Assembly: GCF_024679095.1 (NCBI RefSeq)
Contig: NC_066571.1
Location: 2,235,561-2,299,560, forward strand
Direction: 5' to 3'
Source of the DNA: Eriocheir sinensis
Taxonomy: Eukaryota; Arthropoda; Malacostraca; Decapoda; Varunidae
Length of the DNA stretch: 64,000 bases
The notes below the pieces were generated by a model. That model worked only from the letters and a program-made list of their open reading frames with translations. It did no database searches and was not told the origin of the DNA. Below, in pieces: positions 1-64,000 of the stretch (position 1 is its first letter; every line of letters begins with the position of its first letter). A program made the translations under genes and the position numbers.

Positions 1-813
1 GACGTAGGAACAAAATATGAATATCGCCTGACGCTTGTCTCGCCACTCCGGGCTGGAGCTGACGGCCTCGATGCTGGCGGACGTGATGTTGTCGGGGGAG
101 TCCATGGAGGTGCAGGCGGTGGCCACCAACCTCTCGCGACTGAAGATGATCACGTTCCTTTCCCTCATTTCGAGGTTGGTGCACTTCCTTTTGCAGTCAG
201 TGAGGTAATCCCTCGCCTTCTCCAAACCCTGGCACTTTCCTGCCTTGCAGAAGTACACACCTTTGAGTGGGTCTTTACATTTTTCAAGGCACTGGATCCC
301 CTTGGGATTTATCCTTTTGTTGTGACAGACAAACGCGGGAGTAATCTCTTTGCAGTCGTTGTTTTCAACGTCTTTGGTGCAGTAAAACAAACCTGTAATG
401 TCTTTGCATTCCCCTTGCTTACACTTGTAGCTGCGGGTGTTGGTGACGTTGAGGGCCGAACAGTTCTGGTCCGAGATGTCCACGCAGTCCCGGAAGTTGA
501 CTTTGGAGCCGTTGTTGCGGACCATTACACGAATCTGCATACAGGTGCCCGAGCCCTTGGAGAGGCACCACTCGCCGCACGTGGTCCAGCTGCAGGCATC
601 CTCCTCGCCGTCGGGTTTTTTCTTCCCCTCCCGAGCCAGGTCTATCGCCTCTACTGTCGTGCACATTATCGGCGTCGTCCTGAAGCCCATCGCGAGCTCA
701 TTTTTGGAGGGGATGATGACGATGACAGCCAAGTACAGCAGCGACACCCCTGACAGGATGGCAATCATCTGACAAAGACATATTCCGAAACAGATTTGCT
801 TTTCTGCCGTCAT
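1..813 (-). CDS. tipE-like: TipE-family sodium channel auxiliary subunit, partial (C-terminus off window)
   Basis: An uninterrupted minus-strand frame of 271 codons starts at ATG 811-813 and leaves the window at base 1. TipE/TEH proteins are two-pass membrane proteins of arthropods that raise expression and tune gating of the voltage-gated sodium channel. Seen here: a short N-terminus, a hydrophobic segment at about residues 16-34 (TM1), then a large cysteine-rich loop. The loop motif CSWTTCGEWC at residues 74-83, followed by GTCMQIRV, matches the C-S-W-x-x-C...C-x-Q-I-R-V signature I know from Drosophila TipE. N-glycosylation sequons lie at N101, N117, N122 and N242. The loop has paired cysteines up to about residue 234, and a hydrophobic run (AIFIFCSYV) at the edge may open TM2. 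An in-frame TGA lies upstream of the ATG, so this start is reasonable, but an upstream exon is not excluded. The loop is more cysteine-rich than in TipE itself, so it may be a TEH-type paralogue. Confidence 0.75.
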   Translation of the reverse strand, partial: MTAEKQICFGICLCQMIAILSGVSLLYLAVIVIIPSKNELAMGFRTTPIMCTTVEAIDLAREGKKKPDGEEDACSWTTCGEWCLSKGSGTCMQIRVMVRNNGSKVNFRDCVDISDQNCSALNVTNTRSYKCKQGECKDITGLFYCTKDVENNDCKEITPAFVCHNKRINPKGIQCLEKCKDPLKGVYFCKAGKCQGLEKARDYLTDCKRKCTNLEMRERNVIIFSRERLVATACTSMDSPDNITSASIEAVSSSPEWRDKRQAIFIFCSYV

Positions 814-1694
814 TGCTGTCAGATCTGCGCCACGACCAAAGAATAAACAAACTGCGGTGCCTTGCAAGAGTCAGGGGTCACTCCCGAGGGACGTCGTCCA
901 CCATGCCAGGCCTTAGCGAGCCTCCGCCTCACACAACGACACTCAGGAAACTGACTTCATTGTGTCCGCGGCAGGGAAATGCCTCGTCCACTATAATGTC
1001 ACTCGTACACGGGTTGGTGCAAAATATAGTTCATATTCAAGGGTTTGGGTTCCAGCTACTCTCTCCGTGAATACTTCCACCAAGGCATAACAGGACACTG
1101 AGATACGTTCCTCCTTGCCAAGTAAGATGGCGCTCATGTGCCGCGCTGCGCATGCGTCCATGCTGCAGAGGCTGGACGAAACTGTAAATAGCTCTGTGTC
1201 TCAATGGGCTTAAATTAGGGATTGCTATGCACTTAACACTTTCTTAGATAAGAAATACGTTTAATTACATAATCTAAGTTAAAATGTAATTATTCTGACT
1301 GATAGGCGTCGTTATGCAAGAGTGACGCAGTGAGTTCAGTGCGCAGGTCCAGTCCTCGCCGCAGCGGCAGCTCCTCGCCAGAAACCCGGCGACTCCACCC
1401 CCCAGACGCCCTACGTGCCCAGCAAGATTCCCTGTGGTCCACGAAGAGTCGCACACACTAACCACAGAGAGATGAAAAGTGTTAACTCGAGCTCTACATC
1501 ACGATGAGGACAGGATCAATACCTGTCCGGCCCCGCCTCTGCCGCCTGGCCCTTCCTCCCCACATTCTTGCCCCCCCCACACCCCTCCAACCAGTTCCTC
1601 GCCGCCGCCCAGACCACTATATTTAGTCCTCACAACGGTGATCCGGTATACACTCCAGCCCGGCAAAGTACATGTTAACTTATTTGTCTTCGGT
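814..1694. other. Upstream flank of TipE-like gene
   Basis: Probable 5' UTR or intergenic DNA. Apart from the motif pair at 1122-1160 I see no coding frame with recognisable content; the short open frames here have no motif. Confidence 0.4.
1122..1160. promoter_or_regulatory. Candidate CpG-type promoter motifs
   Basis: A YY1/Pho-like AAGATGGCGC (1124-1133) is followed by an NRF-1-like TGCGCATGCGTC (1147-1158). Both motifs are common close to transcription starts. The spot is about 310 bp upstream of the TipE-like ATG, which runs away from it on the minus strand. The motifs are seen; promoter function and the target gene are inferred. Confidence 0.3.
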
Positions 1695-1799
<105 letters not shown>

Positions 1800-2050
1800 G
1801 AGGGGTCGAAATATTACATAAACAAAACAAAACCCAGGACTCAGTACAGTCGCAGAGGCACACAGTCACGACACATGAGCCGCCACACAGCTGAAGGGTA
1901 ACGGCCAAGTAACGCCCTCTATCACCAATTCTTTTCCGTAAAAAAAAAAAAAAAATCCTTAATCATGTCTTTGTCAAGTGGGTCACGCTCATGTTGCCTC
2001 GTCCGCCCCGCCTACCTCGCGCCCCCACCCGTGCCCCTTGTCACGCCGCC

Positions 2051-2051
2051 G

Positions 2052-2092
<41 letters not shown>

Positions 2093-2192
2093 AACTACTA
2101 CAATTACTACTACTACTACAATTACTACTACTACTACTACTAACACCACTACTACTACTAAAACTACTACTACTACTGCTACTACTACTACA

Positions 2193-2235
<43 letters not shown>

Positions 2236-2300
2236 ACACCACTACTACTACTAAAACTACTACTACTACTACTGCTACTAACACCCCTACTACTACTAAA

Positions 2301-2330
<30 letters not shown>
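2051..2330. repeat. (ACT)n triplet microsatellite with interruptions
   Basis: Long ACT/CTA repeat broken by AAC, ACC, GCT and AAA triplets that themselves recur at intervals, so blocks of interrupted repeat have been duplicated. It is open in several frames (poly-T, poly-L, poly-S, poly-V), which is an artefact. Confidence 0.95.
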
Positions 2331-2331
<1 letters not shown>

Positions 2332-2589
2332 TCTTCCATAACAACTCCCACTTCCATACACTTTCTCTACTTCCCATGATGCAACAAAACATTCATTATA
2401 CCCTAAAAACACTAATAACGACAATATCAATACTAATACAAAGTGAAGAACAACAACTATAATAATAATATGAGCACTTCCCTCTCCCTAAACCTTACCA
2501 TCGGCGTTATCAGCGAGACGTTAAGTGCTTTAAACAACTATGAGGGCGTGTGGGTGTCCGAGTCAGATCTGATAGACATGGGGAACTAA

Positions 2590-2650
2590 GCGATGGCGGC
2601 GGGGGGCGGGGCGGGGGGGGGGGGAGTGGGGGCGTCGAGAAGGGGGCAAC
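2590..2650 (+). repeat. G-rich tract
   Basis: Several runs of four or more G, including an 11-G run, separated by single C or A. It could form G-quadruplexes on the plus strand. No gene is seen between 2331 and 3044. Confidence 0.6.
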
Positions 2651-2849
2651 AAGGGCCAGCAGCATGCACCGCACTCCGGCCTCCACCAGACATCAATAGC
2701 GTGGCCCCACATGCCAAGGGGTTGACTCAGCGGCGGCGGCGAGGGGCAGGGGCGGCGGGGCTGACGGGGAACGTGAGAGTGACTACCTGACACACGGAAT
2801 TGATGCGTTTTTGTTTTTCGGAAAGAGGCAAACAGAAGGATTAATAAGC

Positions 2850-3044
2850 GGTAGTGAGTTGCTCCTGCACGAAAATATAAGCACTGGGCATATTTTTTTT
2901 TTCGTTGATAAAAAAATGTAAAAAAGAGGCCGCAATACGCTCTTCCTACACAAATAGATATAGCTGATAAAATAATACACGAAGGTCTAAGCACTGGGTA
3001 TACTATTTGTTTCGGTAAGACAAACAAACAAAAAATAATGGGAG
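2850..3044. repeat. Degenerate flank of the 30-bp satellite
   Basis: Contains two diverged segments carrying AAGCACTGGGCATA or AAGCACTGGGTATA, and one TCTTCCTACACAAATA resembling the end of the 30-bp unit followed by a stretch (AGATATAGCTGATAAAATAAT) that recurs in diverged form right after the array at 5207. The array thus seems to have grown inside an older repeated sequence. Confidence 0.5.
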
Positions 3045-5206
3045 TAATACGTTGCCCTTACACAAATAAAGGCGTAACAAGCTGCCCTTACACAAATAAA
3101 GGCGTAACAAGCTGCCCCTACACAAATAAAGGCCGTAACAAGCTGCCCCTACACAAATAAAGGCGTAACAAGCTGCCCCTACACAAATAAAGGCCGTAAC
3201 AAGCTGCCCCTACACAAATAAAGGCGTAACAAGCTGCCCCTACACAAATAAAGGCGTAACAAGCTGCCCCTACACAAATAAAGGCGTAACAAGCTGCCCC
3301 TACACAAATAAAGGCGTAACAAGCTGCCCCTACACAAATAAAGGTGTAACAAGCTGCCCCTACACAAATAAAGGCGTAACAAGCTTCCCTTACACAAATA
3401 AAGGCGTAACAAGCTGCCCCTACACAAATAAAGGCGTAACAAGCTGCCCCTACACAAATAAAGGCGTAACAAGCTTCCCTTACACAAATAAAGGCGTAAC
3501 AAGCTGCCCCTACACAAATAAAGGCGTAACAAGCTGCCCCTACACAAATAAAGGCGTAACAATCTGCCCGTACACAAATAAAGGCGTAACAAGCGTCCCT
3601 TACACAAATAAAGGCGTAACAAGCTGCCTTACACAAATAAAGGGCGTAACAAGCTTCCCTTACACAAATAAAGGCGTAACAAGCTTCCCTTACACAAATA
3701 AAGGCCGTAACAAGCTGCCCCTACACAAATAAAGGCGTAACAAGCTTCCCTTACACAAATAAAGGCGTAACAAGCTTCCCTTACACAAATAAAGGCGTAA
3801 CAAGCTTCCCTTACACAAATAAAGGCGTAACAAGCTTCCCTTACACAAATAAAGGCGTAACAAGCTTCCCTTACACAAATAAAGGCGTAACAAGCTTCCC
3901 TTACACAAATAAAGGCGTAACAAGCTTCCCTTACACAAATAAAGGCGTAACAAGCTGCCCCTACACAAATAAAGGCGTAACCATCTTCCCTTACACAAAT
4001 AAAGGCGTAACAAGCTTCCCTTACACAAATAAAGGCGTAACAAGCTGCCCCTACACAAATAAAGGCGTAACAAGCTTCCCTTACACAAATAAAGCCGTAA
4101 CAAGCTGCCCCTACACAAATAAAGGCGTAACAAGCTTCCCTTACACAAATAAAGGCGTAACAAGCTTCCCTTACACAAATAAAGGCCGTAACAAGCTGCC
4201 CCTACACAAATAAAGGCATAACAAGCTGCCCCTACACAAATAAAGGCATAACAAGCTGCCCCTACACAAATAAAGGCGTAACAAGCTTCCCTTACACAAA
4301 TAAAGGCCGTAACAAGCTGCCCCTACACAAATAAAGGCATAACAAGCTGCCCCTACACAAATAAAGGCGTAACAAGCTGCCCCTACACAAATAAAGGCGT
4401 AACAAGCTGCCCCTACACAAATAAAGATCGTAACAAGCTGCCCCTACACAAATAAAGGTGTAACAAGCTTCCCTTACACAAATAAAGGCGTAACAAGCTG
4501 CCCCTACACAAATAAAGGCCGTAACAAGCTGCCCCTACACAAATAAAGGCGTAACAAGCTTCCCTTACACAAATAAAGGCGTAACAAGCTGCCCCTACAC
4601 AAATAAAGGCGTAACAAGCTTCCCTTACACAAATAAAGGCGTAACAAGCTGCCCCTACACAAATAAAGGTCGTAACAAGCTGGCACTACACAAATAAAGG
4701 CGTAACAAGCTGCCCCTACACAAATAAAGGTGTAACAAGCTGCCCCTACACGAATAAAGGTGTAACAAGCTGCCCCTACACAAATAAAGGCGTAACAAGC
4801 TGCCCCTACACAAATAAAGGTGTAACAAGCTTCCCTTACACAAATAAAGGCGTAACAAGCTTCCCTTACACAAATAAAGGCGTAACAAGCTGCCCCTACA
4901 CAAATAAAGGTGTAACAAGCTGCCCCTACACAAATAAAGGCGTAACAAGCTTCCCTTACACAAATAAAGGCGTAACAAGCTGCCCCTACACAAATAAAGG
5001 TCGTAACAAGCTGCCCCTACACAAATAAAGGTGTAACAAGCTTCCCTTACACAAATAAAGGCGTAACAAGCTGCCCCTACACAAATAAAGGTCGTAACAA
5101 GCTGCCCCTACACAAATAAAGGCGTAACAAGCTTCCCTTACACAAATAAAGGCGTAACAAGCTGCCCCTACACAAATAAAGGTCGTAAGAAGCTGCCCCT
5201 ACACAG
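3045..5206. repeat. 30-bp tandem satellite, about 72 copies
   Basis: The unit reads AAGGCGTAACAAGCTGCCCC then TACACAAATA. Two variants alternate: type A with AAGCTGCCCCTACAC and type B with AAGCTTCCCTTACAC, which creates a HindIII site. Type B dominates about 3640-4180; A and B alternate elsewhere. Some units carry an inserted C (GGCCGTAAC or GGTCGTAAC), making them 31 bp and shifting the frame; the minus-strand open frames break at these. The repetitive LLRLYLCKGS peptide is an artefact of a 30-bp period without stops. Confidence 0.97.
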
Positions 5207-5768
<562 letters not shown>

Positions 5769-5779
5769 AATAGATGCAT

Positions 5780-5905
5780 AAACCTGTGTGTCTAGGAGCC
5801 TCGTCTCGGCAGAGCGTGCCGTTATTATTTGTTCTCGGTCTAACATGTTTATGTAATTCGGGGATGGCAATAAACTTTACTTTACTTTACTTTACTTTAC
5901 TTTAC

Positions 5906-5909
<4 letters not shown>
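5780..5909 (+). mobile_element. Possible LINE 3' end with (TTTAC)n tail
   Basis: GGGGATGGCAATAAA followed by seven TTTAC repeats looks like the 3' end of a non-LTR element, where a polyadenylation-like signal precedes a simple tail. There is no coding part, so this rests on the tail alone. Confidence 0.3.

Positions 5910-5963
<54 letters not shown>
5910..5963. repeat. (CA)n microsatellite
   Basis: About 27 CA repeats, directly abutting the TTTAC repeat. Confidence 0.97.
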
Positions 5964-5965
<2 letters not shown>

Positions 5966-6088
5966 ATTTTGATACACCTTAATTTTGTTTCCCGTTGATG
6001 GTAATAAATAAATATTATTGCCACTGGTAATTACTACCACTACTACTTCTGCTACTACTACTATTACCACTACTACTACCATTACACC

Positions 6089-6412
6089 GGGGAGGCGTTG
6101 GCTGAGTGGTTAGCGTGTGGGCTCCGCATTCACCGCGTTCTGGACGACGCGGGTTCGAATCCGCCCGCTACCACATAGGATTTTTCATTCACCGCCGAGT
6201 GGCCTAAGACTACCCATATGCTGTCCTGAAGACCACCCACTGACCCGGACTCTAGAGGAACCGTCCAAGTAAATCAAGAATGAGTTCCGGGGGGCAGCAT
6301 GAGCCAAGAATAGATGGCGCCACTAAAAAAATTGCCTGCGTCATGACGGGATTGGGCCGACCACCAGGCCCATGAGGAAACCCTACCGGCGCTATATGTA
6401 GGCTGAACACGT
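6089..6412 (+). mobile_element. tRNA-derived SINE, family A, copy 1
   Basis: The head has an A box TGGCTGAGTGG (6099-6109) and a B box GGTTCGAATCC (6152-6162) at tRNA-like spacing, the internal Pol III promoter. The tRNA-like head (Ser/Leu-type D-arm sequence GGCTGAGTGGTTA) is followed by a body of about 240 bp ending in GCTGAACACG and an A-run. A diverged second copy lies on the minus strand at about 7895-8215 and shares the body in order, which shows the whole unit is a repeat rather than a tRNA gene. Confidence 0.85.
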
Positions 6413-6475
6413 AAAAAAAAATGTTACATATTTTTTTCTTTTTCTTTTTCTTTTTCTTCTACCACAACTACTACA

Positions 6476-6537
<62 letters not shown>

Positions 6538-6575
6538 ACTAATGCATTAATGATCGCCATAAGAATAATAATAAC

Positions 6576-6621
<46 letters not shown>

Positions 6622-6625
6622 GTAA
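6413..6625. repeat. (TTTTTC)n, (ACT)n and (AAT)n microsatellites
   Basis: Three simple repeats in a row directly behind the SINE: TTTTTC at about 6431-6458, ACT at 6462-6536, AAT at 6566-6621. They may have grown from the SINE tail. Confidence 0.93.
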
Positions 6626-6804
6626 TTATTGTTATACCTATTACTATTATTACTTATTATAATTCTTAGTAACCGGGTGGCATCTGTAACTGAGCATCAC
6701 AAATTATTCAAAAAAGGTTTTACACAACACTTCTTTTACGTTTGAAGCTGCCAATTTTCTCTCTGGACAGATAACTACACGTGCTGGCCGGACGCTGTGA
6801 CCTG

Positions 6805-7270
6805 GCGGGCTAAGTCTATATACACCAAGTCAAGTCACTCTGCTTCAAAACTGCGACTGGTACGCGCAGGGGGCGGTTTTGGGGCGGAGCAGCGGGATGA
6901 CGTCACTTGGAGCCAAAAAAAAATACCCGCCAGTTCAGGGGTGACTAAAGTTGGGGCCGTATGTGCACTTTGGATGTGCATTCTCGCCTTCTTTCACAGC
7001 GCGTTCAGGCAAGCCACTGACGAATAAATATGTCTTTTTATTGTGCAATTGCGTGACTAATTTCAATGACTACAAACGGCGGTGTGGGGTGTGAGGGAGG
7101 GCATGTTGAAGTGATTGATTTAAATTAGTCCGCCTTTCCTCGTTTTCTCTAAATCCCTGTTTCGACATTCTCTAGTTTGGCTCCAAGCAGTGTCACGTAT
7201 AAACCATGCCTCGGCGGTGTCTCCTCCCACAAACTTGACTTGACTTGGTGTATATAGACTTAGCCTGCGG
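6805..7270. repeat. Inverted pair of diverged repeats
   Basis: A sequence starting GGCTAAGTCTATATACACC at about 6808-6838 recurs in reverse complement at about 7236-7267, identical over about 30 bases. Both arms also carry CTTGGAGCCAAA about 75-85 bases further in (6909-6920 and, inverted, 7177-7188). Arms are about 110 bp, the loop about 250 bp. It could be a foldback element or two inverted insertions. Confidence 0.6.
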
Positions 7271-7519
7271 GGCTCTCGGCGGCTCTCTGGGCGTCAGGGA
7301 GCGGCGGGCGAGGTGGAATACGGCGAGCGGCGGGAGACAATGTGACAGCCGGAGAACCTCATCTTTATGCGCCGCTAATGACTTCCGCCTCAACACAAAG
7401 GACAAAAAGAAAAAAACCTGCCTTAAGTCTCTGTTATCGAGGGGTCGGGAAGGTCGCCCCGATACCAAACACTGGCATCAGTCAGGGCCTCAAGGATTCC
7501 AGTCAAGGATTTCGTCACA

Positions 7520-7671
7520 ATGTAAGGCACTAATATATATAATTTCATGTAGATACTATACCTAGCTCATCTTAAACATCCGGTGGCGCCATACAAAGCT
7601 TATGTTTCGACATGTACATTCCTTACATATAGTATCTACATGACATTATTTATCTACATCAGTGCCTTACA
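7520..7671. mobile_element. Short foldback/MITE-like inverted repeat
   Basis: TGTAAGGCACTAAT...TCATGTAGATACTATA at 7520-7560 recurs inverted at 7628-7671 with only a few differences, around a spacer of about 67 bp. No coding capacity. Class unknown. Confidence 0.6.
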
Positions 7672-7737
7672 ACAAGCCTGAGATGAGAACTTGTTTGACG
7701 AGGGGCCGTGAATATGATTACCTATATTTTATATACC

Positions 7738-7790
7738 TTTTTTTTAAGTAAAGGAGACATACTAAGGGCCGAATAGGGCACAAATCTAGT
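7738..7790 (-). mobile_element. Degenerate fragment of SINE-like family D
   Basis: TTTTTTTTAAGTAAAGGAGACA...AGGGC resembles the reverse-complement 3' end of family D (polyT, ACAGCAAAGGAGACAGCTCAAGGGC) seen clearly at 33.5 and 48.1 kb. Confidence 0.35.
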
Positions 7791-7894
7791 TCTTGTGGTC
7801 CTTCACTTTCTGTTTGTGAGTTCTTTCAATACAATAAAAAATCGTGAACTTCCAGATTTTCAAGTTGTAACCATAAGTACTTACAATGTTTTTT

Positions 7895-8215
7895 GTTTAC
7901 GTTTGGCATATAGCCCTGGTAAGCTTTCATGATGGAACCTGCTGCTTGACCGCAGTCTGTTAGTGATGCAAGCAAGTGTATTTTATTTTTTTTATAATGG
8001 TGCTATTCCTGCTTGGCTAATGCGGTCCCACTAGAATTCCCTTTGATCGTCTTTATAGAGTTTCGCTAGAGCTCGGATTGATAAGTGGTCTTTAGAACAG
8101 CCTGTGGGTAGTGTTAGGCAACTCGGCAATGACTGAAAACTCAAATTTTACCAGCGGGCGGGACGTGAACCCGGGTCCTTCAGTACACTCAACTCACCGC
8201 ACTGCGGGGAACGTA
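7895..8215 (-). mobile_element. tRNA-derived SINE, family A, copy 2 (diverged)
   Basis: Read on the minus strand it follows copy 1: a B-box relic GGTTCACGTCCC (8160-8171), CCCGC, GCCGAGT-GCCTAA-ACTACCCA, CTGT-CTAAAGACCAC, GAGCTCTAG and GGGCTATAT, ending near GCCAAACGTAAAC with an A-run. It is much more diverged than copy 1, and the B box has lost its invariant G. Confidence 0.65.
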
Positions 8216-8983
8216 CAGGCTAGTAAAGCTTGAAAATTCAAATTTAAGGCGTTTTCATGCCACTGTAGAATTACTGAATTAAATCGAAGCTGCAAAAGCT
8301 AACACTGCAACACTCCAGCAACGGCAGGCAAAGGAAACTGCTTCAGTCCGGTCTGCTGTGACACAGTAAATCTTATGCTGCTGAGTTGAAAGTGTTCCGG
8401 GTTGGGTAAGTCTATTTTCTGTATATAAAATCCTAAAACAGTCATATAAAGCAATTTCAACAATTTGAATGCTGTAGAGTGTAGATTCAAATGTTAGTAC
8501 ATGTGTAGCGCCATATATTGGTTTTCTTGTCAATGGAACAAATATTCTAAGGGTAACGGAGACAGACAGACCAAGGCTAAACAAGACCCAACACACAGTG
8601 CTGGCAACCCGTTACGGCCTGCACCTCGGCCTGGTGGATCAGCTACATCTACACACAAGTCATTATGAAGGGGATGATGGTTTCTTGCGTTGGCTGTACA
8701 CCTTTCCCACGCCTTTACTAATAGTCTGATGAGTAAGTTATCTTCCAAGGCAAACAGACCAGGCAAGTTAGCAGCCGGGGGTCTGGAGGGTTAGCGCGGC
8801 CACCTCGCCAATGACAGCCAATCACGAGGCTCATTGTGTGCTGCAGTGGCGGCGAGGCGGACCGCTGCTCCTGGGCCCTCCTGCAATACAGCTCCGCGCG
8901 TGCTCAACGGACACCGATCACTGTGAAGTAGGCGGCGTGTGCAGCTGATGTCACCACAGGCTCTTTGCGGATACTTGTTTACA

Positions 8984-8988
<5 letters not shown>
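8216..8988. other. No recognised feature
   Basis: Unique-looking sequence. Open frames on the minus strand show no known motif and overlap one another. Confidence 0.4.

Positions 8989-8992
<4 letters not shown>

Positions 8993-9032
<40 letters not shown>
8993..9032. repeat. (CT)n(CA)n microsatellite
   Basis: Short compound dinucleotide repeat, followed by degenerate CA and CTAT stretches to about 9100. Confidence 0.9.
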
Positions 9033-9034
<2 letters not shown>

Positions 9035-9100
9035 CATGCACACGCACGCAGACGCACACGCACACTACCTATCTATCTATATCTATTTATCCTTCTATCT

Positions 9101-9663
9101 AATCACCACCTCTGTCCTCAAAAGTGACCCGCTCAAACAGCGCCATGCCTCACGAAGGAGAGAGGCATCGCGTGCGAAAATGAAAATGAAAATTCAGGTT
9201 AAGAGAAATGTGGGGGACCCTGAGGAGTGGGGGTGAGGGGGGGGGCACGAATGTTCTGCTGGCGTGTGGGTAACACGCTTTATGGCAGCAGAAAAAGCGG
9301 CCGTGGAGGCTCTGCTGACATGCACGGCCCACCACCGCGTCACCGTCGCATTATCTGTGAGGATCGATACCCCGGCAGCGGTTTTCCCGCAGAGTCCACG
9401 GCTCGAACTTCTGGCAGCGCTCACAGTTCGCCGAGGCCCCGCCAGTTACTGCATGGCCAGGTCATGTTGGGGAGGGGGGGGGGTGATGTGCTGGGGAGCA
9501 ACGATTACCAACACCGCCTCGCTTTGCCTCAGTATGCACAAAATAAGTACAAGTTTCATGCTAGACCGTACGTAACTGTAAAAAACATAGTTCAGAGCAC
9601 CAAACACTCATCCTAAGACAACACTAATTCAAACACTCGTCATGAAAGTCTCTTCAGCTGCCC

Positions 9664-9666
<3 letters not shown>
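9101..9666. other. No recognised feature
   Basis: GC-rich at 9230-9480 with overlapping open frames on both strands but no recognisable domain. Confidence 0.4.

Positions 9667-9697
<31 letters not shown>
9667..9697. repeat. Poly(A) tract, 31 bp
   Basis: Pure A-run next to the far end of the interrupted SINE B. It is poly(T) in that element's orientation, so it is not its tail. Confidence 0.9.
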
Positions 9698-9698
<1 letters not shown>

Positions 9699-9844
9699 GT
9701 TAGTGGCGGCAAACCAAGGCACGCCCCAGCCCGCGGCAGCGGTGTTCCCCCGCCGCGGAGAGCCCCGCTGGCAGGCGACACCGCTGCCCGCCAGACACTC
9801 GAGCAACAAGTATTTCGAGGACGGCGAACCGCTGTGAATGAGGC

Positions 9845-9987
9845 GTTCTGAATTGTCTTGGATACTGGGCGACATTGTAGACCCACTGACCCTTGAGCCT
9901 GTGGTGGGTGTCGACCCTTTACTCCGGCAAGTGTGTTACCGCAGGACTCTGGGCTGCAATAGTTTACCTTCCCCAGGTTTCTCCAGG
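9845..9987 (-). mobile_element. tRNA-derived SINE, family B, 3' part
   Basis: Read on the minus strand from 9987, the sequence GGAGAAACCTGGGGAAGG continues directly from GATAAATGGGTACCT at 11036-11050, the other side of the Harbinger element. Removing 9988-11035 plus one AGG copy gives an unbroken SINE. The outer limit near 9845 is approximate. Confidence 0.65.
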
Positions 9988-11035
9988 GCCCGTACTTATA
10001 AAGAGTATGTTTCGCTTATGTGAGGCATAAATCAAGAAAATGGCGGACACCGAGACATAAGGGAAGCATAACCCTTAGGTTTCAACTAAGCGGAACATAA
10101 ACTGACTCGCCAGCTGCGCGCGGGGTGGAGGTAACATTGCATTCCTTAGGTCGACCTAAGCGAGGCATAACAGTCAAGATGGCGGAGGTAGTGGGTGCGC
10201 GTCCGCGGCAGCTGAGGACTTTTCGGGCACGAAGAGACGTCCTTGATGAGCTTCCGGACCCGGAATTGATCAAGAGGTACCGCCTGGACCGTGCAGGGAT
10301 ACTCTTCGTGACCGATTTGGTGCGTGAGGCCTTGACTGCTCCTACAAACAGGAACCAAGCCCTCTCCCCTGAGATGAAGGTCCTCATAACACTGAGGTAT
10401 CTTGCTGCGGGCAAAATGCAGCAGTGTAGCAGCGACGACTTGGGGCCTTCACAACAGACCGTCAGCAGGGTCACCCGGGAGACTGTGTACGCCCTTGCGG
10501 TAGCTGTTCCTGCTGCTGCTGCTGCTGATGTGGCTGGGGGTGAGGCTGTGGTCCCTCCTGCTGTTGCTCCTGGTGTAGCTGCTGCTGCTGTTGCTGCTGA
10601 CCTCGCTGGCTGCTGAGGGGCTCTAGAGGTCGGGGCTGGCTGTCCATGGCTGCTGACTGCCAGGTTGAAGCTCGCGGGAATGTTTGTTTACATGTTTGAG
10701 GGGCTACGTCCTTAATTTTATCATTATTCCATGTGATGTTGGTCTATGCATCGCCAACAATACTCGAAAATACTTTATTTTATTTTATACATATTTCCAA
10801 TACGTCAATATGCTTTTAACATCAAAATTATACCAAATTCCAACATTTTATTTTGAGTTGGTATCCCTTTCTTAGGTGCAGCTCAGGGGTTGGCAACGAT
10901 GTACTAATACTCGCTTATGTCGAGCTGGTTATGTTGAGGGGGTGAAACATAAGGAGGGGGGTTATGTCTCGTCATTGTTAATACTCGGATATGTTTCAGT
11001 TTACGTCTCACATAAATTTCTTTATAAGTACGGGC
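9988..11035 (+). mobile_element. PIF/Harbinger-type DNA transposon, deletion derivative
   Basis: The 1048-bp element has terminal inverted repeats GCCCGTACTTATAAAGA (9988-10004) and its complement (11019-11035), flanked by a 3-bp direct repeat AGG (9985-9987 and 11036-11038). Three-base target duplication is typical of Harbinger. TTATG/CATAA motifs cluster near both ends (about 10010-10170 and 10910-11015) and may be transposase-binding repeats. A perfect palindrome CTTAGGTCGACCTAAG lies at 10145-10160, with a near copy at 10075-10091. The element holds only the N-terminal part of a transposase, so it cannot move alone. Confidence 0.8.
10179..10616 (+). pseudogene. HARBI1-like transposase, N-terminal exon only
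   Basis: ATG at 10179 in CAAGATGGCG opens a frame of 145 codons. Residues 29-107 match the N-terminal region of PIF/Harbinger nucleases (HARBI1 family): LIKRYRLDRAGILFVTDLV (30-48), then NRNQALSPEMKVLITLRYLA (57-76), and a helix-turn-helix-like GPSQQTVSRVTRE (89-101). HARBI1-family nucleases are DDE enzymes of about 350 residues; the catalytic domain is absent here. Homology stops after residue 107 exactly at GCG|GTAGCT, a plausible splice donor. Reading on gives an alanine-rich tail from a CTG/GCT triplet repeat up to a TGA at 10614, which is probably intron. An in-frame upstream GTG exists, but the ATG suits the family better. Confidence 0.75.
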
Positions 11036-11165
11036 AGGTACCCATTTATCGACCAACACGACAAGGCAGATGAACAGCTGGGTGGGCTACGCGTCGACCG
11101 GGATTCGAACCCAGACCCGCAGATATGTAGCCAGGCGGGCTAACCACTATACAATGCACGTTGGA
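11036..11165 (-). mobile_element. tRNA-derived SINE, family B, tRNA-like head
   Basis: On the minus strand: A-box region TATAGTGGTTAGC (11139-11151) and B box GGTTCGAATCC (11101-11111), about 40 bp apart, then GACGCGTAGCCCACC, GTTCATC and GATAAATGGGTACCT. The head resembles tRNA-Asp/Glu-type D-arm sequence (TATAGTGGTTAG). The rest lies beyond the Harbinger insertion. Confidence 0.75.
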
Positions 11166-11989
11166 GCAGAGGACTCTGACAGATGACTTGACTTACTCTA
11201 TGAAACTGTCATTGCACAGGCCAGCATAAATTTCCCAATAGTAACTCACTTACCGATAGCCACAACTATATACAACGTTATATCATACAATCCAACAACG
11301 TTGTATACAGTAGAGTATTAATTTGCCGGTAATATCAAGTACGTTGTCTACATGAATGACGCTGATAAAGCCTTGGCGAGGTTGCAGCACAGCACCACGC
11401 CGCCGGAGCCTCGCCTGCACGCCACCATGGCAGGACGGTCTCGGCGCTCAGAGTAGGTCACCGGGACTCCCGCCGTGACAGACGGAGAACGCGTTGCTAA
11501 CACAAACATACACACCGAAAAGGCACTGAGACTGTTGCTTATTATATTTCTTACCCAATCCCGGAAAAAAATGTACAAAGGCAGGTAGTGAAAGGAGCCA
11601 TTATGTAGAAAATAGTAAAAACTAAATTTTAGCTCATATAAGGGATGATAAAAGAAGTCTAAATCATTGCATTTTGAAGTCAACAACGATTTAAAATCTT
11701 TGAAAAGATAAACAAAACTGATGTTAGGTGCACAAGGTGTTCAGGAAGCTCAGGAAGCGGCAACACATCTAACAGAGCCGGCTATGGGATGGAGTTATGG
11801 GAGATGTGATGGGATGGGGCGGGGGTGGGGTGGAGTGGGGTGTGGATGGGTGGGGTGGGGTGGGGAGGGGTGAGATGCGGTGGTGTGGTGTGGTGGTGAC
11901 GTTAGGAGGGAGACCAAGGCCCAGTGCCACAGACAACACTTCCTTTGTGTCCGGCCATTGACTTTTGCTTCATGCGCCTTCGAGGGGGC
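11166..11989. other. No gene; G-rich stretch at 11810-11890
   Basis: Mostly unique sequence. GGGGT/GGATG-rich DNA at 11810-11890 followed by GGGAGACCAAGGCCCAGT resembles 12260-12400, so the two were duplicated around the candidate exon at 12076. Confidence 0.45.
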
Positions 11990-12034
11990 GGCGGCCCTTG
12001 AACTGTCTCCTTAGCTGTAAAAAAAAAAAAAAAT
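11990..12034 (+). mobile_element. SINE-like family D, 3' fragment
   Basis: CCCTTGAACTGTCTCCTTAGC then TGT and poly(A) is the 3' end of family D; the 5' part is absent. Confidence 0.6.
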
Positions 12035-12075
12035 GCACGGCCACTGCACCCACAGCCGCCTCTTACCTTATTTAG

Positions 12076-12165
12076 GTGGTGCAGACTGTCCTGGTGCTGC
12101 CGCTGCTGCTGTCGTCACTCGTGGTGGTGGCCCTCGTGTGGCTCTCAGTCCGATCCTCGTCGTAG
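12076..12165 (+). CDS. Candidate terminal exon encoding a membrane helix
   Basis: A good splice acceptor (pyrimidine-rich CCGCCTCTTACCTTATTTAG, 12056-12075) precedes 29 codons and a TAG. The peptide is almost wholly hydrophobic (VLVLPLLLSSLVVVALVWL) and ends VRSSS, like a single-pass membrane anchor with a tiny cytoplasmic tail. No upstream exon was found in the window. A donor-like AAG|GTAAAC at 12173 allows an internal exon instead, but this frame stops before it. CTG/GTG triplets could create such a helix by chance. Confidence 0.25.
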   Translation: MVQTVLVLPLLLSSLVVVALVWLSVRSSS

Positions 12166-12183
12166 TCTAGAAGGTAAACAAGA

Positions 12184-13905
12184 CACATTACCCGGAGAGA
12201 GGCAGTGAGCACCCACAAGGAACACGGAAGGGACACAACAAAGCGGTTGTGGGTTGAGTTATTGGGTGGGTTTGGTTGGGTGGGGTGGTGGGATGGAATG
12301 GGATGGGATGGAGCGGGGCAGGGTGTGGTGTGGTTGGGTGGGGAGGAGTGAGGTGAGGTGGTGTGGTGTGGCGGTGGTGTGGAGAGGGAGACCAAGGACC
12401 AGTCGGCGGCCCGCACACTCTCGGTGGCGGGCGCTGCCAAGGCAGTCTGGTGCAGTTTGGAGATCAATATCATGAACTAACACTGCTCACGGTGATTAAG
12501 GACAAACTAAACTGTTGTTCCACTTTGAAATCAACATTCAACTTTTTAACAACTATAATTTACTGAAGTTCGAGTTAGCTACACATAACTGACACATTAA
12601 TAACACATCTAGTAATTCATAAACAGTAAATGTATTAGTATTGAAAAATGAAATATTATTTATTAAAACTCCATAAAAATGTACTTTGTCAACCATTGAG
12701 TACACAAAAATTACTAAGGAGTGCAAGGGGGAGGCGAGTGCCGTGTTGGGGACGAGGTGCAGCACACGGGCGGGGTTGAGGGAGCTGTAAAAACCACTCT
12801 TTACACTTCCAAAAGTTCTGCCACAACTGTACAGGCTACTGCTAGCTGGGAACAAAAGGTCGTCCAAGAGTGTCGGGCAGTTCACCACGTCCAAGAACAA
12901 CAATGATCTAACTAGTTCAAAATGGGGAGTCACCAAGAACGAAGGTAGGGAGGGCAGTCAGCACGGGGAGGGACTTTTGGAACTCACAGCCGAGGGGCGC
13001 CCAGGGCAGGGGGGTGTAGGGTGCTGGATGCCGGGACCGCCCCCCTCTGCCACCCTCCATTGAGCTTCTCACCCTCCATCTGAGTCTCCTGCTTCTATAA
13101 TGAGGCTTAGTGAGGCAGTACTTCCTGTGGAGGCGATGGATATTAAGTGGAAAGAAACTTCAAGCCGTTACAAAGTGATGAGAACTAAATGATTAACACA
13201 AGCTCAGGTGTCTGTGGCTCAAAAATGCACAGTAAGATGCTTGCCTACATGCTGGTGCTTGCTGAAGGCACAGGCAGAACCTTTATGGCAATTAAATTTA
13301 GCATAACATGAAGTGACTAAACTCAAAGGTAGGTTTTAAATGTATTCAAAAGGTTGTAGCACAGGAAAACTCACTTATACCTTACCTACCGTGACGCACA
13401 GGACGCGGGTGCTCAGGGTGGACGAAACATGTCTCCCTACCAACGCCGCCAGATGGTCGTGTTCAGGCGATTATATTTGCCGATTTCCAGCCCCAAAACT
13501 GTCTCCACAACCCCTTTAACTAGTTTTACATAAAGTTATCGTTAAATGGTTAATTATCGGTGTTTCTTGGCAAGAGTTATGAGTCAGAAACCGGTAAATA
13601 CGATGCTCTGAGTACGATAATCTGGCAACGTTGCTCCCTACCTAGACCCTGCCCCCTCACTCTGACACCTTGGTACTCCTCTTGACCTTACTACTAATCT
13701 CTCATTACTCTACTTACTTGGTTCTTACTATAATTACCTTGCGTCTCTTCTTCCTTTGATTACCCTGTACCATTCAGCCACATCTTCAAGTTCTCGGTAC
13801 CATTATTTTGATCCCCTCACGCCCTCTCCAGTTACATGACCCTGAGTTAATATATGCTTGTTAAGAAACGGGACACGTTGAAGTAAAAAGAGTGGATAAA
13901 CGTAA
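12184..13905. other. No recognised gene
   Basis: 12250-12390 is G-rich (GGGTGGGGTGGTGGGATGG-like) and duplicates 11810-11930. From 12470 to 13900 the sequence is AT-balanced and looks unique. A donor-like ACG|GTAGGTAAG lies on the minus strand near 13393 with no supporting frame. Confidence 0.4.
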
Positions 13906-13938
13906 GTCTTGGGCCAGAGGGAGAAGGTGTCCTGAAAG

Positions 13939-14449
13939 CGAGATGAAATTGATGATATCGTTGGACTAAAGAAAATAAAAGATCAAAATAGGAAAGTGAC
14001 GTAAGAAGAGTGAAGAACAGGAGAAGGTGTCGTGAAAGGGACGTAAGAAAAGTGAAGAAAAGGAGAAGGTGTCGTGAAAGGGACGTAAGAAAAGTGAAGA
14101 AAAGGAGAAGGTGTCGTGAAAGGGACGTAAGAAGAGTGAAGAAAAGGAGAAGGTGTCGTGAAAGGGACGTAAGAAGAGTGAAGAAAAGGAGAAGGTGTCG
14201 TGAAAGGGACGTAAGAAGAGTGAAGAAAAGGAGAAGGTGTCGTGAGAGGGACGTAAGAAGAGTGAAGAAAAGGAGAAGGTGTCGTGAAAGGGACGTAAGA
14301 AAAGTGAAGAAAAGGAGAAGGTGTCGTGAGAGGGACGTAAGAAGAGTGAAGAAAAGGGAAAGTGTCGTGAAAGTGAGATGAAATTGATGATATAGTTGGA
14401 CTAAAGAACAAAAAGAACAAAATAGGAAAGGAACGTAATAAGAGTGAAG
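13939..14449. repeat. 42-bp minisatellite inside a longer duplicated unit
   Basis: About nine copies of a 42-bp unit (AAAAGTGAAGAAAAGGAGAA, GGTGTCGTGAAAGGGACGTA, AG) span 14005-14370. A longer segment starting GAGATGAAATTGATGATAT is present once before (13939-14015) and once after (14373-14449) the array. Open frames on both strands reflect the period being a multiple of three. Confidence 0.9.
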
Positions 14450-14479
14450 AAAAGGAGGAAAACACAAGCATAGAGGGGA

Positions 14480-14550
14480 GATTATTATTGCTTCCTTTTT
14501 TTGTGCCCTTGAGCTGTCTCCTTTGTTGTAAAAAAAAAAAAAAAAAAACC
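14480..14550 (+). mobile_element. SINE-like family D, 5'-truncated copy with target duplication
   Basis: TTATTATTGCTTCC, a T-run, TGTGCCCTTGAGCTGTCTCC, TTTGTTGT and poly(A). An 8-bp direct repeat AGAGGGGA flanks it (14472-14479 and 14551-14558). 5' truncation, poly(A) and a target duplication together indicate LINE-driven retrotransposition. Confidence 0.75.
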
Positions 14551-14828
14551 AGAGGGGACAGCGACAACATAAGGGAAGAAGGAACGGGTGAAAGTTGAAT
14601 TGATGGGAGTAAAATGCGTAGAGTGAAATCAATGAAGAGAGGGAATGTAGATGAGAGGCGATGGGGGTGAGGAAAACGATCTCCATGAGACGCGTAACTT
14701 AGTAAAATGTTGACTCGCCCCATCAATGCCTCTGAGGAGCTTAAGGACCATCTAACAAAAGAGAACCTGATGTCTTCATTATGCGATAAATCAACCAGAT
14801 GCGAAATTAGTATGAAATATATGGAAAT

Positions 14829-14835
14829 TAGCACC

Positions 14836-14870
<35 letters not shown>

Positions 14871-15385
14871 AAACCCCCACACTCATCCCCCCCAAGTACA
14901 CCCACATGCACCCACACACATACACCCCCACACACTGACACCCCCACGCTCACCCCCCCCCCCAGTACACACACACGCACCCACACACATACACCCCCCC
15001 ACACACACTGAAACCCCCACACTCACCCCCCCCCAGTACACCCACATGCACCCACACACATACCCCCCCCACACACTGACACCCCCACACTCACCCCCCC
15101 CCAGTACACACACACGCACACACACACATACACCCCCACACACACACTGAAACCCCCACACACACACTGAAACCCCCACACTCACCCCCCCCCCAGTACA
15201 CCCACATGCACACACACATACCCCCACACACTGACAACCCCACACCACCCCCCATTACACACACACGCACACACACACATACACCCCCACACACACACTG
15301 ACACCCCCACACTCACCCCCCCCCCAGTACACACACACGCACCCACACACATACCCCCCCACACCCACTCTCCCCCCACACACAC
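14829..15385. repeat. CA/C-rich minisatellite
   Basis: Starts with (CA)20 and continues as imperfect units of about 60-65 bp containing CACTGAAACCCCCACACTCA, a C-run of 7-10, AGTACAC and CACACATAC. C-run length varies between units. Confidence 0.9.
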
Positions 15386-15834
15386 TATATCTATTTTCAC
15401 TTGCTTTGCCTAAGAAAAAAAGAGATAGGCTTGAAGGCTTGAAGGAATCGATCAAAAATCCGTTTCGCAGCCGCTTCCAATCACACTTACACACAGTTAC
15501 ACACATACACATATCCCCCTATCTACCTCACACACACGCACATGAGTTCTTCCTGATGGGTTCCTGAGGGCGGCGCAGCACCTCGTCACACTCTGCCCAG
15601 TCCGCGCCTCTCCTCGCCCCGTCGTTAGCACACTCGCTGCATAGCCAACAAGGAAATTAGGCCTACCCGCGTTTTCTTTCTCCTCAGTTCGGCACACACA
15701 GGCCGCTGGATTTTTGGTGTTTGTGTCTGAGGCTTTGTGTGCTTGTGTGCGCGTCCTTGGGTGTGTGAGGATGGAGTGGGGGAGAAAAGACGCGGTTGGC
15801 GGAGGGGGATATGGAGGTGGGAGAGTAATGTTAG
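15386..15834. other. No recognised feature
   Basis: Nothing coding is recognisable. Confidence 0.4.
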
Positions 15835-16077
15835 TTAAGGAAGATTTAACCCGGTAGCTGCGGGGATCATGTTTCTTAAAGGCCCCTCTAAGCGAGAAAA
15901 ATGAAAAAAATCATCACTCACGCAAACCATTTCGTAATATATATATACGCATTTGTGATCAGTTTATGCATCATCTATTTTGGGGGTTTATATCATGGCA
16001 AAAATGTGGCCCGTCGCTGCTACACGGTAAAGCCACAAATTTGGCCCGTCGCTGCTACCGGGTTAAGGAAGATTTAA
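15835..16077 (+). mobile_element. TTAA-flanked MITE (piggyBac-like), copy 1
   Basis: The element reads TTAA-CCCGGTAGCTGCGGGG (from 15846) to CCCGTCGCTGCTACCGGG-TTAA (to 16066). The termini are inverted repeats (CCCGGTAGC) and begin with CCC next to TTAA, as in piggyBac. The right end carries a duplicated terminal piece (GGCCCGTCGCTGCTAC twice). Unusually, a 15-bp direct repeat TTAAGGAAGATTTAA flanks it (15835-15849 and 16063-16077), longer than the 4-bp TTAA expected. A second copy lies inverted at 46107-46288. Confidence 0.7.
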
Positions 16078-16387
16078 TGGCCTTCGTGGTGCACGCTTAA
16101 TGAAGATACATGGGGAGGGATACGCTGCAGTAGTTCGATCGACTGGTGCGTTGCATGCCATTATATTACATGTAAGTAAACAGAATCTCTCCAATATCAT
16201 TAGCGGATACAAACAGGTGGCAGTAATTATGGATATGGATCACCGTGCATCAGTCTGTTAGGGTACTTGCAGTGGTATGTATTATAATTCCTAGGTGTGC
16301 ATCGTCGTCGTGTTGCAAGCCACAGCAGTTACCTGGCAGTGCTGAGGGTGCGGCGAGAAGACGAGAGGAAGATTCGCAACAAGAAAC

Positions 16388-16560
16388 GGCCCGAAATTGT
16401 CTATCTATCGGCCATCCCCCTAACTCTTTATAGGAGCAGTGAGTAGCGGGCTTTTTTTTTTACATTTGCTACCTTTTTTTATGCCCTTAAACTGACTCCT
16501 CTGCTGTAAAAAAAAAAAAAAAAAGAAAGAGGCGAGCATCAAGACACTTCTCCCGAAATT
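16388..16560 (+). mobile_element. SINE-like family D, tandem copy 1
   Basis: CCCGAAATTG, ATCGGCCA, CTAACTCTTTATAGGAGCAG, TGAGTAGCGGGC, T-run, TGCCCTTAAACTGACTCCTC, TGCTGT and poly(A), then AAGAGGCGAGCATCAAGACAC linking to the next copy. Confidence 0.8.
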
Positions 16561-16735
16561 GACCTATCTATCGGCCACTTCCCTAACTCTTTATAGGAGC
16601 AGTGAGTAGCGGGCTTTTTTTTTAACATTTGCTACCTTTTTTATGCCCTTAAACTGACTCCTCTGCTGTAAAAAAGAAAAGAAAAAAAAGAGGCGAACAT
16701 CAAGACACTTCTCCCGAAATTGATCTCTTTTGGCC
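16551..16735 (+). mobile_element. SINE-like family D, tandem copy 2
   Basis: Near-identical repeat of copy 1 including the linker GAGGCGAACATCAAGACAC, so the unit was duplicated in tandem after insertion. Confidence 0.8.
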
Positions 16736-16830
16736 ACTTGTCTTTATTTAACTTTAAAGCATCAGTGACTAGCGTTTTGTTTTTCTTTTTTTTCTTTTAC
16801 CTTTGAGCTACTTCCCTTACTGTAAAAAAA
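16725..16830 (+). mobile_element. SINE-like family D, tandem copy 3 (degenerate)
   Basis: CCCGAAATTGATCTCTTTTGG, GGCCACTTG, CATCAGTGACTAGCG, T-rich run, TTGAGCTACTTCCCTTACTG and a short A-run: the same order as copies 1 and 2 but more diverged. Confidence 0.6.
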
Positions 16831-17060
16831 TGCAGCTTGGGAGTATAAAAAATAAAGGACAGTAAGGGAGTTTGACGGATAAGATAACATAAGGGTGTGA
16901 GGTGGAACATCAACATCGCCCTTGTAATCTTGAAATGTCTCCAGCCTATTGCTTCTAAGTGTTGAGAGTTATTATACCCGTATGTCCACGTTAAGCTTTC
17001 TGTGATGGTAATGATTCTTGAATGTCCATAAATCTTCAGACAACGCGACACCACCACATG

Positions 17061-17062
<2 letters not shown>
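16831..17062. other. No recognised feature
   Basis: Short unique-looking stretch between repeats. Confidence 0.4.
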
Positions 17063-17384
<322 letters not shown>

Positions 17385-17499
17385 CCTCCCCACCTCCACA
17401 CTAATGAAGGATGAGTCGCAATCCCGCGGAAGGTGTCACCGAGGACGAGGGGATAAGGGGACTCTGTTTTAGCCTCGCATGAAAGTTTTGTCTGGTGTT

Positions 17500-17850
17500 T
17501 CTGTCAGTGGTAAGGAGGGAGAGGAGGAAGGGAAGTAGGAGAGAGGTAGAACTGGAGCGGTGAGGTTACGGAACTTGCTTAAAAGAAATACAGGTAAAGC
17601 TAAATGATTGTGTTTGGCTGCAGTGGTGTTGAGAGATATTAGGCGGAGGAAGGGAAGGAAGAAAGAGGCAGAGCTGGTGGCGGTGAGGCATGCGGTGATT
17701 GCTTAGAGGAAATACAGGCAAAGTTAAATGATCGTGTTTGGCTGTAGTGGTGTTGCTGCGAAGGTAGAGAGGGAGTATAGGAAAGCAGGATGGATGACTG
17801 GGGTGGGTGAGGCAAGCGGCGTTTGCGTTATATTAAGACGGAAACAGGTA
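17500..17850. repeat. Imperfect tandem triplication, about 120-bp unit
   Basis: Three diverged copies of a segment with GAGGAAGGGAAG, GGCGGTGAGG, TTGCTTA and GAAATACAGGTAAAGCTAAA; the phrase TGTTTGGCTGCAGTGGTGTT occurs in two of them. No coding content. Confidence 0.7.
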
Positions 17851-18519
17851 CAATTAATAACGACGTATCGAACTCTTCATTCTCTGAGCCATTGTGAAAA
17901 GGGTGCTGCGGACGCGTGCTTCTCAAGGTAAAGATGAATAAGACTGAAGATGAAAGGAAATGTCTTATCGATGTATATACTGGTTGTGATGTTTTGTGCC
18001 TGATACTATACACTTGCATGGTCGTTATCAGCACTCATGGTAATCACGGGCAAATTTATTCCCGTGTGCGCGTGTTAAGGGCAGGTGCAGGCTTGGTGTT
18101 TGAATATGTATGTATAATTTAAGTTACTGGATTTACCCTGTTCATACTCCCTTTTTATTTATTTATTTATTTATTTACATTTTTTATTTTTTGTTTATTT
18201 ATTTATTTTATTAATTTTTATTTATTATTATTATTATTTTTTTTGTGTGTGTGTTTATACGTACATACCCAAGTAAACATACAAGCGCCACGAAGCTTAT
18301 CCATTAGTGCAACGTATAATCCTCTTCCTCTCCACCTTCCTCCTTCTCTTCATTTCACTCTCTCTTCTTCCTCCGCAACATTCCTTCACAATTTCCTCTG
18401 CATGCATTTCTATTTCCCCGTCTCCTTCCTATTCCCCTCCCCACCCCGCCCTCCTCCTAGCAACTCTTCCTTTGTATCTCCCACCCACAGCCTCCTCATC
18501 GCATCCTCTCTTATCATCT
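17851..18519. other. No gene; AT-rich (TTTA)n at about 18150-18245
   Basis: A TTTA-rich tract is followed by pyrimidine-rich unique sequence leading into the 45-bp array. Confidence 0.5.
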
Positions 18520-18521
18520 CT

Positions 18522-19722
18522 TAGGTTCACATCCTCAAACATACCGGGTTCTCCTGACGCATCTATTAGGTCCACATTCTCAAACATACCGGGTTCTCCT
18601 GACGCATCTATTAGGTCCACATTCTCAAACATACCGGGTTCTCCTGACGCATCTATTAGGTCCACATTCTCAAACATACCGGGTTCTAATGACGCATCTA
18701 TTAGGTCCACATCCTCAAACATACCGGGTTCTAATGACGCATCTATTAGGTCCATATCCTCAAACATACCGGGTTCTAATGACGCATCTATTAGGTCCAT
18801 ATCCTCAAACATACCGGGTTCTAATGACGCATCTATTAGGTCCATATCCTCAAACATACCGGGTTCTAATGACGCATCTATTAGGTCCACATCCTCAAAC
18901 ATACCGGGTTCTAATGACGCATCTATTAGGTCCATATCCTCAAACATACCGGGTTCTAATGACATCTATTAGGTCCACATTCTCAAACATACCGGGTTCT
19001 AATGACGCATCTATTAGGTCCATATCCTCAAACATACCGGGTTCTAATGATCCACATCCTCAAACATACCGGGTTCTAATGACGCATCTATTAGGTCCAT
19101 ATCCTCAAACATACCGGGTTCTAATGACGCATCTATTAGGTCCATATCCTCAAACATACCGGGTTCTAATGACGCATCTATTAGGTCCACATCCTCAAAC
19201 ATACCGGGTTCTAATGACACATCTATTAGGTCCACATCCTCAAACATACCGGGTTCTAATGACACATCTATTAGGTCCATATCCTCAAACATACCGGGTT
19301 CTAATGACACATCTATTAGGTCCAATCTATTAGGTCCACATCCTCAAACATACCGGGTTCTAATGACGCATCTATTAGGTCCATATCCTCAAACATACCG
19401 GGTTCTAATGACACATCTATTAGGTCCATATCCTCAAACATACCGGGTTCTAATGACACATCTATTAGGTCCACATCCTCAAACATACCGGGTTCTAATG
19501 ACGCATCTATTAGGTCCATATCCTCAAACATACCGGGTTCTAATGACACATCTATTAGGTCCATATCCTCAAACATATCGGGTTCTAATGACGCATCTAT
19601 TAGGTCCACATCCTCAAACATATCGGGTTCTAATGACGCATTTATTAGGTCCATATCCTCAAACATACCGGGTTCTAATGACGCATCTATTAGGTCCACA
19701 TCCTCAAACATACCGGGTCCCC
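18522..19722. repeat. 45-bp minisatellite, about 27 copies
   Basis: Unit GGTCCACATCCTCAAACATA, CCGGGTTCTAATGACGCATC, TATTA. Common variants: CATATCC for CACATCC, TTCTCC for TTCTAA (first three units), ACACATC for ACGCATC. Units are shortened near 18962, 19050 and 19325, shifting the frame. Because 45 is a multiple of three and the unit lacks stops, open frames run on both strands (minus-strand repeat FEDVDLIDASLEPGM). I see no start, splice or expression signal that would make it a gene. Confidence 0.95.
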
Positions 19723-19754
19723 ATTATGACTATTTTCAAAGGCCACAGAAAAGA

Positions 19755-19885
19755 TTAACCCTGTCCTCATGGCTGGTTTCCCCGTTCACGATGCAGAAGT
19801 CAGGTAAAACTATCACTTGGATCACAAAACAGTCAATGGAAATCTCAGGAACTTCGACGAGAGGCTTGTCAAACAGGGGAACGGA
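19755..19885 (+). repeat. Dispersed repeat family E, diverged copy
   Basis: GGTAAAACTATCACTTGGATC, CAGTCAATGGAAATCTCAGG, CGAGAGGCTTGTCAAAC follows the order of family E at 30.3-31.0 kb (CAAACTATC, TCATGAAAC, GAAATGCC, CGAAAGCTTTGTCAAAT). Confidence 0.45.
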
Positions 19886-20039
19886 GGTGCCGAGGCGTTT
19901 AGGAATAGGGGCTTTAATCTCCGCCTCTCGCCCCGTTTACCTAACCTCCCTCTCCTTTTCCGTCACCCATTCCGACCCAACTTCTATCCCAAGACATGTA
20001 TCCTCGCCATAGACCGATAAGTCTTCTGGTGTCTGTTCT

Positions 20040-20560
20040 TCCTATGTATCCTATGTATTCCTCCTCCTCCTCTTCCTCCTTTCAGCCCCTGCCTTCCTTC
20101 TCCAAGCCCCAAACCTCTCTCTCCTTTTCCATTACTCCTTCCCCAACACATGTATTCTCCTCCTCCTCCTCCTCCTCCTCCTCCTCCTCCTCCTCCTCCT
20201 CCTCCTCCTCCTTCCAGCAACTTCCTGCGTCACATCCCCTCCACACTTCACAACCTTACTTTCAGCCCCTGCCTTCCTTCTCCAAGCACCCAACCTCTCT
20301 CTCCTTTTCGATTACTCCTTCCCCAACACATGTATTCTCCTCCTCCTCCTCCTCCTCCTCCCCCCGCGACCTTACAGCTTCACATCCCCTCCACACTTCA
20401 TAACTTCACTTTCAGCCCCTGCCTTCCTTCTCCAAGCACCCAACCTCTCTCTCCTTTTCCATTACTCCTTCCCCAACACTCCTCCTCCTCCTCCTCCTCC
20501 TCCTTCCGCCATCTTCCAGCCTCCCATCACCTTCACGTCTCACACTCTCACCTTCAGCTC
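20040..20560. repeat. Tandem triplication with (CTC)n tracts, about 160-bp unit
   Basis: CAGCCCCTGCCTTCCTTCTC, CAAGC, CAACCTCTCTCTCCTTTTC and ATTACTCCTTCCCCAACAC occur three times, each followed by CTC repeats of different length (longest 20151-20212). Serine- and proline-rich open frames are artefacts. Confidence 0.9.
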
Positions 20561-20869
20561 CATCCTTTCTTCTCCAAGCACGTCTCTCATATCCTGTGTT
20601 TCCCTCTCCGCCCCCCTCCCCTGCCTCTCCTCCCCCGGGGCGTGCGTGGCTTTGCGTCCTCACGAGCTCGGGGTTGAGGGGAAAGGTAATTGGCCCTCAG
20701 GAGACACGGACGGGGACACAGAGATGGATTTACCCCCCCCCCCTCCCTGATGCCCTCCTCCTCGTCCTCGTCCTCGCCCTCGTCCTCCTCCTCATCTCCT
20801 ATTCCCGACCTCCATCACCAACATCATCATCTCCGTCAGTCTCTTCTCTTCTCGTTCTTCATCGTCTCC

Positions 20870-21440
20870 TTTTTATTTTTTATTTTTGCGTGTCTGGTTT
20901 TCTCTCTCTTTTTCTTTTCTTTTTTCCTTCGCAATCCTTCTTCTTTTTCTCTTTTGGTTTTCTCTGTTTTTTTCTTCTTTTCTTTTTCCTCCGCAATCCT
21001 TCTTCTTTTTCTCTTTTGGTTTTCTCTGTCTTTTTCTTCTTTTCTTTTTTCCTTCGCAATCCTTCTTCTTTTTCTCTTTTGGTTTTCTCTCTCTTTTTCT
21101 TCTTTTCTTTTTTCCTCTTATTTATCTCTTTTCTTTCCTCCTCTTTTCCTTCATATTCTCCATTTTCTTTTTTTGTTGCCTCTGTTTTTTGCCTTTCTTT
21201 TTCTTCCTTCCTTTTTCCTTCGCAATCCATCTTCTTTTTCTCCTTTCTTTCCTCCTCTTTTCCTTCATATTCTCCATTTTCTTTTTTTGTTGCCTCTGTT
21301 TTTTGCCTTTCTTTTTCTTCCTTTTTCCTTCGCAATCCTTCTTCTTTTTCTCTTTCCTTTTCTCCTCTTTTCGTTCATATTCTCCATTTTCTTTTCTCTG
21401 TTGCCTCTGTTTTTCTGTATCTCTCTTTATCTTTCTTTAT
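20870..21440. repeat. Pyrimidine-rich tandem repeats
   Basis: Two nested repeats: TTCGCAATCCTTCTTCTTTT with CTCTTTTGGTTTTCTCT (period about 62, four copies, 20925-21110), and TTCCTTCATATTCTCC with GTTGCCTCTGTTTTT (period about 125, three copies, 21130-21410). The complement is purine-rich. Confidence 0.85.
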
Positions 21441-21684
21441 CTTTTCTTTCTCTCTCGGTCACTTTATGTCACCCACAGTCGCATTTTTCTTTTGTCAATG
21501 TACTTTGGCAGCGTCGGTTTTGGTGTTGGTTTTATCTTTTTATTACTTTTATTACTTTTTATTACTTATTTTACTCTCACTGTTATCGATTGCTTCTGTC
21601 TTCCTCCTCATTACTGTCCGTCACTGCGTCTTCTTCCTTCATCTCTTTGTCTCATATTTCTAGTTCAGCTTCATTCTTTCACTT

Positions 21685-22908
21685 TTAACCCGTCCGCTGC
21701 GATTGCCACGGATTTCGCCTTCACTGGTAGCCTGGTAACATATAGTCCCAGGTCTTTCCCTGCCTCTGTGGTGGATAGTGGCGTGTTTCCCATGTGGTAT
21801 TGGTATGCTGGATATCCCTTCACTGGTAGTCTGGTAACATATAGTCCCAGGTCTTTCTCTGCCTCTGTGGTGGATAGTGGCGTGTTTCCCATGTGGTATT
21901 GGTATGCTGGATATCCCTTCACTGGTAGTCTGGTAACATATAGTCCCAGGTCTTTCTGCCTCTGTGGTGGATAGTGGCGTGTTTCCCATGTGGTATTGGT
22001 ATGCTGGATATCCCTTCACTGGTAGCCTGGTAACATATAGTCCCAGGTCTTTCTCTGCCTCTGTGGTGGATAGTGGGGTGTTTCCCATGTGGTATTGGTA
22101 TGCTGGATATCCCTTCACTGGTAGCCTGGTAACATATAGTCCCAGGTCTTTCTCTGCCTCTGTGGTGGATAGTGGCGTGTTTCCCATGTGGTATTGGTAT
22201 GCTGGATATCCCTTCACTGGTAGTCTGGTAACATATAGTCCCAGGTCTTTCTCTGCCTCTGTGGTGGATAGTGGCGTGTTTCCCATGTGGTACTGGTATG
22301 CTGGATATCCCTTCACTGGTAGCCTGGTAACATATAGTCCCAGGTCTTTCTCTGCCTCTGTGGTGGATAGTGGCGTGTTTCCCATGTGGTATTGGTATGC
22401 TGGATATCCCTTCACTGGTAGCCTGGTAACATATAGTCCCAGGTCTTTCTCTGCCTCTGTGGTGGATAGTGGCGTGTTTCCCATGTGGTATTGGTATGCT
22501 GGATATCCCTTCACTGGTAGCCTGGTAACATATAGTCCCAGGTCTTTCTCTGCCTCTGTGGTGGATAGTGGCGTGCTTCCCATGTGGTATTGGTATGCTG
22601 GATATCCCTTCACTGGTAGCCTGGTAACATATAGTCCCAGGTCTTTCTCTGCCTCTGTGGTGGATAGTGTTCTGCCTCTGTGGTGGATAGTGGCGTGTTT
22701 CCCATGTGGCATTGGGTAGACTGAGGTCTTTCTCTGCCTCTGTGGTGGATAGTGGCGTGTTTCCCATGTGGTATTGGTATGCTGGATATCCCCCTCCAAG
22801 GTGCATGACTTTACATTTTTCTTCATATGAATTGTAGCAGCCACATTTTGTTCCATTCTTGTAGCTTGGTGTACTCTTTTTGTAGGAAATTCGCGGTCAA
22901 GGGGTTAA
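21685..22908 (-). mobile_element. TTAA-bounded LINE-RT fragment with 99-bp tandem expansion
   Basis: Bounded by TTAA at 21685-21688 and 22905-22908. On the minus strand it starts TTTAACCCCTTGACC, then encodes a broken CR1/L2-type reverse transcriptase segment: LQEWN, KCKVMHLG, YQYHMGNTPLSTTEAEKDLG. The part from GYPAYQYHMG to VTRLPVK is repeated about ten times with a 99-bp period (33 residues) between about 21720 and 22680. The single-copy form is at 29496-29743. Open frames on both strands come from the period being a multiple of three; small deletions near 21955 and 22670 shift the frame. No active-site part of RT is present. Confidence 0.8.
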
Positions 22909-23767
<859 letters not shown>

Positions 23768-23894
23768 AATCCGCCACGCCCGGCCGCCTCCGCTCCCCCT
23801 TAAGAGGCGCCCAAAGGATCCTATGTGGGCCCATCGATTTCTGCTGGAGGTGGGCCAGACCCGAAGGACACCCGAGGCACTCCACCAGAGGCCG

Positions 23895-24280
23895 CGGCAG
23901 GGGATGAGGAGGAGGACGAGAAGGAGGAGAGAAAGAAGGAGCAGTATGTGTAGTAATATTGGAGGAGGAGGAAGAGGAGGAAGGGGAGAGAGGAGCAGCA
24001 GAAGGTGGTGGAGAAGGAGGAGAAGGAGATTTAAGGAGGAGGAGGAGGAGGAGGAGAAACAGGAGGAAAAGGAGGAGGAGGAAGAGGATGTGAAGGACAA
24101 ACAGGATCAGGAATTAGAGAGTAAAGATGTCGATTATGAGGAAGGAGAGGAGGATGAGGCGGAGATGGGAGGAGGAGGAGGAGGAGGAGGAGGAGGAGGA
24201 GGAAGAAGAAGAAGAAGACGAGACGATAAGGATGATGATGATGAGGAAGAGAAAGAGAGGAAAAACACCAACCATTAAGG
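23895..24280. repeat. Purine-rich GGA/GAA low-complexity tract
   Basis: Degenerate GGAGGA and GAAGAA repeats ending in GATGATGAT. The plus-strand frame rich in E, R and G is an artefact of composition. Confidence 0.85.
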
Positions 24281-25740
24281 ATTGATGATTGCGTTTGTCC
24301 TTCTCCCGCAGTCTTCAGCGGGTCACGATGCCCCGAGGCGATGAGTATAATTCCCTAATAAACGTTTGGATCCCCGTGGCCGCGTCTTTAATCTCCCTCC
24401 CGGAAGCTATAATCCCCCCGCCCCAGCCCGACAGATCTTCCTCCCCTCGTAATCTCCCTGACCTGCCCCGAGTCGCCCCGGGCTGAGCGTAAATCACTCC
24501 GACGTGGTATTGGATTTTCCTAACTTAGCTCTTCCTTAAACATGGCTTAGTTTTCTCCCTCGTCCAAACTTTAACTTTTATGACTTGGGGCGAGATTTTC
24601 GGAGCAGAGTCTTTGGAGTTTGAGGACATTAATATTTTTTTAGGTCACGGTTTAGAAATGTTATGTCGAGTGGAGAACTTGTTGACATAGAGTTTAGGGC
24701 AAATTTAAGACGCGGGTGAGGAGGACCTGGTCAGACACAGAAGGCCGCCTCGTCCCTCTCATGCGCTACGTTCAGGGTCTAAGTTGCTCTCGTGGCCTGT
24801 GTTTCCTGCTATGCTAAATGTTGGTCATATGAAGAATTGGTTTTATAATAAATTTCAATAACGAGAAAGAAATCGTCATATTCAAGACTCATTTTTTTGT
24901 GTGTTCCAAGCTCCCTCACACACACAATAACGCGATACAAACCCGCAAATTGACTCACAAAAATAACTGTATGCCCGCCGCTCTGCATCCAAGATTCCTC
25001 TTTCATCTACAAGCTGAAAATGATGAGGGTGAGGTGGAAGCGGCCTGGCATGTGGTGGAGGTGAGGTACAGGCCGTGCGGCACCGCACACACCAGCCCTC
25101 GCCAGCCAGCAGGGCAAAACGTGACGGTCGGGCCGCCCCTCTCTCAGCAGGGCAGGAACGGAGCGGGGCGCTTGCTTGGGCATGCAGGGCCACGTGTCAC
25201 CCTCCAAACACAGGGCGGGGCGGGGCGGGGCGGGCAGTGAGCCAGACTGACAGGGAGAAGCTACAAGACGTGTCTGTCCCCTAATTTTATTGCATATTTA
25301 TTTCACGGATAATCATCAGGATGCATCCTGTCTGCGCGATAATTTGTCCTGAAGAAAATGCTGACATACGTTTCAAAATCTGTCCAAATAATTATCAGAC
25401 AAAACCAAAACTCACCTAAACACACAAAATAACTCCGAAATGAATATCTTATTATATATGTCAGACTTAATTTACAAACAACCGGAAAAATATCTTACAT
25501 AACGTGAGTAAAAGAGAGGAAAAAAAAAAACTAAGAAAAGGTCACTTCCTTCTTTCACCTCAAAGGTCGAAGTTGATGAGCCGCCAGCCAGGGCCTCGAG
25601 GCCTCGTCCGGGCCGCGGGAGCCACTGCACTATTTATCAGCCCCGCCCTCCCCCCCTGGCAGGCCTTACTCGGTTCTGCTGGGAGGGTCTTAGTATGCGT
25701 GTCTGGTGCTGTGCTTCCGCGTGGCACTGAGCCTCATGTG
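24281..25740. other. No recognised gene
   Basis: An acceptor-like TTTGTCCTTCTCCCGCAG ends at 24312, before a 58-codon open frame with no recognisable motif. 25210-25230 is a short GGGGC repeat. The rest looks unique. Confidence 0.35.
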
Positions 25741-25795
25741 GTGGTGGTGGTGGTGGTGGTAGTTACAGAACTGATAGTAGTAGTAGTAGTAGTAG

Positions 25796-25854
<59 letters not shown>

Positions 25855-25982
25855 GCTGTTTCTGCTGTATTACTGTAGCAATGATAACAACAGCAGCAGC
25901 AGCAGTAGTAGCAGAAGTAGTAATGGTAAAGATCTTATAAATGATAAGGTGCACTGTTTCGAGTGCTACTACAAGTAGTAAC

Positions 25983-26023
<41 letters not shown>

Positions 26024-26065
26024 CACCACTACTAGTAGTAGTAGCAGTGGTAGTAGAAGTAGCAT
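25738..26065. repeat. Triplet microsatellites (GTG, AGT, GTT, AGC)
   Basis: (GTG) 25738-25760, (AGT) about 25775-25795, (GTT) 25796-25855, AGC/AGT mix 25890-25920 and (AGT) 25980-26060. Confidence 0.92.
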
Positions 26066-26304
26066 CTATGTATTCTAATTTTCAAGTTACTTTGTGTGTA
26101 CATTCAAATTGACGCGTGTTCCGCCAATATCAAACATATATGGAATGTGTGTGTGAGGGGCGGGGGTGCGTGCGGTGCGTGCGTGCGAGCTCGTGGACAT
26201 GTAGCCTGTGTACTACTATGCGACGCAGAATGTGTGGCTTTATCTCTGGCTCAAAGTCAATATTTTAACTGCCACCCTGTCTATCTGTCTGTGTCTGTCC
26301 GTCT

Positions 26305-26646
<342 letters not shown>

Positions 26647-26724
26647 CGAGGGCGTGGTGGCTTTTTTGTGTATGTGCCCCTTTAAGAGCAGCCCCTACCA
26701 TTGCTACTCACCTCCTCCCACTCC

Positions 26725-28010
26725 ACTCTCCCTTCCTCTCACGCCTTCACTCTCCCTCTCTCTCTCCCTCCTTCACACTCTTTCACTCTCCCTTCCTCTC
26801 ACGCCTTCACTCTCCCTCTCTCTCTCCCTCCTTCACACTCTTTCACTCTCCCTTCCTCTCACGCCTTCACTCTCCCTCTCTGTCTCCCTCCTTCACATTC
26901 CTTCGCTCTCCCTTGCTCTCACGCCTTCACTCTCCCTCTCTCTCTCCCTCCTTCACACTCCTTCGCTCTCCCTTCCTCTCACGCCTTCACTCTCCCTCTC
27001 TCTCTCCCTCCTTCACACTCTTTCACTCTCCCTTCCTCTCACGCCTTCACTCTCCCTCTCTCTCTCCCTCCTTCACACTCCTTCGCTCTCCCTTCCTCTC
27101 ACGCCTTCACTCTCCCTCTCTCTCTCCCTCCTTCACACTCTTTCACTCTCCCTTCCTCTCACGCCTTCACGCTCCCTCTCTCCCCTCCTTCACACTCCTT
27201 CTCTCCCTTCCTCTCACGCCTTCACTCTCCTCTCTCTCTCCCTCCTTCACACTCTTTCACTCTCCCTCTCACGCCTTCACTCTCCCTCTCTCTCTCCCTC
27301 TTTCACCTCTTTCCTCTTTCCTCTCACGCCTTCACTCTCCCTCTCTCTCTCCCTCCTTCACACTCTTTCGCTCTCCCTTCCTCTCACGCCTTCACTCTCC
27401 CTCTCTGTCTCCCTCCTTCACATTCCTTCGCTCTCCCTTCCTCTCATGAATTCACCCTCCCTCTCTGTCTCCCTCCTTCACACTCCTTCGCTCTCCCTTC
27501 CTCTCATGAATTCACCCTCTCTCTGTCTCCTCCTTCACACTCCTTCGCTCTCCCTTCCTCTCTCATGAATTCACCCTCCCTCTCTGTCTCCCTCCTTCAC
27601 ATTCCTTCGCTCTCCTTCCTCTCATGAATTCACCCTCCTCTGTCTCCCTCCTTCACATTCCTTCACTCTCCCTTCCTCTCATGAATTCACCCTCCCTCTC
27701 TGTCTCCCTCCTTCACACTCCTTCGCTCTCCCTTCCTCTCATGAATTCACCCTCCCTCTCTGTCTCCCTCCTTCACACTCCTTCGCTCTCCCTTCCTCTC
27801 ATGAATTCACCCTCCCTCTCTGTCTCCCTCCTTCACATTCCTTCGCTCTCCCTTCCTCTCATGAATTCACCCTCCCTCTCTGTCTCCCTCCTTCACACTC
27901 CTTCGCTCTCCCTTCCTCTCATGAATTCACCCTCCCTCTCTGTCTCTCTCCTTCTCACTCTTTCACTCTCCCTTTCTCTCACGCCTTCACCCTCCCTCTT
28001 ACTCCTTCAC
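26725..28010. repeat. 60-bp pyrimidine minisatellite, about 21 copies, two variant blocks
   Basis: Unit TTCACTCTCCCTTCCTCTCA, CGCCTTCACTCTCCCTCTCT, CTCTCCCTCCTTCACACTCT. Copies before about 27430 carry CACGCCTTCAC; those at 27446-27940 carry CATGAATTCAC, creating an EcoRI site, so one variant spread as a block. Length changes cluster at 27170-27320 and 27520-27640. The L/S/P-rich frames are artefacts. Confidence 0.95.
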
Positions 28011-28160
28011 TTTCCCTCCCTCTCACTCCTTTACCCTCCCTCACTCGCCGTTCCTCTCACCCTTCACTAATCCTCTCACCTGCAAACTCCCGCATCTTGT
28101 TCCTTTGTTTCAGCCTTGCACAGACGCACTTTCTCTCCTCTGTATACTCTGACCAACCTT

Positions 28161-29040
<880 letters not shown>

Positions 29041-29074
29041 ATATACGACTTACCCGATTCTGAAACATTATTAC

Positions 29075-29400
29075 CACGCTTCCCGTCCGTTGCTTATATC
29101 ACTCATTTGATCCTGAAACAATACTAATTCATTCCTCCTTTACCGTTTACACAGGGCTTGTTTACATCTAATACTGTTACTTCCTCCTCCTCCATCGTTT
29201 ACATAAGGCTTCTTTGAATTTGAGACTTCCTCCTTCCCCCTTAATTGTTGCTTATATTTCTCATTTGATCCTGAAACAATACTAATTCTTTCCTCCTTTA
29301 CCGTTTACACAAGGCTTGCTCACATCTGATACTGTTACTTTCTTCCTCCTCCATCGTTTACATACGGCTTATTTGAATTTGAGACTTCCTTCCTTCGTCC
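29075..29400. repeat. Tandem duplication, about 170-bp unit
   Basis: TCATTTGATCCTGAAACAAT, CGTTTACACA-GGCTTG, ATACTGTTACTT, CCATCGTTTACATA-GGCTT and TTTGAATTTGAGACTTCCT occur twice in order. Confidence 0.85.
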
Positions 29401-29495
29401 TTCCTTCCCCCCAATAATACTGTGTCCGTTGAGGCCATGGGGGCTTCAGAGGCGGCGTCTAAGCACAATGTAAGGGTGTGTGTGTCCTCAGTGAC

Positions 29496-29743
29496 CTTAA
29501 CCCGTCCGCTGCGACTGGCATGGATTTGGCTTTCACTGGTAGCCTGGTAACATCAACTCCCAGGTCTTTCTCTGCCTCTGTGGTGGATAGTGGAGTGTTT
29601 CCCATGTGGTATTGGTATGCTGGATTTCCCCTCCCAAGGTTCATGACAACATTTTTCTTCATTGAATTGTAGCAGCCACTTTTTGTTCCATTCCTGCAGC
29701 TTGGTGATGTCTTCTTGTAGGAAATCTGCAGTCAAGGGGTTAA
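29496..29743 (-). mobile_element. TTAA-bounded LINE-RT fragment, single-copy form
   Basis: 248 bp between TTAA (29496-29499) and TTAA (29740-29743). The minus strand encodes part of a CR1/L2-type reverse transcriptase thumb region: FLQEDITKLQEWNKKWLLQF, then after a frameshift LGRGNPAYQYHMG and LSTTEAEKDLGVDV. Both ends start with CCC inside TTAA and are imperfect inverted repeats (CCCGTCCGCTGC and CCCCTTGACTGC). RT homology fills almost the whole interval, so a small TTAA element seems to have captured LINE sequence. It is the unexpanded counterpart of 21685-22908. Confidence 0.75.
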
Positions 29744-30290
29744 CCAATCGCCTTGACTTTCAGCCCTCGACTCATCTAACTTTGCGTGGTTCCGTCTGTC
29801 TTAGCCTTCGACTCGACAAATTTTGCGTGGCTCTGTATATCTCTGACTTTTCCTTCCTTTGCTTCCCACTCCTTTCACGAGCCATTCAATATCACGTTGC
29901 TTACTAACACAACCTTCCTTCTTTTCATACATATTAGCATCTTCGTTTCAAGTTCTTGCTGCCTTGTGGTGAGACATTTTTCTTGCAATACAATCCTCCT
30001 CTACCGTCCATAGCGACATATTCGATTCTGAAACAATTTAATAATTTCTCTAATGCATTTCTGTACTATTTTTGTCTTTTGTGTTGTCAATTTCTAGAAT
30101 GATATTTATTGAGGTGGGAAATGAGTACTGAGGGATAAATATTTTAATCGTCTTATATAGTTTTTGGACTTACTCATCATCTTCATCAGCAGCAATAAGA
30201 ACAAACAATTGAGAACCACGTTAGCGGAAATCGTGGTTTGACTGAAGATCCACGGAAAATATGCCCAGTGTAATAGCCCCTTTAGCCCCC
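29744..30290. other. No recognised feature
   Basis: Short direct repeats such as CGACTCATCTAACTTTGCGTGG versus CGACTCGACAAATTTTGCGTGG (about 29768 and 29810), otherwise unique. Confidence 0.4.
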
Positions 30291-31025
30291 AGAGTTGCCG
30301 AGTCTTCACATTATAGCCGACCTTTGCGTCCCATCGTGCACAACTATCACTAGGCTCATCAAACAATCCATGGAAATACCCACAACCTCTCCGAAAGCCT
30401 AAACAAATGTGGGTGAGAGTAAGCTCCGAGATGTGCCGAGTTTTCACAATTATAGCCGATCTTTGCATCCCATCGTGCACAGCCTAAGGTTCAGACGCTT
30501 CCACCCCTTACATCAACTATTTCCGAGGGCCAAAAAGGAGGCCAGTAGGGTTCCAATGAGTGTTTTTTAGGTTCATGGTACAGAAGAAAGGTCAAAGTAC
30601 CAAAAGGGTCATGAAACTACCTCTAGAAATGCCCCAAACTCCAATGAAAGCCTTGTCAAATATGTGTACTTGGGCGACGAATTATTTTAAACTACAACCC
30701 TAAGCCCCGAGATGTGCCGAGTCTTCACATTATAGCCGATCTTTGCGTCCCATCGTGCACAGCCTAAAGTTCAGACGCTTCCACCCCTTACATCAACTAT
30801 TTCCAAGGGCCAAAAAGGAGACCAGTAGGGTTCTAATGAGTGTTTTTTAGGTTCATGGTACAGAAGAAGGGTCAAACTATCAAAAGGGTCATGAAACTAC
30901 CTCTAGAAATGCCTAAAATTCCTACGAAAGCTTTGTCAAATATGTGAGAGGTTCATGAAACTACCTCTAGAAATGCCTAAAATGCCTACGAAAGCTTTGT
31001 TAAATATGTGAGCTTGGGCGCCGGA
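30290..31025 (+). repeat. Dispersed repeat family E, tandem copies
   Basis: A roughly 285-bp unit with TGCCGAGTCTTCACATTATA, GCCGATCTTTGCGTCCCATC, GTGCACAGCCTAA, CCAAAAAGGAG, TGAGTGTTTTTTAGGTTCAT, GGGTCATGAAACTACC and CTTTGTCAAATATGTG lies at 30428-30711 and 30712-30990, with a shorter relative at 30290-30427 and an extra partial repeat at 30950-31010. Diverged relatives occur near 19.8, 38.95 and 63.75 kb. No coding content; class unknown. Confidence 0.8.
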
Positions 31026-31104
31026 ATGCTTAAGAATATGACCCACAGCTTCTGCGAACACCTGGACACGTACTTTCTTTCCTTCCTTCCTATCCCTTCC
31101 TTTA

Positions 31105-31300
31105 CTATTTATCCCACTCCCTTTCTTTACTTCCTCTCTTTTTTCCTTAATTCACCTTATTCCTACTTTATTTTCCTAACACTCCCTCTCTGATTACCTC
31201 ACTTACCCCACTCCCTTTCTTTGCTTCCTCTCTTTTTTCCTTAATTCACCTTATTCGTACTTTCTTTTCCTAACACTCCCTCTCTGATTACCTCACTGAT
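31105..31300. repeat. Tandem duplication, about 97-bp pyrimidine-rich unit
   Basis: CCACTCCCTTTCTTTACTTC, CTTAATTCACCTTATTC and CTAACACTCCCTCTCTGATT occur twice in order. Confidence 0.85.
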
Positions 31301-31446
31301 ACCCTTGATCCCCCACGAGGCGCGCCACCAAGCCATGTAAACAACACCTGCTGGGAGGGGTGGCGAGGGGTGGCGGTGCGTCCAGGTGTGCGTCCAGGTA
31401 ACCAAGCCGATCACTGCACCTGTACGTCAATAAGAACCGTGGACCG

Positions 31447-31470
31447 CAATGATTCGGAAAGGTAACTATG

Positions 31471-31550
<80 letters not shown>

Positions 31551-31758
31551 AACGTTAGCCTTCTCCACTCTTCATCCTCCTTGCAGAACTTTGCCCAGCT
31601 CAAACAAACACTTCGCCTTCAGCTTTTAGTCTTCGGAAAGGTAACTATGCGTTCTCTCTCTCTCTCTCTCTCTCGAACGTTAACCTTCTCCACTCTTCAT
31701 CCTCCTTGTAGAACTTTGTCCAGCTCAAACAAACACTTCGCCTTCAGCTTTTAGTCTT
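31447..31758. repeat. Tandem duplication containing (CT)n
   Basis: Both copies have CGGAAAGGTAACTATGC, (CT)n, CGAACGTTA-CCTTCTCC and CAGCTTTTAGTCTT. Copy 1 carries about 40 CT repeats (31470-31549), copy 2 about 11 (31653-31674), a direct view of microsatellite length change after duplication. Confidence 0.9.
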
Positions 31759-32760
31759 ATCTCCATTACCTCGCCTCCTCCTTCACGCCAGTCGATACCA
31801 ATTTGCCTCTTCTCCCTTCCTCTTTCCTCTTTCCTTGCGCTACGTTGACCTAATGCTCCCTCTCTCTCCTTCCCTCCCTATTTCTTCTTTTCACTTCAGT
31901 TCCTTTTAGTTTCTTTTTTCCTTTTTACTTTGTTCCTGTCTTTCTTTTACTCACTTCTTTTATACCCACTTAACTTTCTTTTCCTTTTCCCCTCTTACTT
32001 TCACTCATTTCTTCCTTTCACTTCACTTTCTTTTCCTTATTTTCCTTTTCCCATCTTCCTTTTACTTATTTCTTCCGTTCACTTTACTTTATTTTCATTT
32101 TTTTCCTTTTCCTCTCTTCCTTTCACTTCACTTTCTTTTCCTTTTCCCCTTTTCTTATCATTCACTTTCTTTCACTTCTCTTTTCCTTTTCCCTTCCTTT
32201 CCCTTTCTATTCCTTTCCCTTTTCCTCTCTTCCTTTCACTTCATTTTCTTTTCCTTTTCCCCTTTTTTCTCACTATCTTTTTTCTTTCACTTCTCTTTTA
32301 CTTTTCCCTTTCCCTTTTTCCCTTCCTTTTCCTTTCCATTCCTTTCCCTTTCATTTCACTTTCTCCATAGTTCACTTTCTTTCTTCTTCCCTCAATCCTA
32401 TTTTACACCCACCTTCATTTTCTCTTCCTCTCCTCTTTTACTCACTTTCCTTCCTCCTTTCCCTGCTGCTGTACTATTTTAAACACACAATTTATTTCCC
32501 TTCCTCTCCATTTTCCTTAACTCACTTTCTTCCTACCCATCCATCTTTATTTCATTTTTTCCTCTCTTCTTTCAGTAATTTTCCTTCTTAACTTCCCTCC
32601 AGCTGTACTATCTTGCATACTCTCCTATTTTTTCCCACTTAATTCAGTTTCTTTCTACTTTCCCTCCCTCCTTTACGGCTTTACACTCCCTCTCCCTCTT
32701 CCTCCTCCCTCCCTCCCTAACCCTCCCTTTCTGATTACCTCATTTTCACCTTATAATTTT
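31759..32760. repeat. Pyrimidine-rich low-complexity region
   Basis: Degenerate CTTTCCTTTTCC-type DNA for about 1 kb. F/L/S-rich frames are artefacts. Confidence 0.8.
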
Positions 32761-33390
32761 AGTCCTTTCGGGTTAATTACATTCGATTCCCTGCTCTCAT
32801 TTGCCGGTAGCCACACCATCCTTCCCTCCCCCCTCCTCTCTCACCCTTCCCTTGCCTTCCCTTTCCCTCCCTTCCTCCCTCTTTCTGTGGTTTTCCTCCC
32901 CTCCCCCTGGCCGCCTCCTGAGGATCAAGTTCTTCTTCATTAAGCAAGACGCCTCGTTGGGTGACCCGCCGAGGGGAAACTCCTTTGCGCCCCCTCCTGG
33001 CCCCTTCCTGGCCCATCCAATGCCCCGCTAACCACCGCGCCATGGGTTCTCTGCGCCGGTGGTGGGGAGGATTTTGACTTGCTAAACATGAGGTTCCTCG
33101 CGCAAATCCCCTAATCGATTCCTTCCTCGCCCTTTCATTTGCGTTGTGATTAGAGGCTTCCCCGTACTGCTCATTTACAAGGGGGCTTTCTCGTTGATTT
33201 GAGCACGTTATTCCTTGGCGGCGAGGGTTGTTGATGTGGGCGAGCACTTATGATTTTTACCTTGATTTGTTTTTCTTCAGGTGTTGGAGGTCGTGCACTG
33301 GAAACATTACAGTGATCCGATGGTTTTGTTCCTTACTTTTAACAGGCAAACCGCGCTTCCTTGTTTTCTCTTCCGTCATGTTATTGTCTA
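32761..33390. other. No recognised gene
   Basis: TAACCACCGCGCCATGG near 33030 resembles the complement of a SINE head (GGCGCGGTGGTTA) but no B box follows. Confidence 0.35.
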
Positions 33391-33394
33391 TAGC

Positions 33395-34042
33395 TATCAT
33401 TGCTTTTAGTTATTGTTATTGTTGTTTATAGTTATGTTTATAGTTATCCATCGTTATGTTGTATTCATTCATTGTATAGTTATTCATTTTTTTTTACAGC
33501 AAAGGAGACAGCTCAAAGGCACACACACAAAAAAAAAAGCCCGCTACTTGCTGCTCCTAAAAAGATTACAAAGTGGCCAAAAGAGAGGTCATTGTTTATA
33601 GTTACTCCTTCTTAATAGTTATCAGTTTCCAGGTGTTACAGTCATCTATCTCAGGTGTTACAGGCGCTGATACTTTCTAATTTCTTTTCTATTCTCTACT
33701 TTCCGCCTTCCAATCAATCAGTCGTGCCGGGAACACTGCAGAGATCCGGCGTAATTACTGGCTAGCATTGCTTTTAGTTACTCATTGTTATTGTTGTTTA
33801 TAGTTATGTTTATAGTTATTCATCGCTATGTTGTATTCATTCATTGTATAGTTATTCATTGTTTATAGTTATTCCTTGTTAATAGTTACAAGTTTACAGG
33901 TGTTACAATCATCTATCTCAGGTGTTGCAGGCGATGATACTTTCTAATTTCCTTTCTATTCTCTACGTTCCGCCTTCCAATCAATCAGTCGTGCCGGGAA
34001 CACTATAGAGATCCGGCGTAATTACTGGCTATCCCTCTGAGA
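33395..34042. repeat. Tandem duplication, about 280-bp unit
   Basis: From CATTGCTTTTAGTTA to GATCCGGCGTAATTACTGGCTA the sequence occurs twice (about 33399-33769 and 33768-34032). Copy 1 is longer by one SINE-like family D insertion (33489-33588); copy 2 has the empty site at 33856-33860. Confidence 0.9.
33489..33588 (-). mobile_element. SINE-like family D, 100-bp insertion with empty-site twin
   Basis: Reads poly(T), ACAGCAAAGGAGACAGCTCA, AAGGC, A-run, GCCCGCTACTTGCTGCTCC and GGCCAAAAGAGAGG; its 3' poly(A) end is on the minus strand. Flanked by the direct repeat TCATT (33484-33488 and 33589-33593), which is present once in the uninterrupted tandem copy. That gives exact borders for this copy. 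Confidence 0.85.
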
Positions 34043-34571
<529 letters not shown>

Positions 34572-34860
34572 GCTAGCCTTCCCCCAACACACCGATGCAC
34601 GCGAGCCTTTGTCAGCGTGATGGAGTGTGTGTGTGTGTGTATGTGTGTGGACTGTGGAGGGGAGGATATCCGTAGTGATGGGGGGGGAGGAGACATAGAC
34701 GTGTAATATTCATGTAACGAACCGGTGGAGGGAAAACACTGCAACGATAACGAAGAAACGAGGCAAGGGAAAGATGACGACGATGAGGACACTGACGACC
34801 AGGCAACATGTACGGCGATAGGTTGACCCCCCCCTAAAAAACAACAACATACGGATGAAA

Positions 34861-36275
34861 AGAAAGATAGGAAAGAAAAGAAGAAAAAGAAAGAAAGGAA
34901 AAGAACGAAGGAAAAACAAACGGAAACATAGAGGAAGGGAGAAATAAATAGATAAGAAGAAACAGAGAATCAAAGAGGAAAAAATTAAGAAAAAGAAACA
35001 ATCATATAAAGGGTGAAAGAAAAAAAGAAAAGGAAAGAGAGGAACAGAGGAAGGGAGAAACAGAGAGACAGAGAAACAGAGGAAGGGAGAAACAGAGAGA
35101 CAGAGAAACAGAGGAAGGGAGAAACAGAGGAAGGGAGAAACAGAGAGACAGAGAAACAGAGGAAGGGAGAAACAGAGAGACAGAGAAACAGAGGAAGGGA
35201 GAAACAGAGAGACAGAGAAACAGAGGAAGGGAGAAACAGAGAGACAGAGAAGCAAAGGAAGGGAGAAACAGAGACAGAGAAACAGAGGAAGGGAGAAACG
35301 GAGAGACAGAAACAGAGGAAGGGAGAAACAGAGAGACAGAGAAACAGAGGAAGGGAGAAACAGAGAAACAGAGAAACAGAGAAACAGAGGAAGGGAGAAA
35401 CAGAGAGACAGAGAAACAGAGGAAGGGAGAAACAGAGGAAGGGAGAAACAGAGGGAGAAAGAGAGGAAGGGAGAAACAGAGAGACAGAGAAACAGAGGAA
35501 GGGAGAAACAGAGAGACAGAGAAACAGAGGAAGGGAGAAACAGAGAGACAGAGAAACAGAGGAAGGGAGAAACAGAGAGACAGAGAAACAGAGGGAGAAA
35601 CAGAGGAAGGGAGAAACAGAGAGACAGAGAAACAGAGAAAGGGAGAAACAGAGACAGAAAATCAGAGGAAGGGAGAAACAGAGAGACAGAGGAAGGGAGA
35701 AACAGAGAGACAGAGAAACAGAGGAAGGGAGAAACAGAGAGACAGAAAAACAGAGGAAGGGAGAAACAGAGAGACAGAGGAAGGGAGAAACAGAGGAAGG
35801 GAGAAACTGAGAGACAGAGAAACAGAGGAAGAGAGAAACAGAGAGACAGAGAAACAGAGGAAGGGAGAAACAGAGGAAGGGAGAAACAGAGAGACAGAGA
35901 AACAGAGGAAGGGAGAAACAGAGGAAGGGAGAAACAGAGAGACAGAGAAACAGAGGAAGGGAGAAACAGAGAGACAGAGAAACACAGGAAGGGAGAAACA
36001 GAGACAGAGAAACAGAGGAAGGGAGAAACAGAGAGACAGATGAAGGGAGAAACAGAGAGACAGAGAAACAGAGAGACAGAGAAACAGAGGAAGGGAGAAA
36101 CAGAGAGACAGAGAAACAGAGGAAGGGAGAAACAGAGACAGAGACACAGAGGAAGGGAGAAACAGAGACAGAGAAGCAGAGGAAGGGAGAAAGAAAGAAA
36201 CAGAAACAGAGGAAGGGATAAATAAAGAAACAGAGAAACAGAGGAAGGGAGAAAAAAAAGAAACAGAGAAACAGA
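34861..36275. repeat. Purine-rich minisatellite, about 32-bp unit, with flank
   Basis: From about 35040 the unit AACAGAGGAAGGGAGAAACA, GAGAGACAGAGA recurs about 40 times with shortened forms lacking one submotif. 34861-35040 is a non-tandem flank that recurs at 39030-39200. K/E/R-rich plus-strand and L/S/F-rich minus-strand frames, some over 600 codons, are artefacts of the absence of stops. Confidence 0.93.
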
Positions 36276-36720
36276 GAAAGAAAGGAAGAAACAACTCACC
36301 AATAACAGCGACAACAAATCTGAGTGTGAAAGGAAAAAAATATATAAAGACAAAAACGACGAAGAAAAAAAAGGTAAAAATAGAAGAGGAAGTAGAAAAG
36401 AATGAGGACGAAGAAACGGAGAGGAAGAAAAGATAATAGCAACAACAACAATAATAATAATAATAATGATAATAATAATTAAATAAATGAATAAATATAT
36501 ACATAAATAATAACATGATGAAGAAGAGGAAGAAACCAATAGCAAGAACAGCGTAGTAATCTTCCTTAGTGACTTAAACACGTATGGTCCGCGATATGCA
36601 GTACAACTTTTATCTCCATTTTTGTCCGTGTTCGTCATCATAATAAACGGAATGAGATCCAGGAATCGTCTCTCATGCAACATTATTCTATTACTCTGTG
36701 TGTTTCGTGTTCCTGTGAAT
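36276..36720. other. No recognised gene; (AAT)n near 36450
   Basis: AT-rich with a short AAT/AAC repeat, then unique sequence. Confidence 0.45.
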
Positions 36721-36839
36721 GGCTAATGTAATGCTACCCTCACCACGCCGCTAATCTACCTCGCCACGCCTCTAATCTACCTCCCACGCCTCGCCTCTAC
36801 CTCACCACGTCTCTCCTCTATCCCTTCCAACCCTCTCCA

Positions 36840-38620
36840 CCTTCCTCCTCCGTTCCACTAACTCCCACACGCCTTTCCACTACCTTCTCCACCTCTGTCT
36901 ACCTTGCCCCTCCTTTCCACTATCTTCTCCACCCCTGTCTACCTTGCCCCTCCTTTCCACTACCTTCTCCACCCCTGTCTACCTTGCCCCTCCTTTCCAC
37001 TATCTTCTCCACCCCTGTCTACCTTGCCCCTCCTTTCCACTACCTCCCACACGCCTTTCCACTATCCCTTCCACCCCTCTCTACCTTCCCCTTCCTTTCC
37101 ACTACCTCCCACACGCCTTTCCACTATCCCTTCCACCCCTCTCTACCTTCCCTTCCTTTCCACTACCTCCCACATGCCTTTCCACTATCCCTTCCACCCC
37201 TCTCTACCTTGCCCCTCCTTTCCACTACCTCCCACACGCCTTTCCACTATCCCTTCCACCCCTCTCTACCTTCCCCTTCCTTTCCACTACCTCCCACACG
37301 CCTTTCCACTATCCCTTCCACCCCTGTCTACCTTGCCCCTCCTTTCCACTACCTCCCACACGCCTTTCCACTATCCCTTCCACCCCTCTCTACCTTCCCC
37401 CTCCTTTCCACTACCTCCCACACGCCTTTCCACTATCCCTTCCACCCCTGTCTACCTTGCCCCTCCTTTCCACTACCTCCCACACGCCTTTCCACTATCC
37501 CTTCCACCCCTCTCTACCTTGCCCCTCCTTTCCACTACCTCCCACACGCCTTTCCACTATCCCTTCCACCCCTGTCTACCTTGCCCCTCCTTTCCACTAC
37601 CTCCCACACGCCTTTCCACTATCCCTTCCACTCCTCTCTACCTTCCCCTCCTTTCCACTACCTCCCACACGCCTTTCCACTATCACTTCCACCCTCTCTA
37701 CCTTCCCCCTCCTTTCCACTACCTACCATACGCCTTTCCACTATCCCTTCCACCCCTCTCCACCTTGCCCCTCCTTTCCACTTCCTCCCACACGCCTTTC
37801 CACTATCCCTTCCACCCCTGTCTACCTTGCCCCTCCTTTCCACTACCTCCCACACGCCTTTCCACTATCCCTTCCACCCCTCTCCACCTTGCCCCTCCTT
37901 TCCACTACCTCCCACACGCCTTTCCACTATCCCTTCCACCCCTCTCTACCTTGCCCCTCCTTTCCACTACCTCCCACACGCCTTTCCACTATCCCTTCCA
38001 CCCCTGTCTACCTTGCCCCTCCTTTCCACTACCTCCCACACGCCTTTCCACTATCCCTTCCACCCCTCTCCACCTTCCCCCTCCTTTCCACTACCTCCCA
38101 CACGCTTCCACTCTTTTCTCCACCCCTCTCCACCTTCCCCCTCCTTTCCACTACCTCCCACGCGCCTTTCCACTATCCCTTCCACCCCTCTCTACCTTCC
38201 CCCTCCTTTCCACTACCTTCCATACGCCTTTTCACTTTCTTCTCCACCCCTCTCCACCTTCCCCCTCCTTTCCACTACCCCCCACACGCCTTTCCATTAT
38301 CCCTTCCACCCCTCTCTACTTTCCCCTTTCTTTCCTTTACCTCCCCACACCTCTTCTCTATTTCTCCCCCTCTCTACCCCCTCCCCCGCCTATCTATTAC
38401 CTCCCCCACACCTTTCTACCTCCCCATGCCTCCCCTCTACCACCCACACGCCTTTCCACTATCTTCTCCACTCCTCTCTACCTTCCCCCTCCTTTCCTTT
38501 ACCTCCCCACACCTTTCCTTTATTTCTTCCCTTCTCTACCTCCCCCCTGCCCATCTAATACCTCCTCCACACCTTTCTACTACCCCATGCCTCCCCTCTA
38601 CCTCCTCAACGTTTCTCCAC
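36840..38620. repeat. Pyrimidine-rich minisatellite, 40-bp block then 62-bp block
   Basis: 36900-37040 has a 40-bp unit (CTTGCCCCTCCTTTCCACTA, TCTTCTCCACCCCTGTCTAC). From 37040 a 62-bp unit adds CCTCCCACACGCCTTTCCAC, and becomes degenerate after about 38100. The longer unit looks like the 40-bp unit plus a 22-bp insert. Frames of over 600 codons are artefacts. Confidence 0.93.
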
Positions 38621-39020
38621 TACCTTCCCCCCGCCTCTCCACTGCTTCCCCTATGCCTCCACTTCCCCCGCACGCACACACACACGCCACTACACACGAT
38701 GTCTCCTTGTTCTCCTTTACAACACACTGCAGCACTGCGCCACCACCACCACCACCACCACAACACGCCACTATCCCCCCTTCCACCCTGATCCTCTCTT
38801 CAAACCCACCCACCCCCCTTCACCACGCAAATCCTCTTATCACCCCCCGCCCCCCCCCTTGCCTGCCTGATCCTATACTCTCGCCATGCACCCTCACGTC
38901 CTCTGGGTCCATATTCACACACATTTCGGGGCTCAGAAACTCACATTGGATAAGGATTTTGTAGAGTTTGTGGGTATTGCCATGGGTAGTTTTATGAGTC
39001 TGGTGATTGTTTGACTAGAG
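38621..39020. other. No gene; possible family E relic at 38940-39010
   Basis: GATTTTGTAGAGTTTGTGGG, ATTGCC, GGGTAGTTTTATGAGTCTGG and TGATTGTTTGAC resembles the complement of family E (CTCGTAGAAGTTTTGGGCAT, TTTCCAGGAGTAGTTTTATG). Confidence 0.4.
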
Positions 39021-39029
39021 AGGAAAGAG

Positions 39030-39220
39030 AGGAGGCAAAAAAGAAAGGAAAAGAAAAAGAATGAAAGAAAAACAAACGGAAAGAGAGACGGAGAAATAAA
39101 TAGATAAGAAAAAACAGAGAATTAAAGAGGAAAAAAGGAAAAAAAAGAAACAATCATAGAGAGGGAGAAAAAAAAAGAGAGGAACAGAGGAAGGTAGAAA
39201 CAGAGAAACAGAGAAAGAAA
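39030..39220. repeat. Unexpanded paralogue of the 34.9-35.1 kb purine region
   Basis: AAAACAAACGGAAA, GGAGAAATAAATAGATAAGA, ACAGAGAAT-AAAGAGGAAAA, AAGAAACAATCATA and GAGAGGAACAGAGGAAGG occur in the same order as at 34900-35060, but here only about one AACAGAGGAAGG-GAAACAGAG unit follows instead of about 40. Confidence 0.8.
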
Positions 39221-39880
39221 AAAATACTAATAAAAGCCTGACTAACCTTTTTGTGCCCTTGGGAAATATATGTTATGAGGGAAGAAAGCGTTTGAGAAGA
39301 CGTGCCTTGGGCCTCCACCGAAGCTCACCTCAGCCATGCCACACCGGGCCACACTTCGCCACTTCACGGGAACACTAAAATATATACGCCACGCCATCCC
39401 CGCAGCGCCATTACATAACACAACACTGCAATACACCTCTACCTCACCTGCATACCTTACAACAACAACACGCAACACAGCAGCTCAATACAACCCACGC
39501 ACCGACCAACACTTTCAACGAGGAAATGCCTAAGGGAATAACACCGTCCCCCAACACAAGAGGCGGCGTCCGCAACACAAAGCACGTTCTGTAAACACCT
39601 TAGATGAAGCATTTATAGTAATTACTCTTGATTAACTCTGCGTGCCAACTCGCCGTAATAATGTAAGGGTGTTGTGTCAAGTGTTATTAGTTTGTTTGCT
39701 TAGTTTATGAATATTATTTCTCTGTTGTGATGTAATTGATTTGTAACACACATCATAGCAAACCTTTTATAGTGAGGATCTCCAGCGGGTAAGGCTCATA
39801 GGAAAAAACTGAACTATGTAACAAAAAATAGTAACATCAGTAATAAAAATATATGGAATAATTATAATAACAAATAACCA
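39221..39880. other. No recognised gene
   Basis: CTTTTTGTGCCCTTGGGAAA at 39247 may be a scrap of family D. The rest looks unique. Confidence 0.4.
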
Positions 39881-39941
39881 TGATGATAATAATAATAATA
39901 ATGATGATGATGATGACGACGATGATGATGACGATGACGAT

Positions 39942-39976
<35 letters not shown>

Positions 39977-40004
39977 CGATGATGATGATGATGATGATAA
40001 TAAT
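39881..40004. repeat. (AAT)/(GATGAC) triplet microsatellite
   Basis: ATA repeats change to GATGAC and GACGAC, then GATGAT. M/I/T-rich frames are artefacts. Confidence 0.92.
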
Positions 40005-40231
40005 AGTAACCACCAACAATACCACTACTCCGCCACTTTTATTTACCCTACAGAAAAAGGAATAAAAAAATAGATACCCCGCTCCCTAGGCATTGCGAGG
40101 AAGCCGGGCCAGTAACGAGCGGGCGGGCGTCGAGGAGGCGGCGAGTGTGACGACGAGAGCTGGCCCTCGACGGAGCCCCGACGAGGACGAGAAGCGAGCG
40201 ACCCTTGGCTGCCGTGAATAGCTGGAGCGAC

Positions 40232-40918
<687 letters not shown>

Positions 40919-40928
40919 GCAGCGTGAC

Positions 40929-42317
40929 TTGATATATAGGCAGATTATCTCTCCCTCGAGTGAAAGGAAATTGCAGTTAGTTGTGCCTGCGAGATACAGA
41001 GGGGCTGTTCTCAAGTTAGGTCACAGTACTGCTCTAGGCGGTCACATGGGAAGAACCAAGACACTCGCTCGCGTACAAGCACATTTTTATTGGCCAGGGA
41101 TAGGCCAGGAGGTAGCTAGATATGCGTGGTCGTGCGATGTGTGTCAAAAGACTATAGATAGGGGTCGGGTAAAGCCAGCTCCCTTACAGCCACTGCCCAT
41201 TATTGACTCTCCCTTGGAAAGAGTAGCGGTAGATTTGGTGGGGCCGATCGAGCCCCGAGCCAGCGATGGCTCCCGGTATATTCTTACCCTTGTAGATTTT
41301 GCCACGCGTTGGGCAGAAGCGGTGCCGCTGAAGAATATTGAAACGCAAACTGTGGCTGAAGCTCTCATGACTATATTTTGTCGAGTAGGTATACCCAGAC
41401 AAATACTGAGTGATCGGGGTACTCAGTTCACCTCAGGGATGATGGAGGAAGTACTCCGTCTACTAGCGTGCAAAGGGTTACGTACCACGCCCTACCATCC
41501 CATGGGGAATGGACTGTGTGAACGTTTTAACGGCACACTTAAGAAAATGCATAAACACATGGCTGCCGAACAACCCAAGGAATGGCCTAGGTACCTGGCT
41601 CCTTTGTTGTTCGCGTACAAAGAAGCGCCACAGAGCTCCACCAGGTTCTCCCCGTTTGAGCTAATGTATGGTAGGTCGGTTAGAGGTCCGCTTCAGCTAC
41701 TGAGAGAGCTGTGGGATGACAATGTTCCGGACCCGGAGGTCAAGACCACATACCAGTACGTGTTAGATTTTGGCAACAGGCTGAGAGAGACCTGTAACAT
41801 TGCTAAGGAGGAGTTACTCAAAGCAAAACAAGTACAGAAAAGTTATTACGACAGGAAGGCAAAGTTGCGTAAGCTCAGTGAAGGAGAACAGTGTCTAGTT
41901 TTGCTTCCCACAGCGAGCAACAAGCTGTTAGCTCAGTGGAAGGGACCTTACGAGGTTCAGGAGAAGGTTAATGACCTTAATTATATTCTCCTGGTTGACG
42001 GACACCCAAAACGGTTCCACATCAACATGTTGAAACAATACTACCGGCCAGATGCAGCCACAGGTTACTTGCGAGACAGTGAGTATGATGATGAGAAGGT
42101 GATGCGTCTAGAGTTAGTTAAAGCTCACTATTCTCAGCCTCAGACCGTAGATGTGGGAGCGGCAGTAGTAATACAAGATGATGAGGACGGCGAGGCTCCT
42201 CTCACTGTCTTTGCTAGACAGACAGAGTCAGTGCATGACGTGACGTTGGGAGGAAAGTTAACCCCAGAGGAGAGGGAACAATTAGCATCGTTGCTAGAGC
42301 GTCTGGTAGCAGAGTAA
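40929..42317 (+). pseudogene. Ty3/gypsy-type integrase, intact frame; element broken
   Basis: 462 codons from TTG 40929; the open frame extends upstream, so there is no real start. Integrase inserts the element's cDNA into the genome. Seen: zinc-binding HHCC (H32, H39, C69, C72), a DDE catalytic core with D102 (VAVDLVGP), D162 (ILSDRGTQF) and E198 (GLCERFNG) at D-X35-E spacing, and a C-terminal GPY-type domain (QWKGPYEVQEKV to FHINMLKQYYRP). After an acidic linker the end LTPEEREQLASLLERLVAE resembles the segment that comes just before reverse transcriptase in gypsy polyproteins. A TAA stops it there and no RT or RNase H follows. Protease lies directly upstream. The order protease-integrase-(RT) is that of Gmr1-like elements rather than of most gypsy elements. 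No LTRs are seen. Confidence 0.85.
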
Positions 42318-42562
42318 GATGATCAAAGTGGACAGCTTAGGTGGCTCGGAGACTTTATATTCGGATCTTGGGACCTTAAGATTCAGCTGAGTCGAGGAAC
42401 CAAGTAACGAAAGTGATCAGATTAGGTGGTTTCGAGGATGGTTGGGGGAGAGTTTTGCGGCATGCTTAAAAATTAAGTTGCACGGTATGGTGCATGGCGT
42501 GGTAATGTAGGAAAAATTAGGCAGATAGCCAGGAATTTTTACAATAAGTTGCACCATTTTAT

Positions 42563-42624
<62 letters not shown>

Positions 42625-43200
42625 TTGATGATTAAAACAAAAAGAAAGACATGTAGGAAGAAAGAGGTCAGAACACAGCTGCTAAACACAACACTGAATA
42701 CTTACAAAACACAGAAACACTGGGAAGGATTCAAGGCAGGACACGTGACACGGTTAACTCAAAGAGAGCGGAACGTGCAACACTAATTACTGATACCGTA
42801 ACACTGGGATGGATTTAAGAAGCGAAACAAGTTACATTGGAGTGGATTTGTCGAGTGTTACACGTAGCATTGACGGATTAGTTTACTGGAAAGCGTTATT
42901 CAGGATTGGATTAATTGCGGCGGAATATGCGAAACTAACTATAGTATTACTGGGATAAATTAGGGATAAGCACAAGAAACAATGGATAATAGCTTAATGA
43001 AGTAGAATGCATGCAATGAAGGAGGAGTAGAATGACAGGGAGTGAAGAGGCGACGGGAGGGTGAGAGGGTGAGAAACGGGTGGAAAAAGTCGTGGGATGG
43101 CCAGTCAAAGGGAGAGAGAGGGGAAGTGAAGGATGGAAAGGAAGACTGTAAAGTAGAAAAATAAATGCGGAATGGAAAGGGAGAGGAACAGTGTGAAGAG
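42318..43200. other. No RT or LTR; (GT)n at 42568-42620
   Basis: After the integrase stop there is no recognisable RT, RNase H or LTR-like repeat. A (GT)26 lies at 42568-42620; the rest looks unique. Confidence 0.6.
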
Positions 43201-43675
43201 AGGTATAGGACTGAAGGATTGAAAAAGTCGTAGAAAAAATAAAAATAAATGAGAAAAGGAAGGGGAGGTAAGTGGAAGCAGGGGTATAACATTGAAGGAT
43301 TTAGAAGGTTATAAAAAAGAAAAAACCCGAGATGGAAGAGAAGAGGAAGAGAGGAACAGAGGAGTATTAAAAAGGTTGTAAAAAAGAAAAAAGACGTGAT
43401 GGAAGAGGAGAGGAAGAGTGTAAACAGAGGAGTATAACATTGAAGGATTAAAAAGGTTGTAAAAAAAAAAAGCGATGGAAGAGGAGAGGAAGAGAGGAAC
43501 AGAGGAGTATAACATTGAAGGATTAAAAAAGTTGTAAAAAAAAAAAAGCGATGGAAGAGGAGAGGAAGAGTGTAAACATAGGAGTATAACATTGAAGGAT
43601 TAAAAAGATTGTAAAAAAGAAAAAAAAGCGAGATGGAAGAGGAAGAGGAGAGGTATAACATTGAAGGATTGTGAT
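43200..43675. repeat. Purine-rich minisatellite, about 70-90-bp unit, six copies
   Basis: GTATAACATTGAAGGATTAA, AAAGGTTGTAAAAAAGAAAA, GATGGAAGAGGAGAGGAAGA and GGAACAGAGGA recur with variable A-run lengths. Minus-strand L/S/F frames are artefacts. Confidence 0.88.
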
Positions 43676-44198
43676 GATTATTCGTGTTCATGCTGTCAGC
43701 AGATCCCAAACTATGCGGTTCTACAAGGATTTTCACTCTTGCACCTCAAGGCCCGAATCTAGGCAACACCGACGAAACAAAGCAGTGATTCATAAGCTGC
43801 ACACTAACAAAAATAACATAAGACACACACGGATAAATGGTTTGACACATACGCCATAAATAACTACGACTAGGAAGCTAACAGGTGAGAGGTCAATTTT
43901 AGGGCAATTATACGAGAGAAACGTAGAATGAAAGTACGAACGAGGGTGATGTTCCCCGGTGAAACTAGAGGTTATAAAATGAGAAATGAAAGAGTCGAGA
44001 GGTAGTTGATAGTGTCTTTCACATACAGAGTAACTTCACCTCCTTGCCTTTGTTGTTGATCTACACTAAATAAATTCAGTTGTAAAAAAAACTCGCTTCA
44101 CTCCATCGATTACTTACTGACCGCTATAGCGTCAAATATTTCGACTCTAAAAATAAGGCAGCACACCTTCGCCGAAAGTCTATTTTTTTAAAGGGTCT
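43676..44198. other. No recognised feature
   Basis: Unique-looking sequence. Confidence 0.4.
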
Positions 44199-44203
44199 CT
44201 ATA

Positions 44204-44465
44204 AGGCCGCTTTCACAGTCATTTTGTTTGTTTTGACCGTTACCAATGGCGCCGATCGCCGCTATAGAATTTCCACTTAAAACTGGCTGATGGGGTAGTG
44301 GCGGCTGCGGGGTTAGCCTAGCCCCGCACCTTGCCACACACTCAACACCTCTCGCTTCCTCTGCAGCCGCCACTACCCCATAGGCCAGTTTCACGTGGAA
44401 AACTATAGCGTCGATCGCCGCCATTGCTAACGATTAAAACAAATAAAACGACTGTGAAAGCGTCC
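44204..44465. mobile_element. Long-TIR foldback MITE, 262 bp
   Basis: Left arm 44205-44308 starts GGCCGCTTTCACAGTC; right arm 44363-44465 ends with its near complement GGACGCTTTCACAGTC. Arms match at about 87% over about 103 bp and include ATGGGGTAGTGGCGGCTGC near the centre, leaving a spacer of about 55 bp. A 5-bp direct repeat CTATA flanks it (44199-44203, 44466-44470). No coding capacity. The superfamily is not assigned. Confidence 0.8.
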
Positions 44466-44890
44466 CTATATACTTGATAAACTTCGAGACTACCGTAACT
44501 ATTATCTTCAGGTGAATAGAGACCAACGAATCTAAGAAAGGGACACTGAAAAGAAGAGAAGAAACCGAGAACAAATGTAATAACTGGAAAAGCGATGAGC
44601 GAAGATTAAGGAAGGATCGCTGAGGAAACTAAATGGGTGGAACGACGCGAAGGAAAAGACGCGGAAAATGAAACTCGCACAATGATTTTTCTTCACCGAG
44701 GGAGACGCGAGGGAGTGAGGGACGCAGAGATCCGGACGCGACGATTCTCCTTTCCGATGAGACGAGCTGGAGGGGAGTAATGAGATGAACGGAGAGAAAC
44801 GGACAGATGAAAGTCACACCGTTATATTTCTTCGCTTCTGAGGAGACAGCGAGGGCGTGAGGGACGGGGCGTAAAGATGGCTCAAATCTG
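44466..44890. other. No recognised feature
   Basis: Unique-looking sequence leading into the 50-bp array. Confidence 0.4.
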
Positions 44891-44903
44891 GCCTTCCTTT
44901 TCA

Positions 44904-45207
44904 GTAAGATTATGACTTTACTCTTCCTTTTTTCTCTGGTAATCTTTCGTTATGTAAGATTTTGACTTTACTCTTCCTTTTTTCTCTGGCAATCTTTCGT
45001 GATGTAAGATTATGACTTTACTCTTCCTTTTTTCTCTGGCAATCTTTCGTGATGTAAGATTTTGACTTTACTCTTCCTTTTTTCTCTGGCAATCTTTCGT
45101 TATGTAAGATTTTGACTTTACTCTTCCTTTTTTCTCTGGCAATCTTTCGTTATGTAAGATTTTGACTTTACTCTTCCTTTTTTCTCTGGTAATCTTTCGT
45201 TATGTTT
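44904..45207. repeat. 50-bp minisatellite, six copies
   Basis: Unit TATGTAAGATTTTGACTTTA, CTCTTCCTTTTTTCTCTGGC, AATCTTTCGT, copies almost identical (TTTTG/TTATG, GGC/GGT, TATG/GATG variants). High identity suggests recent expansion. Confidence 0.95.
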
Positions 45208-45479
45208 TCTTTCTTTATAAGCGAGAGATAATTCAAGGGTAAAAAACAGACTCCCAAAAAAGAAAAACACACAAAAAGTTCCCACACAAGGACAGAAGTA
45301 TCAAAAACATGGTGACGTTAGGTTCGAGAAGTGTCTTAATACTTTAGAAAGCGTTCAAGTCTTAGGAAGGAGGAAATAAAGAGGAAGTAATGCGGTTTAA
45401 ACTGTTTACATTTGGTGACGCTGTCTGTTTGTTTGCTTGTCTGTCTGTCTGTATGCTTGCTTGTTTATTTATATGTCAG

Positions 45480-45483
45480 CACC

Positions 45484-45542
<59 letters not shown>

Positions 45543-45626
45543 CCATTTCGTGACTCTCGTTCGATCGGACTTGGGTAATTCAGGTCCGACTCAGGAATGT
45601 GTGTGTGTGTGTGTGTGTGTGTGTAT
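45480..45626. repeat. C-run, (CT)n and (GT)n
   Basis: A C-run at 45482-45494, CT 45495-45540 and GT 45599-45624. Confidence 0.94.
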
Positions 45627-45707
45627 ACGTGTGTGGCGAGGGCGTGGCGTGTGTGTCAGCGTGATGGCAGGGGTCGGGAGGGTGCGCGCCACTGCTTACA
45701 ACAATGG

Positions 45708-46005
45708 ATGAAGGGAGAAGGCGAAGGCTGAGGCTACTTCCTTGATTTTGTGGGTGAACGACTTCATGACAAAAAAAAAATAACGTTATAGACAAAGCCA
45801 ACGTTTCCAGACTAAACCACTTACTCTGATGACAATGACAAAGATAAAGATGATGAAGGGAGGAGGCGAAGGCTGAGACTACTTCCTTAATTCTGTGGGT
45901 GAACGACTTCATGATAAAAAAAAAAGTTATAGACAAAGCCAACGTTTCCAGACTAAACCACTTACTCTGATAACAATGACAAAGATAAAGATGATTATGG
46001 AGCGT
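45708..46005. repeat. Tandem duplication, about 138-bp unit
   Basis: GATGAAGGGAGAAGGCGAAG, GGGTGAACGACTTCATGA, A-run, TTATAGACAAAGCCAACGTT and CTAAACCACTTACTCTGAT occur twice with few changes. Confidence 0.92.
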
Positions 46006-46106
46006 GATGACGACAGCGTTAAATATCAATAAAAAAAAAAGTTCATTGAATCACACCAGTCCTTCGTTGTGATCTGGACGCGACTTTATCATGCAGTTGT
46101 GAATCC

Positions 46107-46288
46107 TTAACCGTGTAGCAGCGACGGGCCAAATTTGTGCCATGATATAACCCCCAAAAATAGATGATACCTAATCTGATCACAAATGCTTTGATATATG
46201 AAATGGTTTGTGTGAGGGGTGATTTTTTCTCATTTTTCTCGATTGGAGGGACCATTAAGAAACATGATCCCCGCTGCTACCGGATTAA
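46107..46288 (-). mobile_element. TTAA-flanked MITE (piggyBac-like), copy 2
   Basis: TTAA at 46107-46110 and 46285-46288. Ends CCGTGTAGCAGCGACGGGCC and, inverted, TCCGGTAGCAGCGGGGATCA. The body matches copy 1 (15846-16066) in reverse: CATGATATAACCCCC-AAAATAGATGATA, CTGATCACAAATGC, AAATGGTTTGTGTGAG and AAGAAACATGATCCCCGC. Confidence 0.75.
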
Positions 46289-46317
46289 TTGTTCCGTTGT
46301 TTCTAATGTGTGTGTGT

Positions 46318-46335
46318 GGGGGGGGGGGGGGGGGG
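46318..46335 (+). repeat. Poly(G) run, 18 bp
   Basis: A pure G-run just after the MITE; a G-quadruplex-prone tract. Confidence 0.9.
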
Positions 46336-46339
46336 TGTG

Positions 46340-47080
46340 GTTGGGTGGGGTGGAAAGGTAAAGTAAAAATGCATTGAAATGTTGATGAAAGAAAAAATGT
46401 AATCAAAACTAGATGAATGGAAACAAAATATAAAGTAAAAATAAACTGAATAGGTTTTTAATAACAAGTTCAATAAATAATAATAATGATAATAATGATA
46501 ATAAGAAAATATAATAATGCTGACAAGATGATAATACCTCGAGGGAAACGGCAAAGTAAATATCAGTGTATACAAGAATAAACAAAATTATCACAGAAAA
46601 ACCGGAAACACACACACACACACACACACATACACTTTCTTTTTTGCTTGTTTTTTCTTTTTTCTTCTTCTACTTCCGTTTTCTCTTCATTCTCCTTTTC
46701 TGCCTCCTCTCCTCCTCTTTCTTCTTTATCTTTTACCTAAACAAACAAAATCTTGCACGTCTTAACCTTTCTCTATTTTCTCCTTATTTTTTTCTATTTC
46801 CTCGCACTCGCACAAACACACAAAAAACAGACAAAAATACAATTAAACAAAACGAGGCGTCCACAGAGGTACGTTACTGTGATTGTGAAGGAAAACAAGA
46901 ACAAGACCAACGAGGGAAGAGTGAAAAAGAAACAACAACAACAACAAAACGTTTTTCTATCATGGCCGTATTTGGGCTGGGGAAAAAGGGCGGAAGATCG
47001 AAGGAAGGGAGGGAGAGGGAAGGTAAGGAAGGGAGGGAAGGAGGAAGGGAGGAGGAAGGATAATCGTATACAAATGTTCC
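46340..47080. other. No gene; simple repeats and a diverged duplicate
   Basis: (AAT)-type 46478-46515 and (CA) 46609-46630. The stretch 46889-47060 (ACCAACGAGGGAAGAGTG, TTTTTCTATCATGGCCGTA, then GGAAGGGAGGGA) resembles 48688-48800 (AACAACGAGGGAAGAGTG, TTTCTTTCTAACATGACCGTA, then GGAAGGAAGGGA). Confidence 0.5.
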
Positions 47081-47089
47081 GGTCACCAC

Positions 47090-47935
47090 CTGCCTAATAC
47101 CTCTTCCTTCCCCTCCCTTCCCCTCCCCTTCCCAGGCTGAGGAGGGAGGGGAGAGGGGAGAGGGAAGGGGAGGGTTATGAGAGAAAGAGGAAAAAGGAAC
47201 ACGAATGAAAGAGGGGAAAGGGAAAGAGGGAAAGGTTAAAAGAGGATGAAGAAATAATAAAGAGAGAAGTAAGAGATGAGAGAGAAAAGGGAAAGATAAG
47301 GAAGAGGAAAAAGGGGAAGAAGTAAGTAAGAGGGGAGAGAGAGGGGAAAGATCATGAGGAAGAGGAAAGAAAGGAAAAGGGAGAAAGAAGCAAGAGGGAG
47401 AAAGAGGAAAGATTATGAGGAAAAGGAAAGGAGAGAGGGGAGAAGGAAGTAAGAGGAGGGAAGGAAGGGGAAAAGGTTATGAGAGAATGATGAAAGAATG
47501 GAAAAGTAAGAGAGGGGAGATAAAGGGGAAGGATTAGGAGGAAGAATAATAGGGGAAGTACTAAGAGAGAAGAGGAAGAGGGGAAAAGGTACGGGAGGAA
47601 GGAGAATGACGGAAGAAGTAAGTAAGAGAGAGAGAGAAAGGGAAAGATTATGAGAGAAAGACAAAAGAAAGAGAGAAGGAAGAGGGAGAGAAAGAATGGA
47701 CAAGGAAGTAAGAGGGGAGAGAGAGAAAAAAGGTGGAAAGATTATGAGAAAAAGAAAAGAAGATGGAAGGACGGAAGAGGGAAGATGAAAGAAGGAAAGG
47801 TTATCAGAGAAAGAGGAAAAAGGGTAAGAAGGAAGCAAGAGGGAGAAGAAAAGGCGAATATAAGAGGAAGAGAAAAATGGGAAGGATGAGGTTAGATAGG
47901 AGAGAGGAGGGAGAGGGTATGAGAGGACGGCAAAG
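47090..47935. repeat. Purine-rich low-complexity region
   Basis: Degenerate GAGGAAGGGGAAAGATTATG-type repeats of roughly 60 bp. Frames here are artefacts. Confidence 0.8.
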
Positions 47936-48121
47936 TGCATGAGTAATATTCTTGAAGGTACTTATTGTCTGGCTGAAAATACTGCAATAAATATGAGGAG
48001 AGGCGAGAGGCGGTGAAGTTGGCAGCTGAGTAGTGTGGCTGAGGGGGTGCGACAGAGGCTGGTGTGGCTGGGTGCGGATGAATGGTATAGCTGGTTCTGG
48101 TGTGCCTGGCTGTGGCAGAGT

Positions 48122-48264
48122 GATTTTTTTTTTTTACAACAAAGGAGACAGCTCAAGGGCACACAAAAAAAGGAAACAATAATAAAAAAGCCCGCTACTC
48201 GCTCCTCCAAAAAAGAAAAAATCAAAAGAGGTGGCCGAAAGAGAGGTCAATTTCGGGAGGAGAG
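48122..48264 (-). mobile_element. SINE-like family D, longest minus-strand copy
   Basis: Poly(T), ACAACAAAGGAGACAGCTCA, AGGGCACAC, A-run, GCCCGCTACTCGCTCCTCC, GGTGGCCGAAAGAGAGGTCA and ATTTCGGGAGGAG. It matches the plus-strand copies at 16.4 and 62.6 kb end to end. Confidence 0.85.
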
Positions 48265-48367
48265 GTGTGGTTGAGTGTTGGTGTAGTAGGGTGGTGTTAT
48301 AGTGGAGTGACAGTGGAGTGGCTGAGTGGAGTGGCCGAAAGGCGTGGGTGCGTGGAGTGATAGGAGT

Positions 48368-48480
48368 GGCTGGCTGTGGAATGATCGCTTTTGCATCGCT
48401 GAGAGTGTGTGTATCTTTGTCGAGGGGCCGCGTTTTTGAGGGCGTGGAGTGGGTCAAGGAGGAGGAGGAGGAGGAAGTGG
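48368..48480. repeat. Dispersed repeat F, copy 1
   Basis: GGCTGTGGAATGATCGCTTT, TGCATCGCTGAGAGTGTG, CTTTGTCGAGGGGCCGCGTT and GTCAAGGAGGAGGAGG recur at 52312-52418 with a few changes, including the GGA repeat at the end. Confidence 0.85.
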
Positions 48481-48747
48481 AGGAGGAGGAAGATAAAAAG
48501 CAAAATGAGAGGATGATGATGAGGCAGTCAGAGCAACACAAGAGTCAAGACAGGTGGTTCAACATGACCTCAGCGAACACAAGGAGGGTGAAGTGTCTCC
48601 CAAAGAGCAGCTTCAGGAGTGTCAATTAAGGTATCGACGCGCTGCCCAACACAAGCACATCCACGCCACTTTGATTTTGGAGAGACACAAGAACAACGAG
48701 GGAAGAGTGTGATGAAGCGATTTCTTTCTAACATGACCGTAGTGGGG

Positions 48748-49800
48748 AGGGTAGAACGGGAGGAAGGAAGGGAGAGAGGAGGAAAAGAAGGAAGGAAGGG
48801 AGAGAGGAGGAAAAGAAGGAAGGAAGGAAGGGAGGAGGTAGGAGGATGGATTGATGTATACAGGGAGGAAGGAAACATGGAAACATGGAAACGCAGGCAA
48901 CAGAAAGCCTATTGGCTCATTACGAGGTTGCCCGCTTTGGTGATTTAATCTGCTCGACAGCCTGGGGCCTGGGGAGCAGATGAAAGCACCTCGACATTGA
49001 GGAGCAGATGAAAGCACCTCGATATTGAGGAGCAGATGAAAGCAACTCAATATTCAGTTTACTCCCGACGCAGGGAAGTGACGGTCGATTCTATATTTGA
49101 AGGAGTTGATAGTATTCGCATTTACTACTTCTGAAGGAAGATTGTTCCAGTGACGGATGACTCGGTTTGAAAAGAAACTCCTTCCGATGTCTGTGTTACA
49201 TCGACTAGACTGAATGGGTAAACCGTTATTTCTAGTTCTTAGGTTGGTTTGCAATTCAAAGAAATTGGAGTAATCGACGTTATTGATTTTTTTTTTTTTT
49301 TTATATACTTGAAGACTTGAATCATAGTCATAGAGGAGGAAAAGAAGGAAGGAAGGGAGGAGGGAGGAGAATGGATTGATGTATACAGGGAGGAAGGAAG
49401 GGAGAGAGGAGGAAAAGAAGGAAGGAAGGAAGGGAGGAGAGAGGAGAATGGATTGATGTATACAGGGAGGAAGGAAGGGAGAGAGGAGGAAAAGAAGGAA
49501 GGAAGGGAGGAGGGAGGAGAATGGATTGATGTATACAGGGAGGAAGGAAGGGAGAGAGGAGGAAAAGAAGGAAGGAAGGAAGGGAGGAGGGAGGAGAATG
49601 GATTGATGTATACAGGGAGGAAGGAAGGGAGAGAGGAGGAAAAGAAGGAAGGAAGGAAGGGAGGAGGGAGGAGAATGGATTGCTGTATACAGGGAGGAAG
49701 GAAGGGAGAGAGGAGGAAAAGAAGGAAGGAAGGAAGGGAGGAGGGAGGAGAATGGATTGATGTATACAGGGAGGAAGGAAGGGAGGAGAGAGCAGGATGG
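48748..49800. repeat. 74-78-bp purine-rich minisatellite, split by a LINE
   Basis: Unit AGGGAGAGAGGAGGAAAAGA, AGGAAGGAAGGAAGGGAGGA, GGGAGGAGAATGGATTGATG, TATACAGGGAGGAAGGAA. Six near-identical copies lie at 49335-49800 and about 1.5 copies at 48748-48870; a LINE 3' end sits between. Minus-strand frames are artefacts. Confidence 0.92.
48871..49333 (-). mobile_element. CR1/L2-like LINE 3' end, 5'-truncated
   Basis: The minus strand encodes the last 90 or so residues of an RT polyprotein, ending at the stop at 49054: LRTRNNGLPIQSSRC, SNRVIRHWNNLPSEVV and NSFKYRIDRHFPASG, the familiar F-S-x-R-V-x-x-x-W-N-x-L-P C-terminal motif of CR1/Jockey-type LINEs. The 3' UTR holds three direct repeats of about 27 bp (GAGCAGATGAAAGCACCTCG on the plus strand, 48974-49045). 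It ends in CATGTTTCCATGTTTCC, an 8-bp tail repeat as in CR1-type elements. The 5' end is truncated inside the RT frame. Confidence 0.85.
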
Positions 49801-54230
<4,430 letters not shown>

Positions 54231-54289
54231 AATAGATCAATGCCTGACACAGTTTATTAAAGTCAGTTTATTTAGCATTAGTTAGACCT

Positions 54290-54600
54290 TTTATTAGCAT
54301 CAGTTGGTAAGAGAACCGGGTAGGACACGAAGTAATGGGTTTAAACTGGATAAATTCAGATTCAACAGGGACATAGGCAAAAATTGGTTTACTAACAGGG
54401 TTGTGGATGAGTAGAATAGGCTTCGCAGTCATGTGGTGAGTGCCAATACAATTGTCACATTAAAAAATAGATTAGATAAATTCATGGACAGCGATATTAG
54501 GTGGGGTTAGATACACGGGAGCTTAGAGTCAAAGGAGGTGCCTTGTATAGGCCTACCGGCCTCTTGCAGACTCCAACGTTCTTATGTTCTTATGTTCTTA
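54290..54600 (+). mobile_element. CR1/L2-like LINE 3' end, second family
   Basis: Plus strand from about 54337: FKLDKFRFNRDIGKNWF, then TNRVVDE followed by a TAG in place of the expected tryptophan codon, NRL, and VVSANTIVTLKNRLDKFM to a stop near 54508. This is the same C-terminal RT-polyprotein region as at 49.1 kb but only distantly alike. A short 3' UTR ends in GTTCTTATGTTCTTATGTTC, an 8-bp ATGTTCTT tail. The start is truncated and frame-shifted near 54300. Confidence 0.85.
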
Positions 54601-56545
54601 ACTGTGCAGGTCATCGATATCTAGCTGAAGATGAAACTTCAGAGAGGACTCATGATTGTATGTTCTGAGTTCATTTGACTTAGGTGACTCAGGTAAGTAG
54701 TTGTCGGAAGTGGGCTTCACCGTGCGATGGTCTGCGGAACACCTGCAGGCCGACAACAGGTGCACGAGGAGAGGTGGTACGAGGGAGAGGCAACTATCAT
54801 GAACCGTTAAGCGACTAGGCACAACTTAAAGAGTAAAAAACTGTCATATATCAAGAGAAGCATGACAAAGTCTACCAACCAATACCTTTGTTTCCTTCAT
54901 CCTGCGGTGTGCGTCGCTAAAACTAAGAGTAAAAAAGTTTGTCGCCTTGACGGCCACGAGTCACGGCTACGATGCACGAGGAGCGAACTCTCTCGGTAAG
55001 CCAATGCAGAACAGTGTAACATGCTCACTAACACGTCCCGGACCATTAAAATATAATAATAATCGAGGAGATAAAAGTGTCATGACCCAAAAAGAGTAAA
55101 AGACAACCTGAATGCCGAACACAGTACCTGCAGCCGCGGGAACGAGTCATGGCCCCAAGGACAGTCTGACGAAGGACGTGGCGAGCTCTAGCAACAGCGG
55201 GGGACAGGCAGGACGGTGGTACACATGAATCTAGTTAGTGTAGGCCACACACACACACACGCACACAAACACCGAGCGTTCACTGTGAGCGGGAGACCAT
55301 GCTGCCTCGCACTGCCTCCACCACTCCCGAGCTCCCGGGCCGGTTGCCGCTTCTCCCTTCCTCACTCAACTCACACTCTTCTCCACCTCTCCGCCACGCC
55401 ACCTACTCCTCTACAGTTTCGGCCACCTCTCCGAGCTGCCTGTTGTACAGTGGGAGTGGTCACTGAAGGGCACGGGGTGAGGGGAGGGTATCGGGGGGGG
55501 TAAGATGTGCCAGGGTGCAGGGCTCAGCTCCGCCAGCAGGCATCGATCGCACGGGGCAGGCGCGGCGCCCCCTCGCTCACTGGGTTCGCCTTCTCTACTG
55601 CAATTACAAGTGTTTAAGTAGAGCACAAAGTGGTGTCTCTCGTGTTCGGATTCCAACTTGACTCGTGAAGATGACAACCTCAAAAAGAACAGAGCCTCAA
55701 CACACAACTCGGGCACATCACACATATATAAACATAACTAGTTTCCGAGCGATAAAGTCATGAAAGCATGTCAGAAAATAAGCCCATAAATATTCTTGGG
55801 GAATAAATAAATTTAAGTCAGGGATTTTGAGACATATGAATAAAATCCGGAGGGGCCGCAGAAAGCCATAAAGACGCTTGAAATAAGTAATAGCTTCTTC
55901 TGAGGCACGTCACCTGAGGCCTGACGTCTGTGCTGACCTTGAACTCTGACCTAGAAATCGATGGCAGGCCTCCGCCCCTCCCACACCGAGGCCGAGACTT
56001 TTCCTGCCTATTCTGAAGGTCGCCTCGGCCCCTGACGCCTCCTTCCCGCCCTTGCCCTGGCCGCGAGCTGTCAATTATTTCATCGGACTGATTTTAAGAT
56101 AAAAACCAGCCCCCGCCCCCCGTCTGGACGTTAACAATAATGGACGGCAATTGGCAATAAAAGATAACTGCTGCGTTTAGTCGACGTTGTAATCTGACTG
56201 TTACTTGTTTGCTTGGTTAGTGTTAGGTTTTGGTGTCCTTTGCTGCAGGTTTTCCTGGTTTGGTTTCCTATTTTAAGCACGCTATTACATCTCTTGCTCT
56301 CGCATGTGGCAGGTTTACTTCTCAAGTTCTGTCCTCATGAAACAAGTCTGCTTCATGAGGTAGTTCCGCGTATACACATGCCAGAACCGATTCTAAGTCA
56401 GTTCACATGGCAGCGAGTGGATAAACCTGTCCCTTGGTCATTCAGGCGATGAGACGAACCCTACAGCCACTGGACTCTTGAGGCAGTTAATCACCCGGTC
56501 CCGAGGCCTGCATCTCATTGTCCTCGGAGCGACCGGCCAGCCAGG
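54601..56545. other. No recognised gene
   Basis: Unique-looking. A short (CA)n lies at 55247-55262; GC-rich at 55270-55600 with no recognisable frame. Confidence 0.4.
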
Positions 56546-56546
56546 G

Positions 56547-56548
<2 letters not shown>

Positions 56549-56588
<40 letters not shown>
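56549..56588. repeat. (GT)n microsatellite
   Basis: About 19 GT repeats. Confidence 0.97.
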
Positions 56589-56591
<3 letters not shown>

Positions 56592-57078
56592 CAAATGGCA
56601 GAATGCGAGCCAATACAAAATATTGACATTCGACAACAAATATAAATACAATGCCTCTTCCAGAGTAGTGATGTGAATTCGATGGCAAACACAGCGCGGG
56701 GCGTGAACCTGAATACAAATTCCGTCATGTTTCCAGCCGCTCATGAATACATTCACGGAAAGCTGGCCCAGCGAATTTAAGGGAGTACTAAATACGATTG
56801 CTTTTTCCTGTTAATGTTAATGTTAATGAACTTATTTTTTGAGAGGACTGATGTCAATAAAAAAAGCCAAAATATTTATTAGAAGAAATATGTCGTGGCT
56901 GCAGACGTAGGTACACGCACCATGTTCAGGTGTGTTCGGACAAAGAAAACGTTTCCACAGCCCACGAGTCTCAATGCAATTGTAATCGAATTATATGAAA
57001 TTGTATTGGAAACAGAACTGGAAGGGAAAGAAAACATACCAAAATGTCCATTCAAACACTGCATTCAAATAGCAGCGT
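56589..57078. other. No recognised feature
   Basis: A 61-codon plus-strand frame before the next GT tract has no recognisable motif. Confidence 0.4.
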
Positions 57079-57079
57079 C

Positions 57080-57133
<54 letters not shown>
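57079..57133. repeat. (GT)n microsatellite
   Basis: About 27 GT repeats. Confidence 0.97.
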
Positions 57134-57136
<3 letters not shown>

Positions 57137-57630
57137 ATTTTAATCATCAGCCCCGACAAGTATTTAATATCGAAAACAAATCCAGCAAATAAGAGCAAAA
57201 AAATAAATAAAACGTTCACATTCTTGCACGCGCACAACGGATAACATGCCATTAAATTACATTAAGCAATTACTCCATAACTATGTGACTATTTACGAAC
57301 TATGCTGCTATTTTTCACAATAATTCGTGTTGTGTCACTTACTGACAAACACTAGGATAGGATGCATGGCTCATTACTCATGAGTCGCCGTAACTCTAGT
57401 ACGTAGTGTGATAGGTTTGTGAATGAGGACGTCTTGAACAGCGAGTCATTGAGAATCAAGACTCACTGTGCATTGACTCTTTCGATACATAAGCGACTTA
57501 ACACTATCCTCCTGGGTACGCATCACTAAAAGTCTGGTATAAGGGAACTGACTGTAAATACAATATTGTACGACAGCTATCCAAAATTTAGTTATCCATG
57601 GGAAATAAAATATAAAGAAAATTGTTTACT
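57134..57630. other. No recognised feature
   Basis: AT-rich unique-looking sequence. Confidence 0.4.
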
Positions 57631-57739
57631 ACAACTGTTACTACTACTACCTCTGCTGCTACTACTACTACTACTACTAACACTACTACTACTACAACTA
57701 CTACTTATGCTGTTGCTGTTGCTGCTGCTGCTGCTGCTG

Positions 57740-57771
<32 letters not shown>

Positions 57772-57790
57772 GCTATTACTACTACTACTA
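57631..57790. repeat. (ACT)n/(CTG)n triplet microsatellite
   Basis: ACT repeats at both ends with a TGCTGTTGCTG/(CTG)n block in the middle (57708-57741). Confidence 0.93.
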
Positions 57791-57939
57791 TATAATTATA
57801 ATAATAGTTATGGATTAATAACAATAAAAAATAAATAAAAAAAACACATCATCATTACATCGTATCAAACTAGAAGCAAAATCATCCCCCTGAAACGAAA
57901 ATTAAAATTAATTTAGCTTTCGCGATAAAGTATAAAAGA

Positions 57940-60900
57940 CAACACACGAACCATGAACACTGGCACAAAGGGGAAGGCAGCACACGGAACAAGAACAATA
58001 ATACGAGAAAGAAGAAACAAAAAGAACCAAGAACAATAACACAAAGGGGAAGGCAGCACACGGAACAAGAACAATAATACGAGAAAGAAGAAACAAAAAG
58101 AACCATGAACAATAACATTACGGAGAAGACAACACACGGAACAAGAACACTAACATACAGAAGACAACACACGGAACAAGAACACTAACATACAGAAGAC
58201 AACACACGAAACAAGAATAATAACATACAGAAGACAACACACGGAACAAGAACACTAACATACAGGAGACAACACACGAAACAAGAACACTAACATACAG
58301 AAGACAACACACGAAACAATAACACTAACATACAGAAGACAACACACAGAACAAGAACAATAACATACAGAAGACAACACACGAAACAAGAACACTAACA
58401 TACAGGAGACAACACACGAAACAAGAACACTAACATACAGAAGACAACACACGAAACAATAACACTAACATACAGAAGACAACACACAGAACAAGAACAA
58501 TAACATACAGAAGACAACACACGAAACAAGAATAATAACATACAGAAGACAACACACGGAACAAGAATAATAACATACAGAAGACAACACACGGAACAAG
58601 AATAATAACATACAGAAGACAACACACGGAACAAGAATAATAACATACAGAAGACAGCGCACGGAACAAGAATAATAACATACAGAAGACAACACACGAA
58701 ACAAGAACACTAACATACAGAAGACAACACACGGAACAAGAATAATAACATACAGAAGACAACACACGGAACAAGAATAATAACATACAGAAGACAGCGC
58801 ACGGAACAAGAACAATAACATACAGAAGACAGCGCACGGAACAAGAACAATAACATACAGAAGACAACACACGGAACAAGAATAATAACATACAGAAGAC
58901 AGCGCACGGAACAAGAACAATAACATACAGAAGACAGCGCACGGAACAAGAACAATAACATACAGAAGACAACACACGGAACAAGAATAATAACATACAG
59001 AAGACAGCGCACGGAACAAGAATAATAACATACAGAAGACAACACACGGAACAAGAACAATAACATAAAGAAGACAACACACGGAACAAGAACAATAACA
59101 TACAGAAGACAGCGCACGGAACAAGAATAGTAACATACAGAAGACAACACACGGAACAAGAATAATAACATGCAGAAGACAACACACGGAACAAGAACAC
59201 TAACATACAGAAGACAGCGCACGGAACAAAAACAATAACACAAAGGAGAAGACAATACACGGAACAAGAACAATAACACAAAGGAGAAGACAGCGCACGG
59301 AACAAAAACAATAACACAAAGGAGAAGACAACACACGGAACAAGAACAATAACACAAAGGAGAAGACAACACACGGAACAAGAACAATAACACAAAGGAG
59401 AAGACAACACACGGAACAAGAACAATAACACAAAGGAGAAGACAACACACGGAACAAGAACAATAACACAAAGGAGAAGACAACACACGGAACAAGAACA
59501 ATAACACAAAGGAGAAGACAGCGCACGGAACAAAAACAATAACACAAAGGAGAAGACAACACACGGAACAAGAACAATAACACAAAGGAGAAGACAACAC
59601 ACGGAACAAAAACAATAACACAAAGGAGAAGACAACACACGGAACAAGAACAATAACACAAAGGAGAAGACAACACACGGAACAAAAACAATAACACAAA
59701 GGAGAAGACAACACACGGAACAAGAACAATAACATTAAGGAGAAGACAACACACGGAACAAGAACAATAACACAATGGAGAAGACAACACACGGAACAAG
59801 AACAATAACATTAAGGAGAAGACAACACACGGAACAAGAACAATAACATAAAGGAGAAGACAACACACGGAACAAGAACAATAACACAAAGGAGAAGACA
59901 ACACACGGAACAAGAACAATAACATAAAGGAGAAGACAACACACGGAACAAAAACAATAACACAAAGGAGAAGACAACACACGGAACAAGAACAATAACA
60001 CAAAGAGAAGACAACACACGGAACAAGAACACTAACATACAGAAGACAACACACGGAACAAGAACAATAACATAAAGAAGACAACACACGGAACAAGAAC
60101 AATAACATAAAGAAGACAACACACGGAACAAGAACAATAACATTAAGGAGAAGACAACACACGGAACAAGAACAATAACATAAAGAAGAAGACAACACAC
60201 GGAACAAGAACAAGAACACAAAGAGAAGACAACACACGGAACAAGAACAATAACATAAAGGAGAAGACAACACACGGAACAAGAACAAGAACACAAAGAG
60301 AAGACAACACACGGAACAAGAACAATAACATAAAGGAGAAGACAGCACATGGAACAAAAGCAATAACACAAAGGAGAAGACAACACACGGAACAGAAACA
60401 ATAACACAAAGGAGAAGACAACACACGGAACAAGAACATAAAGGAGAAGACAACACACGGAACAAAAACAATAACACAAAGGAGAAGACAGCACACGGAA
60501 CAAGAACACTAACATACAGAAGACAGCACACGGAAAAAGAACAATAACACAAAGGAGAAGACAACACACGGAACAAGAACACTAACATACAGAAGACAGC
60601 ACACGGAAAAAGAACAATAACACAAAGGAGAAGACAACACACGGAACATGAACAATAACATAACGGCGAAGACAACACACGAAACAAGAATAATAACACA
60701 AAGGAGAAAACAACACACGGAACAAGAACAATAACACAAAGGAGAAAACAACACACGGAACAAGAACAATAACATTAAGGAGAAGACAACACACGAAACA
60801 AGAACAATAACACAAAGGAGAGGACAACACACGGAACAAGAACAATAACACAAAAGAGAGGACAACACACGGAAGAAGAACAATAACATTAAGGAGAAGA

Positions 60901-61450
60901 CAACACACGGAACAAGAACAATAACACAAAGGAGAGGACAACACACGGAACAAGAACAATAACACAAAGGAGAGGACAACACACGGAACAAGAACAATAA
61001 CATTAAGGAGAAGACAACACACGAAACAAGAACAATAACACAAAGGAGAAGAGAACACACGGAACAAGAACAATAACACAAAGGAGAAGAGAACACACGA
61101 AACAAGAACAATAACACAAAGGAGAAGAGAACACACGGAACAAGAACAATAACATAACGGAGAAGACAACACACGGAACAAGAACAATAACACAAAGGAG
61201 AAGACAACACACGAAACAAGAACAATAACATAAAGGAGAAGACAACACACGGAACAAGAACAATAACACAAAGGAGAAGACAACGCACGAAACAAGAGAA
61301 ATAACATAACGGAGAAGACAACACACGGAACAAGAACAATAACACAAAGGAGAAGACAACACACGGAACATGAACAATAACATAAAAGAAAAGACAGAAC
61401 ACTGAACATGAGCAAAGAACATTAAAAGAGATGACAGCACACAAAACATA
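57940..61450. repeat. 3.5-kb tandem array of 35- and 38-bp units
   Basis: Core GACAACACACGGAACAAGAA, CAATAACA is followed by TACAGAA (35-bp unit, mainly 58131-59215) or by CAAAGGAGAA / TAAAGGAGAA (38-bp unit, mainly 59216-61390), giving about 95 units. A longer unit with ATACGAGAAAGAAGAAACAA starts the array (57960-58110). CAACACACGG versus CAGCGCACGG variants recur in patches. At 60420 and 60520-60610 the unit types mix. C/L/V/F-rich minus-strand frames of up to 518 codons are artefacts. Confidence 0.96.
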
Positions 61451-61888
61451 AAAAAAAAAAAATATATATAATAAATAATGCAACACGCAAAACCCCAACA
61501 CTAACAGCAAGAGAACACGCGGGGCCATTATACAGTCGGCCTACATGAGGAGATTAGTTTTTTCCCCCTCGTAACTTCCACTCCCTTTGAAGGCCTCGGG
61601 GAAGACGGCAAAGTAAATATTGAACCACTTAACCGCCAGCAGGAAGCATTTAGAGTTGGCCTGCCGGAGGGGCGGAGTTTAATCGGGCCGAGTTGATTTA
61701 CTCTTTTTTTATGTATATTTGTTGTTAGCTATTGTATCTTCTATTTTTTTTTTCCCTTTTCTGCGTGAGTGTGCTGAAAGAGGAGATACTTTATTTACTT
61801 TCTTTTTCGGTGAGGGAGACAGGCCGACGTCTCAAGGGGAAAAATAAAAATCATCGCATAATGTCCGCAAGTTAATTAAGTTCTCAAA
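61451..61888. other. No recognised feature
   Basis: Unique-looking flank between the array and (AAT)n. Confidence 0.4.
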
Positions 61889-62060
<172 letters not shown>

Positions 62061-62365
62061 CAACAACAATAATGATAATAATAATAAACTCGGCAAAAAT
62101 TCCGCTAAAAAGTAAACACCTGTATAAAATGGCCGCCGGCAATAAAGTCGATGAAGAAATGCTCGCAGGAGTCCTAAAAAGCGCCCTTCAAAGAGCATTT
62201 TATATAAATTGCCGCATAACAATAAAAACGTCGGCAAGAAGTTCGAAAAAAAAAAGCTTGAAAAGAAGTAAACAATAAGCAAATCAAAACAAATCAAGGT
62301 CAGAAAGTCTAGAAAAAAAAACTTTGAACTTACATAAAGGTGGAAACAATGAAAAAATAAAAATA

Positions 62366-62745
<380 letters not shown>

Positions 62746-63714
62746 AACAGTTTCCAGTAAATTCAAGCTTATTTATCATCTCAATCAATAACTCTCACCA
62801 ACAACACGATCACTGTCAGTACCAATCCCCACAACAGAGTCACCATCGCCGCTGCTGCCATCTTTATTTCACCTCCCCGTCACCATCGCTATCATTATTT
62901 ACCCCCAGTGTTGCTACCATCATACTATTCTCATCGTCGTCAACACCATCATCATTAACATCCAATCCGTTTTCCTCTGCTGTCTGTCACTCTCGTCTTT
63001 TCTGCCGTCATCTATTGTACTTCCAGTTTACATCATCATCGTCACTATTATCTTCAGTCATTGCAAGTCAACAAAAGGATAATTGCCTTTCCCAACGTTT
63101 TCAGCCGCTCTTTGATGTTAGTGCGGCTGCTCCATCCTGCTTCGGAAAATAAACTAATTTCATCTCGCTGTCTGATTTTTGTGTCTGTCCTGACTTCGAC
63201 AAATCCTGAGATGTCACTCTGTTTCTCTGGTTGTCCATCTGTTACTGGTTCTACTCATGCTGAAATCGGTTCAAGACCATTACATGTTCTTAGCAGTCTT
63301 TAGAATATCTTTAATCTTTGTCTTTTATCTAATCCATAACGTTCGCTCTCTATCTCTCCATGTTATTCTTAGCATTTCTCTCTCAGCCACAGTCTTTCCA
63401 GCAGTATCCTCACAGCCTTCGCCATCTCAGTATCTACTTCCTGTTAAAATGAAAGTAATACAAATTCACAACTACCACGCCCCCGTCATTACTGCTATCA
63501 CTTTTTAAATCATTAGGTAAAATCGCCGGTGTTTAGTATATTACCATCACCATCAGTCTTCAGTTAGTGCCATACTCACAGTCACTAGCACTGATAATAT
63601 CTTCACAATCACACTGCTAACATGACATCATCACTTTAAGAACCCATATTACCTCCGACTTATAATACAATAACAACACCTTGGGCCGTATTACTAAACA
63701 TTTCAACACACACA
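62746..63714. other. No recognised gene
   Basis: CATC/CACCATC-rich unique-looking sequence. An 83-codon frame at 63257-63508 has no recognisable motif. Confidence 0.4.
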
Positions 63715-63860
63715 CACAAGAACACATATTTGACAAGGCTTTCGTAGAAGTTTTGGGCATTTCCAGGAGTAGTTTTATGGCCCTGGTGGTAGTGTGACCC
63801 TTCCTCTGTACCGTGAACTTAAAGAAACACTCATTAGAACTCAGTCGATCCTCTCTTTGA
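63715..63860 (-). repeat. Dispersed repeat family E, minus-strand copy
   Basis: CATATTTGACAAGGCTTTCG, TTTTGGGCATTTCCAGGAGT, AGTTTTATG, GTGACCCTTCCTCTGTACCG, TGAACTTAAAGAAACACTCA and TTAGAAC are the complement of the family E core at 30.5-30.95 kb in the same order. Confidence 0.8.
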
Positions 63861-64000
63861 CCTTTAGAAATACTGATGAGAGTAGCGAATGTCTTATAAT
63901 ACCGACCCTACTCTCATATTCAGTCCGAGTATGATCACCAGTTCGTAAGCACCTCTCAACTTCACTCAAGGTATGTTCATCAATTCGTACGCACCATTCC

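Follow-up and report, generated by a model that had tools for sequence, protein, structure and literature searches.

How a piece of reverse-transcriptase (RT) gene comes to lie between two TTAA tetramers, within imperfect inverted ends, is the question raised by a short unit in the 64-kb stretch of DNA analysed here (the window). A preliminary description had placed the unit at 29496..29743 (248 bp) and taken it for a TTAA element that seemed to have captured LINE sequence. The TTAA bounds stand, with TTAA at 29497-29500 and 29740-29743, but the length does not: the unit runs from 29497 to 29743 and measures 247 bp (Table 1). We put at roughly 0.86 the probability that it is a copy of an RT-carrying, non-autonomous TTAA transposon, in which terminal arms became fused to a piece of CR1-type RT gene, the chimera being moved in trans by a TTAA-specific transposase and giving rise to tandem arrays by internal duplication.

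Table 1. Positions within the window of the unit, its parts and the related elements
Feature	Position	Strand	Basis or remark
TTAA MITE copy, TTAA to TTAA	29497..29743	.	family consensus 249 bp
Left terminal repeat, TTAACCCGTCCGCTGCGA	29497..29514	+	motif TTAACCC-N5-CTGCG
Right terminal repeat, this copy TTAACCCCTTGACTGCAG, consensus TTAACCCCTTGACTGCGG	29726..29743	-	13/18 identical to left end
CR1-type reverse-transcriptase segment, element consensus nt 50-232	29546..29727 (approximate)	-	CR1 profile and LINE alignments
Array form, TTAA-bounded, 99-bp internal tandem repeat (element nt 36-134), 9 junctions	21685..22908	.	
RT-free TTAA MITE, sister family, outside the unit	15846..16066	.	common terminal motif
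RT-free TTAA MITE, second window copy	46107..46288	.	same family as 15846..16066

A dispersed family with borders at TTAA

Three words taken from the unit were counted in a genome of 1,765,103,840 bases (1.77 Gb; 2,158 contigs), whose contig C63 contains the window. The 18-base left-end word TTAACCCGTCCGCTGCGA, with up to one mismatch, gave 2,775 + 2,643 = 5,418 matches (1 for its backward control); an internal 22-mer with up to two mismatches gave 11,325 + 11,014 = 22,339 (control 0); and the 16-base right-end word GCAGTCAAGGGGTTAA, matched exactly, gave 844 + 803 = 1,647 (control 0). Since the controls yield 1, 0 and 0 against these counts, a chance origin of the family is excluded. Array junctions subtracted from repeat units, as counted by the internal 22-mer, leave about 9,000 elements in the genome, a rough estimate because the two words differ in mismatch tolerance. 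A consensus of 249 bp, uniform copies, 5,418 left ends and no transposase of its own give the family the properties of a MITE. From samples anchored at the left end, the right end or the inside, and confined to a few contigs, we assembled 47 copies that are full length and differ in their flanks; their mean distance is 6.4% to the consensus and 11.2% pairwise, and 34 of the 47, in this set chosen for full length, have exact TTAA at both ends.

Borders were read in a sample drawn without choice by ends, namely 30 loci with exact matches to the internal word, all on contig C1, which comprise 26 distinct elements. The element starts at position 1-2 in 24/26 and ends at position 245-249 in 24/26, so that in this sample the ends do coincide with TTAA, as the preliminary description had proposed to check. 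TTAA is exact on the left in 21 of the 26 and on the right in 19, and a tetramer with one mismatch stands in its place in three on the left and four on the right. The misses are a deletion just inside the TTAA (L025), a copy lacking its left part (L036), a changed right tetramer (L014), an interruption by a tandem repeat (L016) and an assembly gap (L011). Truncated pieces also occur among right-end-anchored loci (L043 and L049), together with a lone 23-bp right end (L053).

For full copies of the element, the two flanks were fused across one TTAA, and the joined sequences were compared with the fetched loci and the window in search of element-free counterparts of the occupied sites. Five such joins (L021, L029, L062, L076 and L083) align across the joint to element-free sequence, at sites that are paralogous, not allelic. 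The L029 join matches at 78% and 69% and the L083 join at 69%, both within local repeats; the L062 join falls within a tandem array, many of whose units are uninterrupted (best 88%); the L076 join is matched, within its own locus, by an inverted copy (84%); and the L021 join matches repeat copies in L039 (79%) and L028 (71%). At the four joints that were viewed (L021, L029, L062 and L076), the element-free side holds one TTAA-like tetramer (CTAA, CTCA, TTGA, TTTG and similar) or a gap. The empty TTAA sites that the first reading had called for are thus represented by these five joins, and the sampled borders and paralogous sites together show the insertion at TTAA with TTAA duplication that characterizes piggyBac elements.

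These observations bear on a rival account of the unit, in which it is no more than LINE sequence, both TTAACCC motifs being present by chance in the RT gene and the apparent borders lying inside a longer element. Copy similarity that ends at TTAA on each side (24/26), in place of LINE borders further out, and the absence of the whole unit from related sites both argue against it.

We note that in L050 and L051 copies of the unit are split by another element, which starts CATAGCTGGGCA and has an 8-bp duplication, GGTATTGG, around the insert. Duplications of this length are known from hAT-type elements.

The CR1-type core and its limits

The RT core takes up 183 of the 249 bp of the consensus, or 61 residues (residues 6-66), and leaves arms of 49 nt and 17 nt; the inside had been described as almost entirely CR1/L2-type RT, of which the CR1-type identity is upheld and the near-total fill is not. 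In the window copy, small indels and a frameshift interrupt the RT segment. On the minus strand of the consensus a single frame, that of the RT, is open from end to end. Against this frame the Pfam RVT_1 model stays below threshold (E 0.02; 15 bits, cut-off 29.6), and a CR1-like RT profile scores 89.1 bits, over residues 6-66 only. The profile comprises 81 sequences (79 database proteins and two genomic LINEs), eight element-like proteins (P0001-P0006, P0024 and P0082) having been left out; most of its members were retrieved by a query made up of the core and LINE-like flanks, and because the core was in the query for the database members, the contrast that the profile draws between core and arms is to some extent inherent in its construction.

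Scored against this profile, the arms (the outer 5 and 16 residues) do not rise above shuffled codons, either in register (P 0.46 and 0.49) or at the best of five shifts (P 0.59 and 0.33). We therefore reject the arms as RT gene sequence on the grounds of random-like CR1 profile scores, from a profile whose members were found with a core-containing query. A more independent witness of the limits, given how those database members were found, is L089, a CR1-type LINE located through its own 3' end, whose frame of 623 residues gives a gap-free alignment to residues 6-66 with 39% identity. A second genomic LINE (L092) shows 43% identity over the same residues and five further CR1 copies show 36-42%; all seven LINEs match residues 6-66, one of them (L139) from residue 4 and with a gap. 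Because both the profile and the LINE alignments are confined to residues 6-66, we place the core at element nt 50-232. L092 was recovered with a mixed LINE/element query, which gave 194 matches, of which 150 candidates were scored; among the seven loci fetched in this way (L090-L096), L093-L096 are copies of the element, and L090 enters our tree as an element row.

The open frame offers some comfort to the view of the unit as a LINE stretch, in that a 249-bp consensus open throughout in the RT frame could in principle be RT from one end to the other. A second point in its favour is the hexamer GACTGC, which stands directly before the core in 5 of the 7 genomic LINEs and recurs in the element, whose right arm ends GACTGCG; a few nucleotides of the right arm may be LINE-derived, or this microhomology may have been used at capture. 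Neither point accounts for arms that are random-like under the CR1 profile, or for genomic CR1 copies in which TTAACC and GGTTAA occur in 0 of 7, in the core or up to 60 nt away. The preliminary description had asked whether parental LINEs lack the terminal motifs, and over this span those read here do. Together with a terminal motif that is also found in a MITE free of RT (see below), these results strongly disfavour the LINE-stretch account, which we regard as very improbable.

We return to the reading of the unit as an RT-carrying transposon. The core is the usual cargo of the family: among 26 loci chosen by their left end (L001-L008, L069-L071 and L074-L088), one (L086) meets an assembly gap and is unreadable, and the RT core is present in 25 of the 25 others. 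L072 and L073, selected through their right end, are left out of this set. These 25 carry one type of cargo only, and no RT-free version of exactly these arms occurs among them. That the core was captured is something we infer from the sharp borders of homology, as the donor LINE was not found, none of the seven LINE copies read exceeding 43% amino-acid identity. We also note that the window contains the 3' end of a CR1-type LINE at 49057-49284 on the minus strand. The other 149 scored matches to a 76-residue piece of this end all show 99% identity, suggesting that the LINE ending there spread very recently.

The RT piece does not appear to serve as a gene. Over the 47 full-length copies, substitutions at codon positions 1, 2 and 3 number 230/2637, 132/2585 and 128/2632, and the frame is open end to end in 21 of them; a protein function was rejected, there being no excess at third positions, and we regard the piece as passenger DNA with no protein product under constraint. 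The first of two protein searches returned 6 proteins resembling element copies (E <= 0.001); the second returned 85, most of them pieces of RT with 35-52% identity. One protein, P0024, is a predicted Eriocheir sinensis protein (LOC126993828 isoform X2) with 82% identity to the RT frame over 51 aligned positions; since it includes a stretch of the RT frame, the family seems to reside in Eriocheir sinensis. Annotation may accordingly mistake copies for LINE relics or even exons, as P0024, which includes part of one copy, illustrates. Phage records gave no match to the element, and viral contigs no match to one 22-mer.

Terminal ends and a candidate mover

The ends of the unit are imperfect terminal inverted repeats, the 18-base consensus ends being alike at 13 of 18 positions around the motif TTAACCC-N5-CTGCG; the CCC-type imperfect inverted ends noted at the outset are therefore genuine. 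A likeness had also been drawn between one end and the TTAA MITE at 46.1 kb. This likeness is recovered through the better-kept sister copy at 15846-16066, but not in the register in which it was first written. Read in the same orientation, both ends of that MITE match the left end of the unit at 14 of 18 positions each, and they match the right end at 14 and 12; one of them bears TTAACCC-N5-CTGCG unaltered, the other with a single change. A motif common to the unit and an RT-free MITE favours inherited transposon ends over accidental ones. More matches to this MITE family are present in the fetched loci (for example L080, L029 and L037).

The origin that we favour would have joined two arms of about 49 nt and 17 nt, already bearing the inverted ends TTAACCC-N5-CTGCG, to the 183-bp piece of CR1 RT. 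It is conceivable instead that the element was born de novo, a LINE segment with chance TTAACCC-like ends having been recognised by a resident transposase without any pre-existing transposon ends. A frame that runs open across the whole unit would fit such a birth, as would the presence of RT in all 25 readable left-end-anchored loci, where an RT-free copy with the same arms was not found, and the possibly LINE-like GACTGC of the right arm. The RT signal is nevertheless absent from the arms (5 and 16 residues), and the sharing of the terminal motif with the RT-free MITE (14/18) speaks for ends that were inherited; we judge a de novo birth to be improbable.

In our preferred account, a transposase acting in trans and specific for TTAA, most likely a piggyBac-type enzyme, would then have carried the chimera to thousands of TTAA sites. 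Potential sources of such an enzyme are plentiful, with at least 116 loci in the genome (L099, L105, L126, L127 and L135 among them) encoding a piggyBac transposase domain (DDE_Tnp_1_7; 116 scored from 1,408 first-look candidates), as against none in 14 control genomes, and many of these loci have long stop-free frames. CTGCG-type ends like those of the unit were found near none of 42 piggyBac-domain loci, two of which were read whole (about 4 kb) and 40 by 0.8-0.9 kb of 3' flank only, a scan that an end lying further from the transposase escapes. TTAACC words are nonetheless present where an end could lie in 9 of the 40 flanks, TTAACCCC, TTAACCCG, TTAACCGG and TTAACCCT among them, and are candidate ends. 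Of the description of the unit as a piggyBac-type MITE carrying RT, the RT-carrying TTAA MITE is borne out, and the piggyBac label draws on TTAA and the CCC ends only, with 0 of 42 transposase loci having ends of this kind.

The mover could in principle belong to another superfamily, such as Kolobok or Sola3, the latter also a superfamily of TTAA-specific transposases. TTAA targets are common to several superfamilies, and both the terminal bases of the unit and the 0 of 42 sampled piggyBac loci with these ends leave room for this. The piggyBac terminal motif is given as CC[C/T]T (PMC2872659); after the terminal TTAA the consensus of the unit reads CCCG and CCCC, and thus agrees in CCC but not in the T. 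Because the fourth terminal base is not T, we do not file the unit as a piggyBac member but only as one that works like one. Kolobok elements, on the other hand, share the TTAA target and are described in PMC6004289 with RR (often AG) as terminal bases, which the CCC ends of the unit do not match. With this mismatch and the candidate ends in 9 of 40 piggyBac flanks, we consider a mover from another superfamily unlikely, and the mover to be probably a TTAA-specific transposase of the piggyBac type.

Arrays and related systems

A second locus in the window had been thought to have the same borders, and it does, in the form of a tandem array with nine junctions (Table 1). An array-junction word gives 13,331 matches in the genome and its control none. 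In the fetched loci all junctions read GGATATCCC|TTCA, save one in L036 with one C fewer, in a fixed-word search that is blind to more divergent junctions. Because the junctions share one form, it is possible that the arrays had one origin and then spread. A single clade of array copies was also considered and is unsupported: in a weakly resolved tree (5 of 55 inner branches starred), eight array rows need 8 changes against a shuffled-label mean of 7.6.

We suggest that the 99-bp inner part, which is mostly RT, would have been tandemly duplicated in one or more copies to give the TTAA-bounded arrays. An imperfect direct repeat pairs element nt 26-38 with nt 126-138, 100 bp away (consensus GGATTTGGCCTTC and GGATATCCCCTCC). 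These repeats are a likely place of slippage, and the duplication probably proceeded by slippage or unequal exchange between them.

Each part of this element is of a known kind, and the combination appears to be a new variant. No paper on a TTAA MITE carrying CR1 RT was found among the open-licence literature matches listed; Repbase and most subscription papers lie outside that scope, so such an element may be published. The closest relatives in form are the coral CMITEs, which, according to PMC2872659, are likewise short and TTAA-bounded, with CC-type inverted ends, no transposase and reported tandem arrays. They differ in being about 100 bp long with a 75-base inside of unknown origin, whereas 183 of the 249 bp of our unit are CR1 RT, and in that the whole element is the array unit in corals and an internal part is the array unit here. 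Amplification of a MITE's internal segment into arrays has its counterpart in Xenopus, in Xmix/Xstir and miDNA4 (PMC6004289, PMC9659126, PMC12628747); a microhomology model has been proposed for the miDNA4 arrays, Xmix belongs to the T2 family (AGGRR ends, Kolobok-like) and miDNA4 to Tc1/mariner, and an RT origin is not mentioned for these repeats in the available portions of those sources.

The uptake and spread of foreign DNA by non-autonomous elements with terminal inverted repeats is known from the Pack-TYPE transposons of plants. Those elements are described as carrying coding DNA (PMC8903248, PMC13317346), whereas the unit is an animal TTAA element, present in thousands of copies, with a single fixed piece of a retrotransposon as its cargo. 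CR1-type LINEs, for their part, are the source type of the 61-residue core; the unit differs from them in having TTAA and inverted ends and no LINE 3' end, and it appears to move as DNA. Pieces of CR1 are also known in satellite DNA, the chicken HinfI satellite being CR1-related according to PMC9659126.

The family would provide a clear animal case of a DNA transposon that spreads a fixed retrotransposon gene fragment, which then seeded a dispersed tandem repeat, and its sharp borders and large set of copies make capture junctions and the birth of arrays directly testable. One might also imagine that the RT piece is more than ballast, and that a CR1 fragment dispersed over some 9,000 elements, and over array units in their thousands, feeds small-RNA silencing of CR1-type LINEs or otherwise aids the spread of the element. 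The coding sequence of a rival would then have become a working part of a DNA transposon; we hold this to be highly doubtful.

The window contains traces of other mobile elements as well, picked out by eye from the list of open reading frames. On the plus strand, a 475-aa open frame at 40890-42317 resembles the integrase region of a Ty3/gypsy-type retrotransposon, and an open frame at 10101-10616 resembles the N-terminal part of a PIF/Harbinger-type transposase.
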